Positions 1 through 36,695 of a stretch of DNA of 36,695 nucleotides are shown here, one piece after another. Source of the DNA: a virus; IMG/VR virus record IMGVR_UViG_3300025168_000258, positions 1 to 36,695 of that record, one strand, 5' to 3'. The number at the start of each line of letters is the position of its first letter. The stretch's first letter is position 1. The notes below the pieces were generated by a model that was given only the letters and a program-made list of their open reading frames with translations, was not told where the DNA came from and made no database searches. Both the position numbers and the translations under genes were made by a program.

Positions 1-5
1 CACCG

Positions 6-131
6 TACCTCCCCACACCAGAGGAGAGGGAGGCCATGCCCATCCGACCGGAGATGCACGCTCGTAGCCGTGCGTATCAGGACGATCTAGCCCAGAGGGA
101 ATCGGTTCCCTCACGATACCTCAACGCCAAC
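6..131. repeat. Left copy of 126-bp terminal direct repeat
   Basis: These 126 bases recur without mismatch at the extreme right end of the window (36570-36695). The five bases before them (1-5) do not match the corresponding bases at the right end. The identity means the contig closes into a circle. It could be an assembly overlap of a circular or terminally redundant genome, or a genuine direct terminal repeat. Because the repeat lies inside an open reading frame rather than next to the non-coding early leader, I favour an assembly overlap. Confidence 0.95.
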
Positions 132-206
132 GGGTCGATTGCCCGTGACGTTGTTGTCGTGTATAACAGGAACGGCAGCCTTCGACGGGTAGAAGACTAC
201 AGATAA
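6..206 (+). CDS. Hypothetical early protein, 3' part of gene spanning the contig junction
   Basis: This is the continuation of the reading frame that begins with ATG at 36549. Joined across the 126-bp overlap it gives a 73-residue protein that ends at TAA 204-206. An in-frame ATG exists at 36, so a shorter product could be made, but the start at 36549 has a clear AAGGAGA ribosome site and is preferred. The product is hydrophilic and rich in Arg, Glu and Pro, with no recognisable domain. It belongs to the block of small early genes. Function unknown. Confidence 0.7.
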   Translation, partial: YLPTPEEREAMPIRPEMHARSRAYQDDLAQRESVPSRYLNANGSIARDVVVVYNRNGSLRRVEDYR

Positions 207-220
207 CAGGAGACACACCT

Positions 221-646
221 ATGCGTAACTACATCACGGACAACATTAATTCCCGGCGTCGCCAGTGGACTGCCTTTGATACGACTATCAAGTCGATCAG
301 GGTTCAGAGCGATCCATCTATCAGCCCAGTTATGTGGGAGGTGGATGACTACTACGAGTTCAGTATTGACATCAAGAGTGACGGCACCACGCTTTCGCTC
401 GAACACTTCCCCTCGTATGTGGCCCCGACTAACAGGGTAAACGAGGAGGGGTACACCAACCCCAACTCAAACCTCCCGGTTATGAACGAGAGGTACATCC
501 TTGAGCCCAAGTACCACAGCCTGCCTATTATCGTCGAGTTCTTTGGGGACTACAGCAGCGTGGTCATCTACGGCCTGCCCGATGAGGCGTATGTTGTTGT
601 TGATTGGAAGGAGGTTACCAATGAATGCGATAGTGATACTGAGTGA
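221..646 (+). CDS. Hypothetical early protein, 141 aa
   Basis: The ORF starts at ATG 221 behind a good ribosome site (AGGAGACACACC) and follows the junction gene by 14 bases. The product is acidic and rich in Tyr, Asp and Val, with alternating hydrophobic residues that suggest a mainly beta fold. No signal peptide, membrane segment or known motif is visible. It overlaps the next gene by 26 bases, which indicates translational coupling in one early transcript. I do not recognise the family. Position before the RNA polymerase makes an early host-takeover role plausible, but that is inference only. Confidence 0.75.
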   Translation: MRNYITDNINSRRRQWTAFDTTIKSIRVQSDPSISPVMWEVDDYYEFSIDIKSDGTTLSLEHFPSYVAPTNRVNEEGYTNPNSNLPVMNERYILEPKYHSLPIIVEFFGDYSSVVIYGLPDEAYVVVDWKEVTNECDSDTE

Positions 647-869
647 CGGGACAACGTGGACTACTATGGATGGGTGCTCTATCTGTATGGTCACTGACGA
701 GCAACTAGTCGATCTGAACTATGGCCTTTGTCCTTCCAATCTGCACAATCTTACGTGCGAGATCCGTCTTACTGACTGCACACCACCCAAGGAGATCGAG
801 ACAATCCACAGGGTGGTGGAAGAGGACGAGGGGAAGGATCATTTCAAGGAGGATTGGAGATCGAACTAA
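621..869 (+). CDS. Hypothetical early protein, 82 aa
   Basis: ATG 621 sits behind an AAGGAGGTTACC ribosome site inside the end of the preceding gene, so this start is preferred over an upstream in-frame codon at 501 that would overlap it much more. The 82-residue product contains five cysteines, including a CSIC pair near residues 20-23, and a charged C-terminal third. It might bind a metal, but the cysteine spacing does not match a zinc finger that I know. It overlaps the following Cys-rich gene by about 16 bases. Function unknown. Confidence 0.65.
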   Translation: MNAIVILSDGTTWTTMDGCSICMVTDEQLVDLNYGLCPSNLHNLTCEIRLTDCTPPKEIETIHRVVEEDEGKDHFKEDWRSN

Positions 870-1630
870 AACAAATCCCCAAGTTACGGGGCACGCTACT
901 GTGGGAAGGCCCATCGTTGCTGAACGGTGAGCCTATCGTTGCTATCGCAACTCTCAAGACATCCAACAGAAAAACGGGAGACATGATCCAGACATGGATA
1001 CTCCCCCAGAACATGAGGCCTACTGATGCCGTGGATAGTGGAGACGATAAGTCTATCTGCGGCGACTGTCCTCATCGTAAGATAGACGGCAAGCGTACTT
1101 GCTATGTCAACGTAGGTCAGGCACCGCTTCAGGTGTGGAAGTCCTACCGGGCAGGCAAGTACCCTAGGTTGCCCGAACTATCCGCGATAACAGAAGGCAG
1201 GCGTGTCCGCTTCGGTGCCTACGGTGACCCAGCGGCTGTGCCTGCTCACGTATGGCTACACCTCAAGCGTAATGCATCTGGCTGGACTGGGTATACACAC
1301 CAATGGCGTACCTGCGACCCCAACCTGATGGACCTATGTATGGCTTCTGTGGATAGTGAGGCCGAGGCTTCTGTGGCTACTGCCCTAGGGTGGAGGACAT
1401 TCAGGTGCCGCTCTGCTGATGAGCCCATATCTGACGGCGAGATAATGTGCCCCGCCTCAGACGAGGGAGGCAAGAAGACTACATGTGATACCTGCCTGCT
1501 GTGTGCGGGTAGATTTGCCAACAAAAAAAGAAAGATTCCCAACATTTCCATCGTCGTACATGGTCGGGGTGCGTTACACTTCGGTAATAATACGACGAGC
1601 AACACTCTACAGGAGACTAGTCATGAGTGA
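854..1630 (+). CDS. Cys-rich conserved phage protein (Gp88-like candidate)
   Basis: The 258-residue product has an N-terminal NRKTG motif followed by a CGDCPHR cluster and a second Cys-rich block near the C-terminus (CPASDEGGKKTTCDTCLLCAG spans two CxxC pairs), so metal binding is likely. The arrangement recalls phage proteins described as gene-product-88-like, but I cannot assign it firmly. The TTG at 854 lies only one base after AGGAGG, too close for a normal start. Initiation may use a rarer codon slightly downstream such as ATC 860, or the ATG at 982, which would drop the KTG motif. It overlaps the DUF932-like gene by 8 bases, so both are probably co-translated. Role in infection unknown. 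Confidence 0.6.
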   Translation: MEIELKQIPKLRGTLLWEGPSLLNGEPIVAIATLKTSNRKTGDMIQTWILPQNMRPTDAVDSGDDKSICGDCPHRKIDGKRTCYVNVGQAPLQVWKSYRAGKYPRLPELSAITEGRRVRFGAYGDPAAVPAHVWLHLKRNASGWTGYTHQWRTCDPNLMDLCMASVDSEAEASVATALGWRTFRCRSADEPISDGEIMCPASDEGGKKTTCDTCLLCAGRFANKKRKIPNISIVVHGRGALHFGNNTTSNTLQETSHE

Positions 1631-2480
1631 ATCGAACGAGATACAGGCCCCCAAGCCGTATGATGCAGCCGGATGGGGTGACCTTGTTACCCGGCGGCAA
1701 GTCGAACGCCTTGATGAGACGCCCCGTGCTACCCAGACACACCAGCCGGTGCCTCACCATGTGTGCATCGACTACGTTCAGGACTGCCTGACCCGCAGGG
1801 AATTCGTCCTTAGTGAGCCGACTATCTATCTGGATAGCAGCCGACACAACCTGTACGCTGGGTGGGGCATCCGGCACAAGAGCCTGCCCCCTTCTAAGGG
1901 CTTTGGGTGGGAGTGCTTCCTCCTGAATAGCAACAACAAGAAGAGGTCCATGATGGTTGGTGCGGGTAACACTACCTTCATCTGCGGTAACGGAATGCAG
2001 ATCGCACCCTTGGGTATGTACCGTGCTAAGCATACTAAGAACGTAGGTGCCGTGGATAAGTCCGGGCTTCCCCGGTGGCAGGGCAGGCTTCTCCGTATGG
2101 TTAACCGCATCGACGTAGAGTGTCGGCGTATTCACCATGTGGTAACGTCCTGCAAGCAGGTCATACTTGACCCAGACAGTAAGACCCACAGGGCTCATGT
2201 CCGATCTGTCGTGCTTCAGTCAGCCCATGAGAAAAAGATGAATGCTGCTGGTGCCCTATCTGTGTACAACCATTGGCTTACTCCGGAGCATGACGAGTTC
2301 AAGGAGGACAAGAGTGTGTGGCGTTTGATGCAGGCCTACACAAGTCAGGCCCGTGGCAAGACACAGTTCGAGAGCCATGACAATATGATCCACATGTTCG
2401 ATACGTTCGCCGATGAGTTCGGTACTGTCAAGATGTCAACCCTTAAAGACCCCGTCGCAATACCGGGAGGTGACTTTTGA
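1623..2480 (+). CDS. DUF932-like protein
   Basis: The start at ATG 1623 is chosen because of the AGGAGACTAGTC ribosome site; an upstream in-frame codon at 1485 would overlap the previous gene by about 150 bases. The 285-residue product carries the core pattern of the DUF932 / phage-plasmid-like family: a segment LLLNSNNKKRSMMVGAG followed by TTFICGNGM, with a basic helical C-terminal half. DUF932 proteins are widespread on plasmids and phages and their biochemical role is not settled. It shares its stop with the TTG start of the next ORF. Being directly upstream of the RNA polymerase is uncommon for T7 itself, where kinase and host-interaction genes lie. Confidence 0.65.
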   Translation: MSESNEIQAPKPYDAAGWGDLVTRRQVERLDETPRATQTHQPVPHHVCIDYVQDCLTRREFVLSEPTIYLDSSRHNLYAGWGIRHKSLPPSKGFGWECFLLNSNNKKRSMMVGAGNTTFICGNGMQIAPLGMYRAKHTKNVGAVDKSGLPRWQGRLLRMVNRIDVECRRIHHVVTSCKQVILDPDSKTHRAHVRSVVLQSAHEKKMNAAGALSVYNHWLTPEHDEFKEDKSVWRLMQAYTSQARGKTQFESHDNMIHMFDTFADEFGTVKMSTLKDPVAIPGGDF

Positions 2481-2722
2481 AACCCAGCCCACAACAACAA
2501 GAGTTCCTTGACGAGTGCGGGGCACTTGGAGAGATTGTATACGACACCGTTGAGGCCCTTCTCACTACCTACGAAGACAAGGGGGTAGGAGGGACGGAGC
2601 CGGTAATGATGGTGCTATGGGAACTAATCACAAGCCAACTCCTGAGGAATGGAGTAGACGGATTGAAGTTGCGTGTACTCCTCATGGAGTTGCAGGATGA
2701 TGTGGAAGAAGAGCAGAAGTAA
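2477..2722 (+). CDS. Hypothetical protein, 81 aa, TTG start
   Basis: The ORF begins with TTG at 2477 overlapping the stop codon of the DUF932-like gene (TTGA), with GGGAGGTGA at a suitable distance; no ATG replaces it. It ends directly against the ATG of the RNA polymerase with no gap. The product is small, acidic and predicted helical, with a Glu/Asp-rich tail. No known motif. Tight coupling on both sides supports that it is translated and may help set polymerase expression, which is inference. Confidence 0.65.
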   Translation: MKPSPQQQEFLDECGALGEIVYDTVEALLTTYEDKGVGGTEPVMMVLWELITSQLLRNGVDGLKLRVLLMELQDDVEEEQK

Positions 2723-5113
2723 ATGAGGCAGTCCGACCTAGAACTTGAGATGATCGAACTTGGCAAGTCTAGGTACTGGTCTGCTGTACATAAGGCTAAG
2801 GAACTAGGTATAGAATCCACAACCTCTCCGGGTCAGCGGCTGCTGGCCGAGGCTGTCACCCACATGGGAGACGCCTTGGTTCAGTGGCTCGTTGACGCGG
2901 GGAGCAAGCCCGGCAGGAGACACAGGGCACACGAGTATCTGTCTCAACTAACACCGGGTGTTGTCGCCGCCATCACTTCAAGGTGTGTGCTTGACTGCAT
3001 ATCCCAGAACCGTAAGATTACCGCAACGGCAGTGCATGTCGCTAGGCTACTCGAAGATGAGTTAAAGTTTAAGCACCTAAAGGATGCCGAGCCTGCCCTA
3101 TGGCGTCACATCTTTAGGAATATAGACAGGCATAAGTCTTACGAAACCAAGGCTAAGTTCATCAAGAACACTGCAAGGTATAATGATATTCACTTTGCCG
3201 CGTGGCCTAAGAAGGATGCTGTATCCGTAGGTATTGTGTGCATTGAGTTGCTCCGACAATCCACTGGTATAGTTGAGATTGTTACCAGAGGAGACACTAG
3301 GGGTAGGTCGGTTACTCTCGTCCGTCCCTCCGATGATCTGATGCTCTGGCTCAAGTCATCCCATGAACGATGCGAGTTGCTTAAACCAGTACATATGCCC
3401 ATGGTTCAGTGCCCTAAAGACTGGGGACCCAATAAAGCAGGAGGATTCTACAGCCCTTCGCTTGCCCCAAGGGGCCTAGTCAAGGCATATAATAAGGAGT
3501 ACCTCAAGGAGACAGAGGGACTCGACATGCCTAAGGTTTACAGGTCTGTCAATCGACTTCAAAGAACTGCTTTAGTTGTAGATAGTAAACTGATTGGAGT
3601 GATGCGTCACTTCTGGGAGAACGGGTATGCGGTAGGGGGGCTGCCCTCTAACGAGGATAAACCCCTGCCCTCTAAGCCTCTCGATATTTCGGACAACGAA
3701 GAGTCACGCAGGGAGTGGAGGCGTGACGCTGCCCGGATACACTTCGATAACGAGAGGCAGCAGAGCAAAAGACTACAGGTTTCTAAGGTCCTTTACTTGG
3801 CTGACAAGTTTAAGGATACAACTATTCACTACGCTCATGAATGCGACTTTAGATCGAGAGATTATCCAGTCGCTTCATTCTTACACCCACAGGGTCCTGA
3901 CTGGGCTAGGTCCTCCCTTCGTTTCGCAAGGGGGGTCCCGATAACCGATGACAATGGTGTGTCTTGGTTAGCGGTGCATGCTGCAAACAAGTGGGGTAAT
4001 GACAAGGTATCATTTAATGATCGAGTGAGGTGGGTAGAAGAGAACGAGAAGATGATCCGTGCTGTTGCTAAAGATCCTTTCCGTAACATGGAATGGACTG
4101 ACGCCGACTCACCTTTTCACTTTCTCAATGCGGCCTTTGAGTGGTCGGCTTTCTTGGATTGCGGCATGGGCTTTGTCTCCAGCCTCCCAGTCTCCCAAGA
4201 TGCTACTACTCAGGGGTTGCAAATATATGCTAAACTACTTCTCGACCCAGTGGCTGGGCTCGCTACTAATGTACTGCCCAGAGACACACCCGGCGACATC
4301 TACCAAGACGTTGCTGATCGTGTTATTGAGAAACTTAAAGTAAGCACCGACCCCTATGCATCCTCTTGGTTGTCGTTCGGAATAACGAGGAAGGCAACCA
4401 AGCGTCAGACTATGACTCTTACATACGGGGCCGTGTTCTTTTCCTGCAAGGAGTACACGACGGAATGGTTCTACGAGCAGTTGTCTGAGGGAAGGACAAA
4501 CCCGTTCGGAGATGAGACCTATCGTCCTTGTAGGTTCTTAGCGACCCTTATATGGGAAGCAATCAGTGAGGTTGTCCAGTCTGCACAGGTTGGCATGGCG
4601 TGGTTACGTGAGGTTGCTCGTATCTTTATGGAGAACGACACCACCATTAGATGGTACACCCCCAATAACTTTCTTGTGCAGATGGACTACCCAAATATGA
4701 GGAAGCATGAGGTCAAGACATCCATCGGTCCTGTTATTAGGCAGCACCGTATACGGATGGCAACTGAAGAAAGAGATAGAAGGAAGAACATTAATGCTAT
4801 CGCTGCCAACTACGTCCACTCGCTAGACGGGCTTGGAGGTTTGTTAGGAGAGATAGTGTGCATGGCTGAAGATCAAGGCATCGAGGACATCCTCGCTTGT
4901 CACGACAACGGATCGGTGCATGCACAAAACGTCGGGGTATTCGGAGGGTGTATTAGACAGAGTGCATATAACATATTCAACGAAGACTTGTTGTCTGATT
5001 TTGCAGAACAAGCGTTGCACCTGCTGCCTTCTGGAGTACACTTACCGGATACCCCACAGAGAGGAAGCATGGATCTGACTAAGGTGTTAGATAGCATGTA
5101 CTATTGGAACTAA
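2723..5113 (+). CDS. T7-type single-subunit DNA-directed RNA polymerase
   Basis: This 796-residue enzyme transcribes the middle and late phage genes from phage-specific promoters. Catalytic landmarks of the T7 family are all present: the first metal-binding Asp at 493 (in SQDATTQGLQ), the O-helix TRKATKRQTMTLTYG with Lys560 and Tyr568 (T7 Lys631 and Tyr639), the palm segment ANYVHSLDG, and the second metal-binding His727-Asp728 (T7 His811-Asp812). A region corresponding to the T7 specificity loop follows WYTPNNF. The protein is about 90 residues shorter than T7 RNA polymerase (883), mostly in the N-terminal promoter-binding domain, so its promoters need not look like T7 ones. The ATG directly follows the previous stop. 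The usual T7 inhibitor lysozyme gene is not found nearby. Confidence 0.97.
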   Translation: MRQSDLELEMIELGKSRYWSAVHKAKELGIESTTSPGQRLLAEAVTHMGDALVQWLVDAGSKPGRRHRAHEYLSQLTPGVVAAITSRCVLDCISQNRKITATAVHVARLLEDELKFKHLKDAEPALWRHIFRNIDRHKSYETKAKFIKNTARYNDIHFAAWPKKDAVSVGIVCIELLRQSTGIVEIVTRGDTRGRSVTLVRPSDDLMLWLKSSHERCELLKPVHMPMVQCPKDWGPNKAGGFYSPSLAPRGLVKAYNKEYLKETEGLDMPKVYRSVNRLQRTALVVDSKLIGVMRHFWENGYAVGGLPSNEDKPLPSKPLDISDNEESRREWRRDAARIHFDNERQQSKRLQVSKVLYLADKFKDTTIHYAHECDFRSRDYPVASFLHPQGPDWARSSLRFARGVPITDDNGVSWLAVHAANKWGNDKVSFNDRVRWVEENEKMIRAVAKDPFRNMEWTDADSPFHFLNAAFEWSAFLDCGMGFVSSLPVSQDATTQGLQIYAKLLLDPVAGLATNVLPRDTPGDIYQDVADRVIEKLKVSTDPYASSWLSFGITRKATKRQTMTLTYGAVFFSCKEYTTEWFYEQLSEGRTNPFGDETYRPCRFLATLIWEAISEVVQSAQVGMAWLREVARIFMENDTTIRWYTPNNFLVQMDYPNMRKHEVKTSIGPVIRQHRIRMATEERDRRKNINAIAANYVHSLDGLGGLLGEIVCMAEDQGIEDILACHDNGSVHAQNVGVFGGCIRQSAYNIFNEDLLSDFAEQALHLLPSGVHLPDTPQRGSMDLTKVLDSMYYWN

Positions 5114-5134
5114 CGTATAAACAGGGAAACAAAC

Positions 5135-5785
5135 ATGGCATACGCACAGAAACCGCAACTCACTTCTCCCGAGGGTGAGGCCCTCTACCCTTCGTTGACT
5201 ACCCCAGACATGGGACCCAACGATGCATGGGCAGGGCAGGGAGGCAAGTACAACGTCAAACTTATCATGGACCCAGCCGAGTGCGCAGGATTCATGAAGG
5301 AGATTGATCGCCTGTACGATGACAACTATGCATCTCAGTGTGAGAAGAATGGCGACAATATCAAGAAGGCTAACAAGCCATACTCAGACCACCGAGATCA
5401 GGACGGCAACCCTACCGGCAAGATTCAGTTTAACTTTGCGATGAAGGCCAAGGGTACCACAAAGACCGGCGAACAGTTCGACCGCAAGCCCAAGTTCTTC
5501 GGCCCTGATGGCGGGACTATCCCCTTCGATCAGGTCCCCTCGCTGGGTAACGGAAGCATGCTGAAGATTAGTCACTTTGTTGACGGCTGGTACACCTCCA
5601 TGGCTGGTGCTGGCGTGTCCCTTAGAATCCGGGGCGTGCAGATCATCAACGTAATCGAGCGTGACTCCGGCGGCAACGCTTCCGACCACGGGTTCTCAGC
5701 AGTTGGCGAGGCATTGACTACAACCTCCTCTCCCACGGTGGAGTCTGTTGATGCGGCCCTCGAAGAGAGTGACCATGAATTCTAA
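5135..5785 (+). CDS. Single-stranded DNA-binding protein (T7 gp2.5-like, DUF2815 type)
   Basis: The 216-residue protein is the first gene after the RNA polymerase, where T7-like phages carry gp2.5. It has an OB-fold-like middle with conserved segments such as GKIQFNFAMKAKG and FFGPDGGTIPFD, and an acidic flexible tail that ends EESDHEF. An acidic tail with a terminal Phe is the feature by which T7 gp2.5 contacts the DNA polymerase and helicase. It should coat ssDNA at the fork and promote annealing. The start follows AGGGAAACAAAC. The gene overlaps the following nuclease by 11 bases. Confidence 0.9.
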   Translation: MAYAQKPQLTSPEGEALYPSLTTPDMGPNDAWAGQGGKYNVKLIMDPAECAGFMKEIDRLYDDNYASQCEKNGDNIKKANKPYSDHRDQDGNPTGKIQFNFAMKAKGTTKTGEQFDRKPKFFGPDGGTIPFDQVPSLGNGSMLKISHFVDGWYTSMAGAGVSLRIRGVQIINVIERDSGGNASDHGFSAVGEALTTTSSPTVESVDAALEESDHEF

Positions 5786-6152
5786 AGCCAAGGGGAAGAG
5801 GGGCGAACTAGAGGCGCGTGACTACGTCAGGCAACACTGGTTCGCCCCTCGTTGTATCCGGTCTGCACAGGCTGGCGGTGCTTTCGCTGCCGACCTGCTG
5901 CACGCTGGTGATAACCTGCATGTCGAGGTGAAGCGTAGGCAGAAGATTGCCGCTACTCACTTCATGAGGCAGGCGGAACAGGACTGCGGGGATAAGGATG
6001 TCCCCGTGGTCCTGATGCGTGAGGATAATTACTCATCGTGGTTGGTAGTCCTACGTATTGAGGACACTGATCGTTTTATTGACATCATTAAAGAAAACAA
6101 GGAGACAAGTGATGACTGCACAGATGACGCTATTCGAGGAGGTGAAGAGTAA
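5775..6152 (+). CDS. PD-(D/E)XK endonuclease (Holliday-junction resolvase-like)
   Basis: With ATG 5775 the product is 125 residues. The fold signature is clear: GKRGELEAR with Glu11, then AADLL with Asp40, then HVEVKRR with Glu51 and Lys53, the usual E-D-ExK metal site of small archaeal and phage resolvases. It sits where T7 has endonuclease I (gene 3), which resolves branched DNA and degrades host DNA, so the same job is likely. An upstream in-frame start at 5748 would lie inside the SSB gene and has no ribosome site. The acidic tail overlaps the next gene. Confidence 0.85.
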   Translation: MNSKAKGKRGELEARDYVRQHWFAPRCIRSAQAGGAFAADLLHAGDNLHVEVKRRQKIAATHFMRQAEQDCGDKDVPVVLMREDNYSSWLVVLRIEDTDRFIDIIKENKETSDDCTDDAIRGGEE

Positions 6153-6357
6153 CAGAGGAGTCAAGACCCATAGGATGCGGGTGCTCGACCACCTTATCTA
6201 CCGCAAGACTATTACCCCGCTTGAGGCTTTGGGGTGCTACGGGATCATGAGGCTTGCACCTCGTATCCTTGAGTTGCGAGAGATGGGGCACAAGATCGAG
6301 ACTAAACTCCGTACTGATCCGATGGGAAAGAAGTATGCACAATATCGACTCGTCTGA
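6112..6357 (+). CDS. Small helix-turn-helix protein
   Basis: ATG 6112 follows AAGGAGACAAGTG, which decides it over an upstream in-frame codon at 6058. The 81-residue product has the layout of the small winged helix-turn-helix proteins common in phage replication regions: a helix with RVLDHLIYRKT, then ITPLEALGCYGIMRLAPRI as helix-turn-helix, then a basic wing ending KKYAQYRLV. It probably binds DNA, perhaps as a regulator or helicase accessory. It overlaps the nuclease gene by 41 bases and the primase-helicase gene by 23. Target unknown. Confidence 0.75.
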   Translation: MTAQMTLFEEVKSNRGVKTHRMRVLDHLIYRKTITPLEALGCYGIMRLAPRILELREMGHKIETKLRTDPMGKKYAQYRLV

Positions 6358-7948
6358 GTTCGTTAAGAAAGAACCGTGCCCCTCCTGTGGCTCCAAGGAT
6401 AACTTGGCTAGGTACAGCGACGGACACGGTTTCTGCTTTGGGTGTCGGCATTATGAGCACCCGGATGGCACTGTAAAACAGGAGACTAGACCAGTGGCAA
6501 ATTTAATTGACAGTGAGTACATGCCGTTGAACAAACGTGCGATCACCGAGGATACCTGCAAGAAGTGGGACTACGGTGTTGGCGAGTACAACGGTACACC
6601 TGTTCACGTTTCAAACTACTGCGACGAGAACGGCAAGTGTGTTGCACAGAAACTCCGCTTTCCCAACAAGGACTTTGTGTGGCTGGGCGAGCCCAAGAAG
6701 GCAGGGCTCTTTGGTTCTAACATCTGGCGTGAAGGCGGCAAGATGGTTACGGTTTGTGAGGGAGAGATCGACGCCCTTACTGTGTCCCAGTTGTGGGGCA
6801 ACAAGTGGCCTACTGTATCCGTCCCCAACGGTGCCGCAGGTGCGGCTAAGTCTATTGCTAAGCATATTGACTGGCTTGAGAAGTTCGACTCTGTTGTCTT
6901 CTGCTTCGATCAGGATGACCCCGGTCGTAATGCAGCAACCGAGTGTGCCAAACTCCTATCCCCGGGCAAGGCTAAGATTGTCCACACCCTTCCCGGCAAC
7001 GACCCCAACGAATGTCTGGTCAACGGCAAGGGTGAGGAAGTTATCAACGCAATCTGGGGTGCCAAGGTTTATCGCCCAGATGGTGTTGTCGCTGGCGAAG
7101 ACTTGTGGGATGTGATTATGGAAGAGAATAGTGTCACATCTGTGGACTACCCATGGAACGGCATGAACGAGAAACTCTTCGGTATTCGTCAGGGCGAACT
7201 ACTGACCCTCACCTCCGGCACCGGCATCGGCAAGTCCTCTGTGTGCAGGGAACTGTGCCACTACCTTATTGTTCAGGGACATAAGGTTGGGTACATTGCA
7301 CTTGAGGAGAGCGTTAAGCGTTCAGCCGAGGGCGTGATGGGCGTTGCCATGAACGTGCCTCCCCACCTGTGGGAGCAGCAGGGCGTGACAGAGGAACAAA
7401 AACGAGAGGCTTTCGAGTATTCTGTTGGGTCAGGACGCATGGTGCTGTATGATCACTTCGGTAGTCAGGACCCAGAGAACCTGCTACACCAGATCCGATA
7501 CATGAATCGCTCCATGGGGTGCAGTCACATCTTCCTTGATCACCTGAGTATTGTAGTCAGTGGTATGGGTGAGGGCGACGAGCGTCGCATCATCGACAAC
7601 ACCATGACGAAATTGCGCAGTTTAGTGGAGGAACTTGGCATCGCACTTATTCTCGTGTCTCACCTCAAGCGTCCCGATGGTAGGGGCCACGAGGAGGGAG
7701 CACAGACTAGCCTCAGTCAACTGCGGGGTAGCCATGCTATTGCACAGTTGTCCGACGGTGTCATCGGCATGGAGCGTAACCAGCAGGACGAGATCCAAGC
7801 CAACGTACTGACGCTGCGGGTACTCAAGAACCGTTACAGCGGGGACACGGGCTTGGCCTGTCAGTTGGAATACTGCAAGGAGACAGGCAGGCTGTCCGAG
7901 TGGACTGCCCCTGACACAGTAGAGGTACCTAATCAACAGGGAGGCTAA
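6335..7948 (+). CDS. Primase-helicase (T7 gp4-like)
   Basis: The 537-residue protein combines primase and replicative helicase. From the N-terminus: a zinc ribbon with Cys15, Cys18, Cys34 and Cys37; a TOPRIM primase core with Glu142 in CEGEIDAL and the DQDD cluster at 192-195; and a RecA-like DnaB-type helicase with Walker A GTGIGKSS at about 295-302, Walker B Asp402 in FLDHLS, and the H3-like segment LVSHLKRP. Residues therefore exist for RNA primer synthesis and for nucleotide-driven 5'-3' unwinding. The start at ATG 6335 is used because it has GGGAAAG upstream and places the zinc ribbon at residue 15; an earlier in-frame codon at 6254 lies deep in the previous gene. One base separates it from the DNA polymerase gene. 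Confidence 0.95.
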   Translation: MHNIDSSEFVKKEPCPSCGSKDNLARYSDGHGFCFGCRHYEHPDGTVKQETRPVANLIDSEYMPLNKRAITEDTCKKWDYGVGEYNGTPVHVSNYCDENGKCVAQKLRFPNKDFVWLGEPKKAGLFGSNIWREGGKMVTVCEGEIDALTVSQLWGNKWPTVSVPNGAAGAAKSIAKHIDWLEKFDSVVFCFDQDDPGRNAATECAKLLSPGKAKIVHTLPGNDPNECLVNGKGEEVINAIWGAKVYRPDGVVAGEDLWDVIMEENSVTSVDYPWNGMNEKLFGIRQGELLTLTSGTGIGKSSVCRELCHYLIVQGHKVGYIALEESVKRSAEGVMGVAMNVPPHLWEQQGVTEEQKREAFEYSVGSGRMVLYDHFGSQDPENLLHQIRYMNRSMGCSHIFLDHLSIVVSGMGEGDERRIIDNTMTKLRSLVEELGIALILVSHLKRPDGRGHEEGAQTSLSQLRGSHAIAQLSDGVIGMERNQQDEIQANVLTLRVLKNRYSGDTGLACQLEYCKETGRLSEWTAPDTVEVPNQQGG

Positions 7949-7949
7949 G

Positions 7950-9770
7950 ATGCAGACAGTAGTATTCGACATCGAGACCACAGCCATAGAGGACTTCTGT
8001 TCTCTTGACGGTCTTGAGAAGATCCATTGCATATCTCTCAAGAGTTACCCGTCCGGTCAGGTCAAGACATATCATGGAGATTATACGGAGGCACTTGATA
8101 TTCTCCAATGGGCTGACATCATTGTCGGCCACAACATTATCAACTTCGATATCCCCGCCATCAAGAAACTGTACCCTGACTGGGAACCCCAAGGCAGGAT
8201 CATCGACACGTTGGTTCTCTCTAGGCTTGGGTTCCCCGACATTCGGGATAAGGATTCTGCCCAGTCGCTACTCCCCCCGAGACTTTGCGGCTCTCATAGC
8301 CTTAAGGCTTGGGGTCTCAGGCTTGGAGAAGAGAAGGGTGAGTTCGGGAATGACCCGGAGGATTGGAGCGGCTATACAGAGGAGATGCGTAAGTATTGCG
8401 AACAGGATGTAGAGGTAACCTCTGCTCTGTATAATCACACTAATGCCCACATGCAACTACACGGAGAGGCGGTCATACTTGAGCACGACTTTGCCGAGGC
8501 TATCCGTGACCAGTGGCGTAATGGCATGGAGTTCGACGAAAGGGCAGCCGAAGACTTACATAGGAAACTAGTCTCTTGCCACCTCGCCATCGAAGAGGAA
8601 CTTCAAGTAATCTTCCCGCCTAAGGAAGAGCCCATGAAGACCCGAGCCTATTGGGTTGCCGACTCTGGGAAGAAGTACAAGACAAAGAAGGCAGCAGTCG
8701 AGGCAGGAGAGAAGGGGTCACTGCTAATGCCCGGACCTTTCCGGATCAAGAAAACCCCCTTCAACCCCGGCTCACGGGTCATGATTGCTAATGCCTTTAT
8801 TGAGAAGTATAACTGGAAGCCAAAGGACTTCACTCCCGACGGCAGGCCGAAGGTTGACGAGACTATACTCCGCTCTCTAGAATACCCAGAGGCAGCACCG
8901 TTGGCTGAGTACCTCATGCTGGGCAAAAGACTAGGCCAGTTGGCAGAGGGCAAGGAAGCGTGGCTACGGCTCTCCAAGAGCAATCGGATATACGGAAGGG
9001 TCAACCCCTGCGGAGCCGTGACGGGCAGGTGTACCCATGCCGGGCCTAACTTGGCACAGGTCCCCAGTGTGTCAGCCCCTTGGGGCAAGGAATGCAGGTC
9101 ACTATTCACGGTACCTAGAGGCAAAGTGCTGGTGGGTGTAGACCTGTCGGGCCTTGAGTTGCGGTGCCTAGCCCACTATATGGCGAAGTATGACGGTGGG
9201 GATTACTCTCGTGAGATACTAGAAGGAGATATTCACACCGCTAATCAGTTGGCTGCGGGGTTGTCCGAACGTAATGAGGCAAAAGTATTTATATACGCCT
9301 TCCTATACGGGGCAGGGGACAACAAACTAGGATCAGTAATCAACAAGGGTGCAGCCGCAGGTAAGAGACTAAGGCAGCAGTTCCTGACCAAGACCCCCGC
9401 CTTAGCACGGCTGAAAGCAGCCATTGATTACCGAGTAGATTCCAACGGATACCTGCTGGGTATTGACGGAAGAGTATTAAAAATAAGATCCAAGCACTCT
9501 GCGCTCAATACTCTGCTACAATCTGCGGGAGCAGTGGTTGTTAAGAAGGCAACAGTCTACATGAATAGGCACCTTCGTTCGGCAGGGATTGAGTACAAGC
9601 AAGTTGCCCACATCCACGACGAGATTCAGATTGAGTGTAGCCAAGAGGATGCGAAGATGGTTGGCAGCATTGCATTGACCAGCATCCGTAGGGCAGGAGA
9701 CTTCTTCAACTTTAGGTGTCCGCTTGATGGGGAGTATTCCATTGGAACTAACTGGGCAGAAACACATTGA
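7950..9770 (+). CDS. Family A DNA polymerase with 3'-5' exonuclease (T7 gp5-like)
   Basis: The 606-residue enzyme replicates the phage genome. The N-terminal DEDD proofreading exonuclease shows Asp7 and Glu9 (FDIETT), the Exo II segment GHNIINFDIPA and Exo III YCEQDVEV. The polymerase domain has motif A GVDLSGLELR with Asp398, motif B RNEAKVFIYAFLYGAG, and motif C HIHDEIQIE with Asp557, so both activities look intact. It is about 100 residues shorter than T7 gp5 (704). The C-terminus FRCPLDGEYSIGTNWAETH is the normal end of this family, so the gene is not truncated even though a homing endonuclease gene begins inside its last 44 bases. Ribosome site AGGGAGGCTAAG. Confidence 0.96.
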   Translation: MQTVVFDIETTAIEDFCSLDGLEKIHCISLKSYPSGQVKTYHGDYTEALDILQWADIIVGHNIINFDIPAIKKLYPDWEPQGRIIDTLVLSRLGFPDIRDKDSAQSLLPPRLCGSHSLKAWGLRLGEEKGEFGNDPEDWSGYTEEMRKYCEQDVEVTSALYNHTNAHMQLHGEAVILEHDFAEAIRDQWRNGMEFDERAAEDLHRKLVSCHLAIEEELQVIFPPKEEPMKTRAYWVADSGKKYKTKKAAVEAGEKGSLLMPGPFRIKKTPFNPGSRVMIANAFIEKYNWKPKDFTPDGRPKVDETILRSLEYPEAAPLAEYLMLGKRLGQLAEGKEAWLRLSKSNRIYGRVNPCGAVTGRCTHAGPNLAQVPSVSAPWGKECRSLFTVPRGKVLVGVDLSGLELRCLAHYMAKYDGGDYSREILEGDIHTANQLAAGLSERNEAKVFIYAFLYGAGDNKLGSVINKGAAAGKRLRQQFLTKTPALARLKAAIDYRVDSNGYLLGIDGRVLKIRSKHSALNTLLQSAGAVVVKKATVYMNRHLRSAGIEYKQVAHIHDEIQIECSQEDAKMVGSIALTSIRRAGDFFNFRCPLDGEYSIGTNWAETH

Positions 9771-10143
9771 GTTATCGTATCTCGCTGGGTTCTTTGACGG
9801 AGAGGGGTGCGTGTTGTTTGACCGTATAATGGTAGACAATACTAATCCCCACATCCTTGAGAAGTTTTTTATTAGGTTTGGATGCGGACGTATCTACCTT
9901 AAGAAGCCTCCGGGGGACCACAACAGGAGTCACTACAGGTGGGTAGCATATGGGGAGAAAGCCCGAAACGCACTCAGGGAAATGATGCCGTATTTAATTG
10001 AAAAAAAGTATCAGGCTTTAATAAACCTTGATATACTTAATCATGAGGCTACCTCCCTTAAGCGGGCGGAACTAAAGACTAAAATCAAACAACTAAAAAG
10101 GGTCAACTATGACGGATACGAACAACCCGCTGGAGTATGTTGA
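9727..10143 (+). CDS. LAGLIDADG-type homing endonuclease, free-standing
   Basis: The 138-residue product carries one LAGLIDADG-like motif, YLAGFFDGEGCV at residues 18-29, with Asp24 and Glu26 as candidate metal ligands, followed by a Lys-rich C-terminal half. Single-motif enzymes act as homodimers and cut a specific DNA site to spread their own gene. ATG 9727 is preferred over the adjacent TTG. The gene starts in another frame inside the end of the DNA polymerase gene and keeps the polymerase sequence intact, so it is not in an intron or intein. Its A-rich 3' half (runs of AAA around 10000-10105) differs from the flanking genes and fits recent transfer. The likely cutting target is the polymerase 3' region of related phages lacking it. 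Confidence 0.85.
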   Translation: MGSIPLELTGQKHIELSYLAGFFDGEGCVLFDRIMVDNTNPHILEKFFIRFGCGRIYLKKPPGDHNRSHYRWVAYGEKARNALREMMPYLIEKKYQALINLDILNHEATSLKRAELKTKIKQLKRVNYDGYEQPAGVC

Positions 10144-10333
10144 TACTCAGAGCATGATCAAAGAGTTGCGGAAACGACATGATGACTTTATTCTATGTGC
10201 GGCACAAAATAGAACAAGCACTCTCGATGGAATCACTTTCTGCTTTAACGGGAGTCTGCATGGTGTTTTTGGTCTACTTCATATTGCTAGAGTCACGCTC
10301 GAAGGGGGATCGGGAGGACTAGATGAAGAGTAA
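10109..10333 (+). CDS. Hypothetical protein, 74 aa
   Basis: ATG 10109 has AAAAAGGGTCAACT upstream, overlapping the end of the homing endonuclease gene. The product starts with a polar helical half (MIKELRKRHDDF) and ends in a hydrophobic stretch with FCFNGSLHGVFGLLHIARV, which may be buried or a weak membrane segment. It overlaps the exonuclease start by 11 bases. No family recognised. Small genes in this position between polymerase and exonuclease are common in T7-like phages. Confidence 0.6.
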   Translation: MTDTNNPLEYVDTQSMIKELRKRHDDFILCAAQNRTSTLDGITFCFNGSLHGVFGLLHIARVTLEGGSGGLDEE

Positions 10334-11090
10334 ACCAACCCTACTTATTGACGGCGATGTCGCTTTGTATCACTGCACCAAGGCTGTCGAGGAAGAGTAT
10401 CACTGGGGCAACGACCTGTGGTCTTTGGTCTCTGACGCAGGAGAAGCCAAGACAATACTCCATGCTTGGGTCAGGAACATAAAGGAAAAGACGGGAGGGG
10501 ACCGGGTTATCATGACTCTGTCTGGCCCGAATAACTGGAGGAAGGACATCCTGCCCACCTACAAACTACACAGGAAGGTGCACCGTAAGCCTCTCGCTTT
10601 CTTGCCCATGCGTAATTACATCATGGACAACTATGAGACTTATTACTTTGATAACCTTGAGGGGGACGATGTACTTGGGCTTCTTGCTGGGGGGTGGCGG
10701 GACATAGAGGGTGATAAGATTGTAGTGACTATTGACAAAGACCTAAGGACTATTCCGGGTCTGCACTACAACCCCCAGAAACCAGACGAGGGTGTGGTAG
10801 AGGTTGACTTGCGTGAAGCGGACTACAACCACCTCCTCCAATCGGTAATGGGGGACACGACTGACGGATATTCTGGGTGCCCCGGCATCGGTCCTAAGAG
10901 AGCCGCGAGACTACTCTCTACCCCTACGTGGGAGGTAGTCCTACAGGCATACGAGAACGCGGGGCTTGGAGAGGAGGAGGCTTTAGTACAGGCGAGGGTC
11001 GCCCGTATCCTCCGATATGGTGAGTACGATATAGACAATCAAGAGGTGGTCCTGTGGACACCCAAGGAGTACGTAAATGAACAGGGATGA
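10323..11090 (+). CDS. 5'-3' exonuclease (T7 gp6-like, FEN family)
   Basis: The 255-residue protein shows the acidic residues of flap-type 5' nucleases: Asp10 and Asp12 (LLIDGDV), Glu113, Asp115 and Asp116 (NLEGDDVLG), Asp138 and Asp140 (TIDKDL), and Asp178 and Asp181 before the helix-3-turn-helix GCPGIGPKRAARLL. In T7-like phages the enzyme removes RNA primers, degrades host DNA for nucleotides and helps process concatemers. The start overlaps the previous gene (ATGAAGAG), and the 3' end overlaps the next gene by 14 bases, so the replication genes form one coupled operon. Confidence 0.93.
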   Translation: MKSKPTLLIDGDVALYHCTKAVEEEYHWGNDLWSLVSDAGEAKTILHAWVRNIKEKTGGDRVIMTLSGPNNWRKDILPTYKLHRKVHRKPLAFLPMRNYIMDNYETYYFDNLEGDDVLGLLAGGWRDIEGDKIVVTIDKDLRTIPGLHYNPQKPDEGVVEVDLREADYNHLLQSVMGDTTDGYSGCPGIGPKRAARLLSTPTWEVVLQAYENAGLGEEEALVQARVARILRYGEYDIDNQEVVLWTPKEYVNEQG

Positions 11091-11469
11091 ACTACTTAAT
11101 CTCCACAAAGAAACCTGTAGCAAGGCCTTTGAGTTGATGAAGAGGAAGAACCACGATTATGCGGGGGGACAAGATCGTTCAATGCCCTTCGCTAACTTCA
11201 CCCGGTGCGAGGCCATGGGGTTTAGCACCACCGAGCAGGGCTTTGGGGTACGGCTCACCGATAAAATGTCTCGCTTGTCTACCTTCTGCGAGGGGGGAAT
11301 TCTAAAGGTAGCAGATGAGTCCCTTGAGGATACTATTCTGGACATCATTAACTACGTTATTCTGTTTCATGGGTATATTCAATCAAAGAAAGAGGCAAGA
11401 AATGAAGAAGCGAAGACCAACATCGTCGGAGCGGGACTTGAGTCTGAGGCCTTGGCCTGCCGTGGTTGA
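11077..11469 (+). CDS. MazG-like / DUF1599 nucleotide-associated protein
   Basis: The 130-residue protein matches the phage family known as DUF1599 or nucleotide-modification-associated domain 1: KNHDYAG near residue 25, LTDKMSRLS at 60-68, and ESLEDTILDIINYVILF at 81-97, whose Glu81, Glu84, Asp85 and Asp89 resemble the metal-binding face of all-alpha NTP pyrophosphatases (MazG/dUTPase type). It may hydrolyse or manage a nucleotide pool. No DNA-base-modifying enzymes are visible elsewhere in the genome, so nucleotide clearance is more likely here than hypermodification; this is inference. The last 68 bases are also read by the next gene. Confidence 0.75.
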   Translation: MNRDELLNLHKETCSKAFELMKRKNHDYAGGQDRSMPFANFTRCEAMGFSTTEQGFGVRLTDKMSRLSTFCEGGILKVADESLEDTILDIINYVILFHGYIQSKKEARNEEAKTNIVGAGLESEALACRG

Positions 11470-11656
11470 CATTTTTAACTACGAGAACAAGGATAATGTC
11501 ACCGAAGAGCACGCCCGGACTATGGGCCAGAGGGCTCTGGATAAAATCCTAAAAGCCCTGATTAAACACCCTGAGAGCCGAAAAGCCATGCAAGAACACC
11601 TGAGACCCAGTGAGTATAGGGCTATCGTAAATCAATTCGATGAGGTTAAGGAGTAA
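11402..11656 (+). CDS. Hypothetical protein, 84 aa
   Basis: The start ATG 11402 lies behind AAAGAGGCAAGA, inside the C-terminal part of the MazG-like gene. The product opens with a basic stretch (KKRRPTSSER) and continues as a predicted helical, charged protein with EEHARTMGQRALDKILKAL. It could bind nucleic acid. No family recognised. Four bases separate it from the next gene. Confidence 0.6.
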   Translation: MKKRRPTSSERDLSLRPWPAVVDIFNYENKDNVTEEHARTMGQRALDKILKALIKHPESRKAMQEHLRPSEYRAIVNQFDEVKE

Positions 11657-11659
11657 ACC

Positions 11660-11857
11660 ATGCTTAGTGACAAGCCGTTTCCCCCAATACCTAAGAATAT
11701 TATCGAGGCTCTCGATTCGAGGTTCCCCGACCACTGCCCCAAACTAGACGAGAAAGACAGAATGATTTGGTTTGCGGTAGGACAAAGAGCGGTTGTGGAT
11801 TTTCTTATTGAGCAGCATAAAAGACAGAATGAAACCCTATTTCCAGACGGAGCATAG
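11660..11857 (+). CDS. Conserved small phage protein, 65 aa
   Basis: The product begins KPFPPIPKNIIEALDSRFPD and continues with DRMIWFAVGQRAVVDFLIEQ, a pattern I associate with small conserved proteins found just upstream of the head genes in aquatic T7-like phages. No catalytic motif is visible. It lies two bases before the gp7.3-like gene and probably belongs to the late operon. Function unknown. Confidence 0.65.
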   Translation: MLSDKPFPPIPKNIIEALDSRFPDHCPKLDEKDRMIWFAVGQRAVVDFLIEQHKRQNETLFPDGA

Positions 11858-11859
11858 AA

Positions 11860-12261
11860 ATGTGCGGATCAGCACCAGCCCCACCGGCACCCATTATCAT
11901 GCCACCCACTAACCCAGACAACTCAGCACAACTGAATGCGTTGACGATGCAGAATCAAGCCCTTCAGGACCAACTGAATGAAATGCAGCAGAATCAAACG
12001 GCAGCAAATGCCACCCTGTCTCAGCAGAGAATTTCGGCAGAACGCATTCGAGAGCAGCAGATGGCCCCAGATAGTCGGGCTACTAGCGGCAGCGACGAGT
12101 TGAAGCGGGGTAAAAAGGGACGAGCCTCCCTCCGACTCCGCCGCAAGAAGACAAGTACCTCAGGCGGCGTGAGCATGCCCGGCACTACTTCTGCATCGGG
12201 ATCAACGGGATCAAAGAAGACCGCCACTAAACGCGGTGCTCCTAATCTCCCCAAGTATTAA
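11860..12261 (+). CDS. Tail-assembly protein candidate (T7 gp7.3-like)
   Basis: This 133-residue protein lies directly before the portal, the position of T7 gene 7.3 (tail assembly / host range). Its N-terminus is Pro/Ala-rich with MCGSAPAPP, followed by a Gln/Asn-rich coiled-coil-like segment (residues 25-50), and the tail contains a basic KRGKKGRASLRLRR segment followed by a Gly/Ser/Thr-rich end. T7 gp7.3 has a comparable basic then Gly/Ser-rich C-terminus. The assignment rests on position and composition, not on strong sequence identity. MCGSA also resembles the start of T7 gp14-type proteins, but gp14 is present elsewhere. Confidence 0.6.
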   Translation: MCGSAPAPPAPIIMPPTNPDNSAQLNALTMQNQALQDQLNEMQQNQTAANATLSQQRISAERIREQQMAPDSRATSGSDELKRGKKGRASLRLRRKKTSTSGGVSMPGTTSASGSTGSKKTATKRGAPNLPKY

Positions 12262-12272
12262 AGGGAATCTAG

Positions 12273-13823
12273 ATGAAGACCCCACACGCAGGCGTACAGG
12301 GCCTCTACACAAAACTCTGTACTGATCGGGATGTCTATTTAGACAGGGCCCGAGACGCAGCCAAACTCACTATTCCTATGCTTATTCCCGATGAGGGAAA
12401 CAATAGTGCATCAACCTATGACACCCCTTTCCAGTCCGTCGGAGCACGGGGGGTCAACAACCTAGCGAGTGCCTTGCTGCTGTCCCTGCTTCCTCCTAAC
12501 GCCCCTTTCTTCCGGCTTGTGCTGGACGAGAAGGCAAAGAGGGAACTGGAACAGATTGATCCCAACATTAAAAACGAAATCGACCACACGATGGCCCAGA
12601 TTGAGCGGTCAATTATGCGTGAGGTTGAGATATCGGGACTACGTACTTCACTGTTCTCAGCCCTTAAGCATCTGATTATTTCCGGGAATGTCCTTGTTCA
12701 CGTTCCGGACGATGGTAGGGTCAGGACTTTCCCAATGGACCGCTACGTTGTGGTTAGAGATCCTGCTGGAGAAGTGCAGAAAATCGTGGTTAAGGAGTGC
12801 GTCACCCCCGATTCCCTCCCTGAGAGCATGCGTGAGCAAGCCAAGGAAGCCATGACGGGCACCGCTAAGACGGTAGATATCTACACTTGCGTACATATTG
12901 TTGACGGCAAAGCCGAGGTCTATCAGGAAACCGGTGGAATCCACATCCCCGGAACTGACGCCACATACGACAAAGACAAATGCCCTTTCCTTGCCCTCCG
13001 GATGATTCAAATCGACGGCGAAAACTGGGGAAGAGGGTATGTAGAGCAGTATATGGGAGACCTCAGATCGCTTGAGGCACTGTCTCAGGCTATTGTAGAG
13101 GGCTCCGCTGCGGCGGCAAAGGTCCTGTTCCTCGTAAATCCCAACGGCACTACCCGTGCCCGAACTCTTGCCCAAAGCCCTAACGGGGCTATTCGGGAAG
13201 GGAGTGCTGCTGATGTCTCTACACTTCAGGTTAACAAACAGGCGGATTTCAGTGTTGCACTCAATACAATGCAAGCGATTCAAGAGCGTCTTTCATATGC
13301 GTTCCTGCTCACTGAATCAACTATTCGTAATGCGGATAGAGTAACAGCGGAAGAGGTCCGTCTGGTTACCCAGTCGATTGAGAGGCAGTTGGGAGGAGTC
13401 TATTCCCTTCTCAGTCAAGAAGCCCAGTTGCCGATTGTTCACCGATTCATGGACAGAATGCGAGACGATGGCCGATTGCCTAAGATCCCGAAGGACCTCG
13501 TAACTCCCGCTATTGTGACCGGCATTGACGCCCTTGGCCGTGGCAATGACCTCAGTAGGCTGGACATCTTCCTCCAAGGTGTTGCTCAGGTTCTTGGCGT
13601 GGAAGCCCTTAGTCAGTTTGTTGACATGAGAGAGTACATGGATAGGCGAGCCGCGTCTCTGGGCATTGACACTGATGGACTAATTAAATCCGAAGAACAG
13701 ATTGCGCAAGAGCAACAACAGGCTATGATGCAGCAAATGGCCCAGCAGTATGGGCCTCAGGTAATTGACTCAATGATGCAAGGCGGGCAGCAGCCCCCTC
13801 AGCAGCCACCACAGGAAGGTTAA
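12273..13823 (+). CDS. Portal / head-tail connector protein (T7 gp8-like)
   Basis: The 516-residue protein forms the twelve-subunit ring at one capsid vertex through which DNA is packaged and ejected. The N-terminal region has the family hallmark SVGARGVNNLASALLLSLLPPN near residue 50, followed by FFRL, and the later region contains ERLSYAFLL and a VTAEEVRLV segment typical of podovirus portals. The C-terminus is very Gln/Pro-rich (residues about 475-516). Length is close to T7 gp8 (536). The gene begins 11 bases after the gp7.3-like gene and ends three bases before the scaffold gene. Confidence 0.95.
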   Translation: MKTPHAGVQGLYTKLCTDRDVYLDRARDAAKLTIPMLIPDEGNNSASTYDTPFQSVGARGVNNLASALLLSLLPPNAPFFRLVLDEKAKRELEQIDPNIKNEIDHTMAQIERSIMREVEISGLRTSLFSALKHLIISGNVLVHVPDDGRVRTFPMDRYVVVRDPAGEVQKIVVKECVTPDSLPESMREQAKEAMTGTAKTVDIYTCVHIVDGKAEVYQETGGIHIPGTDATYDKDKCPFLALRMIQIDGENWGRGYVEQYMGDLRSLEALSQAIVEGSAAAAKVLFLVNPNGTTRARTLAQSPNGAIREGSAADVSTLQVNKQADFSVALNTMQAIQERLSYAFLLTESTIRNADRVTAEEVRLVTQSIERQLGGVYSLLSQEAQLPIVHRFMDRMRDDGRLPKIPKDLVTPAIVTGIDALGRGNDLSRLDIFLQGVAQVLGVEALSQFVDMREYMDRRAASLGIDTDGLIKSEEQIAQEQQQAMMQQMAQQYGPQVIDSMMQGGQQPPQQPPQEG

Positions 13824-13826
13824 ACA

Positions 13827-14594
13827 ATGGATAGGGTAGAAATTAGACGAGACGATACTGGGCCAGAGGGGCCTAACGATTCGGAAACACTGGAACAGAT
13901 GGAGACACAGGAAGAGGCTCAGGTTGAAGAACGACCAGAGTGGCTACCGGAAAAGTTTACGTCGCCTGAAGAAATGGCTAAGGCATACGCCGAGGCAGAA
14001 CGGAAGATTTCGTCCGGCGATACTGAAGAAGAGTGGGAAGAGACGGAAGAAGTAGAGGAGCAAGAGGGCGAGAGCGGAGAATACTTCGACAGCCTTACCG
14101 ACTCTGCTGTTGCTCCGTATACCGAGGAGTTTGCAACTACTGGCGGACTTTCGGAAGAATCCTACTCTGAAATTTCCGATAAGTTCGGCATCCCACGAGA
14201 AATGACTGAGGCTTATATTGAAGGGCAGAGAGCAGTCCAACAGAACCTAGTCAATGGGATTATGGACGGTGTGGGCGGGCCCGACAACTACGCTGCAATG
14301 ATCCAGTGGGGTCAGAATAATTTTTCAGAAGCAGAGCAGCAGTCCTTTGATGATACGATTGCTTCCGGGGATATGGACAAGATCAAACTTTCAGTCTCTG
14401 GGGTCTGGGCTCGAATGCAGCAGGACAAAGGTCCACGAGGAACTCTGATTCAAGGCAAGGCACCGTCAAACAGTACCAACTCCTATCAGTCGATTGCTGA
14501 AGTCACTGCGGCTATGAAGGACCCACGGTACAAGAAGGACCCGGCGTACCGGGCAGACGTACAGCGGCGACTTAGTTCCTCTAACGTAATCTGA
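13827..14594 (+). CDS. Capsid assembly scaffolding protein (T7 gp9-like)
   Basis: The 255-residue protein is strongly acidic, with long Glu-rich stretches at residues about 20-90, and holds the scaffold-type phrase PEWLPEKFTSPEEMAKAYAEAE near residues 38-57. It is predicted mostly helical and disordered, with a basic C-terminal end (KDPRYKKDPAYRADVQRRL) that would contact the coat protein. Position between portal and capsid genes matches T7 gene 9. It should guide procapsid assembly and then be released. Confidence 0.92.
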   Translation: MDRVEIRRDDTGPEGPNDSETLEQMETQEEAQVEERPEWLPEKFTSPEEMAKAYAEAERKISSGDTEEEWEETEEVEEQEGESGEYFDSLTDSAVAPYTEEFATTGGLSEESYSEISDKFGIPREMTEAYIEGQRAVQQNLVNGIMDGVGGPDNYAAMIQWGQNNFSEAEQQSFDDTIASGDMDKIKLSVSGVWARMQQDKGPRGTLIQGKAPSNSTNSYQSIAEVTAAMKDPRYKKDPAYRADVQRRLSSSNVI

Positions 14595-14601
14595 GGTTGA
14601 T

Positions 14602-15081
14602 ATGATTGACTGGATTAAAGAGAACAAGACAGGTATGATCCTTGTCGTAATCCTTGGAGCACTGGGGGCAGGCCTTTTGGCCGCCTCCGGCTGCTCGTTG
14701 GGCGACATGGTTAAAGTAAAAGTTCCCCCCGGAATTCAACGCTCCCTTGCGGCCCCCTCTCAGGTGTCACTTAATGACTCTGAGTATACGTGGAACCAAT
14801 GGGTTGAGTTTGTCGAGGGGAACACAACAAGATTTCAAGATAGCATTGACCGCTCTAACTTTATCTGGAGCAGTCTTTCCTCTGTAGTTAACATGGGGGC
14901 TGAGTCAGCCCAAGGACCCCTTTCGGCGTTGCCGGGCGGTACCTTCTTACTGACTGGCCTCTCGTTGACCGCTGGTTTGTTCCTTAACAAGCCGGGTACA
15001 GCAGGCAAGGTGGCGAAAGAAAAAGAAAAGTCGTTCAATGCGGGCATGAAGGCTGGCAATCACGTTTCTGCGGAAACCTAA
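14602..15081 (+). CDS. Conserved membrane/lipoprotein-like protein between scaffold and capsid
   Basis: The 159-residue product has an N-terminal hydrophobic segment (residues about 11-30, MILVVILGALGAGLLAASGC) that ends in a lipobox-like ASGC, then VKVKVPPGIQ, a charged helical middle (NQWVEFVEGNTTRFQDSID), and a second Gly/Leu-rich hydrophobic segment (GTFLLTGLSLTAGLFL, about 114-130) before a Lys-rich tail. It could be a lipoprotein or a two-pass membrane protein, perhaps virion-associated. T7 itself has no gene here. Ribosome site GAGGTTGAT. Similar proteins occur next to capsid genes in aquatic T7-like phages as far as I recall. Function unknown. Confidence 0.7.
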   Translation: MIDWIKENKTGMILVVILGALGAGLLAASGCSLGDMVKVKVPPGIQRSLAAPSQVSLNDSEYTWNQWVEFVEGNTTRFQDSIDRSNFIWSSLSSVVNMGAESAQGPLSALPGGTFLLTGLSLTAGLFLNKPGTAGKVAKEKEKSFNAGMKAGNHVSAET

Positions 15082-15117
15082 TGTGATCCAGTAATGCCTC
15101 TATTTATCGGCGGCGAA

Positions 15118-15152
15118 TAAAAGGTGGCCCCACTGCGGTGGGATAACCTCTG
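15118..15152 (+). other. Hairpin upstream of capsid promoter candidate
   Basis: In the 133-base gap before the capsid gene the bases CCCAC (15129-15133) and GTGGG (15138-15142) pair around a four-base loop, extended by AGGT (15122-15125) with ACCT (15146-15149). There is no T run, so it is unlikely to be a full terminator. It may be an mRNA processing or stability element at the 5' side of the capsid message. Confidence 0.4.
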
Positions 15153-15179
15153 GCTAAGACCCAAAGATATTAGTTTGTT

Positions 15180-15207
15180 TAGTTTCATTTAATTACTATA
15201 TAGGAGG
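15180..15207 (+). promoter_or_regulatory. Phage RNA polymerase promoter candidate before capsid gene
   Basis: The AT-rich segment at 15186-15201 (TTTAATTACTATATAGG and preceding bases) just before the capsid gene resembles the initiation region of T7/SP6-type promoters, where an ACTATA-like block is followed by a purine-rich start. The AGGAGG at 15202-15207 is also the ribosome site for the capsid ATG at 15215. T7 has its strongest late promoter at the same place. The consensus for this polymerase is unknown, and I found no second clear copy. Confidence 0.4.
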
Positions 15208-15214
15208 CCTAATC

Positions 15215-16336
15215 ATGGCCCTTTATTATGGAGCAGATCCCGCCCGCATGGGTGACTCTTCTGCTACCGATCTTGCCTACCCTGACGGCAAGACTAACGA
15301 ACTTTTCCTGAAGGTTTTCGCTGGTGAAGTCATCACGACCTTCGAGGAAAATAACGCAATGCTGCCGCTGACCCGTGTTCGCACGATCACCAGTGGTAAG
15401 AGTGCACAGTTCCCGACCAGTGGTGTTGCAACGGCATCCTACCACACTCCGGGTGAAAGCATCCTTGCTGCCGGTGTTGACGCTGGTTCGGACAGTTTCG
15501 CCGACTCAAGCAAGTACCTGAGTAAGCCCAATGCTGCTGAGCGTGTTATCTGGATTGATGATATGCTTATCTCCTCGGTCTTCCTCGCCAACATTGACGA
15601 AGCCAAGAATCATTACGATGTCCGGTCGATCTATTCCACCGAAATCGGTCGTGCCTTGGCTTATGCAGCGGACAAGAATCTTATTCGTGTTGCTATCGCA
15701 GCAGCCCGTAAGACCACTGACCGCTTTGGCGTTGCTTCAGGAACTTCCACTACGTACCTCGGTGCCCAGATTGACCACAGTGCTGCTACTGGTACTACTG
15801 CCGGTGACAAGTGGGTCGATTGCCTGTTCCAAGCCGCTCAGAAGATGGACGAAAAGAACGTCCCCTCGACTGACCGCTACGCACTTCTGCGACCTGCGGA
15901 CTATTACAGCATCATCTCCACCAACAAGGATGCCATCAACCGTGACTACGGTAACGAAGGCAACCCCTCTGTTGCATTCCCCGGCGAGATGATCTCGGTT
16001 GCTGGAATTAAGGTTATGAAGACTAACCACCTTCCGGCTCAGGGCGATGAGTCGAGTGGCGGAGAGTCACCTCACGCTGACGCTGGTGTTATGAACGACA
16101 CCGCTGGTGCTAGTGCTGTGCCCCCCGGAACCGCTGGTTCTGGTTACGCGGCTCAGAACTACACCACTACCGAAGGCATTATCTTCCAGAGCGAAGGCAT
16201 TGGTACCGTCAAGTTGATGGACCTCGCCGTCGAGACGGATTACTCTGTTGAACGACAGGGAACGATGATGGTAGCAAAATATGCTATGGGTCATGGTGCC
16301 CTGCGTGAAGAGTGCTGCTTCGAAGTCGTGACGTAA
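15215..16336 (+). CDS. Major capsid protein (T7 gp10-like)
   Basis: The 373-residue protein is the HK97-fold coat protein. Family features include the N-terminal NELFLKVFAGEVITTFEENN, the SGKSAQFPTSGVATASYHTPGE loop region, IDDMLISSVFLANIDEAKNHYDVR, and the C-terminal TDYSVERQGTMMVAKYAMGHGALREECCFEV. It is somewhat longer than T7 gp10A (345), with an apparent Gly/Ala/Ser-rich insertion at about residues 274-310. Two consecutive TAA codons end the gene, so a T7-style 10A/10B frameshift extension is not supported. It has the strongest ribosome site in the region and its own promoter candidate and terminator, as expected for the most abundant virion protein. Confidence 0.96.
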   Translation: MALYYGADPARMGDSSATDLAYPDGKTNELFLKVFAGEVITTFEENNAMLPLTRVRTITSGKSAQFPTSGVATASYHTPGESILAAGVDAGSDSFADSSKYLSKPNAAERVIWIDDMLISSVFLANIDEAKNHYDVRSIYSTEIGRALAYAADKNLIRVAIAAARKTTDRFGVASGTSTTYLGAQIDHSAATGTTAGDKWVDCLFQAAQKMDEKNVPSTDRYALLRPADYYSIISTNKDAINRDYGNEGNPSVAFPGEMISVAGIKVMKTNHLPAQGDESSGGESPHADAGVMNDTAGASAVPPGTAGSGYAAQNYTTTEGIIFQSEGIGTVKLMDLAVETDYSVERQGTMMVAKYAMGHGALREECCFEVVT

Positions 16337-16365
16337 TAAAGAACAGGTCTAGTCTCCCTGTGAAC

Positions 16366-16403
16366 GGGGGTAGCCCGATTCTGTCGGGTTGCCCCCTTTT
16401 TTT
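16366..16403 (+). terminator. Intrinsic terminator after capsid gene
   Basis: GGGGGTAGCCCGA (16366-16378) pairs with TCGGGTTGCCCCC (16384-16396) to give a long GC-rich stem, followed by seven T residues. It lies directly after the capsid gene, exactly where T7 has its T-phi terminator, and would reduce transcription of downstream tail genes relative to capsid. Confidence 0.92.
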
Positions 16404-16418
16404 AAAAAGGAAATCCAA

Positions 16419-17030
16419 ATGTCTGCTAGTAGAACACTTGAGATCGACGCGGTTAATACCATTCTTAGTACCGTTGGTGAACCGCCGGTGTCCTCCCTTG
16501 ATGACCCACTTCAGTCTGACTCGTCAATCGCTCGGAATACCCTGATCGAGATTTCGAGGGAGGTGCAGATGGAAGGATGGCACTTTAATACAGTTAGAGA
16601 GGTACTCCTTGCTCCTGATGCGGCAGATAGTAATAGGATTAAGGTACAAGATAACGTAGTCCGTGTTGACCTTGAGACACAGAATACAGCGTCATATGAT
16701 ATTGTCCAACGAGGTGCATACTTGTATGACCGCAAGGGACAAACCGACGCATTTACGGCAACCCTGAAGGCAACAGTAATGTATGTGCTGGACTGGGACG
16801 AACTTCCGGAACCCGCTCGAAGGTACATAACTATCCGGGCTGCACGGATTTTTCAAGATAGGTTTGTTGGCTCTGGAGAACACCATGGGTTCAACATGAT
16901 GGACGAGTTCAAGGCCATGGCTTTGCTTAAGGAATTCGAGAGCAACACAGGTGGGCACAGTATTTTCGACAACTACGATGTATCCCGTGTTCTCAGCCGT
17001 AACTCCATAATTAATAGGGTAGGACGCTAA
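16419..17030 (+). CDS. Tail tubular protein A (T7 gp11-like)
   Basis: The 203-residue product (T7 gp11 is 196) forms the adaptor ring between portal and nozzle. Typical features are the N-terminal ASRTLEIDAVNTILSTVGEPPV, MEGWHFNT at about residue 48, and WDELPEPARRYITIRAARIFQDR near the middle. ATG 16419 follows AAGGAAATCCAA right after the terminator; an in-frame TTG at 16389 lies inside the terminator stem and is rejected. Its stop overlaps the start of the next gene by one base. Confidence 0.94.
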   Translation: MSASRTLEIDAVNTILSTVGEPPVSSLDDPLQSDSSIARNTLIEISREVQMEGWHFNTVREVLLAPDAADSNRIKVQDNVVRVDLETQNTASYDIVQRGAYLYDRKGQTDAFTATLKATVMYVLDWDELPEPARRYITIRAARIFQDRFVGSGEHHGFNMMDEFKAMALLKEFESNTGGHSIFDNYDVSRVLSRNSIINRVGR

Positions 17031-19891
17031 TGGCTCTAATTACAACGACAACACCCAACTTGGTCGGCGGGGTTACTCAGCAGTCTGATTCCCTCCGGTT
17101 CAACAATCAGTGCACAGAGCAAGTCAACGCAAATCCGTCAGTAACCAAGGGGCTTGAAAAACGACCCCCAACAGAGTACGTTGCGAGGCTTAAGAAAGCA
17201 GACGGATCACTCATTGACCCCGCACCGGGAAACTACAAGGTACACACCCACACCATTAACCGGGACACAAACGAAAGATACATCGTGACTGTGGTGCAAG
17301 AGGTCAATAGCCACGGGTATACCGACGGCAAGGCACGGGCTAATATTTATGTTCACGATATTGACGGCAACCCCAAGACTGTTGAGTGGGACCCCGACCT
17401 CGCGGCGTTAGACGCAGAAAGCCAGTGGGAGAAAGACTGCTTCTTTGGTTATCTTAGTCCGCTTAAGCACGTGGAGGGAGAGCCGTATTACCAGAGCGGC
17501 CCAAGTGAAGTAGTGAGCCCCGGCGATGACGAGCCGGATATTAAGTTTACTACTATTGCTGACGTTACCCTGCTCATGAACACTAAAGTATCCCCCCAAG
17601 AAAACTTTTTTCCGTGGCTCGGTGGGCCTCTAGGAGGGACAGGAACGGGCAAGGCAGGGGTAGTCCATGTTAAAAAGTATGTGGCAAATGCAGTATACAC
17701 GGTAAAAATAACCGGATCATCCGGATGGACAGTTTCCTACTCCTACAACACCCCCACCCATCAAATTGAATCCGTGTCCGACGGAAATTATGAGTATGAT
17801 CACGGTCTATCTGATGCCTTTAGTTACTCAACAAGTCAAATTGCCAGCGGCGTGTGGTCTACCTATTATGTTAATAATACTGAACTAAAGAACCGAGGTT
17901 TTGCGATAAGCAGGAAGGGACAGTATTTATTTGTTGTCCCAACTACTACTAATACGTCCTCAGAAACTATAGAGATAGCGGTTGAGGGGCCAACTCAAGA
18001 TAGCATTAGTTCATATGTTTCTAATGTTAGCACATTTTCTGATCTAATTGATCTAGCAGTTCCTAACACTGACGCGGCCGGAAATCTCATTCCCTCTAGT
18101 GAATCCAATTATGCACACATTAGAGGGCACTGTGTTAAGATTGAAGCAAGCCCAAGTACAGATGAAGACGATTACTGGGTTGAGCACGTTCCTCGTCAGA
18201 AAAAATATGAACTACAAAACGCCACCATAGCGAGCACTCTGGGACGCGCGGGTAGGCCGGTTCAGGCATATGATGGACGATGGAGAGAGTGCCCGGAACC
18301 CGGAAGCACGCGGGGATTCCAGATAGAGTACGGGATGCCGTTGATTCTTATCAGTAAAACAGACGGAACTTTTCTGGTAAAGCGGGCCGATGGAACCACG
18401 CCCGGGGGCGGGAGTGCATACTCAGGGTACAACTGGAAAGAAAGATACGCGGGCAACGAAGACACAAATCCAATGCCTTCTTTCGTAAACAAAGTAGGTA
18501 CCGGGTTTTTCAATACTCAGATCCAAGGGATGACTTTCCACAACAATAGGCTTGTGTTTGTTACTGACGAAAACTTGGTCATGTCAGAGTCAGGAGACAT
18601 CTGGAATTTCTTCAGGACAACAGTTACGTCTCTCTTAGATTCAGACCCTATTGATGTAGCCACCACCTCCTCGAAAATTTCCCTTCTTCGACATGCAGTA
18701 GGGTACGAAGATCGTCTTTTGCTTATGTCGGACCAGACCCAGTTCTTGGCGTATGGCGACCCAGTCATTACCCCGACTACTATTGCTATCTCTCCCGTTA
18801 CTAACTTTGAGGCCAGCAAAACCTGTGCACCTGTTATTCAGGGGGGCTCTGTGTTCTTTCCGTTTAAGAGAGGTTCATTCAGTGGTGTAAGAGAGTGGTA
18901 CTCAGAGACGGCTAACAACCTATCCTTTGGGGATGCCGATATTACCGCACACATTCCCGCGTATATTGAGGGGGATATAACTAAACTTGCAGCCTCCACA
19001 AACGAAAACATACTAGCGGCCTTGAGTAGTACAAATAGGAATACAGTTTACCTGTTTAATTACTTTGGTCAAGGGGGTTCTAGGGAGCAGTTTGCGTGGA
19101 GCAAGTACACCCTCGATGACGGGGCTATTATCCAAGATGTCGAGTTCATTTCTGAAACGGCTTACCTGACTGTCCAGAGGCCTGCCGTCGGTGCTGTGGG
19201 TACCGCCACTATTCACCTAGAGAAGATCGACTTCCAGCCCAACAGGACAGATAGCGGGTCTGAATATCTCACTAGATTAGACCGAAGGGTTGACAACAGT
19301 CAATGCACATCAATTGCCTACGACGCCGCCACTAACTCTACTTCAATGGTCTTGCCTTTCCACGGTCAAACGGGAAGCAAACTGCGGGTAGTATCCAAAA
19401 CAACAGGAGAGACTGTGGAGGCAACCTTTACTGCGGGGTCCACAACCATCACAATCCCCGGAGATTGGTCTGCTAGTTCTCCCGATGCTACTCGACGGAC
19501 GTTCTGGGCGGGGGAAGAATACGAGATGAGTTACACCTTTAGTCAGCCCCTGTTTAAGCCCGCGACATCTGGGGGAAGTAAACAGATGGCCGCACAGGGC
19601 CGTCACCAGTTGCGGTACGGAACTCTTATTTACAGCAATAGTGGCCCCTTTGATATTACCGTTACCCACGCCGACGGGACAGAATACTCTCATCCCTTTA
19701 CTGGGAAAATACTCGGCTCAGACACCACTGTTCTGAATACAATGAATTTGAATACAGGAGAGTTTAGATTTCCCCTGTTTTCTGAGAGTAATTCTGTTAC
19801 AATCAAAGCCACCTCAACGTCGGCCATTGGTCCTCACCTAGAGTCTGCTGAGTTTGAGGCTAATTACACGACCCGAAGCAGAAGGATGTAG
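17030..19891 (+). CDS. Tail tubular protein B / nozzle (T7 gp12-like)
   Basis: The 953-residue protein (T7 gp12 is 794) forms the distal tail nozzle. The N-terminus PNLVGGVTQQSDSLRFNNQCTEQVNANPSV is the family signature; later blocks include FFNTQIQGMTFHNNRLVFVTDENLVMSESGDIWNFF and the beta-propeller region IAALSSTNRNTVYLFNYF-like segments. The extra length is mainly in the N-terminal third (residues about 200-340), which may hold additional beta domains on the tail surface. Ribosome site GTAGGACGC; translation is coupled to gp11. Confidence 0.94.
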   Translation: MALITTTTPNLVGGVTQQSDSLRFNNQCTEQVNANPSVTKGLEKRPPTEYVARLKKADGSLIDPAPGNYKVHTHTINRDTNERYIVTVVQEVNSHGYTDGKARANIYVHDIDGNPKTVEWDPDLAALDAESQWEKDCFFGYLSPLKHVEGEPYYQSGPSEVVSPGDDEPDIKFTTIADVTLLMNTKVSPQENFFPWLGGPLGGTGTGKAGVVHVKKYVANAVYTVKITGSSGWTVSYSYNTPTHQIESVSDGNYEYDHGLSDAFSYSTSQIASGVWSTYYVNNTELKNRGFAISRKGQYLFVVPTTTNTSSETIEIAVEGPTQDSISSYVSNVSTFSDLIDLAVPNTDAAGNLIPSSESNYAHIRGHCVKIEASPSTDEDDYWVEHVPRQKKYELQNATIASTLGRAGRPVQAYDGRWRECPEPGSTRGFQIEYGMPLILISKTDGTFLVKRADGTTPGGGSAYSGYNWKERYAGNEDTNPMPSFVNKVGTGFFNTQIQGMTFHNNRLVFVTDENLVMSESGDIWNFFRTTVTSLLDSDPIDVATTSSKISLLRHAVGYEDRLLLMSDQTQFLAYGDPVITPTTIAISPVTNFEASKTCAPVIQGGSVFFPFKRGSFSGVREWYSETANNLSFGDADITAHIPAYIEGDITKLAASTNENILAALSSTNRNTVYLFNYFGQGGSREQFAWSKYTLDDGAIIQDVEFISETAYLTVQRPAVGAVGTATIHLEKIDFQPNRTDSGSEYLTRLDRRVDNSQCTSIAYDAATNSTSMVLPFHGQTGSKLRVVSKTTGETVEATFTAGSTTITIPGDWSASSPDATRRTFWAGEEYEMSYTFSQPLFKPATSGGSKQMAAQGRHQLRYGTLIYSNSGPFDITVTHADGTEYSHPFTGKILGSDTTVLNTMNLNTGEFRFPLFSESNSVTIKATSTSAIGPHLESAEFEANYTTRSRRM

Positions 19892-19894
19892 TTT

Positions 19895-20368
19895 ATGTCG
19901 CAGGGGTACGTCAGGGAGTCAGTTCCTCAGGATTGCAAGATTGTCGCTAAAGACATGCGCAAGGAGGACGTTGCAGAGATTAAGGCGTCGAGCAACTGGA
20001 AGCCCCTAGAAGCGTTAACCAACGGGTTTGTCTACTCAGAGCCTCCCCTCACCGTTATTCGCACCAAAGACGAAAGGCCCGTGGCGATGTGGGGAGTGGT
20101 ACCTGAGTTTGATGTCGAGGTCAACAAGGGCCGAATCTGGCTCTTAGGCACTCCCGGCATTAAAGATGTTAGAGTTCAATTCCTTAGAGAATGCAACCAA
20201 TGGATACGGGAAGCAACTAAGGGATATGACATTGTTTACAACACAATAGACAAAAGAAACACCCTCCACATAAGGTGGCTCAAGTGGCTTAAGTTTTCTT
20301 TTGTAAGAGAAATACCGAATCACGGACACGAACAGCGTCCCTTCTTGGAATTTGTAAGGATTATTTAA
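19895..20368 (+). CDS. Internal virion protein A-like (T7 gp13 type, GNAT-like fold)
   Basis: The 157-residue protein has the DUF2833/gp13-like arrangement: VAKDMRKEDVAEIKAS at the N-terminus, PVAMWGVVPE and GRIWLLGTPG as the central beta strands of an acetyltransferase-like fold, then FLRECNQWIREATKGYDIVYNTIDKRN and the end LKFSFVREIPN-type strands. In T7 gp13 is needed for internal core formation and morphogenesis; acetyltransferase activity has not been shown as its role. Position after gp12 fits T7 order. It directly abuts the next gene. Confidence 0.85.
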   Translation: MSQGYVRESVPQDCKIVAKDMRKEDVAEIKASSNWKPLEALTNGFVYSEPPLTVIRTKDERPVAMWGVVPEFDVEVNKGRIWLLGTPGIKDVRVQFLRECNQWIREATKGYDIVYNTIDKRNTLHIRWLKWLKFSFVREIPNHGHEQRPFLEFVRII

Positions 20369-21169
20369 ATGTGCGAACCTACAGCAATGCTGGCCGGAGG
20401 GCTTGCCCTCTCAGGTACTCAGGCACTTATGGGGTACCAGAATGGTCAGGCTCAAGCAGCCTACGCTAACGCCTCTGCCGCCGCTGGTTACCAAGGGGCC
20501 ATGCAGGAGTATAATCAGCAACTAGACTACCTTAACAAGCAAGAAGAGTGGAAGTGGAACGAGTACCAAAGAAACGTTTCCTTTCGTCAGGAATTAATTG
20601 ACTTTGAGAACGACCGATGGGGCCAGACTATTGACTCTGTTCGGCAGGATTATCAGGGGAAGGTATCTGATCTCCAGTCCGGCCTTATGCAGTTAAGAGC
20701 GGCAACAATGGCGAGCCTTCAGGATATGTGGCTAACCCATAATAAAGGCCAATCAACAAGGAAGGTAAACGCAGCGGCAAGGGGGGTCGAGGGCCACTCG
20801 GTTGATGCGGAAATGAATGAAGCAGTTCGTGCAATGTACATAAAAGAGGAAACCGCCCTTACAAACCTAGAGTGGAATGCCAACGCTATGCAGCGACAGG
20901 CCGATTCGTTCCGGGCTCAGGGGCAGTCAATGATTAATCAGGCTATGCCCGGGCCTCAGGCTCAGGTGGCTATCCCAACTCCAGCGGGCTCCCTCAACGC
21001 TCCCACGTGGGCACCATACGCTATTCAAGCACAGGCAGGAGCGACTCAGGGCATGAACACTTCCTTCAACGCCCTTATTGGCGGGGCCTCAGGTGCCCTC
21101 GGTAGTTACGGACAGTATTACCAGCAGTCAAATCCTCCCGCTACTACGTATAACTTTAACCTCACCTAA
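20369..21169 (+). CDS. Internal virion protein B (T7 gp14-like)
   Basis: The 266-residue protein starts MCEPTAMLAGGLALSG, followed by a long Gln/Glu-rich helical region (residues about 35-190), and ends in a Gly/Ala/Ser- and Tyr-rich tail. T7 gp14 (196 residues) has the same design and forms a pore in the outer membrane during ejection. The gene order gp13-gp14-gp15-gp16 is kept. The ATG comes immediately after the previous stop. Confidence 0.88.
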   Translation: MCEPTAMLAGGLALSGTQALMGYQNGQAQAAYANASAAAGYQGAMQEYNQQLDYLNKQEEWKWNEYQRNVSFRQELIDFENDRWGQTIDSVRQDYQGKVSDLQSGLMQLRAATMASLQDMWLTHNKGQSTRKVNAAARGVEGHSVDAEMNEAVRAMYIKEETALTNLEWNANAMQRQADSFRAQGQSMINQAMPGPQAQVAIPTPAGSLNAPTWAPYAIQAQAGATQGMNTSFNALIGGASGALGSYGQYYQQSNPPATTYNFNLT

Positions 21170-21183
21170 TTTGAGACCCAACA

Positions 21184-24100
21184 ATGGCTAAGCAAAAACG
21201 AGTAGAAGAGCCGGGAAACATTCAGTTGAATCCCGTTGCTTCTCCAGTAAATACTTTTGTAAACCCCGCAGGAAACGCACCTGTAGCCCCTACCCCCATG
21301 CCGGGCCCTGCGCCCCCACCGTCGGGGCCAAATGCTAACCAGCAACTTTCTCAGGCGTTGGCTCAATATGGAAATCAGTTAGCGGGGTTTAGCCCCCGGC
21401 TTGACGTTCTTAAGGGAGGCCTTGAGGATGCGTTTAATCCCGTGATTGCTCACAGAAACGAACAGGCAGTGGCGGAGGGCGAGAGAATGGTCATGGAGTC
21501 TCAGAAGACCATGGCTCAACTAGTTGCTGACGGTGAAATTACCGTAGAAGAAAGTCCTTGGCTTATCTACGGGGCACGCAAGGCAAGCGGCTACCTTCAG
21601 GCGGCGGCGTGGCAGCGGCATGTGAATATTAAATTTGACGATATGATCACCAAAGACCCTGCTATGACGGAACTCCAGTGGGATGAAGCCCATAAGCAAA
21701 TGCAGGCAGAGTTTGTCTCCACACAGCGGATTACCGATCCACTTGAAATGCAGGTTTTCCATCGTGGGGTTAAGGCGTCAAAGCAAAACACAGATGCAAT
21801 GATTGTATCCCATGCTGCAAAGCACCGCAAGCACCTTGTCACCACAGCCATGGAGCAGCGGGTATCTACGGCTGTGGAAGAAGCAAATAGTGATACGTTT
21901 AGAGCCAACCCCCAAACCGGGCCAGAGGTTGTGGAAGTAAACGGAGTTGTTGTCTCCCCAGAAACAGGGGAAAGCCACTTGAGTCAAGCCACTACTCATG
22001 TTGAGAATGTTCAAGGAAGCCTAGAAGAAACCATTCGTGAATTCGCCGAGGTCTACGGAATGGGGGGACCAACGGGAGCCCTTGCAGCGGTAGGTGCGCA
22101 GGTATTTGCGGCCTTGAGTGATCCCGAAACATACAGCCCCCTTCTTGAGCAAGCAGTAATGGGAATGAAAAACCCAGACGGAACTCCCCTTGTTTCCGGA
22201 GGAGTCTGGGGCATGTATGAACGGTCATCTAGGGGTGCCCGTCTTACCGCATCTAAGGCTCTGACTATAGAAAACAAGCAGGCCATTTTAGATTGGTACG
22301 TTCAGAATCCCAATGCCGGGATAGATGAGTTAGAGCCGTGGCTCGCTGCAAACATTACTACAGACGAAACAACCATCGCTATGATAAAGGGAGATTACTG
22401 GACTAACCGGTCTAAAATCAACAACTGGGGCAACCCCAGTCCTGACGAACTGCATCGCGTCCATAGTCATTTCGCATCCGGTTCAAATATAGTTAGTTAC
22501 GCTGACTGGATTGACCCCAAAAATAGTGACCTTCTCGACGAACTAGCGGGAGGCAACGCGGTATTCAGGCAAGTGCTGGAAACAAAAGATTTCTTTGACG
22601 GGTACGAGAATTTGTATTGGACAAGAGGTGTCACGACCGACCAAGTTCTATGGCTTGAGGGACAAGTAACAAAAAGGTTCCAAGAGGCAATTAGGGCTGG
22701 GGAGAACCGATTTACTGATGATCAGATAAGCGAACTAGTTGGAAATGTGTACCCAGTAGATTCGCCCGCGCACAAAAAGGAAGTCTTAAGAATCAGAGGA
22801 TTTTTGAACGACCCTAAAGTTATTGGGTATGACGGCGTCGGAAAGGGAGAACTGGGGGAACTCTATAAAATGATGGATGTGATGTGGGAAGAGGGCACTC
22901 CATTTGGTAGCCTGTTGGATATGGATGGTAATGCGTTTACAAACGCTCCCGGCCAAGTCCTCGATCCTGAATCCGGCAAGATACCACCCAACACTATTGT
23001 GACTAGAGATATCGTTGGCGCATTGGTCGAGTTCAGGGCTCCCGATCTTTCGGCGACAACCCACAACTCGTTGGTAGAGAACCTGTTTAAGTACCAATCC
23101 CGCCACAGGCAGTCCGGTACGGACCTCAGAAAGTTCACACAGGATGTCATTGACTCAAGAATGAAATCTACCTTTGACGAGGTCATTGGATACGGGGGTT
23201 CTTACGCTGATTTTGAAAGACAGGTGAGAAACGATTATCCCCACAATACCCGCATGGGTTCGGAGTTGTTTAATAGGACCATTGATGCAAGTGGGAAAAT
23301 TGTACTAGAGGGGTTAAACGGAAATCACACTATTGATCCTGAGACTTTTTGGGCAGAAGGCAATCGCACGATAGCGGAAAATAAGTTTGAAGTCTGGGAT
23401 AACTCAGGCCTCCTCCAACAGATAGCCCAAGCGGATAGTGACGGTCTGGCAAAAATAGCGATAGCCCACCCTGAGTTGGCAAGTGTCGTTCAAAACATGG
23501 AGAATGCCAATGACCCCGGAGCCAGAATGTCCGCTGCGATGGTCGGCTTCCAGCGGGCACGTGCGAGTAAAGCACTTGGCATATACATAGAAACGGGTCA
23601 GGTTCCCCCACAACTGGCGACCCGCTTTACTCAGTTTGGTTCTGATATTGATGTTTACCAATCTGCTAATAGAAGTGAGAGAAAAAATCTTGAGTCTTAC
23701 GCCACACTTTCGGATGTAATGAATTCAGGTGCATCGACCGAAGAAGAAAAAGTAGAGGCGAAGAAGCAAAGAGACAAATTGATTTCCGGGGCTGGCCCTC
23801 GGTTTGAGAGAATGGCTTCAGTTCTAGATAACTTCGGTGAAATGACAACAATGTACCGTGCGTCTTTGGCTGGTCGCCGTCCTGATGCTTTCCTTACCGG
23901 CGAAGCCGCTGATGTGATGGAGGCTGCTTTGATTGTTCAGGGCGAAAAAAACCTTTATCCCTATCTCCACGGACAGGGAGCGACTGGATCTCCAAAGTAT
24001 AGCGCGGCTGCTTACGCCATAAACCTAGTTGCCGAAGGGGGCACGGGCACCCCTCAGTTCCCGCTGCAATTCGCTGAAGACGCTTCCGGTGCCAGTAGCG

Positions 24101-24894
24101 ATGAAATTTTTATTGACGTAGGCGTTGGGCAATCAAGAATCGCAAATAGAATTTCCCACCTTTCGGGATACCTGCAAGACGCGTCAAGTCCGTATGTGGT
24201 TGCAGAGTGGGCTAAAGAAAACTTACCCCTAATTGCCACTCGGGTTGTGGGCAACTCTGGTGTGCCTATTTGGGTAGAAAACCGACACGCAAACGCTGTA
24301 GTTAAACTGGGTCCCAATCGAAGCAACACAGTTTCCGCCGCTTCAGCCGCTAGTAAAATTTCCCAACTAACATATTCAGAACTTATGCTCAGTGTCTCAA
24401 GTAATTTGGGAGCCAGTTTTTCCCTTAACCCCATGAAGGACCTAGTGTTGGACCGTACTGGGATGGACCCCAAAGAAATCAGAAATACACGCTACTCAGT
24501 TCGGCCTGCGCCCAACTCAAGTTATCACGGGCAGGCCCCTCGGACATTTGATATTATTCAGGTTAACAAGAATGGAGTAGGGTCCTCTTTAGTAGTGAGT
24601 GGCGTAACCGCTGAGGAACTACTTGAAGCCCACATCATCCAAGAAACACCCCAGTTTAGGGATCAGATTGAGAGGAGCAGAGGTACATATGAGCCCCTTC
24701 TTTACGGCCTTAATACAGGCGACTTGAGTGTAGAAAAGGTTATGAAGACAATCGGACCAAAAAATAAGGCATCATCGGATGACTTTATTGTATACTTTGA
24801 GTCTCTGTCGCCGGTAAAGCAAAGCCAATGGGAACCCTTTTTAATGGACAATCCTTTCTTAGTGGACGCACTGAACCTTGGAGAAAATGAATGA
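21184..24894 (+). CDS. Large internal virion protein (T7 gp15-like)
   Basis: The 1236-residue product occupies the gp15 slot but is much longer than T7 gp15 (747). It begins with a Pro-rich region (residues about 15-55, many APP and PGP pieces), then helical repeats such as GNQLAGFSPRLDVLKGGLEDAFNPV, consistent with the helical periplasmic tube of gp15. The C-terminus includes LEAHIIQETPQFRDQIERS and a DDFIVYFESLSPVKQSQWEPFL segment. I see no lysozyme or transglycosylase catalytic motif. Its stop overlaps the gp16-like start (ATGA). Confidence 0.85.
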   Translation: MAKQKRVEEPGNIQLNPVASPVNTFVNPAGNAPVAPTPMPGPAPPPSGPNANQQLSQALAQYGNQLAGFSPRLDVLKGGLEDAFNPVIAHRNEQAVAEGERMVMESQKTMAQLVADGEITVEESPWLIYGARKASGYLQAAAWQRHVNIKFDDMITKDPAMTELQWDEAHKQMQAEFVSTQRITDPLEMQVFHRGVKASKQNTDAMIVSHAAKHRKHLVTTAMEQRVSTAVEEANSDTFRANPQTGPEVVEVNGVVVSPETGESHLSQATTHVENVQGSLEETIREFAEVYGMGGPTGALAAVGAQVFAALSDPETYSPLLEQAVMGMKNPDGTPLVSGGVWGMYERSSRGARLTASKALTIENKQAILDWYVQNPNAGIDELEPWLAANITTDETTIAMIKGDYWTNRSKINNWGNPSPDELHRVHSHFASGSNIVSYADWIDPKNSDLLDELAGGNAVFRQVLETKDFFDGYENLYWTRGVTTDQVLWLEGQVTKRFQEAIRAGENRFTDDQISELVGNVYPVDSPAHKKEVLRIRGFLNDPKVIGYDGVGKGELGELYKMMDVMWEEGTPFGSLLDMDGNAFTNAPGQVLDPESGKIPPNTIVTRDIVGALVEFRAPDLSATTHNSLVENLFKYQSRHRQSGTDLRKFTQDVIDSRMKSTFDEVIGYGGSYADFERQVRNDYPHNTRMGSELFNRTIDASGKIVLEGLNGNHTIDPETFWAEGNRTIAENKFEVWDNSGLLQQIAQADSDGLAKIAIAHPELASVVQNMENANDPGARMSAAMVGFQRARASKALGIYIETGQVPPQLATRFTQFGSDIDVYQSANRSERKNLESYATLSDVMNSGASTEEEKVEAKKQRDKLISGAGPRFERMASVLDNFGEMTTMYRASLAGRRPDAFLTGEAADVMEAALIVQGEKNLYPYLHGQGATGSPKYSAAAYAINLVAEGGTGTPQFPLQFAEDASGASSDEIFIDVGVGQSRIANRISHLSGYLQDASSPYVVAEWAKENLPLIATRVVGNSGVPIWVENRHANAVVKLGPNRSNTVSAASAASKISQLTYSELMLSVSSNLGASFSLNPMKDLVLDRTGMDPKEIRNTRYSVRPAPNSSYHGQAPRTFDIIQVNKNGVGSSLVVSGVTAEELLEAHIIQETPQFRDQIERSRGTYEPLLYGLNTGDLSVEKVMKTIGPKNKASSDDFIVYFESLSPVKQSQWEPFLMDNPFLVDALNLGENE

Positions 24895-27800
24895 CCGACT
24901 TTATCCCCACGGATCTTAACGATGATGACGCCCTTTCAAGAAACGATCACCTGTATAAGAAGATGATGCAGATTCAAATTGCCCGGCAGGAAGATCAAGG
25001 TTACTCTAACTTTGGCGAGGCTGTCGGAGAGTCAATGGTTCATGAAACTATTGTCGGCGATTTTGCCCGATGGGTGTACGGGGCGTGGATGGACAATGAG
25101 GAGGGGTATTATGTCACCCCCCAAATGCTCCAAAGAATTGCTCCCGATATTCCCGACAGTTATCCAGAACTCCTTAACGCTAAGAGCGATTACGAGTTGC
25201 ACTATCGAATTGAGAATATACGGTCGTTCAATGAACACAGAGAAGCCCTATCAAATACAGATGGGGGAACTGCGGCGATGGTCGTGGGGGGCATGCTTGA
25301 CCCTGCTTTCCTGACCGCAGGGGTTCTAACCGGCGGCGCAACGGTGTTGGGCGTGGGGATGAAAGCGGGAAAGGGCCTTAAAGATATTAGTAGAATGAAG
25401 AGAATACAGGGGGCGACAAGGGGAGGATTAATTGCCGCAGCAGAAACAGGGATTCTTGAGTCGGCAAGAGCAGGGTTTTCTGACACGTGGGGCTTAGAGG
25501 ATGTTCCTTTTGCCATGGCTATGGGCTTGGGCGTAGGCGGAGCCATCGGCGGCAGGTTTCCTCAGGTTACTGTGCCTAGGCAACTGGCGGACCAGACAAC
25601 TAAACGCCTGTATAGACAGCGGTTTAATGTCCTAGCCGAAACAACCGAAATGACTATCGACGAAGCAAGGGCTGCCGCAGAGGTATACGCTAGGTCGGCG
25701 GGTAAAATGGGCTACGGCAAATTGGGAAACAGGAAGTACCACACCGACCCCTCAGATATTGCAGAGAAAACTCTTGTGCAAGATATCAACTTGGCCGTTG
25801 CTACTGGGGGCGCGAGGAAGACATCACTAGGAGAACTCACGGTTCCTAATGAAGCAGGTTCTCCTGTGACTGCCCAGCAGTTCCAAGAAAGAACAGAAGA
25901 ACTAACTAAACGCGCAACTGCTCTTGTGGCTGCCACAGAAACTGCCCTATCAGAAAACGCCGTTAGAGTAGCGGGGCTTAGGGGAGACAAACTGAGGCAG
26001 GAGGCTGTCGAGGCTGGGATTGATCTGACGGGTCCAAGGGGTGGAACCAAGAGTGCCAAGCGGCTGAAGAAAGAACTTACTGACTCTCAAGGCGAAACGG
26101 TTAGGGAAACATTTGTTTCTCAGCGGGGCAAACTAAGGGAAGATCAAGATACTCTTCAGGCTCGTTGGGCCGAAGCAGATGCCGTTAGAGACGCTGAGCA
26201 TAATATAAACGAGTTAACTGGCGGCAGTATTGACGATATTCTTAAGAAGATACCCACCTACGATAAGGCACTAGAGAACAGAGATGTTCTTCAAAAGACC
26301 GTTGACCTCCTTGATAGCACTGCTTGGCTTGGGGGCACCACAGCCTCTACTTTACTCCAATCATCAAACAGTGCGGTGCGTCGGCTCGGAACATTGACTG
26401 TAGATGACCCTCTAATGCGGACGGGCTACAGCGTTATGAGGGCTGCCGAATCCTCCTACAAACAAAGAATGATTAACTGGAGGCACAACTTCTACCCCCT
26501 TGAGCGGAAGGTCGCTAAGGAACTGGGAATTAGTATGCTGCCATCCAGTGGGTGGAGGGGCATTGTCCGTACTCGTATCGCAAATGCTGTAAGATCCGAA
26601 GAGACTCCAAGCGGTGCCTTGGGAGAAGCAACCACTTTTGTCCGCAGTTTCCTGAACAGAGAACGAGAGTTCGGTAATTCTTATGGCATATGGAATCTAG
26701 AAAAGAATGATCAGTACCTTCCACGAGAGCCAAATAGAGACCTTTTTCGGCAGTTGCACATGAACGACGAGGAGGGCCTACACCGTCTTATCTCTGGTGC
26801 TATCCGCTCGGGGTCTACTCCCGGTTTTTCTGAACCCGCAATCGAGGTAATGGCAAAACGATTTAGCAGTGCCGCAAGAGAAAAAAACTATAAATCAGGA
26901 CGAATGTCTTCGACTAAGGCGTGGTCGGATTTAAAGGAACAACTAAAGAAGGACCTTGTAGATACCAAGTTGTTGGACGAAGCGGAGTTCGATGACTTTA
27001 TGGATGCAATTGCCCCCATTGCCGGTAAGAAGTCTATAGTCAGGGGTGGACGGGCCCGGATGTCTATCGACGAAAACTATATTGATCCCGAAAGTGGAAT
27101 ACGGTTTTCCGACCTGCTCAATAATGATTTGGATGACTTGATTAACCGCTCGGTTAAAGCAAACAGGGGAGCCGGGTACTGGCATAGAATGGTTGACAAC
27201 CTTCCGGAACGTACTCCTGTTACGCAGCCAACGGGCAAAACGGCAGAAGTAGTAGAGTCGGGTCCGGCGGGGTACTCTGTTAATGATGTGATTGCATACC
27301 TTAAAAAGCAAGGCCCAGTATCTGAAGGTGAAGAGAGAGCAATTAGGCATCACTACAACTCGATGCTTGGAATCCGTCAATGGACAGAAATGGGAGACAA
27401 AGCACACTCTGCTGTCCGGGCGGCGGCCGATATTTCCTATGTCACTAGCATGGCTAACGCCGGATTTGCAAACGCCGCAGAAATGATGACCGCTGTATCT
27501 ACCTATGGGTTCACGGCAATGGAATCGTTTATGGGCCAAATGCTGCCCACCTTTAGGCGAGCCATCGAAGGCCAGTTGTACGGAGCGGCGAGGTTACAGA
27601 ATAAAAATCTCGATCTATTGGAGTCTCTAACAGCAGTTGGGTCCATGAACTATAGGAATGTCCTTAAAAACCGAATGGAAGACGGGATGGACTTTGCGGG
27701 AGGAGGGACCAGTCAGGCTACATCCGAAGCACTCCAACGCGGGCTGGCAGGCGGAGGACCCCTGTCTGCCCGAAACCGAAGTAAACTGGCAAACGCCTAT

Positions 27801-28811
27801 CGCAAAGCAATGGGTACGATGAGGACCGCAACTCATATGTCTCCTACCGGCATTGGCCCAATGGATCAGTTTAGTCGCCGGGCTGCCTCAGATTCTGCCC
27901 TACAACACTTCATTAATGTAATGTACTTTGTCGATAAGAAGGGTGGTATTGGTGTATTTAAAGAAGGCCACAACCACTGGGCTGTTAGCCGAATAAAGGC
28001 TTTGGGTCTGGACGATGAGGATGTTACAAAAATAATTAATGTTTTGAAGACGCCGGGTGCGGTTGTAGAGAGAAGAAACTACAGGTTTAAAAAGAAGTAC
28101 CTAGTCGGAGATGACGCACTGTGGCAGACCTCTCCGGAACTCCACAAGTTCCATCTTGCGGTTCAACGGGACTGCGATAGAGTGATCCAAAGATCGTCTG
28201 TCTCGACAGTTCCTTGGGTGTTGAACAACCCAGTGGGTCGGCTCATACTTCAGTTTAGAACTTTCGGAGTATCCGCGTTGGCCCAGCAGGCGAAACACGG
28301 CCTAAGGGCCCACGACCGTGCGGCATTCACTCAGTTTGTTGGGCTGCTTGGAGCCGGGTGGCTGCTGGCCTATACCAAAGCCCTGAGTAAGGTGATTGGG
28401 TGGGACGAGCCAAGAGCAAGAGAGTACCTAGATAGTGCCCTTAGTCCTGAAAAACTGGGTGCAGCAGCGGTACAAAACCACGCAATGCTCCAAATTGGTA
28501 CGCCGATTTATGACGTTCTTGGCCGTGCTCTTATACCCGACTACCCAGAAGATGGCCTGTTTGGGTATTCCCACAGGCACAACGGCATTGGAGCGGCGGC
28601 AATAGAGGCCATACCAATTGTGGATAAAGTAAGCAACGCGTATGACCTATTAGATTTCTATCTTCTTGACCCTCCTAAGGACGGGTATACTGGAGTAACC
28701 CAGCAACACCTACAGAAATGGAAAAGCATACTCCCAAATAATAACGGGTTTGGTATTGATAACATCCTTAACAGTGGTATCCAGCACTCAGGCTACCCCG
28801 CAAGAAAGTAA
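24891..28811 (+). CDS. Largest internal virion protein (T7 gp16-like)
   Basis: The 1306-residue protein is almost the same length as T7 gp16 (1318), which extends into the inner membrane during DNA ejection. A hydrophobic Gly/Ala-rich region near residues 125-165 (MVVGGMLDPAFLTAGVLTGGATVLGVG) and a second near 500 could interact with membrane. T7 gp16 carries a lytic transglycosylase domain at its N-terminus; here the first 120 residues do not show the usual ES and GLMQ-type motifs, so this activity seems absent or moved. The C-terminal part has VLNNPVGRLILQFRTFGVSALAQQAKHG, a feature I associate with gp16-like proteins. Confidence 0.87.
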   Translation: MTDFIPTDLNDDDALSRNDHLYKKMMQIQIARQEDQGYSNFGEAVGESMVHETIVGDFARWVYGAWMDNEEGYYVTPQMLQRIAPDIPDSYPELLNAKSDYELHYRIENIRSFNEHREALSNTDGGTAAMVVGGMLDPAFLTAGVLTGGATVLGVGMKAGKGLKDISRMKRIQGATRGGLIAAAETGILESARAGFSDTWGLEDVPFAMAMGLGVGGAIGGRFPQVTVPRQLADQTTKRLYRQRFNVLAETTEMTIDEARAAAEVYARSAGKMGYGKLGNRKYHTDPSDIAEKTLVQDINLAVATGGARKTSLGELTVPNEAGSPVTAQQFQERTEELTKRATALVAATETALSENAVRVAGLRGDKLRQEAVEAGIDLTGPRGGTKSAKRLKKELTDSQGETVRETFVSQRGKLREDQDTLQARWAEADAVRDAEHNINELTGGSIDDILKKIPTYDKALENRDVLQKTVDLLDSTAWLGGTTASTLLQSSNSAVRRLGTLTVDDPLMRTGYSVMRAAESSYKQRMINWRHNFYPLERKVAKELGISMLPSSGWRGIVRTRIANAVRSEETPSGALGEATTFVRSFLNREREFGNSYGIWNLEKNDQYLPREPNRDLFRQLHMNDEEGLHRLISGAIRSGSTPGFSEPAIEVMAKRFSSAAREKNYKSGRMSSTKAWSDLKEQLKKDLVDTKLLDEAEFDDFMDAIAPIAGKKSIVRGGRARMSIDENYIDPESGIRFSDLLNNDLDDLINRSVKANRGAGYWHRMVDNLPERTPVTQPTGKTAEVVESGPAGYSVNDVIAYLKKQGPVSEGEERAIRHHYNSMLGIRQWTEMGDKAHSAVRAAADISYVTSMANAGFANAAEMMTAVSTYGFTAMESFMGQMLPTFRRAIEGQLYGAARLQNKNLDLLESLTAVGSMNYRNVLKNRMEDGMDFAGGGTSQATSEALQRGLAGGGPLSARNRSKLANAYRKAMGTMRTATHMSPTGIGPMDQFSRRAASDSALQHFINVMYFVDKKGGIGVFKEGHNHWAVSRIKALGLDDEDVTKIINVLKTPGAVVERRNYRFKKKYLVGDDALWQTSPELHKFHLAVQRDCDRVIQRSSVSTVPWVLNNPVGRLILQFRTFGVSALAQQAKHGLRAHDRAAFTQFVGLLGAGWLLAYTKALSKVIGWDEPRAREYLDSALSPEKLGAAAVQNHAMLQIGTPIYDVLGRALIPDYPEDGLFGYSHRHNGIGAAAIEAIPIVDKVSNAYDLLDFYLLDPPKDGYTGVTQQHLQKWKSILPNNNGFGIDNILNSGIQHSGYPARK

Positions 28812-28814
28812 ACC

Positions 28815-29645
28815 ATGGCAGATTCATTCAAACTATTTACAGGCGATAATACGCCTTATACATTCGACAAACCTTTTCTACGGGCAACAGATATTAAGGT
28901 TGAGGTTAATGGGGCCGCGAGAACGGAAGGTGTAACCATTACACCCTCGGGCTCATACCCCTACTCCTCTGCGTCCGTAGCCCTTTCGGCTGACGCGGGC
29001 GGGTCCGACAAGGTAAAGATTTACCGCGATACTGACGCTACTAACGTGATGTACAAAGACTTCTCTGATGGGTCTGTGCTTAAGGCTGTAGACCTCGATG
29101 ACATCCAACGGTATCTTCTGTTCGTCTCTCAGGAGAAGGCAGAGACCACCAAGGACTACGAGGGTAACTTGCCTCTCGGCAGTATTCGCCAGATTGTTTC
29201 TAGTGTGCAGCAGGGGTCCGCAGATATGTCGGCTTCGACCAGCACCGGTAACTACGTTAAGAGTTCCTGTCAGATTCAGGCTACTCCCAAGGCTTGGGCC
29301 TCTACTTGGGTGGTTGTTGGAACTGTTGGTGTCCTTGTCCACGCCGCATCTAGTGGCACAGATAACTCAGGCATTACCCTGAGGATGTACAAGGACTCTA
29401 CGGTTTCTGTTGGTGCAAATATTGACGGCACTGCTACCGGTCCTATTTACAGGCAGACTGACCGTAACTCCATAAACAACGGAAACGCTTATCTTTTGTT
29501 CCCCGTATGCTTCACAATGACTACCTCGAACAGAACCCAGTTTAACCTCCACGCTGCTGGCAAGTTAATCTCGGGGGCGGGGGAAGAGTTTACAATCTAC
29601 GGCGATGTCACTAAGTCACTTCTTCACGCAGTCGAAATCGCATAA
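28815..29645 (+). CDS. Tail fibre protein with T7 gp17-type N-terminal domain
   Basis: The first 140 residues match the T7 fibre virion-attachment domain: SFKLFTGDNTPYTFDKPF, ATDIKVEVNG, VKIYRDTDATN, and YLLFVSQEKAETTKDYEGNLPLGSIRQI. The rest (about 145-276) is Ser/Thr/Gly-rich beta sequence ending GEEFTIYGDVTKSLLHAVEIA and probably forms the receptor-contacting or adaptor tip. At 276 residues it is half the length of T7 gp17 (553) and lacks a long coiled shaft, so the fibre is short or serves as an adaptor for another receptor-binding protein. The gene follows gp16 by three bases. Confidence 0.9.
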   Translation: MADSFKLFTGDNTPYTFDKPFLRATDIKVEVNGAARTEGVTITPSGSYPYSSASVALSADAGGSDKVKIYRDTDATNVMYKDFSDGSVLKAVDLDDIQRYLLFVSQEKAETTKDYEGNLPLGSIRQIVSSVQQGSADMSASTSTGNYVKSSCQIQATPKAWASTWVVVGTVGVLVHAASSGTDNSGITLRMYKDSTVSVGANIDGTATGPIYRQTDRNSINNGNAYLLFPVCFTMTTSNRTQFNLHAAGKLISGAGEEFTIYGDVTKSLLHAVEIA

Positions 29646-29659
29646 CAGGGAGCGAACCA

Positions 29660-29878
29660 ATGGATGGCGAACGTGATATACTATTGGCATTGGGCAGGCT
29701 TGAAGGAAAAGTAGAATCCCTATTGCACATGCAGCATACTCATGCCGAAGCAATGGACGGGATGGAGTCTCGTGTCCGTATTCTTGAACAGGGCAGAGCA
29801 GCCCTCATGGGAGGGGCGATGGTTGTAGGCTCGGTTGCTGCAACTCTTGTTTCTTGGATCTTTAAAACTTGGTCTTAA
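29660..29878 (+). CDS. Holin candidate (XhlA-like, T7 gp17.5 position)
   Basis: The 72-residue product has a coiled-coil N-terminal half (ILLALGRLEGKVESLLHMQHTHAEAMDGMESRVRILEQ, hydrophobic heptads) and one C-terminal membrane segment (about 50-69, LMGGAMVVGSVAATLVSWIF). That layout is typical of XhlA/class III-type phage holins. It lies between fibre and small terminase, the position of the T7 holin gene 17.5. It would permeabilise the inner membrane at the end of infection. Ribosome site AGGGAGCGAACC. Confidence 0.75.
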   Translation: MDGERDILLALGRLEGKVESLLHMQHTHAEAMDGMESRVRILEQGRAALMGGAMVVGSVAATLVSWIFKTWS

Positions 29879-29890
29879 TTAGGAAAAACA

Positions 29891-30316
29891 ATGTCTATTG
29901 AAATTCAATCTAAATCATTTTCTGCGGCTACCGTAGGAAACTTTTCAGTCAAAACCTCGGCAGAGTCTGATGTTCTCAGCGGAGCGACCAACAGCCTTGC
30001 TAGTGTCAACCTTGCCGATGACGTTTCCGGCAAGAAAATTGTTGTCGAAATGAATGTTACTACTGGGTTTTCGGACGTAAACGCAGACCTTGTTGTCGAG
30101 GGCGCATTGAGCAACCCCGGAGCATCGTACTCTTGGGCTACTCTAGACACCCTTTCGTCTGACACTACCCCCAATGTCACAGGCCCTAAGGTATTCGTGG
30201 CCGACCTGACTAACTACACAAACATCCCATATATCCGGTTTCACTTTAATACGGGCGGGCTTAGCGTAGGAACCTCGGGTAAGGCTCAGTTTAAGTACGC
30301 TGTCTCAAGTACGTAA
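29891..30316 (+). CDS. Hypothetical beta-rich protein, virion or receptor-binding candidate
   Basis: The 141-residue product is nearly free of Cys and Met, rich in Ser, Thr, Val, Ala and Asn, with alternating hydrophobic residues that predict an all-beta, jelly-roll-like fold (for example KKIVVEMNVTTGF, IPYIRFHFNTGG). Its composition matches the C-terminal part of the neighbouring fibre protein, so it may be a separate tip, decoration or receptor-binding subunit. A soluble lysis function cannot be excluded by position, but no catalytic residues are apparent. Ribosome site AGGAAAAACA. Not a family I can name. Confidence 0.65.
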   Translation: MSIEIQSKSFSAATVGNFSVKTSAESDVLSGATNSLASVNLADDVSGKKIVVEMNVTTGFSDVNADLVVEGALSNPGASYSWATLDTLSSDTTPNVTGPKVFVADLTNYTNIPYIRFHFNTGGLSVGTSGKAQFKYAVSST

Positions 30317-30325
30317 GGAAATCAA

Positions 30326-30550
30326 ATGGTAGACATGAAGAAACTCATGGAGACTCTTCACCACGGAATCGGAGAAGAACTCCTTAGGCGAATCGACACC
30401 GGGGAAGCCACTTCGGCTGACCTTAGTGTCGCCCGTCAGTTCCTTAAGGACAACGGCATTGACGCTTCGGCAAGCCAGAGTGAGCCTCTGTTGAATCTTG
30501 CTAAGGTTTTGCCGTTTGATCCGGAAGAGCCCATTGAGGAGGCTGGATGA
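30326..30550 (+). CDS. Small terminase subunit (T7 gp18-like)
   Basis: The 74-residue product has the simple all-helical pattern MKKLMETLHHGIGEELLRRIDTGEATSADLSVARQFLKDNGIDA found in short T7-type small terminases (T7 gp18 is 89). It recognises concatemeric DNA and works with the large subunit. Position just before the large terminase supports this. Ribosome site AAGGAAATCAA. Its stop overlaps the ATG of a 40-codon ORF. Confidence 0.85.
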   Translation: MVDMKKLMETLHHGIGEELLRRIDTGEATSADLSVARQFLKDNGIDASASQSEPLLNLAKVLPFDPEEPIEEAG

Positions 30551-30669
30551 TTTTTCTTAAGAAGACAACCGATAAGTCAACATTAGGGGCTATCATGACA
30601 ATACTGAGCAAGGTTGCTTGCTTGGTAAAGCCCATTAAGATTCTCTGGAATAAGATTAAATGGAAATAG
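30547..30669 (+). CDS. Short cationic ORF between terminase genes, 40 aa
   Basis: ATG 30547 overlaps the stop of the small terminase gene (GGATGATT) and has GAGGAGG just upstream, so translation is plausible. The 40-residue peptide is basic (nine Lys) with a hydrophobic centre (GAIMTILSKVACLV) and a Trp/Ile/Lys-rich end ILWNKIKWK, an amphipathic and membrane-active look. In T7 the spanin genes 18.5/18.7 lie at the same place, but no spanin-like layout is visible here. It overlaps the large terminase start by 10 bases. Its product might aid lysis, or the ORF might only couple translation. Confidence 0.5.
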   Translation: MIFLKKTTDKSTLGAIMTILSKVACLVKPIKILWNKIKWK

Positions 30670-32318
30670 ATCCCAGACTTAAAGACTTCCGCAACTTCCT
30701 GTATCTTGCGTGGGACCAACTAGGGCTTCCTGAGCCCACAACGGTCCAGTACGATATTGCGGATTATGTCCAAAACGGTCCCAAGCGTCGGTGCGTACAG
30801 GCATTCCGTGGGGTCGGCAAGTCATGGATTACGTCGGCTTATGTGTGCCATCAGTTGCTCCTCAAGCCCGACACTAACATTCTGGTGGTCTCCGCGTCCA
30901 AGCAGAGAGCAGATGATTTCTCTACATTCACTCTTCGATTAATCTCGGAAATGCCCCTGCTTCAGCACTTGAGACCCGGAGATCACCAGCGAAATTCAAA
31001 GATCGCTTTCGATGTAGGTCCGGCCCCTAACGCCCACGCACCCTCGGTAACATCCAAGGGAATAACGAGCGCAATCACCGGCAGCCGTGCAGACCTGATC
31101 GTAGCGGACGATGTGGAAAGTTGGAACAACTCAGCCACGCAGACAATGAGAGACAAACTCAGCGAGACCATCAAGGAGTTCGATGCTGTCTTGAAGCCCG
31201 GAGGCCATGTGCTGTATCTGGGCACCCCTCAGACTGAGCAGTCGATCTACAACGCACTCCCTCAGCGCGGCTACGATATCCGCATCTGGCCTGCTAGGTA
31301 TCCGAAGGAAAAGCAAAAGATCCTGTACGGAGACAAACTTGCCCCCATTATTGAGGACAATTGGGAAGAGGAGAAGCAGGGGGACCCGACTGACCCCGGA
31401 CGGTTTGATGACTTCGACCTACTAGAAAGAGAAGCATCTTACGGTCGGTCAGGCTTTGACCTTCAGTTCATGCTAGACACATCTCTCAGTGATGCTGGGC
31501 GTTACCCGCTTAAACTGTCGGACCTCGTGGTCATGAGTCTCAATCCTGAGAATGCCCCAGAGAAAGTCATCTGGGCAGCGGAGCCTAGTCTTGCCCACAA
31601 GGAACTGCCCAATGTCGGCTTCTCAGGGGACCGCTTCTATCGCCCCATGGCTGTCACTGGTGACTGGGTCTCGTACACAGGTAGCGTCCTCGCGGTAGAC
31701 CCCTCAGGCCGGGGACAGGACGAAACTGCTTACTGTGTTATTAAGATGCTTAATGGCTTCCTTTATGTCACCGACATCGGGGGGATACCGGGGGGCTACA
31801 GTCAGGAGACGCTGGAGTCTCTGGCTAAGATCGCCAAGAACCAAAAGGTTAATGCGGTCATTATTGAGAGCAACTTTGGGGATGGCATGTTCACCGAACT
31901 GCTTAAACCCATTATGACTAAGATTTATCCGGTCAGTATGGAAGAGGTTAGACACTCGATCCAGAAGGAGAAGCGGATAATCGACACCCTAGAGCCCCTG
32001 ATGAACCAGCACAAGTTGGTTATTGATGAGTCTCTAGTTGAAAAAGATTATCGGTCTACCCAGCATCTCACACCAGAAAAAGCCCTCCAGTACCAACTTT
32101 TCTACCAGATGACTCGTATCACTAGGCAGAAGGGGTCCCTAGCCCACGACGATAGGCTTGATGTCTTGGCTATTGGGGTAAACTATTGGGTGGAGCAGAT
32201 GGCCCAGAATGCTGACGATAAGATCAAAAGCCGAAAGGACCATCTCATGGATCGAGCCTTAGAGAACTTCATGGAGAGTACGGTAGGCCAAAAGCCCCGT
32301 GGAAACACATGGATGTAG
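30660..32318 (+). CDS. Large terminase subunit (T7 gp19-like)
   Basis: The 552-residue motor packages DNA into the procapsid. The ATPase domain has Walker A FRGVGKSW (Lys54) and Walker B IVADDVE (Asp150/Asp151). The RNase H-like nuclease domain shows AVDPSGRG with Asp347, a middle acidic site around VIIESNFGDGMF, and AHDDRLDVLAIGVNYW with Asp497, Asp498 and Asp501. Length is close to T7 gp19 (586). T7-type terminases generate direct terminal repeats, which is relevant for reading the genome ends. The 3' end overlaps the next gene by 10 bases. Confidence 0.95.
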   Translation: MEIDPRLKDFRNFLYLAWDQLGLPEPTTVQYDIADYVQNGPKRRCVQAFRGVGKSWITSAYVCHQLLLKPDTNILVVSASKQRADDFSTFTLRLISEMPLLQHLRPGDHQRNSKIAFDVGPAPNAHAPSVTSKGITSAITGSRADLIVADDVESWNNSATQTMRDKLSETIKEFDAVLKPGGHVLYLGTPQTEQSIYNALPQRGYDIRIWPARYPKEKQKILYGDKLAPIIEDNWEEEKQGDPTDPGRFDDFDLLEREASYGRSGFDLQFMLDTSLSDAGRYPLKLSDLVVMSLNPENAPEKVIWAAEPSLAHKELPNVGFSGDRFYRPMAVTGDWVSYTGSVLAVDPSGRGQDETAYCVIKMLNGFLYVTDIGGIPGGYSQETLESLAKIAKNQKVNAVIIESNFGDGMFTELLKPIMTKIYPVSMEEVRHSIQKEKRIIDTLEPLMNQHKLVIDESLVEKDYRSTQHLTPEKALQYQLFYQMTRITRQKGSLAHDDRLDVLAIGVNYWVEQMAQNADDKIKSRKDHLMDRALENFMESTVGQKPRGNTWM

Positions 32319-32497
32319 AACGACAAATAACCGTAGAGGCCGCCAAGGAAGTAATACTTAGTTACTGCGAGTATCTGCTAGACCTCAGGGACAAACACTC
32401 TTTGGCGGAGAATATGAGAGAATTACTATACAGCCTTCCTGCCCCAGTAATCAAGGAAATTCAAATGGCTGAGTTTAAGAAAAAGAACAACACCTAA
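32309..32497 (+). CDS. Hypothetical protein, 62 aa
   Basis: A small helical protein (QITVEAAKEVILSYCEYLLDLRDKHSL) with a Lys/Asn-rich tail, translated from an ATG within the end of the large terminase gene. No domain recognised. The overlap and the following tightly spaced small genes indicate one late operon. Confidence 0.6.
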   Translation: MDVERQITVEAAKEVILSYCEYLLDLRDKHSLAENMRELLYSLPAPVIKEIQMAEFKKKNNT

Positions 32498-32508
32498 GGA
32501 GCCCCGCC

Positions 32509-32688
32509 ATGTCTGGAGGCCCAGTATCCTCGAAGCACAATCCCGGCAATAATGCCCTCAATGGTCAAAACAACAATACCGGTAGGGGCCGATCCGGGAA
32601 GACCAAGAAAAAAGAAGAAGAGACTATGGGTCTCCTATGGGACCTAGAGAATATTCCAACTACTACTCACAACAAAAAGGATAAATAA
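32509..32688 (+). CDS. Hypothetical Asn/Lys-rich protein, 59 aa
   Basis: ATG 32509 follows AAGGAGCCCCGCC. The 59-residue product is low in complexity: SSKHNPGNNALNGQNNNTG then RGRSGKTKKKEEE, and it ends NKKDK. Predicted disordered and basic, perhaps a DNA-associated or virion accessory protein. Ends one base before the next ATG. Function unknown. Confidence 0.6.
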   Translation: MSGGPVSSKHNPGNNALNGQNNNTGRGRSGKTKKKEEETMGLLWDLENIPTTTHNKKDK

Positions 32689-32689
32689 T

Positions 32690-32953
32690 ATGCCGATGGG
32701 ATCAAGACAAGACCCTGTGTACAATAAAGCCGGGGCTCAGATCGGGACTACTACTGTGGATGACCGGTACAAAAAGACCCGCCGTCGAGCGAGCAGCACT
32801 ACTGGAAAGAAGAGTGTCCTCGGCAGGCCCATGGGTCGAGAGAACCGATTTACCGTTACCGACGCATCTGGCCGAAGAGGCCGTCGCCGTTCCGGTAAGA
32901 CATCCTCCCCGACCCTCATGGAAGCCCTGATGATGGGAGGCGTCCTTAAATGA
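32690..32953 (+). CDS. Hypothetical basic protein, 87 aa
   Basis: The product is strongly basic, with KKTRRRASSTTGKKS and GRRGRRRSGKTSS, and ends MEALMMGGVLK. The basic Gly/Arg pattern resembles phage head or tail accessory proteins placed after terminase, but I recognise no family. Four-base overlap (ATGA) with the following gene shows coupling. Confidence 0.6.
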   Translation: MPMGSRQDPVYNKAGAQIGTTTVDDRYKKTRRRASSTTGKKSVLGRPMGRENRFTVTDASGRRGRRRSGKTSSPTLMEALMMGGVLK

Positions 32954-33258
32954 CTTGCCTTCTTGGTACCTGCCGCCGTCAGGGGGATTGCCAGTGTGTC
33001 CTAGTTAGATGGACTGACATTACCTCCTATGACGGGTCTTGGATGGGGCTTGAAGAGGCTAAGGCCCTTAAGCCCGCCCAAATGGAAACCCTCGGCTGGA
33101 TTATCCGGTCTGATGAGAATTATATTGTCTTGGCCTCTACCATGGATTCCTCTGAGGATCTGGTGGGCAATGTCAATGCTATTCCAAACAATGCTATCAT
33201 AGAGATCATTAGGAAGCCCGTAGACGGCTGCCCTACGGATTTCTGTTTGAATTCGTAG
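32950..33258 (+). CDS. Conserved hypothetical phage protein, 102 aa
   Basis: The 102-residue product begins with a Cys-rich segment (CLLGTCRRQGDCQCVLV) and continues with WTDITSYDGSWMGLEEAKALKPAQMETLGWIIRSDENYIVLASTM and VNAIPNNAIIEII. The second part (an ALKP then GWII and YIVLAST pattern, then an IP..AI.EI end) matches a small beta-rich protein seen in many phages whose function is unknown. The N-terminal Cys residues look like an addition to that core. Confidence 0.7.
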   Translation: MTCLLGTCRRQGDCQCVLVRWTDITSYDGSWMGLEEAKALKPAQMETLGWIIRSDENYIVLASTMDSSEDLVGNVNAIPNNAIIEIIRKPVDGCPTDFCLNS

Positions 33259-33284
33259 GATTACCCTCTGGAAGCCTAAAGTGG

Positions 33285-33311
33285 CTCAGAGGCGATCCTA
33301 GGGCTTCTGAG
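33285..33311 (+). other. Hairpin in leader of the last late gene
   Basis: CTCAGAGGC (33285-33293) pairs with GCTTCTGAG (33303-33311) around a nine-base loop, with one G-U pair. It abuts the GAGGAAGG ribosome site of the gene at 33325 and has no T run, so it may be a processing or translational-control element rather than a terminator. Confidence 0.5.
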
Positions 33312-33324
33312 AGGAAGGACCGTT

Positions 33325-33621
33325 ATGGCCCACGAGAAGAGACGTAAGCGTCTAATTAAGAAGCATAGGCTCAAGGGCGTCAATAAGCCCAAGCGGACAC
33401 CCGACCACCCCAAGAAGTCCCACATGGTCTTGGCTCAGGTAGGACACCAACTCAAGATGATTAGATTCGGGGAGCAGGGGGCTAGTACCGCTGGGAAGCC
33501 AAAGGCCGGTGAAGGAGCCAAGATGAAAGCCAAGCGGAAATCCTTCAAGGCCCGGCACCGCAAGAATATCGCCAAGGGGAAGATGTCTGCTGCCTATTGG
33601 GCGGATAAGACTAAATGGTGA
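33325..33621 (+). CDS. Conserved Lys/Arg-rich phage protein, 98 aa
   Basis: The 98-residue product is highly basic. Its core (VLAQVGHQLKMIRFGEQG, then KRKSFKARHRKNIAKGKMSAAYWADKTKW) is a pattern that I know from a widespread small protein of marine and freshwater phages. The conserved RKSFKARH..NI.KGKMSAAYWA end suggests a nucleic-acid or structural role, but no activity is established. It is the last gene before the long non-coding region. Ribosome site GAGGAAGG. Confidence 0.75.
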   Translation: MAHEKRRKRLIKKHRLKGVNKPKRTPDHPKKSHMVLAQVGHQLKMIRFGEQGASTAGKPKAGEGAKMKAKRKSFKARHRKNIAKGKMSAAYWADKTKW

Positions 33622-33786
33622 TGCTCTTCTGGCCCCGCCTCTACATCCTGTTGGAAATCCCTAGAATGGCCCTTTGTGCCCTTGGGACTTTTTAGAAGAA
33701 AAAATCTGAATACCTAACATCCCACCCACCCGGGGGTCAGCCCCCCGTGGGGGGTACTTGCGATTGAGACTCAGTCTCATCCAGTG

Positions 33787-33800
33787 GTTCCACGTGGAAC
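33787..33800. promoter_or_regulatory. parS-like ParB-binding palindrome
   Basis: The 14-base perfect palindrome GTTCCACGTGGAAC, with flanks giving GGTTCCACGTGGAACA, reads on the minus strand as TGTTCCACGTGGAACC, the chromosomal parS of Pseudomonas aeruginosa as I know it. The general bacterial parS (TGTTTCACGTGAAACA) differs at only a few positions. A given 14-mer is expected about 0.00014 times in this window. No ParB or ParA gene is visible in the phage, so binding would be by the host ParB. Confidence 0.6.
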
Positions 33801-33930
33801 ATCAGGACCCGGGGGGGTCCATTCGTTCATCCGGATATATGGATGGATGCCGATCCTGGATCTACGCTTGGGGTCCGCTGTAACCTGTTGATATCACTGG
33901 GTTTACGCGTGGCCCTAGGTGTTTTTTTTA

Positions 33931-33955
33931 TAAACCCTTGGTACCAAAGGACTTA
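33931..33955. repeat. 25-bp direct repeat, copy 1
   Basis: A 25-base element beginning TAAACCC and ending GGACTTA, with the perfect inner palindrome TTGGTACCAA, is repeated without mismatch at 33993-34017, a spacing of 62 bases. It follows a run of eight T. A weak host-type -35/-10 pair (CTTACA at 33952, TAATAT at 33974, 16 bases apart) overlaps the end of this copy, so the repeat may be a regulator site or part of a promoter for the structured RNA downstream. Confidence 0.85.
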
Positions 33956-33992
33956 CATCAGTTTAGGACCAAATAATATTTATTTATGGCTG

Positions 33993-34017
33993 TAAACCCT
34001 TGGTACCAAAGGACTTA
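33993..34017. repeat. 25-bp direct repeat, copy 2
   Basis: Exact second copy of the element at 33931-33955. Two further short iterations of ATACCCTA lie just after it (around 34032 and 34047). Position about 50-70 bases before the structured RNA region would suit an operator or promoter element for it. Confidence 0.85.
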
Positions 34018-34064
34018 GATACTTTCACACCGATACCCTACTGAAATACCCTATTGTGCTGGGG

Positions 34065-34562
34065 CGATTATGCCGATATAAAGGGTGGCAACGGGAACAC
34101 GAAAGGAACCCGGAACCGACAACCTAGCGTAGCAGCCCCCAGCAGGGTCAGTTCTATCTGAAATTAATCAGAGGTAGGACCTAGAACGGAAGCGGCATCG
34201 GGTTTCGGCAACCCGGTACAACCCTTCCTGCGGTGGATGCCCCCAGCCAAATAAGTGGGGGGTCTTGTTGGAGCGGTATAGGGGACTGGTGTCCGCGCGT
34301 AACATCGTGCGGGCCTTGGAGAACCGACAGCCGCAAGGGTACTCCCCGCATCAGCCTACTAGGGTCGGTGCGGAACGAGGTACCATCTCCATGGGGGTCT
34401 TTCCCGGTATAGTCGGGGCATTGGAAACGATGCCTTTGTAAGACGGGGACCCCCACGGACGTAAGAGTACGCCCTTGTTCAAGGGTAGGGACTAGTCCGG
34501 GGATAAGGTGCCTAGAGTAGCACCCCCCGGCATCCAACGGCCCGGCTAGGGGATGAGCGATG
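34065..34562 (+). ncRNA. Probable large structured non-coding RNA (novel)
   Basis: This stretch lacks a supportable ORF but contains many local helices on the + strand. Clear ones are: GTTCTA 34151-34156 with TAGAAC 34182-34187 enclosing TCTGA 34157-34161 with TCAGA 34168-34172; GGAAG 34188-34192 with CTTCC 34224-34228 enclosing CGGGTT 34199-34204 with AACCCG 34210-34215; CCGCGCG 34293-34299 with CGTGCGG 34306-34312; ACCGAC 34323-34328 with GTCGGT 34364-34369; CCATGGGGGTC 34389-34399 with 34448-34458; GGCATTG 34417-34423 with CGATGCC 34428-34434 capped by a GAAA tetraloop; CCCTT 34472 with AAGGG 34481; and CCGGGG 34497 plus GGTGC 34507 with GCACC 34520 plus CCCCGG 34525. It lies between the repeat-bearing leader and a terminator-like hairpin. 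I do not recognise it as tRNA, tmRNA, RNase P, 6S or a group I intron. Exact ends are estimates. Confidence 0.7.
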
Positions 34563-34589
34563 ATTGCTAGGAATATTCAAGTGTGTAAC

Positions 34590-34620
34590 CCCCCGGCTGC
34601 CTACTGGTAGCCGGGGGTCT
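34590..34620 (+). terminator. Terminator-like hairpin after structured RNA
   Basis: CCCCCGGCT (34590-34598) pairs perfectly with AGCCGGGGG (34609-34617) around a ten-base loop and is followed by TCTTCG, a weak T tract. It separates the structured RNA from the first early gene at 34664. It may end the RNA or partly attenuate early transcription. Confidence 0.65.
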
Positions 34621-34663
34621 TCGTAGGGGGATTGTCCCCTGCAATACTTGGAGACACTAGCCA

Positions 34664-35053
34664 ATGGCTAACCAAACCACTATCGTTTCGGACATTCTCA
34701 ACGGTTCCTCCAGCGATGCCAGCAAGTCGGATGCTATGGCTCTGACTGCTCTGGCTATTCAGGCGGAGCGTATTGAGAAGGAATGGAAGTCGTTCAACCG
34801 TATGGTCGTTCGTTCTGACATCGACTCCAAGGTTTCCGACAAGAAGTGTACTGCCGCCTATCTGGGGTACGTCCGCTTCATTCGGCACCTTCGATCTACC
34901 CTCCGTGCCATGCCTGCGGGCACCACGGCCAAGGGTGGGGTCACGCGACAGGATGTCTTCCTCCGTTATGGTGGTGAATGCGACCCCAATCTCGGGGCAC
35001 GTGTCACCGCTTCCGAAGCCCGCGTCCGCGTCAAGGCCCTTATCAAGGGCTGA
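34664..35053 (+). CDS. First early protein, 129 aa, unknown function
   Basis: The ORF starts at ATG 34664 behind GGAGACACTAGCC and ends before a strong terminator, so it can be transcribed as a single-gene unit. The product is mainly helical, with a Ser/Asp-rich N-terminus (DILNGSSSDASKSD), an EKEWKSFNRMVV middle and a basic C-terminus (TASEARVRVKALIKG). No motif recognised. As the first gene after the non-coding region it occupies the position of T7 gene 0.3, which encodes an anti-restriction DNA mimic, but this protein is not strongly acidic and does not look like Ocr. Confidence 0.75.
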   Translation: MANQTTIVSDILNGSSSDASKSDAMALTALAIQAERIEKEWKSFNRMVVRSDIDSKVSDKKCTAAYLGYVRFIRHLRSTLRAMPAGTTAKGGVTRQDVFLRYGGECDPNLGARVTASEARVRVKALIKG

Positions 35054-35082
35054 CGTTGGGCGGGCTTCGGCACACTCATCCA

Positions 35083-35116
35083 CCCCTCAGTATCGAAAGG
35101 TACTGGGGGGTTTTTT
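35083..35116 (+). terminator. Intrinsic terminator after first early gene
   Basis: CCCCTCAGTA (35083-35092) pairs with TACTGGGGGG (35101-35110) and is followed by six T residues (35111-35116). A classical rho-independent terminator between the first and second early genes. Confidence 0.88.
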
Positions 35117-35137
35117 CACTAACACGGAGGAAATCCA

Positions 35138-35245
35138 ATGATCCACTGGTTTATTGACCTGTGCAAGACGTTGGCCGACGGCCTTACTAGGTCGGGCTAC
35201 GATGTGTCCCCTGTTGACGAGGAGTACCGCAATGCCGGAGATTAG
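35138..35245 (+). CDS. Hypothetical early peptide, 35 aa
   Basis: ATG 35138 follows a strong ACGGAGGAAATCCA ribosome site shared in form with neighbouring early genes. The 35-codon ORF (MIHWFIDLCKTLADGL start, acidic end) overlaps the next gene by 14 bases. The N-terminal half is an amphipathic helix with Trp and Phe. It may be functional or may mainly bring ribosomes to the zinc-finger gene. Confidence 0.55.
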   Translation: MIHWFIDLCKTLADGLTRSGYDVSPVDEEYRNAGD

Positions 35246-35429
35246 ACTGGAGCGTAAGTGTAGAACGTGCGGGGATTCCATCAGTAAGATCCTGAAGGAG
35301 AGGACCTGTCTCCCCTGCCAGTGGGAGCCTATGGTATCCTCTCCTCCAGCCCCTTTGTACTTCTGCAATAGGTGCGGTGCATGGGGGGCGAGAGGGTGCA
35401 AGTGTCAGAAGGGTAGGCTTTCAGACTAG
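35232..35429 (+). CDS. Small double zinc-ribbon early protein, 65 aa
   Basis: Eight cysteines are arranged as Cys10-x2-Cys13, Cys26-x2-Cys29, Cys45-x2-Cys48 and Cys56-x-Cys58, which would bind two zinc ions. Small zinc-ribbon proteins of phages often bind RNA polymerase or nucleic acid. The start at ATG 35232 has GAGGAG upstream; an in-frame codon at 35154 would run through the whole preceding ORF and is not favoured. Ends just before a GC-rich hairpin. Function inferred only in general terms. Confidence 0.7.
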   Translation: MPEIRLERKCRTCGDSISKILKERTCLPCQWEPMVSSPPAPLYFCNRCGAWGARGCKCQKGRLSD

Positions 35430-35437
35430 ACAGACGA

Positions 35438-35483
35438 GGGGGTAGCCGGGTAGGAGAAACGACCTGCCTACCCGGTTACCCCC
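35438..35483 (+). other. Long GC-rich hairpin without T tract
   Basis: GGGGGTAGCCGGGTAGG (35438-35454) pairs with CCTACCCGGTTACCCCC (35467-35483), a 17-bp stem with one G-T pair and a twelve-base loop. No T run follows. Its outer half is similar to the capsid terminator stem (GGGGGTAGCC). It could be a processing site, an attenuator or a stabilising 3' end. Confidence 0.75.
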
Positions 35484-35531
35484 CAGACTGTCCGGTCGAT
35501 AGTGACCGCCAGTATTCACGGAGACAATCCA

Positions 35532-35870
35532 ATGGCAACGAAGAAGGTGTTGAGTTATAAGGATACGAACCTGTCAGCCCGGCTGGCCCGGCGTGTCCGG
35601 AATGTGTGCGTCCAGCACTTCGGCCTCCGCACGGAGGACATTCGTCTTACCTTCCACAATAATACCGTGGACAACAAGAAGGGCCCCATCAGGGCGAAGC
35701 ACGGGCACGATTCTCTGTGCGAGTGGCACCTGACGGCTTTCCCTGACAGGGACAGGGGTGCTACCATCCCGTGCTTCCTCCAGTGCATCCCTTCGGAGTC
35801 CCTTCCCGATGGGGTCGAGATCCAGCCCATCGACGGGAACGGATCGTACCGGATCATCACCACCAACTGA
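35532..35870 (+). CDS. Hypothetical early protein, 112 aa
   Basis: ATG 35532 is chosen because ACGGAGACAATCCA lies at the correct distance; an in-frame codon at 35502 lacks a site. The product is basic at the N-terminus (SARLARRVRNVC), with a His-rich central part (KHGHDSLCEWHLTAF) and a beta-like end (VEIQPIDGNGSYRIITTN). No known motif. It probably belongs to a transcript starting from the early promoters and running to the RNA polymerase gene. Confidence 0.7.
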   Translation: MATKKVLSYKDTNLSARLARRVRNVCVQHFGLRTEDIRLTFHNNTVDNKKGPIRAKHGHDSLCEWHLTAFPDRDRGATIPCFLQCIPSESLPDGVEIQPIDGNGSYRIITTN

Positions 35871-35885
35871 TACAGGAGCAACACC

Positions 35886-36119
35886 ATGAACACGGACCAC
35901 CGCAGGGTAGGAAGGCCTACCCGTACACCCTACGTAACACCTAGTTCCACAGAGGAACGAAGGTACACGGCGATCCTCAAGGTAGGGGACACCGTCATTC
36001 ACACCACATCCCCACTGAAGGAAAGGCAGTCGGCGGTGAGCATCTGCGAATACTGGATGGCCGAACTCGACTCGACCCATAGTGTGGTCATCAGAGAGGA
36101 GTCACGTTGTGGGGAATAA
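35886..36119 (+). CDS. Hypothetical early protein, 77 aa
   Basis: The start ATG 35886 has AGGAGCAACACC upstream. The protein has a basic Arg/Pro-rich N-terminal tail (HRRVGRPTRTPYVTP, AT-hook-like GRP) and then a strand/helix region with YTAILKVGDTVIHTTSP and SICEYWMAEL. It may contact DNA through the tail. No family recognised. Confidence 0.65.
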   Translation: MNTDHRRVGRPTRTPYVTPSSTEERRYTAILKVGDTVIHTTSPLKERQSAVSICEYWMAELDSTHSVVIREESRCGE

Positions 36120-36123
36120 AGAC

Positions 36124-36354
36124 ATGAGCATGATCCTCGCATCCCTCCGCAAGCAGGCGGACGAGATTGTAGCCCTGCGTAAGGAGGTCAACGAACTCAG
36201 GGGACTTGCGGAGTCGTGCGAATACTACATGAACCTGTCGGATACTCGCGGCAAGCAGGTCGATGCCCTTCGTATTGACCGCACCGTTCCAGTGCCCGAG
36301 CAGATCACAACCCGTTGTACCTACCTCATGACACAGGAGGATCTCAATGACTAG
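36124..36354 (+). CDS. Hypothetical coiled-coil early protein, 76 aa
   Basis: ATG 36124 follows GGGGA with seven bases spacing; an in-frame codon at 36082 would overlap the previous gene. The first half is a clear coiled coil (LASLRKQADEIVALRKEVNELRG heptads), so the protein likely oligomerises. It overlaps the next gene by 8 bases. Function unknown. Confidence 0.65.
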   Translation: MSMILASLRKQADEIVALRKEVNELRGLAESCEYYMNLSDTRGKQVDALRIDRTVPVPEQITTRCTYLMTQEDLND

Positions 36355-36631
36355 ACTGATAGCACGTAGGCATGATGTCGTACAGTTCGACCTCACCTAT
36401 GCCGAGAAGTTGTCCGCCCTACGTGGCGAGTCGCAACAGTTCTCATACTTCTGCAACAACCCCGGTGTATGCCACGTGGAGTGGTCCGAAAGTGATTGGG
36501 TCACTTGGATCAACCGACGGGGCCATTGGATTCACAAAGGAGACTACTATGCCCAGCAACAAACCGCCTTACCTCCCCACACCAGAGGAGAGGGAGGCCA
36601 TGCCCATCCGACCGGAGATGCACGCTCGTAG
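36347..36631 (+). CDS. Hypothetical early protein, 94 aa
   Basis: ATG 36347 lies behind AGGAGGATCTCA. The product has a distinctive aromatic segment (FSYFCNNPGVCHVEWSESDWVTWINRRGHWIHKGDYY) with two Cys and several Trp. The last 83 bases are shared, in another frame, with the junction gene starting at 36549, and the C-terminal residues encoded there (Gly/His/Pro-rich) look less constrained than the rest. No family recognised. Confidence 0.6.
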   Translation: MTRLIARRHDVVQFDLTYAEKLSALRGESQQFSYFCNNPGVCHVEWSESDWVTWINRRGHWIHKGDYYAQQQTALPPHTRGEGGHAHPTGDARS

Positions 36632-36695
36632 CCGTGCGTATCAGGACGATCTAGCCCAGAGGGAATCGGTTCCCTCACGATACCTCAACGCCAAC
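36549..36695 (+). CDS. Hypothetical early protein, 5' part of gene spanning the contig junction
   Basis: ATG 36549 has AAAGGAGACTACT upstream. The frame runs to the end of the window and continues, through the exact terminal overlap, at 132-206, giving 73 residues. Its N-terminus is PSNKPPYLPTPEEREA, followed by an Arg/Glu-rich part. It overlaps the previous ORF by 83 bases in a different frame. Function unknown. Confidence 0.7.
   Translation, partial: MPSNKPPYLPTPEEREAMPIRPEMHARSRAYQDDLAQRESVPSRYLNAN
36570..36695. repeat. Right copy of 126-bp terminal direct repeat
   Basis: Exact match to 6-131. Upstream bases 36565-36569 differ from bases 1-5, which marks the limit of the identity and suggests a contig-end error or a minor population variant at the very start of the window. 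Confidence 0.95.

Follow-up and report, generated by a model that had tools for sequence, protein, structure and literature searches.

The window, i.e., the whole stretch of 36,695 nucleotides analysed here, is the genome, complete at about 36.6 kb, of a marine T7-like virus of bacteria. Besides a T7-type RNA polymerase gene (2723–5113), it codes for DNA polymerase, primase/helicase, head-tail connector, internal virion protein and both terminase subunits, the small one (phrog_891) at 30326–30550 and the large one (TerL) at 30660–32318. The contig ends (3–131 and 36567–36695) share 129 bp with a single mismatch and, hence, the record is a circular assembly of the complete genome, though classed as linear. 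The nearest TerL relatives in IMG/VR are L002–L007 (94–98% identical), the nearest isolates are Autographiviridae of Roseobacter and Pelagibacter (about 60%), and a TerL scan of bacterial genomes revealed no close host or prophage. tRNA genes were not found in the whole window genome. The lowest folding z of the genome (–6.6, 20 shuffles) is seen at 34588–35087, comprising the mRNA of the first early gene (gene 1) with flanking hairpins, and the second lowest (–6.3) where the gene of the major head protein ends (16088–16587). Strong hairpins separate several of the early genes, and a long GC hairpin without T run (GGGGGTAGCCGGGTAGG...CCTGCCTACCCGGTTACCCCC, 35425–35500) likewise lies between early genes.

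The segment 33622–34663, connecting the last late genes to gene 1, is without a credible gene except for one 24-codon frame; in T7-like phages, such a junction of late end and early start usually is where the two genome ends meet. The order at the locus is late end, parS-like palindrome, two leader repeats, promoter, folded RNA, two hairpins, gene 1 and terminator. The 24-codon frame (33621–33695) overlaps the preceding stop codon (MLFWPRLYILLEIPRMALCALGTF), is apparently kept in L005 and, being located just before the genome end, possibly encodes a small membrane protein. The palindrome GGTTCCACGTGGAACA (33786–33801), which we take to be one mismatch off the chromosomal-type parS site TGTTCCACGTGGAACA, has counterparts with one to two mismatches in L002 (9134), L003 (7084), L004 (7974) and L005 (5151), and is possibly a site for a host ParB protein in the leader of a T7-like phage. 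By repeat search, two 28-nt leader repeats 62 nt apart were located, TAAACCCTTGGTACCAAAGGACTTACAT at 33931–33958 and a second copy at 33993–34020, with the palindrome CCTTGGTACCAAAGG inside. In an IMG/VR scan, this pattern was found only in the sister phages L002–L006 and L093, and the repeats (33931–34020) are possibly sites for a regulator or for terminus recognition.

From the sequence, we infer the promoter, the 3' hairpin and the early position of the RNA. The sigma70-like promoter (TTGTGC-17-TATAAA, plus strand, 34054–34082) would place the RNA start probably near 34089; its counterpart in L002, TTGACA-17-TACATT, reaches a promoter scan score of 10/12, and the window's own site scores below the threshold of the scan. 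The 5' limit assumed in an earlier sequence-only reading of this DNA, 34065, falls inside the promoter and has to be shifted, with the RNA probably extending from about 34089 to the hairpin at 34590–34617. Accordingly delimited, the transcript predicted from energy and covariation comprises 34089–34617 on the plus strand. The 12-bp GC hairpin at its end, followed by UCUUC, is terminator-like or a candidate for processing, termination being uncertain because the tail is not U-rich. Only about 45 nt separate it from gene 1, with a second hairpin (GUAGGGG/CCCCUGC, 34623–34642, plus strand) in the 5' untranslated stretch of this gene; in L005 and L093, hairpins of other sequence are present at the places of both. 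A strong intrinsic terminator predicted after gene 1 (35082–35111, plus strand) sets the 3' limit of the unit.

The stretch 34089–34587 encodes a non-coding sequence of about 500 nt in which no fewer than nine helices are conserved and a long-range stem closes the fold. The earlier statement that it holds no supportable gene is borne out, since many 1–2-nt indels in the alignment of window and L002 disrupt every frame. Folding energy alone is only moderately unusual. At 34065–34562, the z value is –2.35 with 2 of 100 shuffles folding as well, while –1.46 was obtained for the antisense strand; a scan with only 20 shuffles gave about –4 (up to –4.4), the third lowest among 73 genome windows, and coding windows of the same genome attain similar values. 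Across the tested sequences, the single-sequence z ranges from –0.2 to –2.35. The RNA thus folds better than most shuffled controls, the effect being moderate.

Covariation is far more telling. For this test, one sequence was folded alone, its pairs were transferred by alignment to a relative and doubly compensated changes were counted, with the same substitutions permuted among like bases within 100-nt segments as null. The sequences belong to the type A set of the RNA, comprising window and L002, both complete, and the 5' half from L004. From the window to L002 (76% identical), 17 doubly compensated pairs were established (null mean 3.9, maximum 11 in 3000), in the reverse direction 13 (mean 4.0, maximum 11) and from L002 to the 5' half of L004 six (mean 0.5, maximum 4); the window compared with L004 alone was not significant (2 versus a null of 1.2). 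The adjacent non-coding leader showed no compensation (null 3.0) and 500 nt of the RNA polymerase gene only two (null 3.7). In gene 1, also taken as control, compensated pairs were slightly in excess (4 versus 1.0, p = 0.017) and, hence, the structure may extend into the mRNA. In a curated structure of 84 pairs, 98% of the cells in the three-sequence alignment are paired, compared to 40–61% after sliding, and 17 pairs are changed on both sides; as this structure was chosen on the same three sequences, the independent test is the one starting from a single folded sequence. From L002 to the window, the antisense strand gave nine compensations (p = 0.018) without reduction of broken pairs, compared to p < 0.001 for sense, and from the window to L002 15 versus 4.5, which is not clearly weaker than sense; altogether, the sense strand is favoured. 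The covariation of a second set of sequences, type B, is weak when taken alone (5' part p = 0.013; 3' part not significant). In the comparisons with L002 and L004, the signal is strong and specific to the RNA stretch and, together with the folding against shuffles, supports the large, multi-helix structured RNA claimed in the sequence-only reading.

The complementary arms listed there, including 34151–34180, 34293–34312 and 34323–34369, sit where they had been placed. At the 5' end, a CGGG...CCCG hairpin (34092–34112) is the weakest of the helices, with 75% of cells paired in an ambiguous alignment. Overlooked so far was the closing helix, in which CCUAGC (34123–34128) pairs with GCUAGG (34566–34571) across about 450 nt; all six pairs are kept in L002, one of them doubly changed by a U-A to C-G compensation. 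The best covariation is found in the 8-bp hairpin at 34151–34180, which is completely kept in L002 (8/8) and doubly changed in six of eight pairs across window, L002 and L004. It is followed by the stem GGAAG/CUUCC (34188–34228; 5/5 in L002) enclosing a hairpin at 34198–34216, with four plus one doubly changed pairs, by the hairpin CCCCCA/UGGGGG (34240–34261; 6/6 in L002, two doubly changed) and by a stem (34286–34319, one doubly changed pair) around the hairpin 34293–34312. The GAAA-capped hairpin GGCAUUG-GAAA-CGAUGCC (34417–34434) is present as described; counted as 34416–34435, it retains eight of eight pairs in L002, two of them doubly changed, and is surrounded by the stem UCCC/GGGA (34402–34449). 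Less certain are two other stems which can indeed be formed in the window, the 11-bp outer stem with one mismatch (34389–34399/34448–34458) and the stem at 34323–34369, because only 8 of 11 and 4 of 6 pairs, respectively, are kept in L002. All these helices are on the plus strand, as is the conserved 3' core (34435–34550), which is 94–96% identical to L002 and contains a hairpin (34471–34486), the palindrome GGACUAGUCC (34489–34498) and the two-part stem at 34497–34530, correctly predicted with its bulge, AUAA. Conservation of this core is comparable to or above that of gene 1 (72–100% per 50-nt block), and identity in the middle of the RNA falls to 48–74%. The 5' two thirds evolve faster than the core while keeping their helices, whereas the helices 34471–34486 and 34497–34530 give no covariation signal because they are invariant in the relatives.

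Gene 1 (34664–35053, plus strand), the first early gene, encodes a 129-aa orphan protein that matches nothing in Pfam, PHROG or PADLOC, and the gene is swapped along with the RNA. Type A RNA is carried by the window, L002 and, as 5' half, L004. Type B, found in L005 (99.9% identical to L006) and L093, has a different body, likewise of about 500 nt, in the same slot, with the 3' part common to L005 and L093. L093 and L002 are 92.5% identical over leader, promoter and about the first 20 nt of the RNA, beyond which they diverge, becoming similar again from near the end of gene 1 onward. The gene 1 proteins are 84% identical between window and L002 (type A) and 33% between L005 and L093 (type B), whereas proteins of different type show no similarity and are unrelated by profile comparison. 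Both are predicted to be mostly helical at low confidence (pLDDT about 70), and the type A model has no meaningful fold match. As RNA and gene 1 change together while promoter/leader and downstream DNA are common, they form one moving cassette; with two cassette types to go by, the joint exchange may represent a single recombination event. A third allele is hinted at by L003, in which the first 25 nt of the RNA differ again. When type A was aligned structurally with type B by a self-written Sankoff-type procedure, z lay between –1 and 2.2, which does not demonstrate common descent, and a covariance model of the type A 5' half does not detect type B. Applied to 74 loci (0.76 Mb), this model found only its own three members. 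Pattern matches in L088–L090 and L094 were dismissed as chance, resembling coding DNA unrelated to the RNA. To our knowledge, such an exchange pattern has no counterpart in other families of large phage RNAs.

Judging by position, promoter and hairpin, this would be the earliest RNA transcribed once the phage has entered, with some of the transcripts terminated or processed ahead of gene 1. In T7-like genomes, the early left-end position is usually occupied by the first-acting anti-host genes. With joint exchange, conserved core and variable arms suggesting a trans-acting RNA linked to gene 1 and under host-driven diversifying pressure, our best explanation, held with moderate confidence, is an early trans-acting RNA tied to the gene 1 protein. 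Host RNA polymerase would transcribe it from the sigma70-like promoter once the left end of the genome enters the cell, most transcripts would end or be cut at the hairpin 34590–34617, and read-through would yield gene 1 in smaller amount. The freed RNA would then act in trans early in infection, most likely forming an RNA-protein particle with, or being balanced against, the gene 1 protein and having a host target. A partnership directed against the host would explain the joint swap and the variation among close relatives; it is putative, no relative of the gene 1 product being known. A more far-reaching version, which appears rather unlikely to us, is a swappable RNA-plus-protein cassette at the entry end of T7-like phages, whose alleles would form an early particle disarming a host function. 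If true, alleles would be swapped between close relatives much like anti-defence genes, each RNA with its own small helical protein.

In the main rival reading, the RNA would serve the early transcript as a cis-acting leader, controlling termination at 34590–34617 (put-type antiterminator-like), translation of gene 1 or cleavage of the RNase III type, and would have no trans role of its own. The location directly upstream of gene 1 without a second promoter, the two hairpins following the RNA and the exchange together with gene 1 are all in line with this possibility. However, the majority of the covarying helices lie well away from terminator and start codon, and an RNA of 500 nt, with its conserved 3' core and its helix closing over a long range, would be unusually large, the phage leaders of put-type or other cis kind known to us being far smaller. 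We therefore regard a pure leader as possible but not probable. Much less can be said for a phi29 pRNA-like packaging RNA working with TerL. The phi29 pRNA gene also lies at a genome end, and the RNA is encoded at the left end of the genome about 1.8 kb after TerL, but Rfam gives no match, including phage pRNA, a small terminase gene is present, TerL is 94–98% conserved while the RNA body changes completely, and T7-type motors package without RNA; this role is highly improbable. Hardly more credible are helices acting in DNA, as cruciform, origin or terminase site, or being by-products of repeats, as might be supposed from the palindromic repeats of the adjoining leader near the genome end, since the sense strand folds and covaries better than the antisense strand, G-U pairs and the GAAA loop are kept, and the palindrome-bearing leader itself is without compensation. 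Chance folding of fast-drifting sequence, with compensation as artefact of alignment choice in two sequences, would fit the small number of sequences and the modest single-sequence energies, but is very unlikely given a fold taken from one sequence, a permuted null, three negative or weak control regions and an independent third sequence, L004, supporting the 5' helices.

Rfam revealed no fitting family, whether the RNA stretch was searched with E up to 10 or window, L002, L005 and L093 were screened with both gathering and permissive thresholds; the hits to MIR399 and NsiR1 are chance hairpin matches. Readings as group I/II intron or hammerhead were rejected, as no model matches, and as tRNA, as none was found. 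By blastn, neither the region, the 3' core nor the type B core matches other phages, nor does the region match plasmids, and a description of such an RNA was not found in the literature. Without an Rfam match, the RNA is not GOLLD or ROOL, in agreement with the earlier suspicion, where it had not been recognised. A parallel in layout is offered by type III toxin-antitoxin systems (ToxIN, AbiF/AvcID type), sharing the order promoter, structured RNA, imperfect terminator and small protein gene. In contrast to these, tandem RNA repeats are missing, with only one 17-nt repeat pair inside the RNA, gene 1 has no match to ToxN/AbiF/AvcD-like or other toxin families, and the locus is a phage early region. 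Like the packaging RNA of phi29, the RNA is structured and encoded near a genome end, but it is 3–4 times larger, has no Rfam model match and coexists with a small terminase protein.

Large phage RNAs known to us are few, and the functions of GOLLD and ROOL are still unassigned. What the present locus adds is such an RNA in a compact T7-like genome, with predicted promoter, end, neighbour gene and natural allelic swaps. Together, these features make the question of large-phage-RNA function testable by deletion and trans-complementation in a small genome. GOLLD and ROOL are large, ornate and phage-borne RNAs of unknown function; GOLLD has a conserved 3' and a variable 5' region, usually exceeds 800 nt and is found near tRNA islands in a lysis-linked position (PMC12286853). 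The RNA described here resembles GOLLD in its conserved 3' and less conserved 5' region, a likeness and not homology, but differs in having about 500 nt, a genome without tRNA, no covariance model match with E up to 10 and an early position; compared with the homo-oligomeric cage of GOLLD, the invariant palindrome GGACUAGUCC is only suggestive. ROOL (PMC12286853) is likewise a large, phage-encoded RNA, comparable in size and rich in helices, but the present RNA does not match its model, has no tRNA neighbours and is part of the early leader in a T7-like phage. Because sequence models and tRNA neighbourhood both fail, it cannot be filed under either. The covarying helices agree with what characterises large structured phage RNAs in general, the transcript being predicted from sequence. 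In our reading, this is a new family of large phage RNAs, nearest in kind to GOLLD and ROOL and a member of neither.
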